Shown here: in pieces, positions 1 through 64,000 of the stretch
Layout of the letters: the number at the start of each line of letters is the position of its first letter
How positions within the stretch are numbered: position 1 is the first letter of the stretch
NCBI RefSeq assembly: GCF_024713945.1
Contig: NC_134683.1
Span: 2,729,501-2,793,500, forward strand
Direction of reading: 5' to 3'
Source: Dermatophagoides farinae
Taxonomy: Eukaryota > Arthropoda > Arachnida > Sarcoptiformes > Pyroglyphidae
Length of the DNA: 64,000 nucleotides
Translations under genes and position numbers: made by a program
The notes under the pieces: generated by a model
Database searches by the model: none
What the model saw: the letters and a program-made list of their open reading frames with translations, nothing else
Told to the model about the DNA's origin: nothing

Positions 1-30
1 ATTTTCGTCATGATCATCATTTTTTTGCAG

Positions 31-1216
31 ATTCATCATTCAACTCGGTATATGGTTCCAATGGTGATGGACCGGATGAAGCATTTATTCGTCGAAAACA
101 GCGAAGAAATCGTACAACATTCAGTGTACAACAATTGGAAGAACTTGAAAAAGCTTTCGCACAAACACATTATCCAGATGTGTTTACCAGAGAAGGTTTG
201 ATGATGATGATGATGATAATGACAATATTCAGGATTCTGGTCAGGATTTTTAATTCTTTTTTTTTCTTTTTCTTTTTGTTTTGTTGCTTCACATAATAGA
301 TTTGGCAATGAAAATTAATCTGACCGAAGCAAGAGTACAGGTTTGGTTCCAGAATCGGCGAGCAAAATGGCGTAAATCAGAACGACTTCGAAAAGAACGT
401 GAAACAAATGGCAATCATGATGATGATCATCTACTTGATATGGGATCACAATCACCAACCATCAATATAGATGTAGCATCAGCTGAAATGACATCAACAC
501 CTAGTACAAGTCCAGATCCAATTGATTTAAAAGATCATGATCGATTATTAATAGCCGATGATCATCATCATTTATTGATAAGAAATAAAATTAAATCCAA
601 TAATGAAAATCATCATACCACAAATAATAATGATACATTACCAATCAAACATAAACAATCAAATTTTCCGATAAGTTCATTGATTGCAAATACTAATAAT
701 AATCGTACTAATAGTAATAGTAGTAGTAGTGGTATAAATGATTTTGGTCCATCATCATTCATTTCATCGATTAAACATCCATTCTATCAAGGTGGTGGTG
801 GTGGTGGTGGTGGTGGTGTTCATTCATTATTTGATCGAAGTCCATTTTTTCGTGAAATTTCAATGTCTCCACATTTTTCAGTTCCAACATTTAATTCAAT
901 TCAAAGTTCATTATTTGCTAGTGCTTTTAATGCTACTGCCAATGAAAAGTAAGCAAAACTATATATAGATTCTTAAGTTTTTTTGTTATTTTATTCTTTT
1001 TTTTTTCATTTTTAGGCCTGGATTTAGTCCATCAAATTTGGACAATATGTTGAATGCTGCAGCTATGGCAGCTGTAACTGGACATCATAATTCTGCTTGT
1101 TCAAGATTTTCGGCCACTATACCACCATTGTTCATGACCACAACAACAACGGCATCACCACTATCATCAGCACATACGCCCACCACCAACAACAATAATG
1201 GTCAATCATCTACACT

Positions 1217-1254
<38 letters not shown>

Positions 1255-1553
1255 TATCTTTTTCACCAAATAATCATCATCTCAATCATCATTTAAATCA
1301 TCATCCATTTTCATCACAATCATCATTTTCTACAAAACAATTATCACCAACAATTATGAATAATAATATTTTACGTTCATCAATAGATCAACAACAACAA
1401 CAACAACTTTATAAACGGACATTATCATACCAAAATGGTGATAATAAATCGATAACAAATCAAGATTCAATTTCACCACCACCCCCACCACCACCAGCAC
1501 CAGCAATAAATGTTACGATTACTGCTGATGCAACAAATTCCAATAAAAAATGA
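31..1553 (+). CDS. DRGX: Paired-like homeobox transcription factor, DRGX-type (3' part; 5' end outside window)
   Basis: Exons 31-195, 300-948 and 1016-1553 join in one frame through GT-AG introns and give 449 residues to the TGA at 1551-1553. The first exon follows a TTTTTTGCAG acceptor, so at least one coding exon lies left of the window. Residues about 23-82 are a homeodomain with [10 protein letters not shown] and glutamine at position 50; the first intron falls at homeodomain codon 46/47, a usual place in paired-class genes. The homeodomain and the [11 protein letters not shown] lead-in match vertebrate DRGX (DRG11/PRRXL1) and fly Drgx from memory. In vertebrates that factor specifies nociceptive sensory circuits and acts in the nucleus by binding TAAT sites. 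The tail after the homeodomain is low complexity (poly-Ser, poly-Gly, poly-Pro, His/Asn runs), and I see no OAR motif. Homeobox identity is near certain; DRGX orthology is likely. Confidence 0.88.
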
Positions 1554-4500
1554 TAAATTCAATTGATCAATTCAAATGTATTATAGATTTTAGTATTAAT
1601 GAAAATATTGAAAAAAAACTATGCAAAATAGAAAATTTTCTGTTGTTTTCCAATTATGAATTTCCTTTTTTCCATCTAACTGTAAATGATAATTTTATCA
1701 CTATAATTTTAAACAAGATTTTCTCTCCTTTTTTTTCCATTCAATTCGATACTCAATAAATCACCGTCATCATCATTATTGTAATGAAGGCTGGCCAGAA
1801 ACAAAAATTTGATATTTATGTTGTTGATAATTTCCAACAATATATAATAATAATAATAATTAATGACGATGATTCTGATGACTATAGTGCATTCGGAATC
1901 GACAGAATCATCGTCAACAACAACAACAACAACAAAATGAAATGAAGTATTCCTAAAAAAAAATAAAAATAACAATGGTAATTAATTTTAATGAATGAAT
2001 GAAATTGAGTGTTGATAATATGTCATCATCGTTTGCTTTTGTTCGTTCTCTGTTGTTCGTTGTTCGTTGTTGTTGTTCGTTGGAAATGAATCAATGGAAT
2101 ATATATTGACATTCATCATTGATTCATAATAATATAATGAATGAATGAATGAATGATAAAGTTATAATTGCACAACATTGGATATAATGTCAATGAATTT
2201 GAGCCTGGAACCATGAAACCATATTATTATCATTATTATTATGATTACAATTGATGCTTGTTATCATGATTCATTAAATGTCAAACAATGTAAATGCACA
2301 CACACACACACACACACTCATACAGCACCGGAATACATTTTGCCCCAAATCGATCCAATTGGATCTACATTACCTTATTATTTTTTTCCAATTTTTTCTG
2401 TTGTTGTTATTGTTGTTGTTGTTGTTATTGTTATTGTTGTTTGATTTTTTTTCTCTCTTTCTCCTGTTTTTTTTTCTTTGGTTCAACAAAAAAAAAAAAA
2501 AATTCATGTACCAATTTTTGTCGATATTATCATTTTGAAAATGTTGTTATTATCATTATTTTCAATTGCCCTCTAGGCTCGTGTCTCTCTCTCTCTCTCT
2601 CCATTTCAGTCATCAGACACATGGAAAATATAATGAAATACAATAAACATTTGAATGTCATGATGAACCAGGGATAATAATAATGCATTGAAACTCACAC
2701 ATGGATGTATTCAAAAGATTTTCAATAACAAAGCAAAAAAAAAACTAATTCAAGAATAGTGTGAAATGAAATTGAAATCACATCATCATCATCGATGATC
2801 TCATTTTGACTTCATTGAATGTGTGTGTGTGTATGTTGTGTTGAGTGTGCGGTTGATTTCAATCGGGAATATATTATTGTTAAGTTTGCTGGTTTTTTTT
2901 TGCTGATGACAATACCAAAAAAAAAAAAATCTACCATATTGATGTTTTGAGTTTTTTTTTCATGGATCATTGTGCATCAATTCTTTTCAAGCGCAAATAT
3001 ATAAATATTCTATCGGGTATCGTTTGTTTGTTTTTATATGACGACAATGTTCGTCAGTGCAAACTAGATCCAGTGTCCCGAGTGAGTGATTAAAACAAGA
3101 CTGCCTGAATGTATGTCTCATCATCAACTGGACTTGCAAATATTCTATTAGTCGTCAACTTCGAATGATGATTGTTCCATAATTAACACTTCACTATATT
3201 CAAATAAAAGATTTTTTTTTCTATGAATTTTTTTTTTGTTGAATATTCTGTGTACGTTGTCTGAAAGTTTGCATTTCATTGTAAACATAATCTCTTTTTT
3301 TTCAATGTTTGTTTACCACTTTGAATGGTCAAAAAAAAAAATCAGGATGGATAAGAAATCAGAAAAAGTTATCCATAATGATGATGATGATGGTGATGAT
3401 CAAGACAGCCTGTTTGAAAAGTAATTTACTCACATATAAACTAGAATCCGGGATAATATTTAGGTTTTGACTTTTATTTTATTCGGATTCCAGACTTAAA
3501 GAATCCCCTAATGTGAATCAAATTATAATGATAATGATAATATAAATCCCCTTCTCTACCCTCACATTCATCACTATTTCCCTATAGTTTTTATATTATT
3601 ATTTGATAATAAAATTACTTTATATTCACCATCATCAACATCAACAATGGACACAAATAGACATACACGATTCTCGGAACCTTAATGTCATTATCATCTC
3701 TCTCTCTCTCCTTCTTGATTCTTGTTGATGTTAATTACGGTAACAACCAACATAACAACAGCAACAACAGAAATGCGCATTCTCTTCAATCATCATAGAA
3801 TTAAAAGCAAAAAAAAGTATTCAAACTGTGAATTTCATTCATTCGGTACATAAATAAATTAAATATAATTTGACTTTTCATCAATGTTCATCATTATTTT
3901 GCTTTCATATACAACACTAACTAGGTTAACTACGAAATAAAATTATTATTATTCTATCGTGGAAAATTCTAGAGTACTGAATCTAATTCTAATCATTATT
4001 GCAACAAATTGATGTTTAGTTTTTAAATAATTGATTTTTTTTATTTATTTATTAATATCATCATTGATAATTGATTGCTATAAAAACCCGGTTTTTCATT
4101 ATCAGATCATTTAATAGATAAGGTTTTTTTTTCATTCTCTCCAACTCTGAATATTGACTATCAATTGGAACAAAAAAAAAAAATTTTTTTTATTAATTTT
4201 GAATTTGCAGGTTTTTTGGCTTTTATTATCCACTCTCAATCAAATTGAACCAAACAGTGTGTTTGTATGCCATATGGGTGTGTGTGTGTGTGAATGATGT
4301 TGATCGACAAAAGATTCCACTTAGTAAGGTTAAATTGCACATGGTGCCACAGTGTGTGTCTGAGTGTGTGTGTCTGAGTGTGTGTGTGTGTGTGTGTGTG
4401 TGAATGATGCTACAACGGCATTGGCTAATTGAATACAAATCTAATTTGCATCCAATTCTATTATTCATTAACTTTTTGCTCTCATTTTCTTTTTCCATTT

Positions 4501-7500
4501 CATCTCTTTTTTTTCCAAATAGATTTTTGTAGCTGAAAACAAAAAAAAAACAAAAAAATTGCATTTGAATCTCCAAATGTTATGTGTTGTCATATTATGT
4601 TATGTCCATCCATATAACACAAGAATCGAATGTCGATTTCGAATATCGAATTTTTTTTTCTGTTTTGTTTTTCTTGTTTCTCCGTTGATAGATATCAGTC
4701 ATATTTGTAAATATGAATAAAATATAGATAGAATTTGTTATGCACCTAATGCGATTCTGAAGGTTTTTTGTTTTTTTGTTTTTGGCATAAAAATGGGCCA
4801 ATTTTTTTTCACAACAGATCAAAACAAAAAAAAACTGATAACAAGACACCAGAATTTAATGTAAAAGCTGCAGCAACGTGTGCTGAGCTAGAACAGAATT
4901 TAATGTAATATCATCATCATCATCATCATCAGCAGTGGATAATCTAATAATTTCCAGTGCAATGTAATGTATAATTGATAAGAATATGTGTGTGTGTGTG
5001 TGTGTGTGTATGCCTAACATTATCGTCATTTTCAATAATTTTTGATCATCAATCATATAAATATATACCATTGATCATTGTTGAATGTCCATGTTTTTTT
5101 TAAATTCATTCTAATTTATCAAATTAAAATGAATCAATTATCCAAAACGATTATTTTCTAATCTCATAATGAATTTTTTTTTCTGTTTTGAATTTAACAT
5201 TCGTACCAAACAAAAAAAAAAAAGAAAAGAAAAAACTTTGAATATCACAAGAAATCCAAATGGAAAGCAATGAAGAAAAAAAAACACAAAACAACAACAA
5301 AAAAACAAAAAAAAATGGAGAAAATTAAATTTAAATGATCAAGTTGAAATGTCATTAATAATTAATTTGGCGCATGAAACATGACAACTAAAAGAAAGAA
5401 AAAATTGATTCGAAAAATTTTGTTTGAATAAAATTCCCAATCCAGAATTCCATACACACACACACATTCGCATGTGGCTGGCTTTATTTTATATTCGTAA
5501 AAAAAGTATGTGCAGTTTATATATAGTGGAACAACAACAACAACATAATGAGAACCGTATTTTTTTTTTCTCTCTCTCTCTTTCTGCAAAACAAAATTTT
5601 TCTCTGTGTATCCCATTTGTGTATCCAACAAACACACACGCACAATGAATAATGTTTGGTTGAAACAACGACAACATCAACAGAAAAAAAACGAATTTGA
5701 TTAGACATCGGTCGACAGCATCACACACACACACACACACACATCATCAAAATCTAATTATGCATGATAGATTTGTATTTGAATGAATGAATGAATGAAT
5801 GAATGAATAATATGTACCGAAATGAAACAAAACAAAAAAATAGCATACGATATACGTTTTTATCTAGAATAAAATACAGAATAATCATCTAGTAGTGGGC
5901 ATAGTGCAGTAATAATTACATCTTTGTTAATTTGAACCTAATAATTAATTAGATTCTTCTTCAATCGTCAATCGTATATTGACGAAAAATTAGAAATAGA
6001 AAAAGAATCAAAAATTTGAACAAATTTTTGGACATATCTTTTTTGTTAATTAATTTCCATTTTCACCATAGAATTCGTCACAATAGAATCGAAAGAATCG
6101 TGTGAAAGGCAAAGAGAGAAAGAAAAAAGATTTTTTTTTTCACACATTGCCTGAAGCAACAAAAATGATTGATTTATGTCAAATTAATTGTCACATCGTC
6201 ATGTTATGTTGTGTGTGTGTGTACGACAAATCAAAAAAATTCAATATAGAACATTTCACTGGATTCGTGATCCAGATGTGTCCAACAACATCAGAGAAAT
6301 CATTCATGGGACATACATGGCCCAGAAACTAACTGAAAATCCAGTCAGTCAGTCAGTCAGAATTTTATACATTCTTAAATTAATCAATTTTTCGTACATT
6401 AGTGAATAGAGAGAGAGAGAGTGATGATGGAAATTTGATCTTAAACGTGATTCTTCAAATACATGACATACGTATGATGATGATGATGATGATGTGAAAT
6501 TGAATGAAAAAGAATCTAACATACAAAAAAAAATCCATAATAGTAAAAATAAATTGTATTAATTGTTAATCATATTATCTATCATCAATATTTGATTCTC
6601 ATAGTAGTATATAATTTTTGTATAATTTGTTGAGGTCTCGTCTGGTCGGTTAGATTTCTGTCCTCTGTCTGGGCATATATATGTTGATGATGATGATGAT
6701 GATGATGATAATTGATTTATTCATTTGGTTGGTATATACACACGTATCATTTGTATTTCTATTACACATCTACACATCTACATCTGCACATATAAACACA
6801 ATTTGTTAGGTTTTTTTTTTGGAAATTAAATACAGAAAAAAAAATTCCGATTCGATTATATGATTATCGGGTTATTCTTGATAATCTCATCAAAAATCAA
6901 TAATGATGATGATGATGATGATGTATCAGATGTGTTCGAATGTGTATTTTGAGGCGAGAAAAAAAAATTTGAAAAGCTAAATGCAAATTTCAAATGTTCG
7001 ATAAAGTCATCATCATCATCGCCATCATCCCTTTCAATAAATGTCCATTATCAAATACATTATTATCAGGAATTGGTGGCAAAAGTCGATTGACACAAAG
7101 GAATTGTCGAATACAAACACACGACAGTCATCATCATCATCATCATCATCATCATCCGAAACAGCGACAACGACAACAAAAAAACGAGCATAATGATTCG
7201 GAAATACGAACAATAACAATCATCATCATCATCATCATGCAGCGGAACAATTGTTTGAATCAATCTTGATAATGTCAATGATGATAATAATGATGATGAT
7301 GATGATGATGATGATTTTGTTTGTTTTGTTTTCCAATTCTTTTGTTTGACCAGAATTTGGACACACGACTCGATTCGTGAAGGCATGGTTATGAAACAAT
7401 AGTCCTAGTTGTATCTCGGAACAACAACAATGGAAACAGACACGAACACCATTTCAATAAAAGCAAACGGATCAATGGAATAGAGGGTAATGAGGAGGAG

Positions 7501-10500
7501 GTATGAGTGAATCCAAAAGTGTCAGACAAGCAAATTTTTTCAGTTTGTTGGTTGTCAAAAAAAAAAAGAAAAAAAATTCTTTCTTCTGTCACATGAATCA
7601 CTAACAAATGATACTATAGTATAAAAGAAATTGATGTAGTTTTTGAGGACCAGAATCTGTCTGTGTGTGTGACACTTGACATGATGACGGAAATTGTCGT
7701 ATGTTGTTTGTTGTTTTTAACTTATTCACACAATGTTATGCTAATTTGAATATACTAAAAAAAAAAAAATTTATTTGTCACGCGTTTGAGCCCCTTTTTT
7801 ATCCATCATCATCACCACTTTATGAATTGAATCTAATGTAAAAATCATGAATAGCAGTGTTGTTGTTGTTGTTGCTGCTGCTGCTGCTGCTATTGAAAAT
7901 TGGTTTTGTTATCAATTTTTCAATCGAAATTCGATCAGAATTACGAATTACACATACACACACACACAATATGCATGTGTGTGTGTAAATTTGATATTTA
8001 AATTGGAAAAGAATTCATTCCCACTGTATATGAATATTATGATGATCAATTGATGGTGACAATAAATTAAATTCTTCAAATTTTTTTTTTTCGTTATAAA
8101 AAAAAATTCACAATTTTATTCTATTTTTGAAACTTGTCAATTGTTTTTTTTTTGGATTCTGTATTCTGGTTCGTGAATAAATTGTTGACATGACAACAAC
8201 AACAACAATTGATGATTCAATTGATTCAGTGAGTTAGTGAGAAAGAAAAAAAAACGAAATTAACCACAAATATCGAAAATGATTGTGTGTTTCCATACAT
8301 TTCTCCATTAGTAGATGATTTTCAATTCAGAAAGTACTGGTTGTTGTGGTTACGATGATAATGTCGTTCTGAATTTATAGGTAGGTAGCAAAAGATAATG
8401 GGAAAAAAATTGGAACAAAAAAAAGCCTTCACACACACACACGCATACATTTATAGGCTTCGGCTATCTTACCTATAGGTTGGTTCATGACAAAAATTTT
8501 CCTCTCTCTCGATCTCGATCTCGATCTAGCATTCAATTTTGGTTCAAAAAAAAAATTTTTTTGATTGTTGACCGCCCACCGACAAATTACATCACACTGT
8601 ATAAATGAACTGTTTTTTCCATCATCAACATCAAACACTAAATTGTTTCATTGAATCTACAACGAACCGTGGTGTAGATATTTATAGCAACAACAACAAC
8701 AACAACAACAACAACAGCAAAAGTCTATTATCCGGGTAAAATTATTTTTTCCAATAAAGACAACATTATTATTATTGTTTGGTGATGATGATGATGATGA
8801 TATTAATTTTAGTGAAAAACAAAATATCATCATCTAAGCACAAACGATGTGCCAAAATATCATTTTTTTTTTGTTTCAAACAAAATAAATGAAAATCTAA
8901 TGATAATTAATGGCATTTTAAATCGATCCAACAGAAGAATCCATAGTGAGAAAGTGAGATAGTAAATTGCGGTATCCATGTTGATCCTTTTTACGATCCG
9001 TTACTCTTGGTTGATTTTCATCATCATCATCATCATCATCATCAAAATTTAAAACTAGATCACCGAGCAGTGATTGTAAATTGAAAAAAAAGCAATTTAC
9101 AATTTTCAATGCAACAACAACAACAACAACAACAGAAAAAAATATCATCTGAATCCCGTTATATTTCATCGTCATTAATATTCAGTAGTGAAAAATAAAT
9201 TTTTTTCCTCTCAACCACAGAATAACATCATGATGATGATGAATGGAATGGAATAAAAAATAAAATCACGTTGAAAATGTATAAGAAAAACGACGACGAT
9301 AATCCTCAATCTATTTAGAAAATGGGAATTTTTTTTATTCTGTTTTTTTTCGAGAATATTATTGAGAATATAATACACTTGCATTCTCATTCATTCATTC
9401 ATTTTTTTTGTAATTCTGTTGAAACAAAATTACCTCTCCAGAGAAATATTTTTTTTGTCATATTTTCCATATTAAGCTGAAGAAAAATATGTGGATAAAT
9501 GATGATGATCATTACAGTCGAAAAAATTGCCCATACTCGTCTTCTATTGAAAAAAGAATAAATTGAAAATCTCATCCATTTAAATCAATCTGATGAATTC
9601 ATCATCATCAGCCACTAAAAAAAAGGTTAATTATTCAATTACATTGAGCGAGAAAAAAAACAAAATTCTACATGAAAATCTATGAAGAATATCGAAAAAT
9701 GCATAAAACAACAGTGTTCAAACAAATCAATTTAATCTCAAATTGATTTTTCGTTCGTACCAATAAAAATAAAAAATCATTTAGTCAAACCGGATTCCGA
9801 GAGAATTTCATTATATATATATATGATAGGGGAAAAAAATGACTGAGTAGTTTTTTTCTGGAAAACAGAAAAAAAATTACCAGAATCCAGTAACTAGATG
9901 ATTACAAGATTGAATTGAACAACGTTTTTTTTCCAATCGACAACGAATCACATATATGTGAATGATTCATTCTTGGTTTTTGTTTTTGGGTAGAAAAAAA
10001 ACCAAATATTTCATGTTGTTTATATGTTGAAAACATTTATTTTTCTCCATTCAATTAATCAACATGGCATCCGGTCGGTCAACAACAAGAACAGATTTGG
10101 TCAGTCCAACATAACATGAACACGTTAATAGTGTGTGTGTGTGTTAGAGTAATGGACCATTGAAATTTTAACAATTCTATTGTATTTTCAGATGACCATT
10201 GGTCAAGCCAGAAAAACAAACATGAACAACAACAACAACAAAAATTCCTAAATCAATCATTTTATTCATCATTTTTTTTTGTTCAAGTAATAACAATCAT
10301 AACACAATATAAACAGGAAAACGATGTCATTTAGAGAAGAAAAAAAAGCGAATAGGAAAAGGAAATAACAAATTCGATTGAATCTTTTGCATGTGTGTGT
10401 GTGTGTGCGTGGTGATTATAACAGTGACCAACAATGATAATAAATGAGAAAAAAAAACGCAACGAAACGAAATTTTCTTTTTTTTCCAATGTTCCAGTTA

Positions 10501-10597
10501 ATCTAATAGTTAATTTGTTGTTGACTCAAATTCGTTTATTATTGTTTTATCAAGTTTTAAAAGATAAAATAAATTGATTGCAAAACATTCAACATTG
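1554..10597. other. Intergenic region, microsatellite-rich, no gene recognised
   Basis: About 9 kb between the DRGX-type gene and the 3' end of RTEL1. It holds AT-rich sequence with many short CA/TG, TC, GAT/ATC, CAA and ATT runs, for example TG repeats at 4381-4402 and 4986-5008 and GAT runs near 6660-6710 and 7280-7315. Translated frames here are repeat-encoded (His-Thr, Asp, Val or Cys runs) and show no family resemblance. Distal enhancers of the homeobox gene could lie here but cannot be read directly. Confidence 0.6.
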
Positions 10598-13500
10598 CTA
10601 AATTGCTTTTACATTGCATGTTTGAAGAAAAAGTTTTCTTTCCTTTTCCGGAATTATGATGGAAAAATCTGTACAAAGAAAACAAAAAAAAAAATTATTT
10701 CAGAATTTGTTGACAAACTACTACTAAAACATATATGATATATTTACCTTTTAAAATGAAATTTCGTTTCTCATTACGAATATCTGCAAGAATGAAATTC
10801 AATCGCATTGCTAAATAAACTGTATTCTGTTTCTTTCCATATACTTTTAATGTTTCACACAATTGTCGACATTTACTTGGTTGATTGATTATTTGTTTTA
10901 TAATCGATTCAAAAGCTTGAATATTTTGTTCACTTTTTAAAATTGTTTTCTTTATGTCGATTATGTCAGCACAATTTAAATCAAAAATATTTGGTAATTT
11001 TATCGATTTAATTGATTCTTTGTTCGATTCCATCTGGGTTTCAATTGGAAGCTTTTCAAAATATGCAGAAGTACGATCAGAAATTGATCTTTTTTGTTTT
11101 GATGATGAATCATCGTCGGTTTTGTTTTCGTGTTGGTCATTTTCTTCGGAAACTGGTCGGATTTTCTTGTTATAATATTCACCAGTTAAATATTGTTTGC
11201 GTTTTGGTATGATTTGTTTCTCTCCAAATGAATCAAATATACTTAATTTATCGTTTTGTTGTTCTATTTTTGGTTTGGCAGGAAATTTATCTTTAATTTT
11301 TGTATAATCGGAAGCCAAATTGTTGAAAATAGCTTGAATTTCATTATCATCTTGATGATTTGATTGTTCAATTTTAGATTCACTTTGAGGTAGTGGTGGT
11401 AACCGTAAAGGTTTGGAATTTTTGTTCTCTATATCTCTATGTACATTGGTTGATCTTTTGAAAAAAGAATCAATCTGTTGAATTCGTTGTGGAAAAGTTA
11501 ATGATGCATTTTCACGTTTAAAGAATGGAATTATCCATCGTGAGAATCCTTCTCTTAATGATTGAAAACGGCTATCACATAAAACGATCATACCATAGTC
11601 ATTTTTATGGCGAATAACTCTGCCTACCGATTGATTTAATGCTCGTTTCATTTGTAGCATATACCATTGGGATCCACTAAGTCGGCATTTGTTTTCATTT
11701 AGATATTGTTCTTTAAGTACAACTTTAGGATCATATTTGGCTGGATAGGGCAAGCTTATTATCATTACGGCACGACAATAATCATCGCCTAAATCCATGC
11801 CTTCCGAAAGTTTACCACGTGAAACGCCCATAAAAATAGCACCTTCTGGTGTTTCATCGCATGCATATTTAAATTGTTCAATCATTGGATTGAATTCTCG
11901 TTTGTTTCTTGGTTCGACGAAAATTTTTTTTACTGAAGAAAGCGATGCCCACAGATTAAATCCCATCGATGATTTCCATACATCAATACATTGATTGATC
12001 AATGAATATGATGAGAAAAAAATGAAAATGCCTTTTGGAACTTTTTTGGCAAATTCCAGAATGGTCAAACCAAGACCAGAAGTAAATTTTATATCATTAC
12101 GTTTATCATATGAACCACAAAGTAAATTGCCATTCGGATCTTTGGCCACCACTTGTATTGATAATTGATCACTTAATATTACATGAGAATTTTGTAGTTT
12201 CACATGAAACGGAATACCCATTTCCATTTCAAATGATTCAAGTGGTGCCAATGTACCGCTGGTTATAATCAAATTGTATATTCCTTCTCGTTTCAATGAT
12301 TGAATTGCAACACTTGGACTCATACACCTACAATAAGAAATTGGTTAAAATTTCAAGAAAAAAAATTCAAAAAAAAAATACATTCACCATAAGTAAACGG
12401 TCCAGTTATTTGGAACAGAATGAGTTAACCATGTTTTTTGATAACCATTTTCACGATCGATTTCAGTGTATAATTTATAATTTTTAACAAATTCACGTTT
12501 TTTCGACGACATTGATTCTCCTTCTTCAATCTGTGTGAATGGTTGAACAATTTCAAGAAATGAACAAACTGCACCCAATGCAGCAATCGATTGATTGGAC
12601 ATGAATCCCGGTGTGGAACTCATTACAACAGCACTAATTTTTTCACAAGTATTAGAGACTAGTTTAATATTTTCATAAGTCAAATTAACTTCATTTAAAA
12701 TATTGAAAATTTCTTGAGTATCATGTGCATCTTTCTTATGTTTATCTTTGTTTACCAAATGATCCAATTCTTGTTCAAGATTCGAAATGATCAATTTAAC
12801 TTTAGCAACATCGTGTATATCTAAATCGGATAATTCTTTATCATTAATGCCTTCATATGTACCATCATTCAATTCTTTTAATGATTTTAATACAATATCG
12901 AATGAACGAAGAAACAATGCCAACATTTCAGATTTTAATTCAGTAGACATACTATCTTCACAAACACGTTCAATATTATGGCCTTCATCGAAAATGATAA
13001 TCGTATTCTTGATATTTAATTTCAATGTTTTTCGAATTGATGGATCCAATATATAATTGTAAGGCATAAATGTTAAGGCAGTATTGTAATCGGCCAATTC
13101 TTTAGACATATAGTAAGGGCATGATTTATGTTCATTACCAAATGCAATTAAATCTTCAATATCATAAATTTTTGAGCCACAAAAACTTAGATCAGAAACT
13201 ATACGTTTATAATTATGATGATATGAACAAAGATCATACTTGACCTTATGACGACAGATTTGATTTTTAGCCGTAATATTTTCAAGTTTCATCACATCAG
13301 GATTAATACATAATTGATCACGTGATCCAATTGTAACACTGGGACAAAATTGGTAATAACAATTTTTCAATTCATTTGAAGCCTGATTCAATTGAGAATG
13401 TGTACGAGAACTATAAATAATTCTTAATGGATTATCTTGTTTCCAAGTTTTTTTTCCATTTTTTCTTTTCTTTTTTGCTTCCATTATCATCAGATATGAT

Positions 13501-13837
13501 CAAATCATCGGAAAATACAATATTTTTAGGCGCACTATTTCCAATTAGTTGAGAATCTAGTTCTTTAAATTTTTGATTCTCAAGCCAAGCAAGTGTAGAA
13601 CAAAGTAATGATAATGTTTTACCAGTACCAGTAGGACTTTCGAGTAATGCATTTTGTCGCTATAGAATGAAATGATACAAAAAACAAAAATTCCAATTAT
13701 CAAAATGAATTATTTAAATAATCGAAAAAAAAACTTACACTATTCAATGCTTTAATGACAGAACGCATATAATCAATTTGTATATCATATGGTTTAAATG
13801 GAAAAATCACAGTAATACCTTCGATTTCATTATCCAT
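10598..13837 (-). CDS. RTEL1: Regulator of telomere elongation helicase 1 (RTEL1), Fe-S XPD-family DNA helicase, with an apparent frameshift
   Basis: Four exons: 13739-13837, 12388-13659, 10748-12327 and 10598-10668, with introns of 79, 60 and 79 bp. They code for about 1006 residues if one base is discounted. The start [18 protein letters not shown] is followed by Walker A SPTGTGKT and the motif Ia region YSSRTHSQL. Four Fe-S cluster cysteines then follow (in DQLCI, NQICR, YDLCS, KSCPYY). Motif II reads DEGH, and the C-terminal helicase part has [19 protein letters not shown] and motif [11 protein letters not shown]. The C-terminal 90 residues resemble the first harmonin-N-like domain of RTEL1. 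The protein unwinds D-loops, T-loops and G-quadruplexes at telomeres and forks in the nucleus. Walker A and motif Ia lie in different frames: the switch must lie between about 13434 and 13499, an A-rich stretch. The vertebrate second harmonin-like domain, PIP box and RING end are absent. Identity is strong; the frameshift may be an assembly error. Confidence 0.93.
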
Positions 13838-13913
13838 TTTGGGATATAATCATTGGAAAAAAAAATGAAAAATAAAAAATATACAAACACGTTCATGTGA
13901 GTTAAATGAATTT

Positions 13914-13921
13914 GCGCCAAA
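13914..13921 (-). promoter_or_regulatory. E2F-like site TTTGGCGC upstream of RTEL1
   Basis: The minus strand reads TTTGGCGC, the consensus E2F/DP site, 77-84 bp upstream of the RTEL1 ATG. E2F drives many S-phase replication and repair genes in animals, so the position suits a replication-fork helicase. Function is inferred from motif and position only. Confidence 0.4.
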
Positions 13922-16324
13922 ATGAATGCAGCAACACAAAAACAGTGTTTTTTTTTGTTGAAAAACTATTTGTACATTATTGAAACCACCCAAATAGATG
14001 GCGTTATAATCAATGGATACACAGCACACAAACACACATTATCCTTCGAAAAAAATATATATTTATTTCATTCATTCATGTGGATCATGTTGCTGTGTTT
14101 TGTTTTGGTTTTGTTTTTGTTTTTGTTTTTGTTTTTTGTTCACAACACAATGTTTTATGTTGTTGATGTGAACTATTGGAAACATTTTTACATTTATTGA
14201 TCAACCATCATTTTTTATTGACATTTGAAATGAGAATATTTTATCAGAAAAAAAAACCATAAATGAACCATGACACCTGTCAATATCAATGGAATATCAT
14301 AATGATGACATTTGAAAATAAATTTTTTAATGAACAAAATGAATCAATCGATTCAAAGGTATTCTTATTTTATCCGAATTCCACGATTGCAATTTACCTC
14401 GAATTCAATAAAATTTTTGCATTTTTTCACTTCATTCAACTTTATGAAAATGTTTGATGAAGCTTTGAAAAATTTTTTAATTTTATCATCATTGATTGAT
14501 CATTATTGATTAACACTGCACGTACACACATCTCATATACAAAAATGCTACATGATTTTGATCATTTTGTTCTTTTTTCTTGTATTGATTTTTTCGTTTC
14601 GCTATTAAATGGCTGAATTTGGCATAGTGAATTAAGCACACACACACACACATACATCAAAAAAAGCAATTTGTTTGAATTTGAATTTCAAGCAATAAAA
14701 GTGATAATCACCGGTTTAAACCTCAAACAACTAGCCCAAAAGAATAAATCATCATCATCATCATCATAATTATCATCAATCAGATGGAACATCATTTCAT
14801 CGATAACAAGGTTTGTTTATTTTCTCTTTTCTTTATATCATCATTTTTTTATGGTCATATTTTGAAATATAAGAATTTTTCCATATCTTTAACTTATGAT
14901 GATTTGTGTATTTCGTAATTTCCGATAAAAAAAATCAATGAAACACAACTTTAAATGAAATTCATCTATATATCAAATGAATTCTTGTTCTTCGTTTGTG
15001 TGTATTATCGATCATTCTTGTGAATCCTATATTAGAGATTCGATTCTGATGAGTTTTTCGACCCAAGAATCGAATTAAAGAAACAGGAAAAAAAACTAAT
15101 CATCTAAATTGGTTTTTTTTCGGTAGTCATCATCAACGATTATTTTTCTCAAGATTATTATGAAATTGTACTAGTTTGTGTGTGTGTGTATATATGGTGA
15201 GGCAAGAATTTCTTTGGAAAAAAAATTATCCTCAAGATATCCACAAAAGATTGTGGCATTATATAGAATTCTTATGAATACAAGAACCAAATATTCAAGA
15301 ATATAGAATATTCCGGTTTATTCAAGGCCAAATTTTCTTGTTTTTGTTTTTCTTTGGACATCGATGTGTGTTTGTGTGTGTGTTCATATGAAATATTAAA
15401 AATTTATTCCAAAAGCTAGAGAATTTTCTTTTTTGCTGTTGTTGTTATCATAAGTCTCATTGTAAAGTTTATTATTATTTACGTTGTTTAAATTTTCATG
15501 GTTTTCCGGTGCATTTATGCAACACCTTTGTCATCATCCATTTCAGAAACAACATACGATAATGTCGATATATATTTTTCATTTGTCATCAATACTCAAA
15601 AAGCCATTCCTAAATGTGCCAAACATTGATAAATATTGATGATGGTGTAATAAAGAAAAGAGAGAGAGAGAGTGAGGGAGAAAGAGAAAAAATTCTTGCA
15701 ATTAATCCATTAAATCCAACATTTCTCGGGTAAATGTACCGATTGGAATCGATTTAAAATAGAAATCAAAGATTACCCTCATGTGCCTCATGGTAACAAC
15801 CTTGATTTTATCGATAAAAAAATAAATTCTTGTTGTGTTCTTTTTTTTGTTTGTTTGTTTGTCTTGTTGACAACGACATTGTTTAATATTGACAAAAGAT
15901 GATGATGATGATGGATCCAAGTTTTTTTTTACTTTTCTTTAAATTCTCTGTGATATTAATTTTTTCTTTGTTGGTTGCCTAGCTAAATTTTTTATTTTAA
16001 ATTTTTTTTTTTTTTTGGTTGCCAGGTTGATTGACATTGATTGAGTTTTGGACAATTATGATTTCTTCAATGATGAAAAAGGTTGGTTTTTATTTTTTAA
16101 AAGAATGTGTGTTGATTCGAGAGAGAAATGGAATTTTGAATCCATGGCCATCATTTTTAGAATTATGCAATTCATATACGTTCGAAAGATGAATAATCCA
16201 TCATCAAATGAAAATTTTTAGCTTTATTTTTTTCTGTTTGAAAGAAATACGCCATTATAATGTATGTATGGTTTTATGTGTGATACTGATTGATTAATAT
16301 CATCAATCCATTTGTATTCATTGG

Positions 16325-16362
16325 TCGATCGATCGATCGATCGATTGATTGATTGATTGATT
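16325..16362. repeat. Compound tetranucleotide microsatellite (CGAT)n then (TGAT)n
   Basis: A run of CGAT units passes directly into TGAT units. The CGAT half is self-complementary. The change at the boundary suggests one C-to-T interruption that was then amplified by slippage. Confidence 0.85.
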
Positions 16363-17482
16363 AATCTATTTGATTGAGTTTTGATTGTTGTGCAATAACC
16401 TCCCTTTTCAATCATGTATTTTTTTTTGGTTCTTTCCTTTTTCTTGTACAATTGATTTGATGATTCAAAATATCATCTATGGATGGATAATGATGATGAT
16501 GATTATGGTTATTATTATTGTCATAATCATCCATACCTTCACTTGAACATTGTTCAACTATTGTATGGGTTTATCGTTCAATTTTAAGTTTATCTTCCTT
16601 TCTCTACATTCAATTATAATTATCATTTTTTTTATTGCAATTTTCAAACATACATAACGCGATAAAAAAAATGATATCGTTTCATTTTGAAAAAAAATCA
16701 TTTGAAGTGATATGAATGAAACAAATGATGATGATGATGATTTATGATCTGATCTAATCGTAATCATCATTATGAGGAAAAAAAGATAACTGGTGTATAT
16801 ATCCATCCGTCCATCATTATTCATATCAATAGTAGGCAATATTGTACATTACGATTTAAACATTGGATCGTAATTATTGAATCAAGGTTGGCTCCATAAA
16901 GTCTAAGTTTCATTTTTTTTTGTTATTAGCATACAGACAAAATTGAATTACGTTTTCCTCAATCATGATGATGATGATAATTGACCTCCGGTTATTTACC
17001 AACTACTACTACTACTACTAATCCGACCATTTTTTTCTGGTTTACCGATCAAAAAAAAAAAAAAATAAATAAAAATAAAAAATGCTGACGCTATGTCTGC
17101 GCATATATGTTACACGTATTTGTTAAATATTGATTTGAATCGATTTTTAGTGTCATCAAATTATCATATATATTAAAATATGAATTTGAGAGAGTGATCG
17201 AAAAAAACATGAAATTTCAAGGATTTCCGCCAAAGTGAGAAAGATAGGGTTGTTGTTTTTTTTTTTTTTTTTTTTGTTAATAAAATGAAATTTTATAATG
17301 ATAATGATTTATTATAATTATTACTGTCATCTAATGACAATAATAATAAATTATCATCTCATTAAAAACGTGTGTTTTGCATGTGTGTGTGTGTGTGTGT
17401 GTGCGTATCTGATATTTAACATTCATTTTTCACAGGATATATCCGGTTAATATACAATGTCCAATCTCGTTGTTAATTTTGA

Positions 17483-17500
17483 GCGAGCGCTCGCGCCAAA
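17483..17500. other. GC-rich 12-bp palindrome overlapping an E2F-like word
   Basis: GCGAGCGCTCGC (17483-17494) is self-complementary and overlaps GCGCCAAA (17493-17500), an E2F consensus. It stands alone in AT-rich intergenic DNA about 3.6 kb upstream of RTEL1. Confidence 0.5.
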
Positions 17501-20500
17501 AATTTCCCATTTTTTTCTGCATTTTAGTATATAGATATTTTATTTCCATTTAACATGTCATTTAAATGTTTAGATATTCACAGATGTTGGTTTTTTTTGT
17601 TTGGTAATTGTGAATCCTCTTTATATCAATGAATTTTTTTTTTTTTTTTTTTTTTGGTGGATTGATGTTGAAATTAATAAACAAAACAAAAACCGAAAAA
17701 AAAGAAAAGTGACAAATTAGAAAGAAAAAAAAGATTATGTTTCTCCGGATTCCCTTCTCGATGATGATGATGATGATGATGATGATCCATCTTTATCCTT
17801 AAAAATTCGTAGATTATTATTATTATTTTTTGTTTGGTAATGAGATATACATGCGTGTTATTATCACCATTTTTTTCATTTTCTTGTATATTATGGATAC
17901 AATATCGTTTTCGTTGTCGTCGTTGTTGTTGTTGTTGTTGTTTTGTTGATTATGCAATCCACATGGCTTTCATGCATTATTGTATATATGGCATGCCATA
18001 CCATGCACTCGTAATCGATACATTCTATACACACAACCAAAAATCATACAAAATAAAAAGAAAGAGCCACCATTCACCACCACCACCACCACTATGTTTA
18101 TCTAACCGGAGTGAACCAAAAATGTATTGAATTAATCAAAAAGGAGAAAGAAAGAAAGAAAAGCCAGCCAAAGCCATGGCATGTATGTTCTGGTGTTCAC
18201 TAGTTTGTTCCAGTTTATCATCATCATCAACCGACGACAATGATGGTGATTTAATAGCAACGATGTTTTTGAAGCTTGATTGTAAGATTTTTTCTCTTTC
18301 ACTATATAGCTTTGCTTCTTCTTCTTCTTCTTTGCTATACATTCATTTGAAGTTCGTATTCATCAAATATGATACTATATCCTATTTTGATGATGATAAA
18401 CAAGGTAGCCAAAGTTGTAGTAGCATATTTTTATATGTAAATGATTTGGATACAATGAATGATAATGAATGCTGCAACCAGTGTGTGTGAGTATGAAAAA
18501 AAAATGTTCGCGCGAGTTTGGAACACAATGAAATGAAGAAAAAGAGAGAAAGAAAGAGAATCTTTATTTAGAATTTTCATTCAGGTAATAATGATAATGA
18601 TGATGGATCAGAATTTAATTTAGTTGCGAATAGATCCAAAAGGTTTTTTTTAAACATAGAACTAATGATGATGAAAAGTTTCATTTACATTTTGTCTATT
18701 CTGTTTTTTTTCTTCTCTTTCGTTGTTTGAATTTTTCAGTTTTTTTTCATAGTTGAATTCAATCAATTTTTTTATTTATTGTGTTGAAACCTGGTAGTGG
18801 TGTGTATGTTTTTTGTAGGCGGTGTTCGTGATGATTGTTATTGTTATTGTTGTTGTTGTTGTTGTTATGACTGTGGTTATGATCCCTAAATAAATCCAGT
18901 TTGAACTAGTAAATATAAAAAATGTTCAGTTCATTCATTCGTTAGTTCACTGGTTTGGTTTTTTTTCCACTCTATTCTAATTCGATACGAATCTAATCGA
19001 TTGATTCTTTTTATTTGTAAAATAAAATCGAAATTTAAATTTCGAAACTAGGAAATGTTTTTTTTTTAATGAAACACATACACGCACCACACACACACAC
19101 ACACAGATGTAGAAATAATCAAAAATTTTAAATGGCAATACAGTACATTGGACCCTAAGAATTTTTTTAACATTTGCTCAAATCATCATCATCATTCATT
19201 ATTATGTTTGGAACAACTGTATCAGGAATCGAATGTGGGAGCGACAAATAAAATTCTATATTTCTTTATTATGAAACTTGTGTTTTTTAATAATAATAAT
19301 AATATTTGCCGGTCTCAATTTTTTTTTGTTTGGATTTCCACCTACTTACTGATGTTTTCATCATCAACATCATCCATTTATTGTTGTTCCTGGAATTTCA
19401 TTTTTTTTTCTTTCGTTCTTAAATATAATCTGAATTTCTTTCGTTTTGTTTTGTTTTTTTTTTTTGAGTGATTGATTGAATGAATCCAACAATCATCATT
19501 ATCATTATTATTATTAACCACCACCTTTATATGGCAGCCATCATCAACATACCATTAACCACTCCGTTAGCGAGCATCCTACACACATACACACACACAA
19601 AGATATATAGATACTATTATATCTATATAATATAAAGAAAGAAAGAGAAAGGATCCTCAATACACGATATATTCGAGAATAAACTAGCTGTGACTTGAAT
19701 ATCATTCAGCTTATAGTAGGATCCAATCATACATACATACATACATATACAAACATTATATATATGTATTCATTCACCACTCTTTGTTTCTCTCTTTTTA
19801 TATTACATTACATTGTGTGGAGATGTGCAAGTGTATTTTATTTTTTTTTGGTAAATGTGGATTTTGAAGTATGTATGTATGTGTGTATGTGTATGCTTTG
19901 CTTTTTTCTTCGATAGAAATATTCTCAAGCTTGAGATATATATGTTATATACATACATACACGGCGCCGCTCCAAGCATCATTGTTGTTGTTGTTGTTGT
20001 CGTCTTCATATTATAACCGACAATTGATCATGATGATGATGATGATGATGACGACCACGACGACAACCACCACCACCAACACCACCACCACCACCAACCA
20101 TCACCATCATTATCAACGACAAGAAGAAGAAAAAAAATCATAACAACACATAAACCAATCGAATCTTTTTTTTGTGTGTGTGTGTATGTGTGTTTTATAT
20201 ACACATTTACGAAAATCTAAAATATAATCCACAATTCAAGCATAACTGGAATATTATTTTTTTTTTTTTTACTTCAACTTCAAATATTTCTAATCAATCA
20301 TGTGGAATTTGTGATTAATTTATTTCAATTTTTTTTTCTTTCTTTCTTCTTTTCAAAATATCAACGAATTATGATGATTAGAATTTTTTTTTTCGTTTCG
20401 TTTTGTTTTGTTTTTCAATGAAACAAAATGAATATTTTGAATGAATAATAATCATAAAAATGGATGATCAATTGTGATCATCATCGTCATCGTCAACGAG

Positions 20501-23198
20501 ATTATTCCTTTTGCGTTTGTGATCCAGAAGAAAAAAAAATTTTTTTTTTCATTGTTCATTTGTTTTCTTTTTTTTAGTCGTTGTCGTCATCTTTTCTATT
20601 CAAGAATTTTTCGTGATTCTTCATTTTGATGAGAGAATTTTATTTTTTTGTTTTGTTTTTATTTTTTTTTTTTTGCTTTAATTTTTTTTTCTACTGCAAA
20701 TAAAAAAGATATCCTCATGTGTAAGTTTCTTTTGTGTGTGTGTGTGTGTGTGTTTTTTACCATCATTCACACTTCCGTGATCGATTTTGATCATAAATTT
20801 TGTTGTTGTTGTTATTGTCGCTGTCATTGCTATTGTTATTAAAATATAATAATCGTTGTTTGTATTTTGATTTGATCAATCCGATTCCTATCAATCAACT
20901 GTTTTATAATTATACACAACACATCCACATTTGTTTTTGTGTGTGTGTGTGTGCGTGTGTGTATATATACAATACATTTTCAAAAAAAATTGTCGTTTCA
21001 TTAAGCTAATTTTATTGGTAGTTTGATTGTCAATTGTTTGTTTGTACCGTTTTGATGATTATGATGATAATGATGATGATGATATTTATTTTCGGTTCTA
21101 TTCACCGTTTCATTTTGTTATTTAGAATTATTTAAATATGTCATCATCATCATAATCATCACATGTTTTTTTTTTTTTTTTTGGTTGCTTTCATTTCAAA
21201 TAGGTAGTGTAGACCATTTTTTTAACGATTATAATGATAATGACATGATAATGTATGAATGAATAATGGAATAAATTTTCTTGTTTTTGAATATTGAATA
21301 TCGGTGGTATGTTGTTGTTGTTTTTTTTTTGTTTTGTTTTACCATAAAAATAATAACGGCAATTATTTCAATTTCACTCACAACAACATTTGTCTATAGA
21401 GGATGTAATATCTACAAATAACAACAACAAGAATGACAACAAATTCTTTTTTTTCACAAAGAATTACACAACGCACTGTTTTTTTTTTACTATACACACG
21501 ACAGTATTAGAAAAAATTCTTTTCATGTTTGTTTGAATGAATCCAATTTTCTTTATCCATTTCATTTCCGGTCATCTAATAATTATAGAATGATACAAAA
21601 AAAACAATCATCCACAAATCCGTTCGGATTTTTATTCTGTAAAATTCTAATTCAAATTTATTTTTTAAATCTATATCAGAATGTCTTGTTTGTCATCATC
21701 ATATAAAAATACACAATGATTGTCTACATAAGCATACAGGGAGGGTTTGACAGTCATATGAACATTAACAACAACAACAACAACAACCGAACAAAAATCC
21801 GAGCAAAAGAAAAAAAAATTTATCACTCAAATTTTTTTTTGTATGAATGGATTTCCCGTGAACATCTACGTGAAAGAAAAAAAAATTTCACGTACACCAC
21901 CACCACCATCACACATCATCATCGTCATAATATGGGCAATATGCCAATATTATGTCGGTGTGTGTGTGTGTCTTTGTTTGTGGGCTGTTCTGTTTTTCAA
22001 AGATGATAATATTGTTGATCTTTTTTTTCCATAGAGTTATGTATGTGTGGCCGCAATTGAAAGTTAATCTAACAAAAAAAAAAAAAAAAAATTTTGATTT
22101 AAATTTTTTTTTCCATTTTTATTGTTGGTTTTTTTTCTCGCTATTGTCAATTATCATTTCAAACAACAACAACAACATATTCAGTTCAATCATATCGATG
22201 AGGTTTTTCCTTTTTTTTTCTTTCTTTTTCTCCATGTGTCCAAATGAGAGACAACAACCAACAAAAAAAAAAAAAAAAAATTATTTGGTCGACCAATTGT
22301 GTCTAGTGGTTGATTGGTTGGTTTAGTTTGGTTTGGTTCACATGATATTGTGGTAACAATTTCATTATTTTTGTTATCATCATATTCGATAACGACAGGG
22401 AAATTAACAAAAAAAAACGAAAATGATTAAACGACCGACAAAACCATTGACCAACGTGATTGCCATTTCCGGTTGTCGTTCTCATCTTGTTTTTTTTTGT
22501 TCGTCATTGAATTGTATCAGAAAAGAAGTGGAAAAAAATGTAAAATCCGTTTTATTTTCAATATTTATATCATCTTTTTCAAAAGATGATATTTTGTCGT
22601 TGTCGTTCAAAAAAAAAAAAAAAAAAAATAGATGGATTTGTTTGATTGATTGATCGATTGTGATCGATCGATGGTTCAATTTCCTTTGCAAATTGAATTT
22701 CAATATGTTTCTATATGCTTTGCATGCATACACGCACATCATCATCATCTTATTGATGGCTATCACGTAATTGAAATTTGGTTGGTCATCTCTAATTTCA
22801 ATTGATTTAATTCTAAACGAAAAATCAAATAAAATAATGGGCTAGGATCTGACCAATTTAGATGTTTCGGTTAATATTTGTCAACGTTTGGTCATTAAAC
22901 TTTTATTTATTTATTTGAATACTTAATGATGAAATTAATTTGATGTTTCTAAATGTTTTTTTTTCTCTATCTATCTATTTATCTTTTGTTTTGTTGCTCT
23001 AGATTCGTTACAAACACATCAATTTGCCAATTGCTTCCTTTCCATCCTTATTCCCAATACAAATTTTCTAATGCTGTAATAAAGCTTTTGGAAAATTATC
23101 AACCAACCAAACAAACAAACAACCAACTAAACTAAATCATCCGTCGTTAAGCTTTGAGCGAAGATAATAATAATAATAACAAAAAAAAACTCGTCCAA

Positions 23199-25378
23199 AT
23201 GGTTGAATATTTTCATGATTTCAAAATGTCCCTCGGTCTCAAGGAGATTGTTTCGAAGAACAAACTCCGTTATAAAGAAGATGGTTACGATCTGGATCTT
23301 TCCTGTATGTATAATCAACAATGAAAAAACTATACTAAACTATAGGTTTCTTGGAAATTATTTTGATTTTTTTTATTTATTTTCTTTTGTTTAATTTTAT
23401 TTTAATTATATATAAAGATATTTCGAGGAATATAATTGCCATGGGATTTCCAGCTGAAACATTAGAACGAATATATCGTAACAACATCAATGAAGTGGTC
23501 AAATTTTTTGAAGAAAAACATAAAGATCATTATAAAATATACAATCTTTGCTCTGAAACAAAACGTCGTTATGATACATCAAAATTCAAAGGAATGGTTG
23601 TGGAACAATATTCATTTCAGGATCATAATCCACCTCCATTTTATATGTTAAAAGAATTTTGTGAAAGTCTACATAAATGGTTAATTTCCGATTCAAACAA
23701 TGTTGTTGCCATACATTGTAAAGCAGGAAAAGGACGTACCGGTTTAATGATCTGTGCGTATCTTGTTTACACTGGAAAATGTATTGATGAGCAAGGAAAA
23801 TTTGTGACCATTGATGGTGCCGATGCGGCTCTCGATTATTATGGCCGACAACGAACACGTGATCATAAAGGAGTGACAATACCATCACAGAAACGTTATG
23901 TTCATTATTTTGAATACCTAGTCAAGCACAATCTCGAATATCGGCCCAGCCATCTTAGGCTAACATCTTTGATTCTAACTTCAATACCGGTAAATAATGG
24001 TGGTGCCTATACATTGATCTGTGAAATTTATCAAATACCAAAGCAAAAAATCGAGTCATTTGAAATTGAAATGAAGAAAGGCCAAAAATATCTGTTTTTC
24101 ACTTTACCTAAACCGTTGATTATTCATGGTGATGTTAAGCTAGAATTTTATATCAAAAAAATGAAAAAGAAATTGTTTCAATTTTGGTTCAATACATTTT
24201 TTGTCGGCTGTGGTTACGATACCGATACTTATACGATCATAACCGAACCATGTCCTCATTGTCCAAATGGTGAACGGATATCCATTCCTATTTCTTATCC
24301 TAATAGTACAGGAGAAATTGGTAATGGAAGCAATGGTGGCAAATCATCATCATCATCATCAATAATAATCACAAAGAATCCAAATGATCATCAGCCTGTG
24401 ATTGACTTATCATTTTTCGATTTGATCAAGAATGAAAACAGTTTCGATCCCTGTGATTGTGCAAATTCGATTTTATTTCAATCGTCTGAAATTTTCGATT
24501 CAACCACAAATGTCCAAGATTATTGTAGCAATCATAATTCAAATTATAATAATCCTCTGTTTATATCGTCACAACAACTACCAAACACATCAGTATCATC
24601 GTTCAAATCATCTTCATCAACATCGTCTTCGAATAGTTCATCCACACAATCATTGTGTAATAATACTTGTAATCATGTTATAAATTATAATGGTAAAAAG
24701 ACGAGCAATCCGGATATGATTCAAACATTCAATCAGGAAAAGTATGATTGAAAAATTTTAAAATGTTATTCTCAAATTAATTTGTTTTTATTATTATCAT
24801 TTAATTTAGAAGTCTTCATCTAGTATTACCTAAAGAGAATCTTGACCAAGCATATAAAGATAAATCTAACAAAATTTTTCCTGCCAATTTCAAGGTAAAA
24901 TCATTTGGTTTTTTTTATTCAAATTCAAAACATTTAATAATTTGTTTGTATTCCTATTCATCATTAGGTTGTATTAAAATTCAATCAAGATTCATTCGAT
25001 GGTTTAGATACAACGATAATATCATCGAATGATCAATACATTTGTAGTGATTCAAATTGTAATCCATATGGTTACAGTGAAAGTGAGAATATTACCTCTG
25101 AAGATGATGATGATCCATCTGATCATGAATTTAATAATGGTAGTAGTAATCATTCTACATTGACAATGAAACGAACATCATTTGAGCCTAATAATCATAA
25201 TCATAATCATAATAATCATAAACATCAACCAATACAGGCGAATCAATCATCATCATCAACAGAATTTGAGACGAATAATAATAATTTAGAAAATAAAAAA
25301 GGTAACAAAAAAGAATCATTATAAATGAAAATTAATTATTTTTCTTTCTTTCAAATAGGTGAAATGACCTATCTTTGA
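23199..25378 (+). CDS. Pten: PTEN phosphatidylinositol-3,4,5-trisphosphate 3-phosphatase
   Basis: Five exons: 23199-23304, 23418-24741, 24810-24894, 24968-25301 and 25359-25378, in one frame, 622 residues against about 403 in human PTEN. The protein removes the 3-phosphate of PIP3 at the plasma membrane and opposes PI3K-Akt growth signalling. Residues near 16-22 hold the basic N-terminal PIP2-binding segment (IVSKNKLRY). The P-loop HCKAGKGRTG has catalytic Cys136, and the TI loop GVTIPSQ is intact. The C2 domain follows, ending with the KENLDQAYKDKSN and ANFKVVLKF blocks. About ten extra residues sit just after the P-loop helix, and long Ser/Asn/His-rich inserts split and follow the C2 domain. 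The last exon codes for only six residues and ends MTYL, a class I PDZ ligand like the human ITKV end. The start is the first in-frame ATG; a second lies at 23226. Nothing essential looks broken. Confidence 0.96.
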
Positions 25379-26236
25379 CTAATTGAATGTTGATATATGG
25401 ATATCAGCATACAAAAAAAAGTGAATGAAAAAAAAATCTCAACCTCATAAAATCTCATTTCTTCCTTCATTCTTTATTATCATTCATTTCGAATCGAATT
25501 AAACACAATACATACTCATTAAAATGATAATGATAAAAACACACCTGTGTGTGTGTGTGTGTGTGCGTGTTTACAAACACAAACACACCTACTTATTTAA
25601 AAAAAATTGTCGGTTGTTTCCGATTATCGTCAATCAACTAAAATAATTTTTTTTCCTTTTTTCATCATCATGTTGTCACACATTTTAAAGTATTACGATA
25701 TATATTTTTTTCGAAATGTGAAAGTGAAACATAAACACCGAACGCATTTTATATTGCCCATATGTTGCGTTTTCTTTATCATCAATTATCATCATCATCA
25801 TCATCATCATATGCCTCAACATCATTAATTAACAGATGGTTTTAAGATTTTGAAATTACCAACAGATTCAAAATTTATTTTGTGTACGTGTGTGTGTTTG
25901 TGTGTGTGTGAATGTGATCGATACCGTTCTATCATGACCAATTCACATCGGAAAAAATAATGAGAAAATTTTTTAGAAAATTATCCTAGATGATCAATCA
26001 TACATCGTTATCATTTGGCCAAAAAAGAAAAAATCATGAGAAAATCAATTTTCGAAAAAAAATGTCCGAAGAATAATCGACCTTGTTTAATTTTTTTTTC
26101 TCGTTTGATTATCTGTTAATTGATTATAATTGTTAATTTTTGATAGAAAAAATACGTTTTTCTTTTTCTTTTTTCACCAATAATTTAATTCAAACATAAA
26201 CACACACACACACACACATGAACATCATGAATCTTA

Positions 26237-26240
<4 letters not shown>

Positions 26241-26270
<30 letters not shown>
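26241..26270. repeat. CA dinucleotide microsatellite, 15 units
   Basis: An uninterrupted run of 15 CA units in the intergenic DNA downstream of PTEN. A shorter CA run lies just upstream. Confidence 0.95.
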
Positions 26271-26273
<3 letters not shown>

Positions 26274-26629
26274 GATAACGATATTGTGATGATCGTAATC
26301 GTGTATTGTGATTTTTGAAGAAAGAATTTGTTCATTCATTTTTTGTCTGTTCACAGAAAAAATTTTGTATTATTTTTTTTCCCATTGACCCACACATTCA
26401 TACATACAACAAAAAACAACAACAACAAAATTCATTTTCTTCATTTAACTTATTTTTCTCATAATTATCATCATCATTAATATTTTCGTTTGTCATAAAA
26501 TCGTTAATAAATCATATAACAGATATCTATAGATGTTTAAATCATCATTTAAATTAAAATCTCATTTACACTTGTACACCCATACAAACACACACACACA
26601 GAACAAATTGGACAAAAATGTTTGCATTT

Positions 26630-26632
<3 letters not shown>

Positions 26633-26710
<78 letters not shown>
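26633..26710. repeat. TC dinucleotide microsatellite, 39 uninterrupted units
   Basis: A perfect 78-bp polypyrimidine run (GA on the minus strand), the longest pure simple repeat in the window. Such mirror-symmetric tracts can form triplex DNA and bind GAGA-type factors in arthropods; whether this one does is unknown. Confidence 0.98.
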
Positions 26711-26714
<4 letters not shown>

Positions 26715-29700
26715 ATTGATTCAATATATGATGGATCCAATCACACACACTCACATCTTGTGAACCAATTATAATGATGATGATGATTAACTTTATTAAC
26801 CAAAATCTCTCCTCACCATTTTGCCCATCCACCATTGACATATCCGTTTTCATTTTTCATTTCATTCTTCTTAACCTAAACTCCTTTTCTTTTTCGTACA
26901 TATTTCCTTACCTTGAAATGTGGCATACACACACACATACACACACCCACAACATCCCCACTTCCAATACATCTCAAATGTTTTTTTTTCACGGATTTAT
27001 GTTATTGTCAATTTAATTTTTTTTCTCACTCACTCTCTCTCATTATTAATTAATTTTATTAGTCATTATTATTCGAATTTATTAATTAATTAATTAATTT
27101 TATCAATTATTGCTGAAAAACAAAAATATTTTTCCAAAATTACAACAAAAAAAAAACGATAAACGATAAAAAATCAGAACCGATTCACAACATATTATAT
27201 GTACGAACACACAGAACACACGCACAGAAAGAATACAGCAACGAACAGACAAAAACAAAAATATGATATTTTATGTGAACATAAACATGTTGATGATCAC
27301 CAATGGTGAGCATCATTTCATCTTCAATTTCACAATTGATGATAATTGGCTTGTTTTCTTGAATGTGAATTTTTTTTTTAAAGATTGATTATTGTATGAA
27401 ATTTTTTTTAGCAACGAAAAAAACGAAACGAAACAATCCTAAAAAAACCTATAAATATTTAAAAAAAAATTATCAAAAAAAAAAATTTAAATTAAATAAA
27501 ATCATGTGATTTAAAATATAAAAACCGTTTTTGGATTTGATTTTCAGATACTTTCGGTACTACTGGTCCAAAAAATATTCTACCGATTATAAAGAATTTG
27601 TGTATCAATCAATCAATCGATAAGAAATATTGTAGTTGCAGAAATTTTTATTTTAATTTTCAATTTTTTTTTGTTTTTATACAAGAAATTAATATTGCTA
27701 ACAAAATTTTCGTTGCCGCCGTTTTGATTGATTGAAACCAATTGATAATATCCATATTTCCTTTTGTCCAATTTGTTCTTATTGTTGTTGTTGTTGTTGT
27801 TTTTTTTTACTATAATATAGGTGGTGTATTCTGTAATGAATCTGTATGTGTGTGTGTGTGTGTGTGTGCAGGTTTTTTTTTCGTTGAAAAATAAAGTGAA
27901 AAATAGTAAAATGATCGGAAAAAAAATAATTTGAAATTAAATTGATGATGATGATCAATTGAACAATGAATCAATGTGTACCGATGTGTGTAGTGATGAT
28001 GAAAATGATGATCATTGATGAGACAATAAAATCGTTGTCGTGGTTGTATCACATAATATAATTATTTTAAAATCAGAAAGAGATAATGAAAAACGGTTTT
28101 TAAACTGTGTATCTGTCTGTGTGTGTGTGTGTGTGTTTGTGTGTCCAGAATTCAAATTCAGAATAAAAAATCCAAAAAAAAAACTAGTGAGACTCAACAG
28201 AAAGATAATGGATGGATGAGCTAAATTGGAATAAAAGCTTTTTTTTTGACAAATTTTTTTTCGGTTGATTACAATCTATATATAGATTTTCAATATTTTC
28301 ATTCAAACCGTATGATATTTACAATACTAAAAAAAAAAAAATCATTTGGTTCGATGATTATACAATGTGACAATTTTTATATTTATAAAATAAAAAATAA
28401 ACAAATGAAAATTGGTGGTTGAAGTATTAGTAGTATTAGTAAAAAAAAAATCTGATATGGAACATAACTACATTGGCTTATCCATTTCATCATATGAAAT
28501 TTCTTTTTGTATATTTTCAGTAGAAAAAAACTGCTGCTGCTGTTGTTGTTGTTGTTGTTGTTGGTCAAACTGATTGAATAAAAAAAAATATATAAATAAT
28601 CATCAGGTATTATAAAGAAATATATCAAAAAAAAAAAAAAAATGGGTTACCGTGTTTGGGTGTGTTTGTGTGGGTGTGGGTGTAACGAAAACGAATTTGA
28701 TAAATGTTTGACAGGAACAATTATTCAGGTGAAAACAAAACAAAAAAAAAATATTGAAATGATAATGGGATGAGAATCAGAATTTTTTTTCTCGTCAAAT
28801 AAAATAAAAGGACACAAATGATAATTTTAGCCTGTCATGTTTTGTTTTTTATGTGATTTTTCTGGTTTGATGATGATCATACGATGATGATGATGATGAT
28901 GTTGTTGTTGTTGTTATTGATTCTTTCGAAGTAACCATTGACTGGGAATATACCTCGAATATTGAATATCAGAATATTTGTAGCTCAATTTTGTTTAAAT
29001 TATAATTTGTATTGTATAATTAAAAATAAAAAAATTTTTTTTTCTTACACATCCAAATTGTTTCCATTTCGGATGATTTTCATCTCTCTCATTAGACATA
29101 GGTGTATATAACATGTTTGTGTGTGTGTGTGTGTCTTTGTATGTGTATATGTTGTGTGTGCATGTTATACGGAGTGAACATTTTTTTTTAATTTTCAGAT
29201 AATAATTATAATAAAAAAAAATAAACAAGAAAAAAAAGAAATTCTTGAAAAAAATGAAAACATTTTGAAACAACAAATGGCAACGAAAACGACTTGTAAA
29301 GATTGAAAGTAGCGAAGATATCTGAAAGGAAAGGGAAAAATAGGATTGATTGAAAACGATAATTGGTAAGTGTTGTTGTGTAATGTGATTTTTTTTTGTT
29401 CAAACTTTTTTTTTCATTTAGGCTATGTTTCTTGTTGTCTCTGTGTATTGTTTTTTGTTTGATGATTGTATGTATGTAATGTGATGTTTATTAGGCACCA
29501 AAAATGGGTTCAATCATTTGACTATATATTCATGAGGTGATAATCGTTCTGAATCGATGATAATGATGATGATCATGATCATAAGAAAAAAATTTGGACG
29601 CCTGTTCTGAACTGTTTGATGACTTATGAGAATCGAATGGCAATGATGATCATTTCATGACAATGATGAAAATTGTTGAGAAATTAAAAAAAAATCGTAG

Positions 29701-30181
29701 ATGATCAAGAAAAATATAGAATCAATCATCATCATAATTTATAAATTGTTTTGGGCATTCCTTGTATGTGTGTATTATTATATGGTTGTTGATTCAGTTT
29801 GTAAAAAATAAAAATAATAAATACTTGACATTCGCAATTATAATATAGAACAGAAGGAAAAAAAATCATCATTCAACATAAACATCATCATCATTATCAT
29901 AGCGATCTTTAGCAATTTGACAGAAGTGAAAAGTTAAAAAAATCATCATATTCGTGGCATTCCACACAATCATTGATGAAAAATAGACGAGAACATTAAG
30001 AACGAGAAATTTGAGTTGTTTCTGATGAAATAAAAAAAAATTGACTTGTGAGCGCGGCGGGTCGAATGTTGCTTTAAGTGTATATTTTTGATGTAAATGA
30101 ACAAAACCAAATGACACATTTTTTTTTGTTTTGAAAAATTATCATCATAGTCAGATGCCGAAACGGAAACATTCGAATTGC

Positions 30182-32652
30182 TCATCGATTTTGTTGCGAC
30201 TGTTGTTGTTGTGATGGTGGTGGATGATTAAACATTTGACGATTTGAAAATTGCCCTTGTCCACCAGCGCCACCTCTGTTGATTTGATTTCCACCTCCAG
30301 TATTAGCATTTTGATGATTAAAATTCGAGCGATTACGCGGACCGCCACCGATTTGATTCATTTGTGCACCACCAACACTTCCGGGATTCCCTGACATATG
30401 ACCACCTCTTGGTCCAGAACCGCTTCCACTTTGCAATGGGTTTGTTTGAATATTAGGATTTCGCACATTTGACGAACTGTTTCGTTCACGATTGCGATCA
30501 TAATTGCTACTTCCAGTGTTGGCAGCATTTTTGCCTTGCTTCTTTTCAACGTTATATCGATGGTTTTCATGGTAAATAGGCTAAATAAAATCAACAATCA
30601 TAAATTGATAATGGGTTTTATTATCAAAAAAGCACTAACCTTTTGGGCAATAATTTTATCGACAACTTGTGGATCTTCAAATGTTATGAAACCATAGTTT
30701 CGATTTTTGCCTAAATTCGTTATTTTTTGTCGATTGATTCGAACGTCAACAATTTTTCCAAATTTTCCGAAAATAGTGTGCACGATTTCTTCGCTAATAT
30801 CGGGCAATAAATTTCCAAGGAACAATTGATTTTCATCGGGATATTTTTTAACATTACTGCTGTTGGCAATGTTAATGCTACTATTGAGCATAGAAGAACC
30901 ACCAAAATGATCAACACCATCAGCTGAATCAGAATCATTGTTCTTGCCACTTTCCCGGGAATCATTCCGACGATTGAAAGATTTTTTAGAGAAACGATGA
31001 TCACGTTCACGTTGTTGATTCAATGGAGCTGTAGATTGTTGATGTTGAGCCGAAGAAGCAGTAACAGCGAATGGCGGCTTTGGAACAACTGAACCACCAC
31101 TGCCGACATTTCCCATGTTACTTACGTTGGCACCAGCAACAATACCGGTAGCTATTGAATTTTCACCAGTAGATGGTGAAGGCAACGGAAAATTTGTAGA
31201 GACATTACCAACATTAGTAGGAGCATCAGTTGGATTTTTCGACACAGAAGTTTGACCAATCGATGCAGGAACAACGACAGCAGCAGCAGTCATTGATGGT
31301 TGATGAGTTGAACCACGACCCAAAATACCAGCATAAGTTTTCGGTTCATTCGTTGTCGATGAAAAAACACTAGTTTTAGGAATTTCATCCAAATTATTAT
31401 TATTCTCATTTTGTTCCTGTTGTTCAGGTTTTGATTCAGATTTCACAAGATCTTCATCGTTATGTTTAAGGTTTTCTGTTCCAATAGCAGCAGCAGCCTT
31501 ATCCGAATTTGTCACCATTTTCATTTGTTGATGAATGGCTTCGTTTGATTCAGGCTGTGGTGGCGTAATTGGTGATCTTGGTTGGGATCCCATTACAGCT
31601 TTATCGGTCGGCTGAACAGAAGCCGCTTTAGCTTGATCACCCGGCGTCATCATTTTACCGATATCGATCAATTCAATGTTATTATTATTAGCATTCGAAT
31701 TGTGACTCAATTGTTGTTGTTTAGCAGATTGAAAATTTTCTTCCTGAGACGAATCGATGACGCCGGGTTCGCTTTTAGAAATTTCTGATGACTGATTCAT
31801 TTCACGGCCAACAACATTGATTTCAGAAATCAATGATGATGAATCGCCATTTTCCAACATTTGTATATTAGCTTGATGATCACCACACATACCGTCGGCA
31901 ACATCATCTTGATAGCGAAATATATCATTTCGAACATAGTATTTGTTTGGCGAGTCTGGTGCCAAAACAATTGTCTGATTAAAACGACGTGATGGTTGAC
32001 GGTTGTTCGATAAATCACCAACAATCTAACGAGAAAAAAAAAACGATATCATAAAGTTATGATTTTTCCCTCATCAATGTAATTTATTAGCTCACCTGAA
32101 TAACGATACCGTTACCAAGAGTTCTCATACTATCTACTTGACGAACTTTGGTATGACAGTTTAAAAAATTCAATGACATTATCTTATTGTTAATCTGTTT
32201 TTGTCCATGATGATAGAATTCGCCACGATTTTTATCCGGTTTATCCAATGTACCATGAATGAATGTTGAATCCTCGCTATAGAATCTATTGATAAAAAAA
32301 TAAAATAAAATCAACATTTTATGATTAATTTAACCAAAAAAAAAAAAAAAGAAAAAAACGTAAATACAAACCGAAAAAGATGTTGTGGCGCTCGATTCAT
32401 CATTGTATAATATTGGCGAACAAATTCAATTGCAACAGATTGTGCCGAATATTGTTCTTGAATATCGGCATTATTATTATTATTATTATTGATATTGATA
32501 TTGATATTATTATTATTGGCAACCGTTTCAACATTATAAGCTGATGAGACAGCCGTTACATTATTATTATTATTATTATTGTTGTTGTTGACCGATTGAT
32601 TAACAGTGGTCGAATTTTTACCAACAGTGGCTGATTCCATTTCGCTGACCAT
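30182..32652 (-). CDS. rin: Rasputin, Ras-GAP SH3-binding protein (G3BP) family, stress-granule scaffold
   Basis: Four exons: 32372-32652, 32096-32285, 30640-32025 and 30182-30580, all GT-AG, giving 751 residues (human G3BP1 466). The protein nucleates stress granules in the cytoplasm by binding RNA and partners such as caprin and USP10. An Asn-rich N-terminal extension of about 70 residues precedes an NTF2-like domain (residues about 72-205). That domain has VGDLSNN and FRYQDDV blocks, and G3BP-like SLNFLNCHTKVRQVDS. A long acidic, Ser/Ala/Gln-rich linker follows. The RRM (about 556-630) carries RNP2 LFLGNL and RNP1 NYGFITF and crosses the third intron. The last exon is a Gly/Arg/Asn-rich RGG-type tail ending in poly-Gln. 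The domain order is exactly that of G3BP. The start is the first ATG after in-frame stops; the NTF2 fold would be complete even with a later start. Confidence 0.95.
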
Positions 32653-34400
32653 TATTTTTTTTCAATTATTCACAGTGAAAAAACAATTATTTTAGATTAG
32701 ATTTTTATCGTTTTTTTATAATTTGAAAAAAGAGTTATGTGTAAGAGAAACGATTGTTTTTTCCAAAGAATTTTTGTTTTCGTTTTCTCATACAGATTGG
32801 ACAATGATGATTATGTTGTTGTTGTTGTTGGTGATGATGATATAGCAAGTTTATTATTATTATTATTAAATGTTGAAATATCAAAAAAAAAGATTGAAAT
32901 GAATGAAAAATTATTTCCTATTTCAAGACAAAAAAAATAAGATTTGAGAAAAAAATCAATTTTAGTTAATATGATAATGGACAAATAAATTTTTTCGAAA
33001 AATGGAAATATCTGGTAAAGGGACCGAAAAAATCAAAACATTTGAAAAAAAACAGCATGGACACAGTCCATGCAAATGAAAAAAAATACAGAAAAAAATG
33101 TTTGTTACCTAAAACAAGACAAGATCAATTGAAACAAAAAAAACAAATTTTGTTTGAAAACGAAGAAACCAGAAAAAAACACTCATTCATGCATTCATAC
33201 ATACAAAAACACAAAACACACACACACACACACCAAAAAAAAAATGATTTAAAGATTGTGATTAAAGAAAAAAAAAATTTACTGTTGTTGCAAATTGAGA
33301 AAATCAACAAGAAGAACAACAACAACAACGACGACAACAGCAGAAGAAACCCAAAAAAATGAACCAGAAAAAAAACAAATGAAAAAAATGCCGCACCAAA
33401 TTTTTTTTTTTTTTTTTTGTTGGCTTTCGAACGTCGAACGTAACACACACACACACACACACTGATGATTGTGAGTGTAAAAAAAAGAGGATAATTTGAG
33501 GAGGAGTAAGAGGAGGAGGAGGAGGAGGAACATAAAACATGAGCCAAGAATAAAAATCGAACGAGAAAAAGTATACAACAACAACAACAAAAAATCCTTT
33601 TATTTGTGTGTAATCGAAAGAGAGAGAGAGAAAAAAAAATAAGGAGGATGATGATGATGATGATTGAGAGAATATATTAAGATGTTCATGTTGTTTTGGT
33701 TATTTCAATATTGAGCATGTGTTTGAGCATGCTCACAATTCACTAAAACATACCGCTTCATATATTGATTCATTCCTGTACATAAAAGACGTGCAAAAAA
33801 AAAAAAATTTTATACTTTTTCAAAAATTTTTGTAGTAAATGGCCCAAAACAACATGGATATATATGAAAGAGAAACGATTTAATTTAATATAAATCTTAA
33901 AGAGTCAAATGGAACAACATTTGTTTTGTATTTGTAACACCTTGACTTTGTGTTAAAATTAAGATGTTCATTATCATCATCATCATCATCATCATGTTGA
34001 TGATAAAATGAACGGAACATTGATTATGAAACTAATTAACAAATTAAATTTCACTTAGTAACCGATAACGATCTGGTGCAATTTTTTTCTTTTTTTTAAC
34101 TCTAAGAATAGGCCAAACTTATTCGAAACATCGATTGCCATATTTGGTGTTTTATTCATTTCCAAAACAAAACAACAAAAAACTGATCAATTTTTTTTCG
34201 AATCATTCCTTTTCAGGAACATTTTCATTTTTATTTCATAATAATAATTTCAGTGCATAGGAAGGGAAAAAAAATTCATTGAGATCATCAAAAAGACTTT
34301 TCAAGAACTTTTTAACATAAAAAAATTGATTCAATTTACAAAAAAAAATAAATAAAATAAACACACACACAATAACTGGAGATATATTTTGATGTTATTA
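32653..34400. other. Intergenic region between rasputin start and USP gene end
   Basis: About 1.7 kb containing the presumed rasputin promoter and 5' UTR and the 3' UTR of the USP gene, both on the minus strand. It holds poly-A/T, TG/CA and GAG runs and a p53-family-like inverted site at 33713-33734. No gene is seen. Confidence 0.55.
33713..33734. promoter_or_regulatory. p53-family-like response element (two half sites, 2-bp spacer)
   Basis: The plus strand carries GAGCATGTGT, two bases, then GAGCATGCTC. The second decamer fits RRRCATGYYY perfectly and the first has one mismatch. This is the classical p53/p63/p73 site layout. It lies about 1.1 kb upstream of the rasputin ATG. Function is inferred from motif only. 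Confidence 0.3.
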
Positions 34401-37400
34401 TTATTTCTGTAATGTATAGACAAGATTTTGTGTTTTGCCTAAAACTTTTTCCAATAACAGATTCGGTAATGGTTCATCAATCTCATCATCATCATCGGCA
34501 CATGCAACCAATTCGATATGATCGGAAAATTTTACACTTTTTTTATTATTCCGTTGTGTTGCCGGTAGTATTTGTGTATCAATCGAATTTGATAATGTTT
34601 GTTGTTGTAGATTGACTTGTTGCTGATGATTAGTATTGAACGATGATGATGGTATGATTTGATCATTGAAATTTGTTCGTTGTTCCAACATCATAATCAT
34701 TGGTATTGTTGTTGTTGTTGGTGATGGTGGCGGCGGTGGTAGATTCGAATAGATTGGATTTGATTGTTTTTGATGTAATCGTTTTAATGTTGTTTCATAA
34801 TCTGGTGGCCTTTGAAGCCTTGTTGATCGTGGATTAACTGGTATTGGCATATGAACTGTTGTTGTTGTTGTCGTTGTTGAAGATGATGATGATGTCGATG
34901 ATGTTGTTGTTGTAATGTTTCGATTATGATCAATACTTTGATTAGATGATGGTGGTGGAGAATTTTTCGAGATAAAATTCGTAATTTCAAACATACTAGG
35001 TTTTCTACTAATTATTGGCACCGGTGTCGGACCTGAAACGGTAGCTGATTTTAATTTGCCTTTGTCTTGTTGTTGTTGTTGTTGTCCGATGTTGCTTGGT
35101 GACGGTAATGTTTTAAGCTGAACATTACAATATATTTTCTCGTTCTTACGATCATCACGTGGACCATCATTATCCATATCATTGTTTTGTTTGTCACATT
35201 TCAATATTTCACTTCGTTTTCGATTTAATTCTTCAAGAAATAAATTACGTTTCGGTGGCAATGGTTTCTCTCGGATCGCGCAATCCGATTTAACTATTGC
35301 TGTAGTATTAGTTGTAGCTTTCGGTGCAATCTGATTATTTTTTGATGATTCATATTGTTCGTGTTGTACTTTTTTTTCAAATGATGATCGTGATGATGAT
35401 AAAGGTGGTAGTGGTGGTAACGGAAGTGGAGGTAATGGCTTTTTCGATCCATTTAAAACAGCAGGTGGTTTTACCTTGATTAACAATGGTTTGGATATGA
35501 AACCTTGTTCCGCTACAAATGATCGATGTGATTGATGAAATCCTTTAGCATTGATTTGTGCAACAGCCGATGATCGGTGAATATTTTCATCATCTTTACA
35601 TTTGTTTCCTTCTGCCGTTTCATTGTTGTTGTTGTTGTTGTTGTGATGCAAAATTTCTTCACGAAGATCTGGAAGACTTTGATTTTTTGATTTAAGAAAA
35701 TTACCAAACATTAATTTCCGTTTGACTTTACATTGACTTTTTGGTGCAATTTTCTTATTATTCAAATTTGATTTCGATAATTTTGAAGAAACTTGTGGTG
35801 ATCCGAATTCTGCATATCCAGCATCGCTATCTGTATTTTCACGACAACTTTGCCAACCCGTATTTGTAATCGGATCATTGATTTTGGTTTGTGGTTTCTT
35901 CTTACGAATGGCTTCCCATTCGCTATAATAATCACTAAATTCTGAATCTGATATCAAAGATACTCTAGATTTATTAGATTTTGTTTGCGATTTAATCATT
36001 TGTAAGTTTTCATAGATCAATTGATGATCATAATTTGAAGCTATTGATTTAGTAGCATTATCTTTCATTTTGTTTGCAGCATTTTCGGCCGAAATCGTAT
36101 CTTTTGTATTTGATTTACGTTTAGATTTTTTCGGTAATGTTGCATAAATTTCTAGTGATGGCCAATGATTTTTACTATCCGATTTGGATTTGACTACGTT
36201 CATTGTATTATCATTGGATGCATCTTGTTTATGAGCGCTTATCGATTTGGTTGGATCTTTATTATCACGACTAGATTGTCGACTATGTCGCCCATAGCTA
36301 CTATCTCGGCTTGATTGTCGACTATGATGTACGGCAGCTTCCATTGCGGCCACTTTTAACAATCGTTTTTCTTCGGTTTCAAGTTCCACTACTCGTTTAT
36401 GTAAGCTTGCCGATCGCATGACACACATGCTATGTTTCATTTTGGCCGATATTAGTGTTTGATGATTACTGTACGGTATGTCCATGGCTAATCGTGCTTT
36501 TGCTGCAGCTGAATCACTTAATGCAGCGGCTGCTCTTAAATCACCTTCACGTTCTTTTTCATGTGATCGTAATAAAAGTATGTCTGCTTCTGAACAAAGT
36601 TTATCGCATTCATCCATCGTCGGTAAATTATTGACCATTTCAATAAGTTGACTATCATCTTCAGGAATCTGTTTCAAACGGTTATTCAATTTTGATGGTG
36701 AAATAGTCGATGGATAACTATCAGAACTAGATAATGAAAACGAATCATAACCTTGATCAGAAGCATTCTTCGCTGTCAAAGTATTACGATGAGAATTTTT
36801 CGACATTAATTGTTGACGTTGACTATAATGATATGATGTATCATTTGACGAAGCACTTGAAGCTCGATCACTGCTAGAATTTCCAGAATCTCGTCGTTGC
36901 AATGAACAGGTATTCATTTGATTTATCATCATAGATGTGGGCAAAGTGGAACAAATTTTTGAACCACGAACAACAGAATCAAATGATTCAAGACTACTTG
37001 AACTATTTCGATTATATTTTTGATTATCATAGATGCTATTATTGATCATTGTTGATAAAGTATTATCTAATTTTAATGAATTTTTCAAAGTTTTTGCTGA
37101 TGATTTAGATCGTTGTTGAATTTTGATTATATTTTCTACAGTTTTTCTCGATATATAACCATCAGTAGAATCAGCACCTACATCACTGAAATATGAAGTG
37201 GTCGAGGTGGCTGATGGTGAATCAGGCACATCGGAATTATAATGTGCAACATTGGGCCGATATAATAATGGATTCGGCTTTTGTTGTTGTTGATGATGAT
37301 GATTACTATGATGACTAACCGTGTCTGATTTCGAATTATTTATGGTTGTTGTTGTATCTGATGATGATTTCGGTTTCGTATATGATGATAATAGATTATG

Positions 37401-40400
37401 AGGAGGTATTGGAGGTGGTGTTGGTGATTTTCTTGTTGTAATAGAGGTGGGTGGATTGACTATATTACTAGAAGAATTTACGACCAATGATGATGATTCC
37501 ATTTCATCGACAACAGGTTTTTTAATGACCGTCATTGGTATAATTTCTTTCGAAGCATATGAAGTATTGATAATTTTTGCATTCGGATTTGAATATAATA
37601 ATAATAATGGTTGAAAATGGCCTTTAATACATTTTTCTACAACTTGTTGCCATCTTGGACCAACAACGCGTACAGTGGCATCATCAAAATAGATCCATTG
37701 TGATAGTTTTGTGTTGAATATGTATGTACTATAATGTTTACCATAATATGTAACCAAACCAACTAGATCTAATTGTTGATTATCAAATTGTTGATCATGA
37801 TGATGATGAAAAGAATTGGTTTCATTTAAATTAAATATCTACATTAAAAAATAGTATGAAAAATAAGTCATTAAAATTTTGATTTTCTTTTGTATTCACA
37901 AAATTACTTCATTCAAACGAATATTCGTTCCAATCAATTGATAGACATTTCGAATGAACGATAATGATGGATGATCAGTATCCCATACAAGACCAATGCT
38001 TATTATATCTGGTCTATTGAGTAGTCGTTTTTCGATATTCATTTTTGCGCCACACATTTTCTAATGAAAAAAAAACAGAATTGAATAAGTAAATGAAATG
38101 ATTTTCAATTTGGTGGTCACAATGATTGTCAATGCATGACAGGTATTATTATTATTGACATCAATTCTCAATTCAAAAAACATGAAAAAAATGTACATAC
38201 CGGACAATTACGAATATCGCCCATTGAATTGACCATTTTAATCAATTGTCCGAAATTCAACATGATTTTATGGCCACTAACATTATCGTCAGCAACATTG
38301 TTATGGCCATTATTATTATTATTTTTATTGTTGCCAACAACATTGACAACTACATTATGATTTGATGTCGATGTCAATGTTGATGAAGAAGAGGAAGTAG
38401 TAGTAGCAGCCGTACATAATGCCGAGGTAGATATATAATGGACCATTTGTGAAAACATGAATGGATCGGAGGTCGCACCGCATGAATAGCAAATGATCTA
38501 GAATTTCATGTCCAACAACAATAATGACAACAACAAAGGCAGCAAATAATCATACACAATACAATAGAACGTCAACGGTAACGGTCAAGTGACATTGTAA
38601 CGGACAATCATTATTATTAATGGAAAATAACATGGATAAAGTGAAATGAAAAAAAAGAAAAAATATATATAGGCTATCATTAGTTAAAAATGTTCACACA
38701 CACACACACAAACACTTAATAAATCCTTTTAATATCATCATATATAAAAGATTCATACCTGTTCAAATAGATTCATTGAAAACTTTTCATGAGGTATACA
38801 ATGTGGTAAACATTTGGATTGTGAATCAAGCTCTTGATTGGTTATATGATAATGTATACGAAATAAGATGTTCTCCTATTGTTGTGTGGTTATTGTTATT
38901 CGATGTGAATTGCGTAGGGGAAGAGGATAATTCATATATGAAAGAAATGAGAAAAAAAATGATCATTATTATTATTAGTCATCATAACAACAACTAAGAC
39001 AACATTTCAGGAAACATTTCGACCCCATGTATGGATTGTTAAGTCGGTGTTATGGTTGAGCAATCATCCCAAACCAAATGTATAAATCTCAACGGCAACA
39101 ATGAATTGATAATATTGTTATCGTCCAGACAAGACAGACGGTTCGTAGACATTGCCTCATAAAATAATGAATGATTTTATGAATTAGATTCCAGCACTTA
39201 CAAAACATTCGGCAGCATCATCCATATAGCCAAGTCGAAATCTACGTTGATCACTAAATGCTTGGGCTAATGCAAATCGTAATGAATCTGGTGGTAATGC
39301 TGATTCTGTACTACTTTGAAATTGATTGAAAAGTTCCTAGAATTTTTTCGAAAAAAAAAGAAAAATAAATTAGACATGACCAATGAATGATTATAATTGG
39401 GAATAGAACGTGCAATCGATGTGTAAAAAAAATTCATGTGGGTGGCCAATAAATTATGTCAAATATAAACACACATCGTTAAATAATGATGATGATGATG
39501 ATGATCAACAGGTGTGTCATTAGCATTATCATCATTATCGGGACCAAACAAGCGAAGAGTAGGGTCAAGAAAATGAAATAGACATACCTTCAAAGCACAG
39601 AAAATACATGAATCACCCATACAGGCATGGCCTTGTAATTCACGAAAACTTCGACGAAATATATCCAGATGCCATAGAACCTGAAATCAAAGTAAACAAA
39701 GTAAACAAAACGTTAAATTTATAATATTCAAAAAAAAAAAATTCAGAATCTCTAATAAATCTTTAAAACATTGCAATTAGAATTATGATTCGAATGATGA
39801 TGAGTCATACGAAAAATAATGTAATGTCTGGTTGTTGTTCGAATTCGAAAGAAAAAAAATAATTGCTTTTTTTCGGATTTCAATTTTTCTTAAATCACAA
39901 AATAATTATATCATTTAATCTGATTTACGGATAAATTATGGTACTAAATTAAGCTCATTCTTAATCATTTTTATCATAACAATTAGATTCAATCTAAAGC
40001 TTTTTCAAAACTAATTATCATATATAATAAGGAATTGAATGAATAAAAAACAAGCAGCATTTCAAACAAACAAACAAAAAAAATCGCGGTACAAATAAAT
40101 TTATAAAAAAAAAATATATAAAAATAATGACACACGAAATACAGAAAGAGAGAACATTTTCTTAAAGTGGTCAAACAAGTTCATCTTTAGAGCATCTTTT
40201 ATAAGATGGGGTAAACATACTGTTGCCAATAGAAGAAGCTGCCATTCATTCATTCATTTATTTTTTTTCCCGATGAAGAATTGATGATGATCGTGTGTGT
40301 TCAGATGTTTCTTAGAACACACAAAAAAAAATCAGCTTGACAGCTTGAATATGTATATACACAGATTTAAAATGAAGAAAGAACGGACAATCGACGAGCA

Positions 40401-43400
40401 TCTTCTGTGCTATAGCATCTACTATTTATCATCATCAAATTTATTCGAAAAAAAAAATAAGAATAGACTATTCACATTCATTCTTTCATTATGTCATTTC
40501 ATTAAAGTTTTGTTTTCCTTCTTTTTTTTGCGTGTGTGTGTGTGTGAGATACTTTAAACGATGACAGGTAAAATAACAATTGCAAAAAGAAATGAAATGA
40601 ATGAATCATTCTTTGTGAATGGTTTGTTTGTGAATACGAAACAATACAAAACACACACAAACAAAAAACATTTAAAATAAACGAACAAAATGAAAGATAA
40701 ACGATGATAATAACAACAACAACAACAATAAACACGTCGAACAAACAAACAAACAAACAAATCAAACTAAACAGAAATTTGAATTTGAAGAAGAACAATT
40801 GTCAAGAAAAAACAAAACAAAAAAAAATTCACCTGAAAAACATTATTATTATTATTCTATTTCAATGATGACAATGAACTTAAATGGAAAACAATTATAT
40901 TACGAAAATAAGGAAAAAGAATTTAATATAATCAACAACAGATGATCATCATCATAAAATTGAATTTGAATGAAAATATTGAGTATCAAACACAAAAAAA
41001 AGTATATATAAATCAATCAATCATATTGAAATTCGAATGAATTTTGTGTTCGAAAATAAAAAAAAAAAAAAATTTTTTTTGCATCACGCTCACAGATGAC
41101 GTAATTGTTTGATTTTCGAAAATTATTTTTTTTTCGCCTTTCATCGATCTTCACATCAATATGATTGGATGGAAGAAATTTTTTTTTCTTCGTTTGCTTA
41201 TATAAACAACAAAAAAAAAATGTAATTAATCTTTGCCGAACGATCTAATTTCATCATCATCATCATCATGATTTGATTTCTTTTACCAACCAATTAATTG
41301 TTGCTGGCGTTGTGATATAAGCAAATAAAATGTACTTTTACTCATACAGAACAGCATTTCAAGTGGAAAAAGGTGATGATAATTTTTCATTTTGACACCT
41401 TTTTTGGTTGAAACAACTACAACAACAACGAAGATGAGTAAAAAAAAAAATCTGATTAGTTATTTGATTTTCTTTTGTTTTTGGCCGAAACACTAAGATG
41501 GAAAAAAATTATTCAAGAATGACCAACCATCAAACATAACTATGATTATTATTATGTTCATCATTTGATAATCAGATCAATCAATCAAAAAAAAAAAGAA
41601 AAAATTCAGAACTAGATCTAGAATTAAACCGCACAATGCACACACCCGCAAAACCCATACACACACACACATATTGGTTGTTGAAAAGAAAGAAAAAAAA
41701 AATTCCAAAGTTAAACAAGAAAAACAGAAAAAAAAGATTGTAAAAGTGAAAAAAAATCAAGATCAACAAACGCTTGAACATTTCGATTATAATCATTTTG
41801 ATTAGAAGAAGAAGAAGAAGTAGAAGAATATTTTTTGCAAAACACAACAGGATCAAGATCGAAGAAAAAAAGATTCGAATGTCAAGATAATTCTCATTAT
41901 TATCATCGTTATTGTTGTTGTATGAAATTGAAAGAAAACAAAAAAAAAAAAACAACGCAACAGGTAAAAGGGCATGTATTATATTTATTGAATGAATGAA
42001 TGAATCGATGTAATCTAATAATGATGATGATGATGACGAGAATCTCGGGTATAAAAAAGTGAATGAATGATGCTCTATCTTTCTTTTTCTTTTTTTATCG
42101 TTTCATTTTGAACAATCAAATCGAATCAAGATGATGATGATGATGATTATGAAGAGGATGAAAAACGACACGCTCTTTTGATCTAAGACAATAGATGAAA
42201 CGATGTAACAATGGATCAACATAAAAAAAAACATCTACAGCGGCTGTAACATCATCATACACACACACACACAATCAAATCGAACGTTCTGATTTCTCGA
42301 TCCTTATTCAACAACAACAACAACAACGAAAGAAAGAGAGAAGCAAAACAAAAAAAAATTTGTTCGATAATGATGAAAAAGAAGAGGAGGAGGAGGAGGA
42401 CGATGACGAGGTCGATGATGATGAACACGGATACGAAATGTATAAGCAACAAGTGTTAAAGCTTAGTTTAACTAGATCAACCGAAATGAATCGAGCTTTT
42501 TGCGAAAAGAAGAAGAAGTTAAATGATCAAATTTTACTTTGAAATGAATAAAATATTCAATGTTTAATCATTCGATCGATTCGTAGCTAATCATCATGAT
42601 CATGATCAACATTATTAACGAAAAATTTTTGTAATTTCAAAAAAAAATAACATACAACCAACAAACTATGAACGTGAAAAAGAGAAAATTGTTATTATTA
42701 ACCCTCCAACCTCACAGTAGTGGTTCGATCATTCAATGAATAGAAAAATCAATTCTCATCAATGAACACGATGACGATGACGATGTCCAAATGTTAGATG
42801 AATGATCAGGATTAGAAAAAAAAAATTTTTTGTGCAGAAAGAACAAACATTTTTGATAAGGTAATCGACTGATTTTTTATCGATAGATCGATCTATCGAT
42901 TGATTGATTGATTGATTGTCAGTATTAGTTTTTATTTTAATAAGCTGTTGTTGTTGTTGTTTCCTATTTCATCAACATCATGATCATGATCATAATCAAG
43001 ATTCAAAAAAAAACAACAACAACAACAACAAGTGAATTAATCGATTTTTTGATCAAACTTTTGAAACAATCACTATTTTTTGTTTTGTTTTGTTTTTTTT
43101 TCACTCATTGTTGTTGTTGTTGTTTGATTATTTCATTTCGATGATTCTGTAATTTGCCGTTGATTATGTTATTATTATTATTATCATCATCAGCATCGTA
43201 GCTGATCTTTGATTTTTTTTTCTTTTTTTTTTTTGGTTTTCGATAATCGGAATAACCTTTTTTTTACTGATCGAATTGTGTAATGGCCTCGAAACTAAAT
43301 AAAATTGACCTGTAAAAAAAAAATTTTGGCTGAATTATTCAATGTTCATCATAATCATTTGATGATGATGATGATGATGATTATCATCTTGAATGATGAT

Positions 43401-46103
43401 GATGATCCAGTATACGAGATATAAAAACAAGTGTACAGCACACCTTATTATGATACAGGCGAGATACTTTTTTTCTACACACACACACATAGACACACTC
43501 ATAAATCTTTGAATTTATTTGCTGGTTAATCTCATCATCATCATCAACATCATGTTCGATTTTTTTTATATTTTCCTTCAAGCATCACCTCCCGGTCACT
43601 TCGGAATAACAAAAAAAAAAGAAGAAAATCTTTTGGTCAAGACAAAAAAAACAACAACTTATTTTTAGCTCAATTTTTTCTCATCTTCATCAACTTTTAT
43701 CTTTATTTTATTTTATGGAACACACGATGATGATGATGAACATTATTATAATGGAAAATGATTTTTATTTTTTTTCGACCAAATAGCCATCTCTCTACCG
43801 GACATCTATTGGTTGATGATGATGATCATCATCATCATCATTATCATTATGAGATGTGTGGTAAACACAATTTAAATCTTGTTTCAATGAATGAATGAAT
43901 GAATGAACTATAGTAATGGTCATTTGTATTGTAAAGATGATAATACAAAGAAATTAAAATTAGAAATAAAATAAAAATGAAAATGAAATGAAATGAAAAT
44001 GTATTAGCCATACGCGAATCAAATTCATTCATGATTTGTTTTTTTTTTCATCATTTCGGTAGAGATTTATTTTGAGCTAACAAACACTTAACCCGCCACA
44101 ATCAGCCGGGAAAAGTTATTTTTAATTAATTATCAAAACAACAAAAAAAAAACATTGATGATGATGATGAACACACGATTAGAAATTTGACCGAATAAAT
44201 TCGATTGATGATTTTGGATGATGATCATCATCATCATCGTGCAATGATAATGGTGGCCAAATTTCATTTTCATCATCATCATCATCATTTTCGATGGGAA
44301 ATGTCAAAATCATTGCGAATCGAATTAGATATGAAAAAAAATGGGAAAAATCCTCATCATAACACCATTTCGACCAAAAATTTGACATGGTCAACACACA
44401 CTATTATCATCATAAATTTATGTTTTAAGAAAGAAAGAAAAGAAAAAAAATTTCCAATTTCCTCAATCGTGTATTCATTCGTAAAAGGTATTCATTTATG
44501 TTTTTCGTGTTGTACATTTAGGAACATTCTCATAACTGTACAAATGAATGAAAATGGAATGAAAATGAAATGAAAAAGTTTCAATTACCAGTTGTCCAGT
44601 ATAACTCGTTTGTTTTTACATTGAGAAACATGAAACATTGTTTTTTTTATCCAACTATAAAACAAAAAAAAAATAATTGCTTAATGCTGTAAATGTGAAT
44701 ATAAAAAAAAAAATTCATAAATCCACCAAGGATGCTAAGCACGTACAACGAATATATGAAATTGTATATCATTGTAGCAATTATCATTGATGATGATGGT
44801 GTTTATTTGTTTGTTTGTGAAATTTTTTTTTGATCCAATTTTTTTTGTTTGGTATCGTACATGCTACAAATGATGTGGGAATATCTGTAAATTGGTGCAA
44901 ACAAACAAATAAAAATCATCACAATCATCTACGACGTGTTTGTATATTAATGACAAATTACTAATGATAATATTGACACACACACACAGACAGACACAAA
45001 TGTCGAACACGAAACATAAGACATATAACTGGACAATCTAGATTGAATGATGATTATAATGATCATCATCATCATCATGAATTCTTTGTATTTTATTAAG
45101 TCATTTCATAATGAAATTGGCCTCAAAATGGATAATGATGAAACAATGAATGAATGAATGAATGACCAATGGACAAATTGAAACAAAAAAAAAAACAAAA
45201 AACAAAACTGAAAAAAAAAGAAACGGGGCACGTCCATTTATTCAAGTTTTTTTTTGTGAATCATCATCATCATTGTAATTATAATGAAATGGAATGGAAA
45301 AAAATATGGATCGTTAAAAAAGCAAAACTGTTATATACTGCTATCGATGTGTGTGTGTGTGTGTGTGTTATCATCATCAACACCATTCAACTACCATCAT
45401 CATCATCATCATTAATAATAAGCTCAATTGAAATAAGAAAAAATTACACATTGATTTTTGTTCCAACCAAAACATCATTCGTTATGCGAAAAAAAAAACT
45501 TTGTTTGCTGTCGTTGTTTGGTTGATGGCTATGCAACAATGAAATTAAAATCGATCCATCAACATCATCATTTGAAAACAATAAAAAAAATGCAATAAAC
45601 AACTACAAAAGATATTTATATTCACAAAATCTCAAGGTTCAATAACATAAATTTTTTTTTTGTTTTGTTTTGCATAAGTGTTAATTGAAAAAAAAATTTT
45701 CATGCCATTCCACAATGTTTCGACTATCGAAACAGATCGAAACGTTATTAATAATTTTTTTTTTCAATTTAATTCTCAAAAAAAACCACAATCAAAATCT
45801 TACCTGTACAGCACTATTGAGAAAACAATTATTCTGTCCAGGCATATTTAACAATCCTTTATCATGTGAAATGGACATTCGTGATTGTGATCGTATATGA
45901 TTGGTTGATGATGTTGGTGATATCATATTTGATTCATTATCAATCATTGTTGGTGATGGCATTGTTTTGGCTAAATGTTCCAATTCAGGATGATTATGAT
46001 TATGATTATGATGATTATTGAAATAATTTTTCATTGATAAATCATTATCCAATACCGGTCCTGGATCATAGATCATTGTTGAATGTATAGTTTCCATTTC
46101 CAT
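34401..46103 (-). CDS. Ubiquitin carboxyl-terminal hydrolase of the USP53/USP54 (echinus) family
   Basis: Seven exons join in frame: 45804-46103, 39588-39680, 39202-39336, 38759-38875, 38201-38497, 37908-38060 and 34401-37838, giving 1510 residues. The Cys box [18 protein letters not shown] (Cys93), split from the rest by a 6.1 kb intron, continues [15 protein letters not shown]. Zinc-ribbon cysteines (CYSC, CPKMC) and the His box YYGKHYSTY (His400) complete the USP fold. The block [14 protein letters not shown] is typical of USP53/54. A Ser/Thr/Asn-rich insert of about 55 residues interrupts the domain in the fifth exon. The remaining 1100 residues are disordered, Ser-rich and proline-rich with SH3-like [10 protein letters not shown]. 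The family includes fly echinus, needed for interommatidial cell death. The vertebrate members were long called inactive, then assigned K63-linked deubiquitinase activity. Here the catalytic Cys and His are both present. The start is the first ATG upstream of the Cys box. Confidence 0.92.
39681..45803. other. Large first intron of the USP53/54-type gene
   Basis: A 6.1 kb intron between the Cys-box exon and the second coding exon; the other introns of this gene are 69 to 325 bp. It holds AT-rich DNA with microsatellites (GAT, CAA, CA/TG runs) and a 22-bp perfect palindrome at 42879-42900. An acidic open frame around 42360-42542 (plus strand) is the only repeat-poor coding-like stretch seen. 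No nested gene can be supported. Confidence 0.6.
42879..42900. repeat. 22-bp perfect palindrome in the USP intron
   Basis: Built from ATCGATAGATC and its exact complement, followed by a TGAT microsatellite. It may have formed by slippage of CGAT/TGAT units. Confidence 0.9.
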
Positions 46104-46178
46104 TTTTTATTTTTATTTTTTTTTTGTTGACAAATGAAAACAAATTATCTGCAAACAATTTACAACAAATCAATTATG

Positions 46179-46186
46179 GCGCCAAA
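46179..46186 (-). promoter_or_regulatory. E2F-like site TTTGGCGC upstream of the USP gene
   Basis: The minus strand reads TTTGGCGC 76-83 bp upstream of the USP53/54-type ATG, nearly the same distance as the matching site upstream of RTEL1. The motif is the E2F consensus; function is inferred from motif and position only. Confidence 0.35.
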
Positions 46187-47422
46187 TTATGAATAATAAT
46201 CATTTTCAATATCACACACACACACAGACACAAACAAACAAACTAAATTGTGAATGGTGTTTGAATATAATTATCGCTTGTTGTTGTTGTCGTTGTTATT
46301 GATGATGATGATGATGATGACGATGGCGCCGAAAACAAAATGAAAATCATTCATGCACAAAAAACCGCAATTTAGAAAAAAAATATATAAATGAAAATTG
46401 AATGAAACGAATGGGAAAGAAAAAATCAAACATCAAAGAATCAAGAATTGTTGAAATTGAAATTCAACAATATAGTGATGAACGAATGAATGTTGACAAC
46501 AATGGAGCGAAAAAAAACACACACACACATTCACCATTTAAAGATCGTTGTCAATATGAATTAGAAAATGGAAAAAGAAATACAAATCGGATAGAATAGA
46601 ACAACAACAAGTGAATCGATCTGGCAACTGCATCCAAACATTTGACTTGTCCACCAATTCAAAATAAAAAACTAATAATGATAAAACTTGAATCAAAAAA
46701 AAAAATCGAGTCGATGGCCAAGTTAAGCTCTTTAGAAGCGGGAGGATTTCGCCCAAATGGACATCAATATAACAGAAAAGAGAGAAAAAGAGAAAAAAAA
46801 GAGAGACAGGTAAAACCTTGTTCAGCAAGTTGTAGCTTTGTCCATCATCATCATCATCATCATCATTGTCGTGTTGCTGCGACGACCGAATTTTGATTGC
46901 AAATGTGGTTGTTGTGAAACAACAGCATATACGAAGCAAAGGCAAAAGGTTAGATGATGGTGGTGGTGGTGGTGATGGTTGTGGTTGGCAAGGTGTATTG
47001 AATTTGTATAGAATGGACAAATGGCGCGTCGCACAGGTAAAAAAAACTTGTTATGAGATGGGCCAATTTTTTTTCATATCTTAACAACGTACACAAAAAA
47101 AACTTGAGATTTTTTTTTGGTGTGACCAGAAGATTGCGCGGCAATGGCATTGAGAAACCATCTTGTGAGGAGGAGGGAGTGTGAACCAAAAAAAAATGAG
47201 ATGGACTAATATTTATACTTCTCATCAAGAAGAAGGGGGGAAAGTTTTTCTTGGCAAGTTGTTCAGAAAATATATTCCAATTGATGAAGCAAAAAAAAAA
47301 ATGGCCCATGCTTTTGCATGCAAGATTCGAATTTTGATATTTCATCCAAAACCTCGAATTCATTCGATTCGTTGTCACACACAAATGTTGCAATGTTCAT
47401 ATGTGAAAGGTAAGGTCAAAGG

Positions 47423-47423
<1 letters not shown>

Positions 47424-47472
<49 letters not shown>
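47424..47472. repeat. TG dinucleotide microsatellite, about 24 units
   Basis: An uninterrupted TG run of 49 bases between the USP and rdgB genes. Alternating purine-pyrimidine tracts of this length can adopt Z-DNA under supercoiling. Confidence 0.97.
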
Positions 47473-47473
<1 letters not shown>

Positions 47474-48078
47474 AAGATACAGAGAGAGATTCTAAAATCT
47501 GCTTAATGGTGAATGTGTCGCGTGTCATGTTGAGGCCATCGACAAGCCGATTTTCTATTTTTTTTTCAAACGAATGATAAAAAACAGAAGAGATGACCAG
47601 AAAAAATGAAGAGAGAAAGGTCTTAAGGTTTGGTGAACTGGATTTCAGATGTTCAGGTTTTTGGTTTAGGTCAGTCGCGTGCTTCATCATCATTGAATTT
47701 TTTTTATTTTTTTGGAAATAAACATTTTCTTTTGGGATGTCAAATCCTCTTCTCTCTTTTTTCCATTTAAAAGTCCATGGTGAAAATAATGTGAAACACA
47801 GCAAAAAAGGCAGAATTAAGGACAAGAGATATCACAACCAATGGTATAATTCATTTTCATTTGTCTTTGCTCGAATCATCATCATTCACTAAGGAAAAAG
47901 AAGGAAAAAAAATGAAAAGAAAATTGGCTGGTACAGCCGCTGGGATAATGATGACGATGATGACGATGATTTGGTAACCTTGATATCTAGCTATTGATTA
48001 TTTGGCTACAAATTACTATTGGTGCCGTAGTACACACAATGAATGCCATGACATTCTGACAAACACCATCAAATCTAG

Positions 48079-48104
48079 ATAGATTTTTATATATAAAAAT
48101 CTAT
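48079..48104. repeat. 26-bp perfect AT-rich palindrome
   Basis: Thirteen bases (ATAGATTTTTATA) are followed by their exact reverse complement with no spacer. It is not made of a simple repeat unit, unlike most symmetric sequences here. It could form a cruciform; no protein-coding or RNA context is seen. Confidence 0.92.
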
Positions 48105-51001
48105 AAGGTAATAATTAAATATCAATGGTGTTCAGGACATCCTTCTCCTTACATCATTCACCATCACCAAATTGACCAAAATGAAATTCCACATTATATA
48201 TAATGTGTATATTTGATGGACATTTTTCATCATGTATTAGAATGTTTTCATCATTAGTCATTTATCATTAATGAAAAAAGATTATTCAAATGTTCGTGAT
48301 AAGGATGCACGTGAACGGATACACATAACACATGGCCACCATTATACTATGATATCACCACAACACGTAGTAAAAAACCAGAAAGCACGTGCTATGAACC
48401 TAATAGATTTCATTTATGATAACTAAAAAAAAAATCTGGCCCTTACGTATGTCATCTGTCATCGTTTTGTTTTGTTAGGATAATCCGTTGCTATTTTTGA
48501 AGACAACAACAACAACAACAACAACGAAAAAAATCCTGATGATTATGCAAACACTAGATTATTATTTTCCACATTAGGTGTGGTCATATACAAGCTGTTT
48601 GTTGCAATGAAAAAAAAAATTTTTTTTTCAATTTCCTTCCTATATTCATCGATGATAATTGGATCAATACATGCAATACATACAATAATTTGGGCGTTGG
48701 AATAATTTTTTTTTATATTAAACAAAACAGGTTTCTATTAAATCAATGCACAAATATTAGCGATTGGCAAAAAAAAAATCAATGGATCGCCCAAAGACAA
48801 TAATCGATATATCGATCAATCAATCAATAAATCAGAATGACACATTCGAAATAAAACAGGAAAAAAATTTAAATTTCAAATTATGCTACTATTATTCTCT
48901 CTTTGGGGAAAAAAAATTCTTTACAATTTAAAATTCATTATCACGAATACAGGATAATTGAGCATGGAATTCTATTCTATTCTATTTTTTTGTGTGTGCA
49001 AATTGGATTCTCATTTCAATTTTATGCAAACACAACAACATTCGTTACAATCAGACCAAAAAAAAACCCAATTTCCATAATGCAACAACGACGACAACAA
49101 CAAAATTCCATCATTGGAATTGTTACAGAATTTTTTTTTTGGATAAATAGAATTCTTCAATTGTCCCGGGTATTTTGTTTGTTGAGAATCCATTTCAAAA
49201 AAAAAAAAAAATCATTTCTCATGAATTTATTCATTCATATGTATGACAATTTAAGCGCCAATTGATTTTTTTTTTTTTTGGATTACAATACAAAACTAAC
49301 ACATAACACATTTATATGTATTTTACTCTGAGTAGTAGTGGAACAGTGGAAACTACGCGAGTGTGTGTGTGTATGTGTGTGTATATGAATACTATATCCA
49401 ATGCATTTTATATGGAGTGTCTTCTTTGAATGAATATACCAACAATAACAACAACAACAACAAACAACAACAAACGAAAATAACTTTGAAACGCGCATCT
49501 CAAGAAGAAAAAAGAATTGAAAGAATCAGTTTTGGAACACAAACACACACATTTATTACACATTCATACATCGAGAAAATAGAGTGAAGAATCCAGAAGC
49601 CAAGAATTCCTGCTGGTTCTACTGATGATAGCTATAGCTACCGCGTTATATTATTATATTCTGTGATTCTGTTATTCTTTATCCGTGTCTGTGTCTGATC
49701 ATCATACATTAATCCGTTCAATTTTTGAGTTTTTGTTTTTGTTTGTTTTTTTTGATTGTTTATAATAGTGGTCGTAATGTCGTTATCAAATAACCAAAGG
49801 ATTCATTTGAATGAATAAATTTCTGTTCTTATCATCATGATGATTGTCAAAATTCTCTGTCCATTCGTTTGGTTTAATCACCTGTAAATACCGTCAACCA
49901 TCATAATCATCATTATTATTGATTTGATTAATTCAATTAATGTCATATTCTGATCTTGATTTAAGTATTGATTTATTGTCTTTCACGATTTCTAGTTTGT
50001 CATCATCATCAATGAGATGATGATGACGAATGATAATGATGATGAATTGCATTATCATTTCATCATCATCATCAAATAAATTCGTTCTGGTCATCATCGA
50101 AAATTTTTGTCATGTCATTCCATTCTTATGTTCATAATAACGGGAAAAATTATCAAGAATAATTAAAAAGAATCCAAAATTTATTTTTCATCAATTCTCA
50201 TTTTCGACAGAATCAAAGACCTTCAACAACCACCGAATGGTAAGATTTCGAAAATGACGTATTTTGTGTTCTATTTTTTTTCTGTGGAGTAGTAAAATTT
50301 TGGATCCACTTTGTTATTTTCGCACCTACTATTACACACCTTCATATACACTGCCATATATATTCCCATTATTTGTATTTCTCTATGCAGGAAATTCGAT
50401 GATGACAATAATTTAATTTATTATCAAATTCCGTGTTTGCGTAGGAGTGTGTATGTGTGTGCTGATGATTTGTTGATTGTCGTATACGTAAATACCAAGA
50501 AATTAACCTTTGATATTTCGATTCATCATTATTTCCTGGATTCTTTCTGATATACTCATGCACACAAACACCGCACACACACACACACAGACTTTCAAGT
50601 TGCTTCTGCTTCTAAGATGCTTTTAACATGACTATGAAAAGAAAGGGGATAATGATTCGAGTGAAAAAAAAATTCTCCAATAATTTTCCACAAAAACATT
50701 GAATAGATTCTATGAGATTCCAAATTCGATCCGATTTTTTTTTTATTTGCCCATTTTTTGGTCCAGTGAGACACAGTGAAAGAGAATCAAACACATGTGC
50801 AGAATCAAGTGAAAAATATATTTTTTTTTTATCATAGATATAGAAGTAGTGGTCATATTCGATGATATAATAAATAAGTTGGCAACCCATAATAAGGTCT
50901 ACAATGTTCATTCAAATGGGACGCGCGCATGAATTTTTGCTTATCATCATCATCATCATCAATTTAAACATCTTAGGCCCAGATTTTTTTTTCATACCAT
51001 A

Positions 51002-51004
<3 letters not shown>

Positions 51005-51034
<30 letters not shown>
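51005..51034. repeat. Homopolymer run of 30 A
   Basis: Thirty consecutive A, followed by two TAGTAAAAA units. It could be a slippage-grown A tract or the tail of a retroposed copy; no element body is recognised upstream. Confidence 0.95.
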
Positions 51035-51036
<2 letters not shown>

Positions 51037-51352
51037 GTAAAAATAGTAAAAATTTTGAAAGTTGACAACTTTTTTCCTATGTTTTTTTCTGACTAGATCT
51101 AGAGCCCGCATCTTTTTTTTTCTTTTGTTTCATTTAATTGCAATTCACATTCTTTACCTTTTCCAGTATTCAATAATTACAGGAGAGAGATGATGTTCAC
51201 CGAACCAAATTTACTAAATTCTACATGTACAATGTCCATCTTTATCATATCTAAAAGATTTTTCTTTGCCAAAAGAAAAAAGTTTGTTTCCACTTTCCAA
51301 TCCTATTATTGTAGCTTAATATAAGACAAAATTAATGTTAGATTCATTGTTT

Positions 51353-51383
<31 letters not shown>

Positions 51384-52562
51384 CATGTGATTCGATTCTA
51401 ACATTTCAATCAAACACACACTTGCACACTTGCACACAATCAATTATTGATGATGGATGAAAACCAGAATTCTGTCTTTGTAAAATTGTGAATCAAAAAT
51501 GAAAAAAAAAATATAAACTTATGTTGTGTTGTTTTTGTTTGTATCTGGCAGAACATATTACCAAAACATATTATAAATGGTTATAATTATGAAATTTTCA
51601 TCCATTCAAACATAACATCCATCCTCTTCTTATCATGTTGTACAAATCATATAAACTTTTCGAACAAAAAAAAATTTCCAATTTTTATGTCGATCGTATC
51701 GGTATTTATTTATTTCTTTTTAAAATACCATTTGTTTCATATTCGATTCTTGTGTTATTAATGGTTTTTTTTATTCGTTTGTTAGCTCTCATCATTTTAA
51801 TCATCCTGGTCGAATCTGATCGAACATAAAATGTTGATGCTGATGATGATGATGATGACGATAATCAAATCGGACGATTCAACATTCTTTTAACCCCCTT
51901 TTTATTTATCTATTACAATTAAATGATGATGATGATTTATATAATCATTGAAATCATAACATTTTATTTCTTCCGTTGTTGTTGTTGTTGTTGTTGTTGA
52001 TTTTTTTGATTTGATCGGTTACTATTTGACTATCCATTTTTATGACAATGTTACCAAGGTTGTATAATGTTCTTTTTTTTCATAATCCATTATCATCTGT
52101 CGTTGTCACCACCGTTGCTACCATAATAATAATAATAATAATGACATTTTCTTGTTCTCTCTGCATATATTTATCAACAGTCAAATCGACAAAATATTTT
52201 TCCATCCACACACACACACAGACGGTTCTTATGATTCAATGTCCATTTATCTTATCTTTATCATAATGCTTTTAAGAAATATGTCTTCTTTTGTGTGTGT
52301 GTGTGTGTCTCGGTATTTCATATTTCATTTTTTTTCCCTTGAAATTCTCAAAGAAATTGGATACTTGAAATTTTTTTTTTTCGTTTGCCATGGAATGTCC
52401 TGAACATTCATTCATCATAATAATTCATTACAAACCATTATCATCAATCTTTGAATAATTTTTTTTTCTAAAAAAAATTTTTGTTTTTTTTTTTAATAAT
52501 TTGTCATGCTAGGTGTATATATCAATAACATCTCACAAATAACGACAACAATTTAATCAGCA

Positions 52563-55500
52563 ATGTTGATCAAAGAATATCGTATACCGATGCCATTATC
52601 GGTTGAAGAATATAAAATTGCTCAATTGTATATGATTGCTGTAAGTGATTTTTTTTCTGTTTTGTTTTGAATTTATATATAGATTCTAAAAAAAATGGTT
52701 ATGATTTTGTTTTTACATACATAGAAAAAAAGTCGTGAAGAAAGTCAAGGTACTGGAAGTGGTGTGGAAATCATACAAAATGAACCATATTCAGATGGTC
52801 CAGGTGGCTGCGGACAATATACCTATAAAATCTATCATGTTGGACATCATTTACCTGCATGGCTAAAGGCATTATTACCGAAATCGGCATTGACTGTTGA
52901 GGAAAAAGCCTGGAATTCATATCCATATACCAAAACACGTTATACATGTCCATTTATTGAAAAATTTTCAATCGAAATTGAAACCAAATATTTTGATGAT
53001 TGTGGCCACCAATCGAATGTGTTCAATTTGCCCAACTCGGAATTAAATAGACAAATTGGTAATTTAAATGAATTTTTTTTGTTTATTTGTTTGAATTGAA
53101 TTTGATTGCCATTTGTTTGTTCATTTACTTCAAAACAAAAACTTAATAGATTATATTGACATTGTTGAAGAGCAATTAGTTCCAGCCAGTGATTGTAATC
53201 AACAGGACGATGATCCTCGTTATTATATATCGACCAAAACTAAACGTGGTCCATTGTCGGATAATTGGATACAAGAATATTGGAATGATGGTAAACCAAT
53301 CAAACCGATTATGTGTGCATATAAATTATGTCGTGTGGAATTTAAATATTGGGGAATGCAGAATAAAATCGAACGTTTTATTCATGAAAGCGGTAATTTT
53401 TTTTCTGAAAACTATTTTCATTTGTTTGATTTTAATCTAATCGAATTTTATATTTACTTTATCTAATATAGCATTACGTAAAACGATGCTAAAAGCACAT
53501 CAACAGGCATGGGTTTGGCAAGATGAATGGGTCGATCTTACGATGGATGATATACGTCGTTTAGAATTGGAAACACAAGAATACCTCAAGAAATGTATGG
53601 CTGATCAATCTGAACAACAAGATCAACAACAAGAACAAGAACAAATGAATGAAGAAAATAAAGAAAATATGGCTACATTTGAATCTAATCATACTTTAGC
53701 AGGCTCGACTGGTACCGGCTCGAACAAAGTCATCAATCTGAATGTGATCGATAAAGATAATGAAAATAATTACGATAATTTTCTTCATTTTGAAACGCCC
53801 AACAAATTATCATCGGCATCAGTATCTAAAAAGAATTCCATTTCACAATATTCGATAGGTTCAAGCAATATAAGTTCCACACGTCGTGACAGTGATCTCG
53901 ATGTAGGCAGTGATCAAACGCGAAAACGGAAATCATTCCAGTCAAACCTGCATTCTCCAAGTAATTTAATTTAATGAAATAATCATCAATATGAATATAA
54001 TTTTGATGACTTTTTTTTATTGTTTTATGATCGTAGGTGAACGCTTAGATATCATTGAAACATGGCGAATCGAAACATTGGCTAGAGATTCTGAATCAAG
54101 TGATGATGAATTTTATGATGCTGAAGATATCAACGATGAAATTCAAACGAATAAAATTATTGAAGATGAAAGTGATGATATTTTTTCCACAAAATTCAAA
54201 CAACAATTTCAATCAGATTTACAGCATAAAGTTGTCCGCGAACCTGAAGGTTCAGTATCAGAGTCTCCACAATATTCACCCACGCATCAACCTACATGTC
54301 CGATAAGCACATTGATTATAATTTTGCATGGTGGCAATGTTCTCGATATGAATAGTTTGGATGTAAATTTGTCAAAATCTCATGATATTAATACATTCAA
54401 AACGACGATGGATTCAATTATTGAAAAACATTATTCACATCTTTGTGGTCGAATCGCTTTACGTTATGTTGCTTGTCCGCCCATTTGTCATGAAAGCCTA
54501 TTGGTCATGCTAAGTTTATCACCATATTCCGTACAAACTAGTCCAAATACAGATTCAGTTTCTCATACATTCAATTCAATACCGATCTCGGCATTACCAC
54601 TGTTTGCAGTATCATCATTTGATTATCAAGAAAATGTCATTCAAACCATAAATGAATGTAATAAAATCTATCAGGAATTTATCAAATCCGATGATGGCAA
54701 AGGTTTTAATGGCAAAGTATGTCTAATAGGTGATTCGATTGGCTCAATTCTAGGATTTGATGCTTTATGTACTGGCTCACAGAACAGTATCTATGATAGT
54801 CAAATAATTGATAATAATACAATCAAAGATGAATTGATCAATAAAAATAGTTGCCATCTCTCGAATCCAATGATTTCCATAAATGATTCACAAAATTCAT
54901 CATCAAATGATAATAACGATGATTTGGATGATGATCAAATGAACAAAATGAATCCGTTGGCCAAATCACGGACAATGCCGATGAGTGTTATAAATCAAAA
55001 TAATAATGGCAAACAAATTCAAAAACAAGTTTATTGTAAATCATTATCACATCCTGGTGGTGATTCTATTACATCCACCACATCGACACAAAGATCGACA
55101 AATCGTTTGTATATTAATTCAGTTGTTCGACGGCGAAGTTCCGGCTCTTCAGATTTGGCTGCCAGTAAATTTGATTTCGAAGTTGGAGATTTTTTCATGT
55201 TTGGTTCAATGATTGGTGTCGTACTTACATATCGTAAATTGTTAAGTTTGGATGACAAGAGCTGTAAGTGATTTTGAAATGAATTTTTTCATTTATGAAA
55301 AATAATTTATTTTTTTTTGTTTTATCATTTAGTTTCATTGATGAAACCTGCCTGTGGCAATATTTACAATCTTTTCCATTTGAATGATCCATCAGCATTA
55401 CGATTGGAACCACTTTTGAGTGCACGATTCTCATACATTCCGGCCATTAATGTTGCACGTTATCAGAAATTTCCTCTTGGCGATGGACAGCCAATTCATT

Positions 55501-57165
55501 TATGTAAATTTTGATGATTTTTTTTCTATTTGTTATCTAAATCTGAATTCAATTGATTTTCATGGAACAGTGGAATATTTACAAACATTTTCCTATCTGT
55601 TTTCCAATGAAAATTTACAGGTTTCACATAAAGATTTAGTAAGACGTATTAGCGAAATCAGTTTGGCTAGTAATGCACCAAATTCACCGATGGATAATCT
55701 TAATTTACCCAGTATTACTTCAAGTATGTTTAGATTAATATAAATTATTAATTCCATTATTAATTTGTGACTTGTTTTTGTTGTTTTTCAAGTTACAAAT
55801 CGTTGGTGGGGAACAAAACGAATCGATTATACACTATACAGTCCTGAAGGATTGAATAATTTTCCAACACATTCATTACCACATTTATTCCATTCCAGTT
55901 ATTGGGAATCAAGTGATGTTATTTCATTCATTCTTCGTCAGATCAATAAAGTAGATTTGTTCACTTTAAATTTCATAGCTGATTCTTCGAAAGAAATTGT
56001 TTTCAAGCCAAATCAATCTCGAGAAAAATGGCAACGTAAAAGAACTTCGGTTAAATTAAAAAATGTCAATGCTAATCATCGAGCCAACGATGTTATTGTC
56101 AAAGAAGGTCTGGAACAAGTGATCACTGGTCGATTCATGTATGGTCCGTTGGATTTTGTTGCTCTATCTGGTGAAAAGATTGACATCCATATGCTTTGTC
56201 CAAAAACTGGTCATTGGAATTATTTGGACACTGAACTTACGGATAAAACGGGCCGTGTTCAATATGTGATTCCTAAAGAAAAAGCTCTGCCATCAGGATT
56301 GTATCAATTTAAAATGGTGGTTCGTGGTGATCATACATTCTTGGATCTATTCATGGCTGTGGTTCCACCGAAAACAGAGGCAGTTGTTTTTAGCATTGAC
56401 GGTTCATTGACAGCATCCGTATCGGTCAGTGCTAAAGATCCGAAAGTTCGTGCCGGTGCTATTGATGTGGTACGATTTTGGCAAGAACTTGGCTATCTAA
56501 TTGTTTATATAACTGGTCGTCCAGATATTCAACAACAACGTGTGGTTTCATGGCTTTATCAGCATAATTTTCCACATGGTCTAATATTTTTTGTCGATGG
56601 ATTTTCAACGGAACCATTAAAACATAAAACCGAATATCTAAAAACTTTAAGTCAACGAATGGAAATTTTAATTCGTTCAGCATATGGATCATGTAAAGAT
56701 ATTTCTGTTTATCAATCATCCGATTTGAAACCAGAACAGATCTATATTGTTGGAAAAGTTTGGAAAAAACAACAATTGTCTATGGCTAATGTATATAAGA
56801 CTTTTATTTGTTGATTTTCTGTCTGAATAATTCCTAATCTGAATTTTAATTTATAGATTTTAACCGATGGTTATGCCGTCCATTTAGAACAACTTCGAAA
56901 AAGTTTACTTGGACGTTCAAATTGTCAACAACAAGTAAATTCAAGAGTGACATTGCCTAAAGGTGCATTCACTGGTCTACGAAGTCGTTATCAAACTAAA
57001 TCTGTAAAACGTACCATTTCATATCCAATTACGACTATTGCAGCAAATAATAATAATTCACCATCATCAAAAGTTGTTCCTGTTTTAGTTTTGGCTAGTA
57101 GTAATAATAATCAAAGTCCTAGCGGAACAGGAACAAGTTTGAATTTTACAAACACTTCATCATAA
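52563..57165 (+). CDS. rdgB: Membrane-associated phosphatidylinositol transfer protein, RdgB/PITPNM family
   Basis: Nine exons: 52563-52640, 52725-53058, 53150-53392, 53472-53960, 54037-55263, 55333-55503, 55571-55723, 55793-56790 and 56857-57165, all GT-AG and in frame, 1333 residues. The family swaps phosphatidylinositol and phosphatidic acid at ER-plasma membrane contacts to refill PIP2 after phospholipase C signalling; the fly gene prevents retinal degeneration. Residues 1-265 are the PITP domain ([17 protein letters not shown] start, [37 protein letters not shown]). An FFAT motif EFYDAED (residues 406-412), which binds ER protein VAP, follows an acidic patch. The DDHD domain spans about 770-1000 ([25 protein letters not shown]). 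The C-terminal LNS2 domain begins near 1097 with [13 protein letters not shown] and contains ITGRPD. All domains of vertebrate PITPNM1/2 are present in order. The ATG opens directly on the conserved first residues, so the start is firm. Confidence 0.97.
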
Positions 57166-57928
57166 TACTTTTTTTTCATTTTCTATTTCACTTTGATTGA
57201 TCAAACAAACAATTTGTTTTTAATCTGTTTTTTGTTTTGTTTTATTTTTCATTTTTTTTTTATTTATTTATTTTTGTTTTTTTTTGATAAATTCTTAGGA
57301 TCCTTGAATCCCCTTTATTTATCACAAATTTGATATCGGAATCCTCATCTGTTGCTTTTGACCAAAAAAAACAAGAATTTATAAACCCGCACCTGTGATA
57401 TATAAACCAATATAATTGTAACAAAAAAAAATTTAGTAATTATCATTGTGTTTAGATTCGTTAACTGTAGATGGCGCTATGCTGTCCATTTTTTTTAAAA
57501 TAAAATTAAACTGAATGAATAAAGGAAGCAGGCCCGAGCCGCGCCATTGTGCAGGATGTGCGCCGCACAGTTTCATAACTCATTTTCCTGTGTGTGTGTA
57601 TGGCGTGTACACGACGTGTTCAGGAAACGGAACAGCTATCTTGGTCGATTTTTTTTGGTGGTTTTTTGGTGAGAAAATCACGTAAAGTAGTAGAATTAAT
57701 CATTAAATAATATTTCAATAATAATTTGATTTTTATTCAATCTAAATTAGCATTATTTAGAATTTAATTTATTTTTAGTTGTTAAAATCCCATACATGAC
57801 AGGAAAATTGTTTTGGATTCTGTATTATTTACTAGATCGTTGGCAATCATATTTGACCTGTCCAAAAAAAAAAAAAAAAAAATTATGACGAATGATTAAA
57901 ACTTGTTATTCAAGCTGAATGAAATAAA
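57166..57928. other. Convergent 3' region between rdgB and the envelope-like gene
   Basis: About 760 bp with T-rich 3' UTR sequence, a CTCF-like word at 57468-57479, a GC-rich block at about 57530-57650 that stands out from the AT-rich surroundings, and an A18 run near 57865. No gene is seen; the block marks the change from gene-bearing to element-bearing DNA. Confidence 0.5.
57468..57479. promoter_or_regulatory. CTCF-like motif TAGATGGCGCTA
   Basis: The 12-mer matches the core of the animal CTCF site in the form seen in flies (AGATGGCGCTA). It lies between the converging rdgB and envelope-like genes, where an insulator would be plausible. A one-base variant lies at 13995-14006. Binding is inferred from the motif alone. 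Confidence 0.35.
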
Positions 57929-59782
57929 TCAATAACATAACATATCGAATGTTCCACGATATTCTTTTTGTCCATCCAGTCGTCTAGTAGTTTCTCTATA
58001 TTCTCGTGCCCGATGTTTCTTGATTTTTTTGTACCGATAGATGATATATGCAATATACGAAACCACCAAGATGACTAGGATGATCCCCCCAGCTGTCATG
58101 AAGTATGACATTGTCTTAGAGATATATGAGGCAGCAATCCTTGATAGCAGCTTGTTTTCAACATCTATCAGTGTTTCTAAATTCTTGAGGCTGATGTCTG
58201 ATTTATCTGGGTCAAACACTTTTTCGTTTACATAATCCGAAACATCAGTCTCTAACACCGATAGTGTTCCCAAACGGAAGCTTTGTACCAGGACGGTTTG
58301 TCCGTTTATGGAGATGTTAGTTCCCCGCTTTTGTTTATAAATTTGGTTTAGGCAGGGTGTTGGATGTTCTCCAATTGTCAGGTTCTGGGAATAACAATAA
58401 TAGTAGACAAAGTCATGGTCCCATTTCAATTGTACCACTTCTTCAGGTATCAATGTTTCTGGACTTTCACATTTTACTTGTCTCCATTTTACATTCGCAG
58501 TTTTTATTGGAGTTTTGCACAATTCCGAATGGAATAGTAATAGTGTTTGATGATCTCCTATAGGGTTGTAAGGAATTTCTCGGAAGCATTTGGTTTTCTG
58601 ATTAAAGACAATGTATTGTGGCCCCACGTATTCTGAGATGCATATTTCTGTTTTTGGCTTAAGCATTGCGTTGGTCTTTTCCTCCCGAATAATATAGAAC
58701 GGATCGGCTCGTAAAAGATTGAAATCTGGGTCCATTTTGATGCCATTTATACATAGGACAAGTTCATCGGAATTGGTCATTATGTCTTCTTTCAATATAC
58801 ATCCTTCCAATGACCAATACTCATCCGGTGCCTCTGGTCCCAATAATATATTATGGAACAAATCTTTCAACTGCATGGCTAGATGTTCATTGTCTGGTTG
58901 AAACATTTGTTTGATGGTATTCCCCACTTCGGTGAACCTTCTCGTTATTGTATTCATGACCGTAATTTCCTGGAGTCGATGTTTCATTTCCATATTTTCT
59001 TGGTGCATCTTGGTGAGGACTTTTAGAAATTTCTTATTTATTTGGTTTTCTATTTCCTTATATGCCAGGTCGTTTCGTTGCCAGGACATTTGGTCATTAG
59101 GATCGTGGAAGTAACTGACTAGGCCAATGGTTGCTGTCAGCCTGATCTCTAATTTTACCGTTTTGTAGACGAAACTAATAATTCCACGTTTTTGAATTCC
59201 ATGACCAAATTCATCTGTCATTTTTGTTGGACAAAAATGTCTCAATGGTCGGATGATTTGTTGTATATATCTTTGGAAGCATTGTTTTCGATTGTATTCG
59301 TTTAGAAAATGAACCGCTTCCGTTTTATTGAAGCTTAACTTGTCTGTTGTAAAATTATTAACAACAGTTTATAATTGAGAAATGAATTTTGATTTTAGAA
59401 CAATTTCAAATAATTTTAAAGAATTTATTTTATTTTATTTTTTTAAATTTAAAAGTTGGTCAAATGTTTCACACAGAGAAGAAAAAAAAACTTAACATAA
59501 AAAAAACATTAAAAAAAAGAGACAAGAAAAAACATTCACGTGTTTTTTCTTTTATAATATTTTTGTTCATAAATGAAGTTACATTTTTTGTAACATGTCG
59601 ATTATTTTGCATGGATTTTCTAGTTTTATTTTAACATCGGCCTGAACGACTTGTGTAGCCACATGATGACTGGACTTGTTCCAGATGACTGGATACCCAA
59701 GACGATCGGATTGACAAACATTATTCATACTAAATAGGATGATGGACCAAAATATGATCGTGTTAATATGTCGTAATGCCAT
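57929..59782 (-). CDS. Viral-envelope-type membrane glycoprotein gene (endogenous, origin uncertain)
   Basis: The main open frame runs from about 59343 or the 59333-59368 area to the stop at 57929. Its first ATG is at 59245 (438 codons), and the open frame continues about 33-41 codons upstream. A separate 67-codon frame at 59579-59782 starts with a signal peptide (hydrophobic TIIFWSIILF, then VCQS) and probably is the first exon; a GTAACT donor lies at its end. The main part has a furin-like KR followed by a hydrophobic stretch at residues 19-25. Then come a heptad-rich helical segment (about 58-100), many cysteines, sequons NLT and NIS, one transmembrane helix (about 380-403) and a basic 35-residue tail. 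This layout fits a class I viral fusion glycoprotein, as in gypsy/BEL-type retroelements or arthropod chuvirus-like insertions. I cannot place the family. No gag or pol lies beside it. The best splice site does not preserve frame, so the exon joint is unresolved. Confidence 0.6.
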
Positions 59783-60184
59783 GATTCACTAAGAATTTCA
59801 GAAACAAACAAGAAAATTATTGATAGTACAATAGTGTTGATCACTAAAAATTTTTGGTTCGGGATAGATGAATGTCGAAGTTTTATGATTTAGTAGTAAA
59901 GAAAATTTGATTCGATGAAAAATACAATGATGAAGTTTAAACAAGTTGCAGTTTAATTTATAGGAAAATCGCATATACAGCAAGTTTTTCCAGAATAAAA
60001 CCATTATTACAAATGACATATAACCAACAAGTTTTGACCAGATGTCAATGACTAAATCGATAAACAAATGGATCATTTCTGATAAATATTTGTGTTAATT
60101 TTTTTCCAAAACGTTATTGTTGATGTTTATTTACAAAGCAGCAAATGAGAATTTCCCAGAATAAAACCGTGAGGGAAGCTTTAA

Positions 60185-60350
60185 TCGTAGAGACAATCGG
60201 TGTAAGCAATCTCACCAATCCACTTTCCGACAATCTTTCACGACAGTTGACCATGAATTTACAGGAAAAAAAATATTGGGCACATATTTAATGTGTAAAT
60301 TTTTCCTAAAATATTCATGTGAAAGAGGAGAATTGATCGAAGAGTCCCAA
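60185..60350. repeat. Direct repeat, copy 1 (166 bp)
   Basis: This segment recurs 586 bp to the right with only two or three differences (for example TTGGGC versus TTAGGC and CATGTGAAAG versus CATTTGAAAG). After the match, both copies run into AGTGACAGTG-like sequence; copy 1 has an extra 18-bp tandem unit there. It lies 400-570 bp upstream of the envelope-like signal-peptide ATG. Confidence 0.92.
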
Positions 60351-60625
60351 ATTGAGAGTGCCAGTGAAATTGAGAGTGACAGTGGTTGATTTTTACTGTA
60401 TAAACTGTCACACACCACCTGTAGCTGAGATTAGGGTCGCACTACAGACTCACGACCATTACAATAATAATAATAATAAATTATCTCTAAATTTTTCACC
60501 ACAAGAACACCACACCAATACTTATACACAGGGCACAACATTAATATTTCTTTAATGCAATTATTTTTCATCGGTACAAGAGTCTTCGGACTTGGTGCCA
60601 TTTAAATTTTCAAATAAAATTACAC

Positions 60626-60720
60626 TAATACCTCGATATACGGCCTAGTTACGTTCCACGAAACTTGGCCGCAAAGCGAAAAGCTGTATAAGGAATCAAT
60701 TATTCTAATACGGAAATTCA
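60626..60720. mobile_element. Possible end of a DNA transposon (pogo/Tigger-like terminal sequence)
   Basis: The stretch starting TAATACCTCGATATACGG, followed by GTTCCACGAAA and GCAAAGCGAAAAGCTGTATAAGGAA, resembles the terminal sequence style of Tigger/pogo elements (ACCTCG..., GGTTCC..., GCGAA blocks). No inverted partner or transposase is seen nearby. This is pattern resemblance only. Confidence 0.25.
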
Positions 60721-60770
60721 ATAAATTTTGTGGGATCGGTTCCAAAGTAACAAAAGTTACAAAAGTAACA

Positions 60771-60936
60771 TCGTAGAGACAATCGGTGTAAGCAATCTCA
60801 CCAATCCACTTTCCGACAATCTTTCACGACAGTTGACCATGAATTTACAGGAAAAAAAATATTAGGCACATATTTAATGTGTAAATTTTTCCTAAAATAT
60901 TCATTTGAAAGAGGAGAATTGATCGAAGAGTCCCAA
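60771..60936. repeat. Direct repeat, copy 2 (166 bp)
   Basis: The partner of the repeat at 60185-60350. The near identity shows a recent local duplication or two insertions of the same small element. The ends are not TG...CA and no inverted repeats are evident, so it is not clearly an LTR pair. Confidence 0.92.
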
Positions 60937-61366
60937 AGTGACAGTGATTGATATATAGTTTATTATTGACCTTATATCGATTTTTAATTGAAACAAATTA
61001 AATGATTAAACTATTTTGAAAATCGACTTGTGGCCAAAACTTTTATTCAGTGTTGACAGATGTCGCTTTCCAACGGTTGAATTTAAACAACTGTTTTAAC
61101 AATCGCGGGCTTTACTGCACAAATCCAAAATTTGTTAATACACAATGCAAGTACATGCAGGGTGTAAATGCTGAATTTCATATTCAAAAATTAATTTTGC
61201 GCAGTTGTTTTGACTAAATTGATGAAAATTGCTATTGTTGTTATTAGAAAATTTTTAAGGGAAAATTTCTGAAATTCACTCAAAATGCACTCACAAAACA
61301 CTCACTGTAACTAAAACTGGAACTTGTGAAGCGTATATACGAGTTTTAACCCACATTGCCCCCTGC

Positions 61367-61527
61367 ATACTTACCTGGCGGGGTGATCGGGTTCTCAAGC
61401 AAACCCGGCACCGGGTGGAGTCTGTGCCATTGCACTTCGGCACGTGATGAAACCCGCCACTGGTCCAAAATGGATCAGATGGCTCGTGTAATTTTTGGTA
61501 GCGAGGTTTAGCGTACGCGCTGACCTC
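61367..61527 (+). ncRNA. U1 small nuclear RNA gene or recent copy, with divergent stem-loop I
   Basis: The 161-nt segment begins with ATACTTACCTGG, the U1 5' end whose ACTTACCTG pairs with 5' splice sites. Helix H is formed by GGCGGG and CCCGCC. Stem-loop II carries the U1A-binding loop ATTGCACTTCG closed by GTGCC/GGCAC-type pairs. Stem-loop III (ACTGGTCC...GGATCA) follows, then the Sm site in GTAATTTTTGGTAG, and a final hairpin GAGGT...ACCTC around GCGTACGC. Length and order match animal U1 (about 164 nt), and the Sm-site block resembles the fly gene closely. Stem-loop I folds well (CGGGTT/AACCCG), but its loop is CTCAAGCA rather than the usual GATCACGAAG that binds U1-70K. A TATATA word lies about 30 bp upstream. 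Identity is firm; whether it is the working gene or a variant/pseudogene is open. Confidence 0.9.
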
Positions 61528-61587
61528 TTCCTTTTATAAAATTGAAAAAAGGGTGCACAAAAAACAAGTCATTATTGACAAATTACC

Positions 61588-61645
61588 CACTGGTGGCATG
61601 GGCGCCGACAGGGGGTGCAAGTAGGTGCATGTGCACCCCCTAGCT
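61588..61645 (-). mobile_element. Terminal end of the hAT element, with a 9-bp hairpin
   Basis: The sequence CACTGGTGGCATGGGCGCC at 61588-61606 has the style of hAT terminal repeats (CAGTGGC...GGGCGCCG). Just inside, GGGGGTGCA (61611-61619) and TGCACCCCC (61632-61640) form a perfect 9-bp hairpin with a 12-base loop. This is taken as the 3' end of the transposase relic to the right. The matching left end is missing. Confidence 0.5.
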
Positions 61646-62945
61646 TTTGAAAAAAAGAAAATGGAGAAAAAAAATAAATCTTTCAATAATAAGAAAAAAC
61701 GCGAAAAAATAGTTTGAATTTTAAATTTTTAAATTACAATTAGACATTTACATTTTACAACTTATTTTCTAAAAGAGCAACTCAAGCCTTCTTTTTTGTT
61801 GTCCAAACTTGTCTACAACTTTGTCGATAAAATTTGGACAATTATTTATTCTTTTTTTGTGTACACTAAGCATACATAATCCACTTAGTCTATCGTCACT
61901 CATTGTAGATCGGTTCCAAGTTTTGACGCGCCGTAATGTGCTAAAAGATCTTTCAATACTGCAGGTTGTTGCAGGAAGTGTCATGCCAATCTTGAGTGCC
62001 TCGGAAACAGCCGGATAAAACTTCGTAGCCTCTTCAATTAAACTCATGCAATCGGTAATTTCGTTCGCAATGTTTTTATTTTTCCACATCTCATACCATG
62101 TGGTAGCGTCGGATATAAAGTTTGGAAGAATATCACCATACAGACTGTTAATGTCTTCCAGAACTGTTAAAAACGATGACTTGTCCAATTTACTCATTTC
62201 TTTTGGGTGAAGTTGTAAAAGTGAAAATGCTTTCTCTTGTGTAGAAGAATACCGAATTTGTAGAGGAAGATATTATAGAATCCAAATAAGGGATGAAAAT
62301 GGATCTCCTAAAATATTCTTCTGCGTTTTCAGAAGGTAAATTCGATCTGTGAACTTGCCTTTTATTTAACCGTGGCTGTTTTAATTCAATGTCTAATTCT
62401 TCACAAATCGATTGTTCTTTTTTGAAAATCAATGAAAACTCTTCAGAAACATTGTCTCGATGGGATTGCAGCACATCTGTTGATTGAATTATATGAGCAG
62501 TTACATCTTTAATGTTCATATTTACTTGCTGCAACTGATTGCACACAGATTCGAGTTTAGCCGAATAAGTAGCAATTACTAAAAGCGTCAAAATGTAAGT
62601 TGGAGTTGTGATAGCAGTGAACAGCAAATGAGCCTTGACCTTTGTGTTTTTGTTCGCACTGTCCTCTGTAAGCTTTTCTAGCGCTTGGACAATTACCAAA
62701 AAGTTCTCAGAAAATATTCTGATACTTTTATACTTTGCCGACCAACGTGTTTCACAAGAATCAAAGATCGTCGTAAAGTGCTCTCTCTAAAAAAGTTGAT
62801 TACTTCCTTAGTTGTGCCACTGGCATTTTGAACTTCTTTGACATTGTTCAAGTCATTAATGACGAGATTCAATATATGACTGGCACAATGAAAATACAAA
62901 GCCTTAGGGTGCTTGTCTCTGATAAGCTTCTGAACACCACTTTCT
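61591..62945 (-). pseudogene. hAT-superfamily transposase relic, truncated and frameshifted
   Basis: Three overlapping minus-strand frames make one transposase-like protein. The leading part, about 62790-62945, contains KLIRDKHPKALYFHCASH and ILNLVINDL. The middle, 62250-62785, contains DSCETRWSAKYKS and continues to IPYLDSIIS. The C-terminal part, 61769-62260, has the hAT dimerisation block TTCSIERSFSTLRRVKTWNR and MSDDRLSGLCMLSVHKK. Frame changes near 62780 and 62250 break the reading. The N-terminal zinc finger and first catalytic part are missing because the copy is cut at about 62945 by LINE sequence. The type is that of the TTF/ZMYM- and THAP0-like (52-kDa repressor) hAT proteins common in arthropods. 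It is inactive as read. Confidence 0.85.
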
Positions 62946-63415
62946 TTACAAAGGGATGATTCGTCCTGCTATCACGTATGGTTATCAAATTTGGGGTGAT
63001 AAACTAATTGTCAAAACAAAAAATAAGCTTAACTCAATTCAGCATCATATTTTATTAAAATCAATTTATGCATATCAAACGGTTTCATGCAATATTGTCT
63101 GTATTCTCAACAACGTCGAAAAATTAACTGATTACATTGATTCTTCTCTAATTACGTACAAGATTCAAGACAAGGTTGTTAGGAAAATTATTATGGCTAT
63201 TCGGAAGAAACAAATTATTAAAAATTATTTCAACGATGTAAACGACAATTTCAAAAGCTACTTTCCCACATCGCAAATCCCAAAATTCTTCAAGCCTAAT
63301 TTCTACAACGTACAGTTTATTACAGGTCATGGTCATTTCATGAGCTACCTTCACCGAATTAATGTTAAACCAACTCCCGCTTGTGAATGCGGTCACAGCT
63401 ACCAAGACCCTAATC

Positions 63416-63670
63416 TGTTGAACTACGATGCGCATGTTCTATTTTAGTCATTGGCTCTGTGTCATTTAAACTTTTGTCTTTTCTAAATTTTGTTTGTATT
63501 TTTCATCTCATTTAAAGACACGTGTTAATTTTCCATTATCATTATTATTTTTTCTGTGGTGAAAAACATTTTTGATAATAAACCTTTGTTTATTGATTAT
63601 TTTTCGGCTGAAGTTTATGTCTGTGTATTGTTTGTTTTTTTTCTGTATCGTAAAATTTCGTATCAATACA
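63416..63670 (+). mobile_element. Solo LTR of an LTR retrotransposon (255 bp) inside the LINE
   Basis: The insert begins TGTTGAAC and ends AATACA, the canonical TG...CA termini. It is flanked by identical 6-bp copies of CTAATC (63410-63415 and 63671-63676), and contains an AATAAA polyadenylation signal at 63577-63582. Skipping it restores the LINE reading frame exactly, which proves it is a later insertion. No internal gag-pol is present, so it arose by LTR-LTR recombination. The orientation is set by the AATAAA on the plus strand. Confidence 0.78.
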
Positions 63671-63891
63671 CTAATCATATGCTGTTTGACTGCTCGATCC
63701 ACCAGCAAATCCATCACAATTTAATTAATCCATGGGAATTTATGATCAACAAACATAATTTTACGTTGTTTAATAATATCTGCAAGGGATACGTAGTATC
63801 CAATTATTAATTTGATTACTGTATTACATTTTCTTTTGTTTGTTCCTTTATAACACAAATGCCATCATGGCAGTGTGTTTTATTCTAAATT

Positions 63892-63909
63892 AATAAATAA
63901 ATAAATAAA
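63892..63909 (+). repeat. AATAAA-type tail of the LINE
   Basis: Tandem TAAA units close the LINE copy. Short tandem tails of this kind mark 3' ends made by target-primed reverse transcription. Confidence 0.75.
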
Positions 63910-64000
63910 GCATCAGATATTTTATTTTCATCTTTTTCTTCTTTATTCGAGTACCTTCATTAGAATAAGTAGCAAGTTAAGTGGAAAAAACCACCAGAAT
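63910..64000. other. Short right-hand flank, nothing recognised
   Basis: Ninety-one bases after the LINE tail with no open frame or motif that can be supported. Confidence 0.6.

What the first reader, a model, noticed from the sequence alone, without database searches (positions are those of the whole stretch)
57929..59782. Intact envelope-type glycoprotein gene without gag or pol
A minus-strand reading frame of over 430 codons has a furin-like KR before a hydrophobic segment, a heptad-rich helix, sequons, one transmembrane helix and a short basic tail. A separate signal-peptide frame lies 236 bp upstream. No gag, pol or flanking LTR pair is visible. An unbroken frame among decayed elements suggests either recent arrival or selection to keep it (domestication of a viral fusion protein, as with syncytin-like or Iris-like genes). 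The source family could not be named.
Basis: partly seen in the sequence, partly recalled or inferred. Interest (0 to 1): 0.75.

Follow-up and report, generated by a model that had tools for sequence, protein, structure and literature searches.

The report
Broken endogenous retrovirus envelope gene
This is the leftover envelope (cell-entry) gene of a Ty3/gypsy-type endogenous retrovirus, cut in two by a small mobile-DNA insertion and with a second broken copy about 93 kb away, so it looks like a fossil rather than a viral gene the animal kept for its own use.

Summary
The reading frame is real: 479 codons stop to stop on the minus strand, one transmembrane helix, plus an N-terminal frame upstream. 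It is an envelope gene: 13 other loci in the genome match at E<=5e-5, one more only weakly, and one homologue lies 81 bp behind a Ty3/gypsy-order pol frame. 'Intact' is wrong. The gap between the two frames is a 251-bp inserted element with TG...CA ends and a 4-bp target duplication, missing from a second, inverted copy about 93 kb away. That copy is broken too: 19-bp deletion, nonsense codon, ~648-bp insertion. Coding differences (12 synonymous, 22 nonsynonymous; ratio 0.47, Fisher p = 0.05; neutral simulation P = 0.12) give at most a weak hint of constraint. An open frame at this divergence is expected by luck about half the time. Domestication of this copy is not supported. The idea fits C3:3162044-3163915 better: a single-copy 624-codon envelope frame among host genes. 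In passing: a pol-less gag-protease-envelope LTR element lineage with recently moved copies.

The parts
57929..59344 (-). Envelope gene, larger part: dibasic site, helical heptad region, Cys-rich ectodomain, one transmembrane helix, basic tail
   Evidence: Open frame; homologous to frames or fragments at 13 other loci at E<=5e-5, one more at E 0.05; hydrophobicity, Cys and sequons. Heptad region is by eye and from a low-confidence model
59345..59595 (-). 251-bp inserted element, solo-LTR-like (TGTTAC...ACAACA, AT-rich), splitting the envelope frame
   Evidence: Absent from the second copy; relative at C1:1065923-1066190, 82%; that copy shows no clear target duplication
59341..59344 (.). Target duplication of the insert, one side (GACA)
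   Evidence: Present on both sides here, once in the second copy
59596..59599 (.). Target duplication of the insert, other side (GACA)
59596..59782 (-). Envelope gene, N-terminal part: signal-peptide-like start (by eye; below my hydrophobicity cut-off) and the conserved IW...H.VA motif
   Evidence: Frame; tblastn match of the C5 envelope at 59600-59746, 41% over 49 aa; motif in relatives
57571..63085 (.). Part of the window shared in pieces with an inverted second copy at C7:2.879-2.885 Mb, which carries the other broken envelope

Best explanation
A dead env gene of a Ty3/gypsy (Metaviridae), errantivirus-like endogenous retrovirus. In the living element this gene would encode a signal peptide, a short N-terminal subunit, a basic cleavage site, a hydrophobic segment, a helical heptad region and a C-terminal anchor, that is, a class I-like fusion protein that carries particles into new cells (inferred from the parts and relatives). 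Here env has been separated from gag, pol and LTRs, was duplicated within an inverted segment, and each copy was then broken separately, the window copy by a small LTR-like insertion. Most likely it makes no functional envelope. At most it yields transcripts or small RNAs as part of a pile of transposon fragments 3' of a PITPNM-like host gene. Shown: homology, insertion, duplication, breakage. Inferred: class I mechanism, lack of product, small RNAs.
For: 24 tblastn rows, which I group into 15 loci including the window (limit E<=10, 14 of 15 loci at E<=5e-5). The C5:1142453 env (29%) and a frame with protease, RT (E 1.2e-31), RNase H and integrase are 81 bp apart on one strand. At C5:4.893 Mb integrase and env share one frame. 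Insert with target duplication, empty in copy 2. Copy 2: 19-bp deletion, nonsense codon, ~648-bp insertion. Substitutions: env 34 in about 1,580 bp (2.2%) against flanks of 1.7, 1.5 and 3.0% and 0.6% in the hAT part. Neutral simulation over 34 changes: 12 synonymous observed, 8.5 expected, P = 0.12; 1 stop observed, 1.5 expected. Larger part alone: 10 of 32, expected 7.8, P = 0.24. P(no stop) after 16 neutral changes 0.47.
Against: Nei-Gojobori ratio 0.47 (12 synonymous, 22 nonsynonymous, Fisher p = 0.050; one search gave 0.49 and p = 0.055 with one spurious difference from insert bases): a weak hint of constraint. No small indels in the 1,418 bp of the larger part, against 8 events in about 2,600 bp of flank and hAT, some of them in simple repeats. 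No gag or pol was found beside either C7 copy, so env probably stood alone before the duplication. No Pfam or PDB family convincingly matches the protein, so the F-type/class I label rests on architecture and gene context.
Confidence: 0.85

Rival explanations
1. A domesticated envelope gene (Iris/syncytin-like) still in use at this locus, with the 251-bp insert removed as an intron.
For: Long open frame, no gag or pol found, pairwise ratio 0.47 with Fisher p = 0.05.
Against: The gap is an insertion with a target duplication, absent from the second copy and from four relatives. The second copy is broken three ways. Synonymous excess is not significant in simulation (P = 0.12; P = 0.24).
Confidence: 0.05
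2. A formerly domesticated, stand-alone envelope gene that has lost its function: the unit was captured without gag and pol, duplicated on C7 (with older fragmented relatives on C6), and is now eroding.
For: No pol was found beside either C7 copy. The C6 clusters, up to 55% identical by fragment, are env fragments whose nearest listed integrase match is 24% identical and about 10 and 7 kb away. The genome holds another stand-alone env frame at C3:3.162 Mb. Pairwise ratio 0.47.
Against: Env-only remnants also arise by deletion and rearrangement; the C6 region is rearranged with several inverted arms. No test of past selection was possible without other species.
Confidence: 0.09
3. A host membrane glycoprotein family unrelated to viruses.
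For: No viral Pfam or PDB family matches convincingly. One relative (C5:4.893 Mb) weakly matches Prominin (E 5.9e-4, 18.5 bits, curated cut-off 34.3) and Commissureless (E 0.0043).
Against: Those matches are below the cut-offs and in one of 8 members. Homologues lie directly behind retroviral-type pol, in one frame with integrase, or in one frame with gag-protease between identical terminal repeats.
Confidence: 0.01

Closest known systems
Errantivirus (insect ERV, gypsy/gypsy clade) F-type Envelope
   Same: Third gene behind a Ty3/gypsy pol in the homologue; basic cleavage site, conserved cysteines, one C-terminal transmembrane helix. The published feature list was read as passages of PMC12992720.
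   Different: No match to Pfam Baculo_F (PF12259) in the lists shown or in the genome, where the control was silent too. The window copy lacks a canonical furin site and is broken.
Iris and other domesticated envelope genes (Drosophila Iris; vertebrate syncytins)
   Same: Envelope frame without neighbouring gag or pol. Iris is known here only from a reference entry seen in PMC4276936 and from recall; syncytins from recall.
   Different: The window locus has no intact gene and no clear sign of selection; both C7 copies are broken. The C3:3.162 Mb locus fits the description better.
Jingchuvirales glycoproteins captured by arthropod retrotransposons
   Same: Envelope genes integrated in arthropod genomes (PMC10084718, listing and start of abstract only).
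   Different: Not tested directly; I did not check whether Pfam holds a model for them. No such family was returned by the Pfam scans.

Membership tests
Errantivirus-like Ty3/gypsy endogenous retrovirus env | Env gene downstream of a Ty3/gypsy-order pol (PR-RT-RH-IN) on the same strand | tested here: met
   Met for the homologue at C5:1.142 Mb and for integrase-env at C5:4.893 Mb; not present at the window copy itself
Errantivirus-like Ty3/gypsy endogenous retrovirus env | Sequence match to the F-type family (Pfam Baculo_F) | tested here: not met
   hmmscan of 8 env members at E<=10: not among the 25 of 32 families shown, nor in the lists; PF12259 against the genome none, but its control also rang nowhere
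Errantivirus-like Ty3/gypsy endogenous retrovirus env | Signal peptide, R-X-K/R-R cleavage site, hydrophobic segment behind it, C-terminal transmembrane helix | tested here: inconclusive
   TM met in all 5 frames examined; canonical site only in C3:2.716 Mb (RKKR), dibasic in the window; segment behind the site passes my threshold in 2 of 4 relatives and not in the window; window signal peptide by eye only
Errantivirus-like Ty3/gypsy endogenous retrovirus env | Class I fusion fold | tested here: inconclusive
   Single-sequence AlphaFold2 model pLDDT 36.8, pTM 0.21: unusable; no fold search made
Errantivirus-like Ty3/gypsy endogenous retrovirus env | Spliced env mRNA | not testable with these tools
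   No RNA data
Domesticated envelope gene (Iris/syncytin type) | Intact open frame including signal peptide | tested here: not met
   Split by a 251-bp insertion
Domesticated envelope gene (Iris/syncytin type) | Selection since capture, across species | tested here: inconclusive
   Only a within-genome pair: ratio 0.47, Fisher p = 0.050, simulation P = 0.12; no other species available
Domesticated envelope gene (Iris/syncytin type) | Expression | not testable with these tools
   No RNA data

The most novel reading that the evidence does not exclude
The C7 pair and the C6 fragments are remains of a stand-alone envelope gene family once used by the host. The genome still carries a working member, the single-copy 624-codon envelope frame at C3:3162044-3163915 between host genes, which would be a captured viral fusogen in this animal.
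Probability: 0.1. Interest if true: 0.65.

Novelty: new member of a known kind. Interest (0 to 1): 0.3.

Why it matters
It corrects an apparently intact, possibly domesticated envelope gene to a duplicated fossil broken in both copies, and it names the source. It also shows a divergent envelope family, unrecognised by Pfam in these scans, attached to Ty3/gypsy elements in this genome. That family points to two better targets: a stand-alone full-length envelope frame on C3, and an element lineage with recently moved copies that keeps gag, protease and envelope but has no polymerase.

Tried and rejected
Intron between the two frames: rejected as an ancestral intron, because the stretch is an insertion with a target duplication, empty in copy 2. 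Haplotype artefact for copy 2: judged unlikely, since both copies sit on one contig in opposite orientation with different insertions. Phage relatives: none. Relatives in viral contigs: 8 stretches matched a pattern, none confirmed. PDB by sequence or profile: nothing credible (best E 0.17 and 0.054). PF12259 in the genome: no match, control silent, so uninformative. AlphaFold2 on the window frame alone: pLDDT 36.8, not used for a fold search. The 177-bp direct repeats upstream (60184-60360, 60770-60946) as an LTR pair: not supported; copy 2 has one, and beyond it only weak matches (about 65%) were seen on C6. LTR pair in the 9.5 kb fetched at C5: none of 80 bp or more seen, but the stretch does not reach the 5' end of the pol frame.

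Full report
OBSERVATION. The minus-strand frame is real and beyond chance: 479 codons from stop to stop at 57929-59368, or 438 from a TTG. In 200 random 64-kb sequences from a first-order Markov model of window 57500-62500, the longest stop-free frame averaged 152 codons and never passed 274. The upstream frame 59579-59782 also exists. One transmembrane helix is clear (residues 425-443), followed by a basic tail; 11 cysteines and 4 sequons were counted. The cleavage site is dibasic (IQKR) and lacks the R at P4. No hydrophobic segment behind it reaches my threshold in the window copy; it does in 2 of 4 relatives (C5:1.142 Mb, C5:4.893 Mb).

WHAT SPLITS IT. A second copy of the region lies about 93 kb away on the same contig, inverted (C7:2882351-2884580; 97, 99 and 89% for its three pieces; 91-99% by piece over the wider region). 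In that copy the N-terminal part runs directly into the rest. The window carries 251 extra bases (59345-59595), beginning TGTTAC, ending ACAACA, and flanked by GACA on both sides; the second copy has GACA once. A relative of the insert lies at C1:1065923 (82%) and shorter matches lie at C6. This is the signature of a small mobile insertion, most like a solo LTR, although the C1 relative shows no clear target duplication. The last residues of the upstream frame and the first eight of the downstream frame, including one sequon, are insert sequence. Four relatives (C5:1.142, C5:4.893, C3:2.716, C3:3.162 Mb) read through this region without interruption, so no ancestral intron is expected.

THE SECOND COPY. 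It lacks the 251-bp insert but has a 19-bp deletion in the N-terminal part, one nonsense codon, and a ~648-bp insertion in and around which lies a 178-codon frame with no convincing Pfam match. Both copies are broken, by different events, which places these events after the duplication.

SELECTION. Between the copies the coding region, insert bases excluded, differs at 34 positions (12 synonymous, 22 nonsynonymous over 525 codons; dN 0.0178, dS 0.0379, ratio 0.47, Fisher p = 0.050). A first count (12 and 23, ratio 0.49, p = 0.055) held one spurious difference. Flanks differ by 1.7, 1.5 and 3.0%, and the hAT part by 0.6%. Simulating 34 neutral changes with the observed transition share gives 8.5 synonymous changes against 12 observed (P = 0.12) and 1.5 stops against 1. 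The larger part alone gives 7.8 against 10 of 32 (P = 0.24), and 16 neutral changes leave it open with probability 0.47. The larger part has no small indels, against 8 events in the flanks and hAT part, partly in simple repeats. So there is a weak hint of constraint, perhaps from before the copies parted or from one of them; the open frame itself needs no selection to explain it.

WHAT IT IS. tblastn with the window frame finds 24 rows, which I group into 15 loci including the window, in the 62.4-Mb genome (the weakest locus, on C2, has E 0.05). At C5:1.142 Mb the homologous env (29%) is 81 bp from a frame with protease, RT, RNase H and integrase in Ty3/gypsy order. At C5:4.893 Mb integrase and env share one open frame. 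At C3:6.84 Mb broken integrase and env pieces adjoin. So the source is a Ty3/gypsy endogenous retrovirus. None of the 31 integrase rows lies near the window locus (capped candidate list), and the C5 pol frame has no match in the window. Pfam gives no convincing match for the envelope family; the best weak ones are Prominin and Commissureless in one relative, below cut-off. PDB searches give nothing credible. A single-sequence model is too poor to use.

COMPARISON. The passages I read in PMC12992720 describe errantiviruses as Metaviridae with a third gene for an F-type Envelope carrying a signal peptide, furin site, fusion peptide, conserved cysteines and transmembrane domain. They cite Chary and Hayashi 2024 for errantiviruses in many non-insect invertebrates; that work was not seen. 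PMC4276936 (passages) gives the gypsy layout and lists Iris as an env-derived host gene in its references. The present envelope works like these by architecture and gene context, but the sequence-family test was not met, so I call it errantivirus-like.

WHERE THE DOMESTICATION IDEA FITS BETTER. C3:3162044-3163915 carries a 624-codon envelope frame (664 stop to stop). Its other matches in the genome are 24-32% identical. It lies between an ion-channel gene, an unnamed gene and a DSCAM-like gene, with no repeats of 60 bp or more in 10 kb and no match there to the pol frames I tried. No selection or expression test was possible. Other env lineages here are low-copy too, so single copy alone proves little.

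IN PASSING. Two loci on C3 (2.716 and 4.781 Mb) carry gag, protease and envelope fused in one frame of 1437 or 1407 codons, with no RT or integrase domain found by Pfam. They are identical over the last 2,859 bp, 98.8% over the 1,884 bp upstream (2 mismatches, one gap), and each has 231-bp terminal repeats that are 100% identical. They probably moved very recently; a clear target duplication could not be read in the TA-rich flanks. A sister pair on C2 and C4 (1005-codon frame, 24 nucleotide differences) has a similar gag-protease join (shared ESQIKK, by eye) and a shrunken envelope that still matches the C3 one (E 7e-19 and 4e-11), again without RT or integrase by Pfam (one of the two was scanned). 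Gag-protease divergence between the pairs gives dN 0.33 against a near-saturated dS of about 2.1. This looks like a lasting polymerase-less lineage kept under constraint, presumably moved with polymerase from elsewhere (inference); it deserves its own study.

Noticed in passing
L054 4041-6035(-) = C3:3162041-3164035: Single-copy, full-length, stand-alone envelope-like frame (624-664 codons) between ion-channel, unnamed and DSCAM-like genes; no pol match among the frames tried and no repeats of 60 bp or more in 10 kb. A domestication candidate.
   Followed up: partly
L016 and L017 (C3:2714348-2718370, C3:4779383-4783405) with L063, L064: Gag-protease-envelope in one open frame, no RT or integrase by Pfam, two copies identical over 2,859 bp with identical 231-bp terminal repeats: a polymerase-less element that probably moved recently.
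   Followed up: partly
L061, L062 (C2:1595175, C4:3997147): Sister pol-less elements, 1005-codon frame, gag-protease 56-57% identical to the C3 pair, envelope shrunk but still matching it.
   Followed up: partly
window 57571-63085; C7:2.879-2.885 Mb: Inverted segmental duplication about 93 kb apart on one contig, 91-99% identical by piece.
   Followed up: partly
window 60184-60360 and 60770-60946: 177-bp direct repeat (98%), single in the second copy; the window-only 409 bp between them holds segments about 80-92% like several other loci.
   Followed up: partly
L035 (C6:4346001-4355500) and C6:4.368-4.388 Mb: Rearranged region with tandem and inverted fragments of a related envelope, up to 55% identical, mirrored at a second place on the contig.
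   Followed up: no
window 61769-62757(-): hAT transposase remains: the C-terminal dimerisation domain at 61769-62197 matches Pfam at E 5e-10. Copy 2 differs by only 0.6% here, less than elsewhere in the duplication.
   Followed up: no
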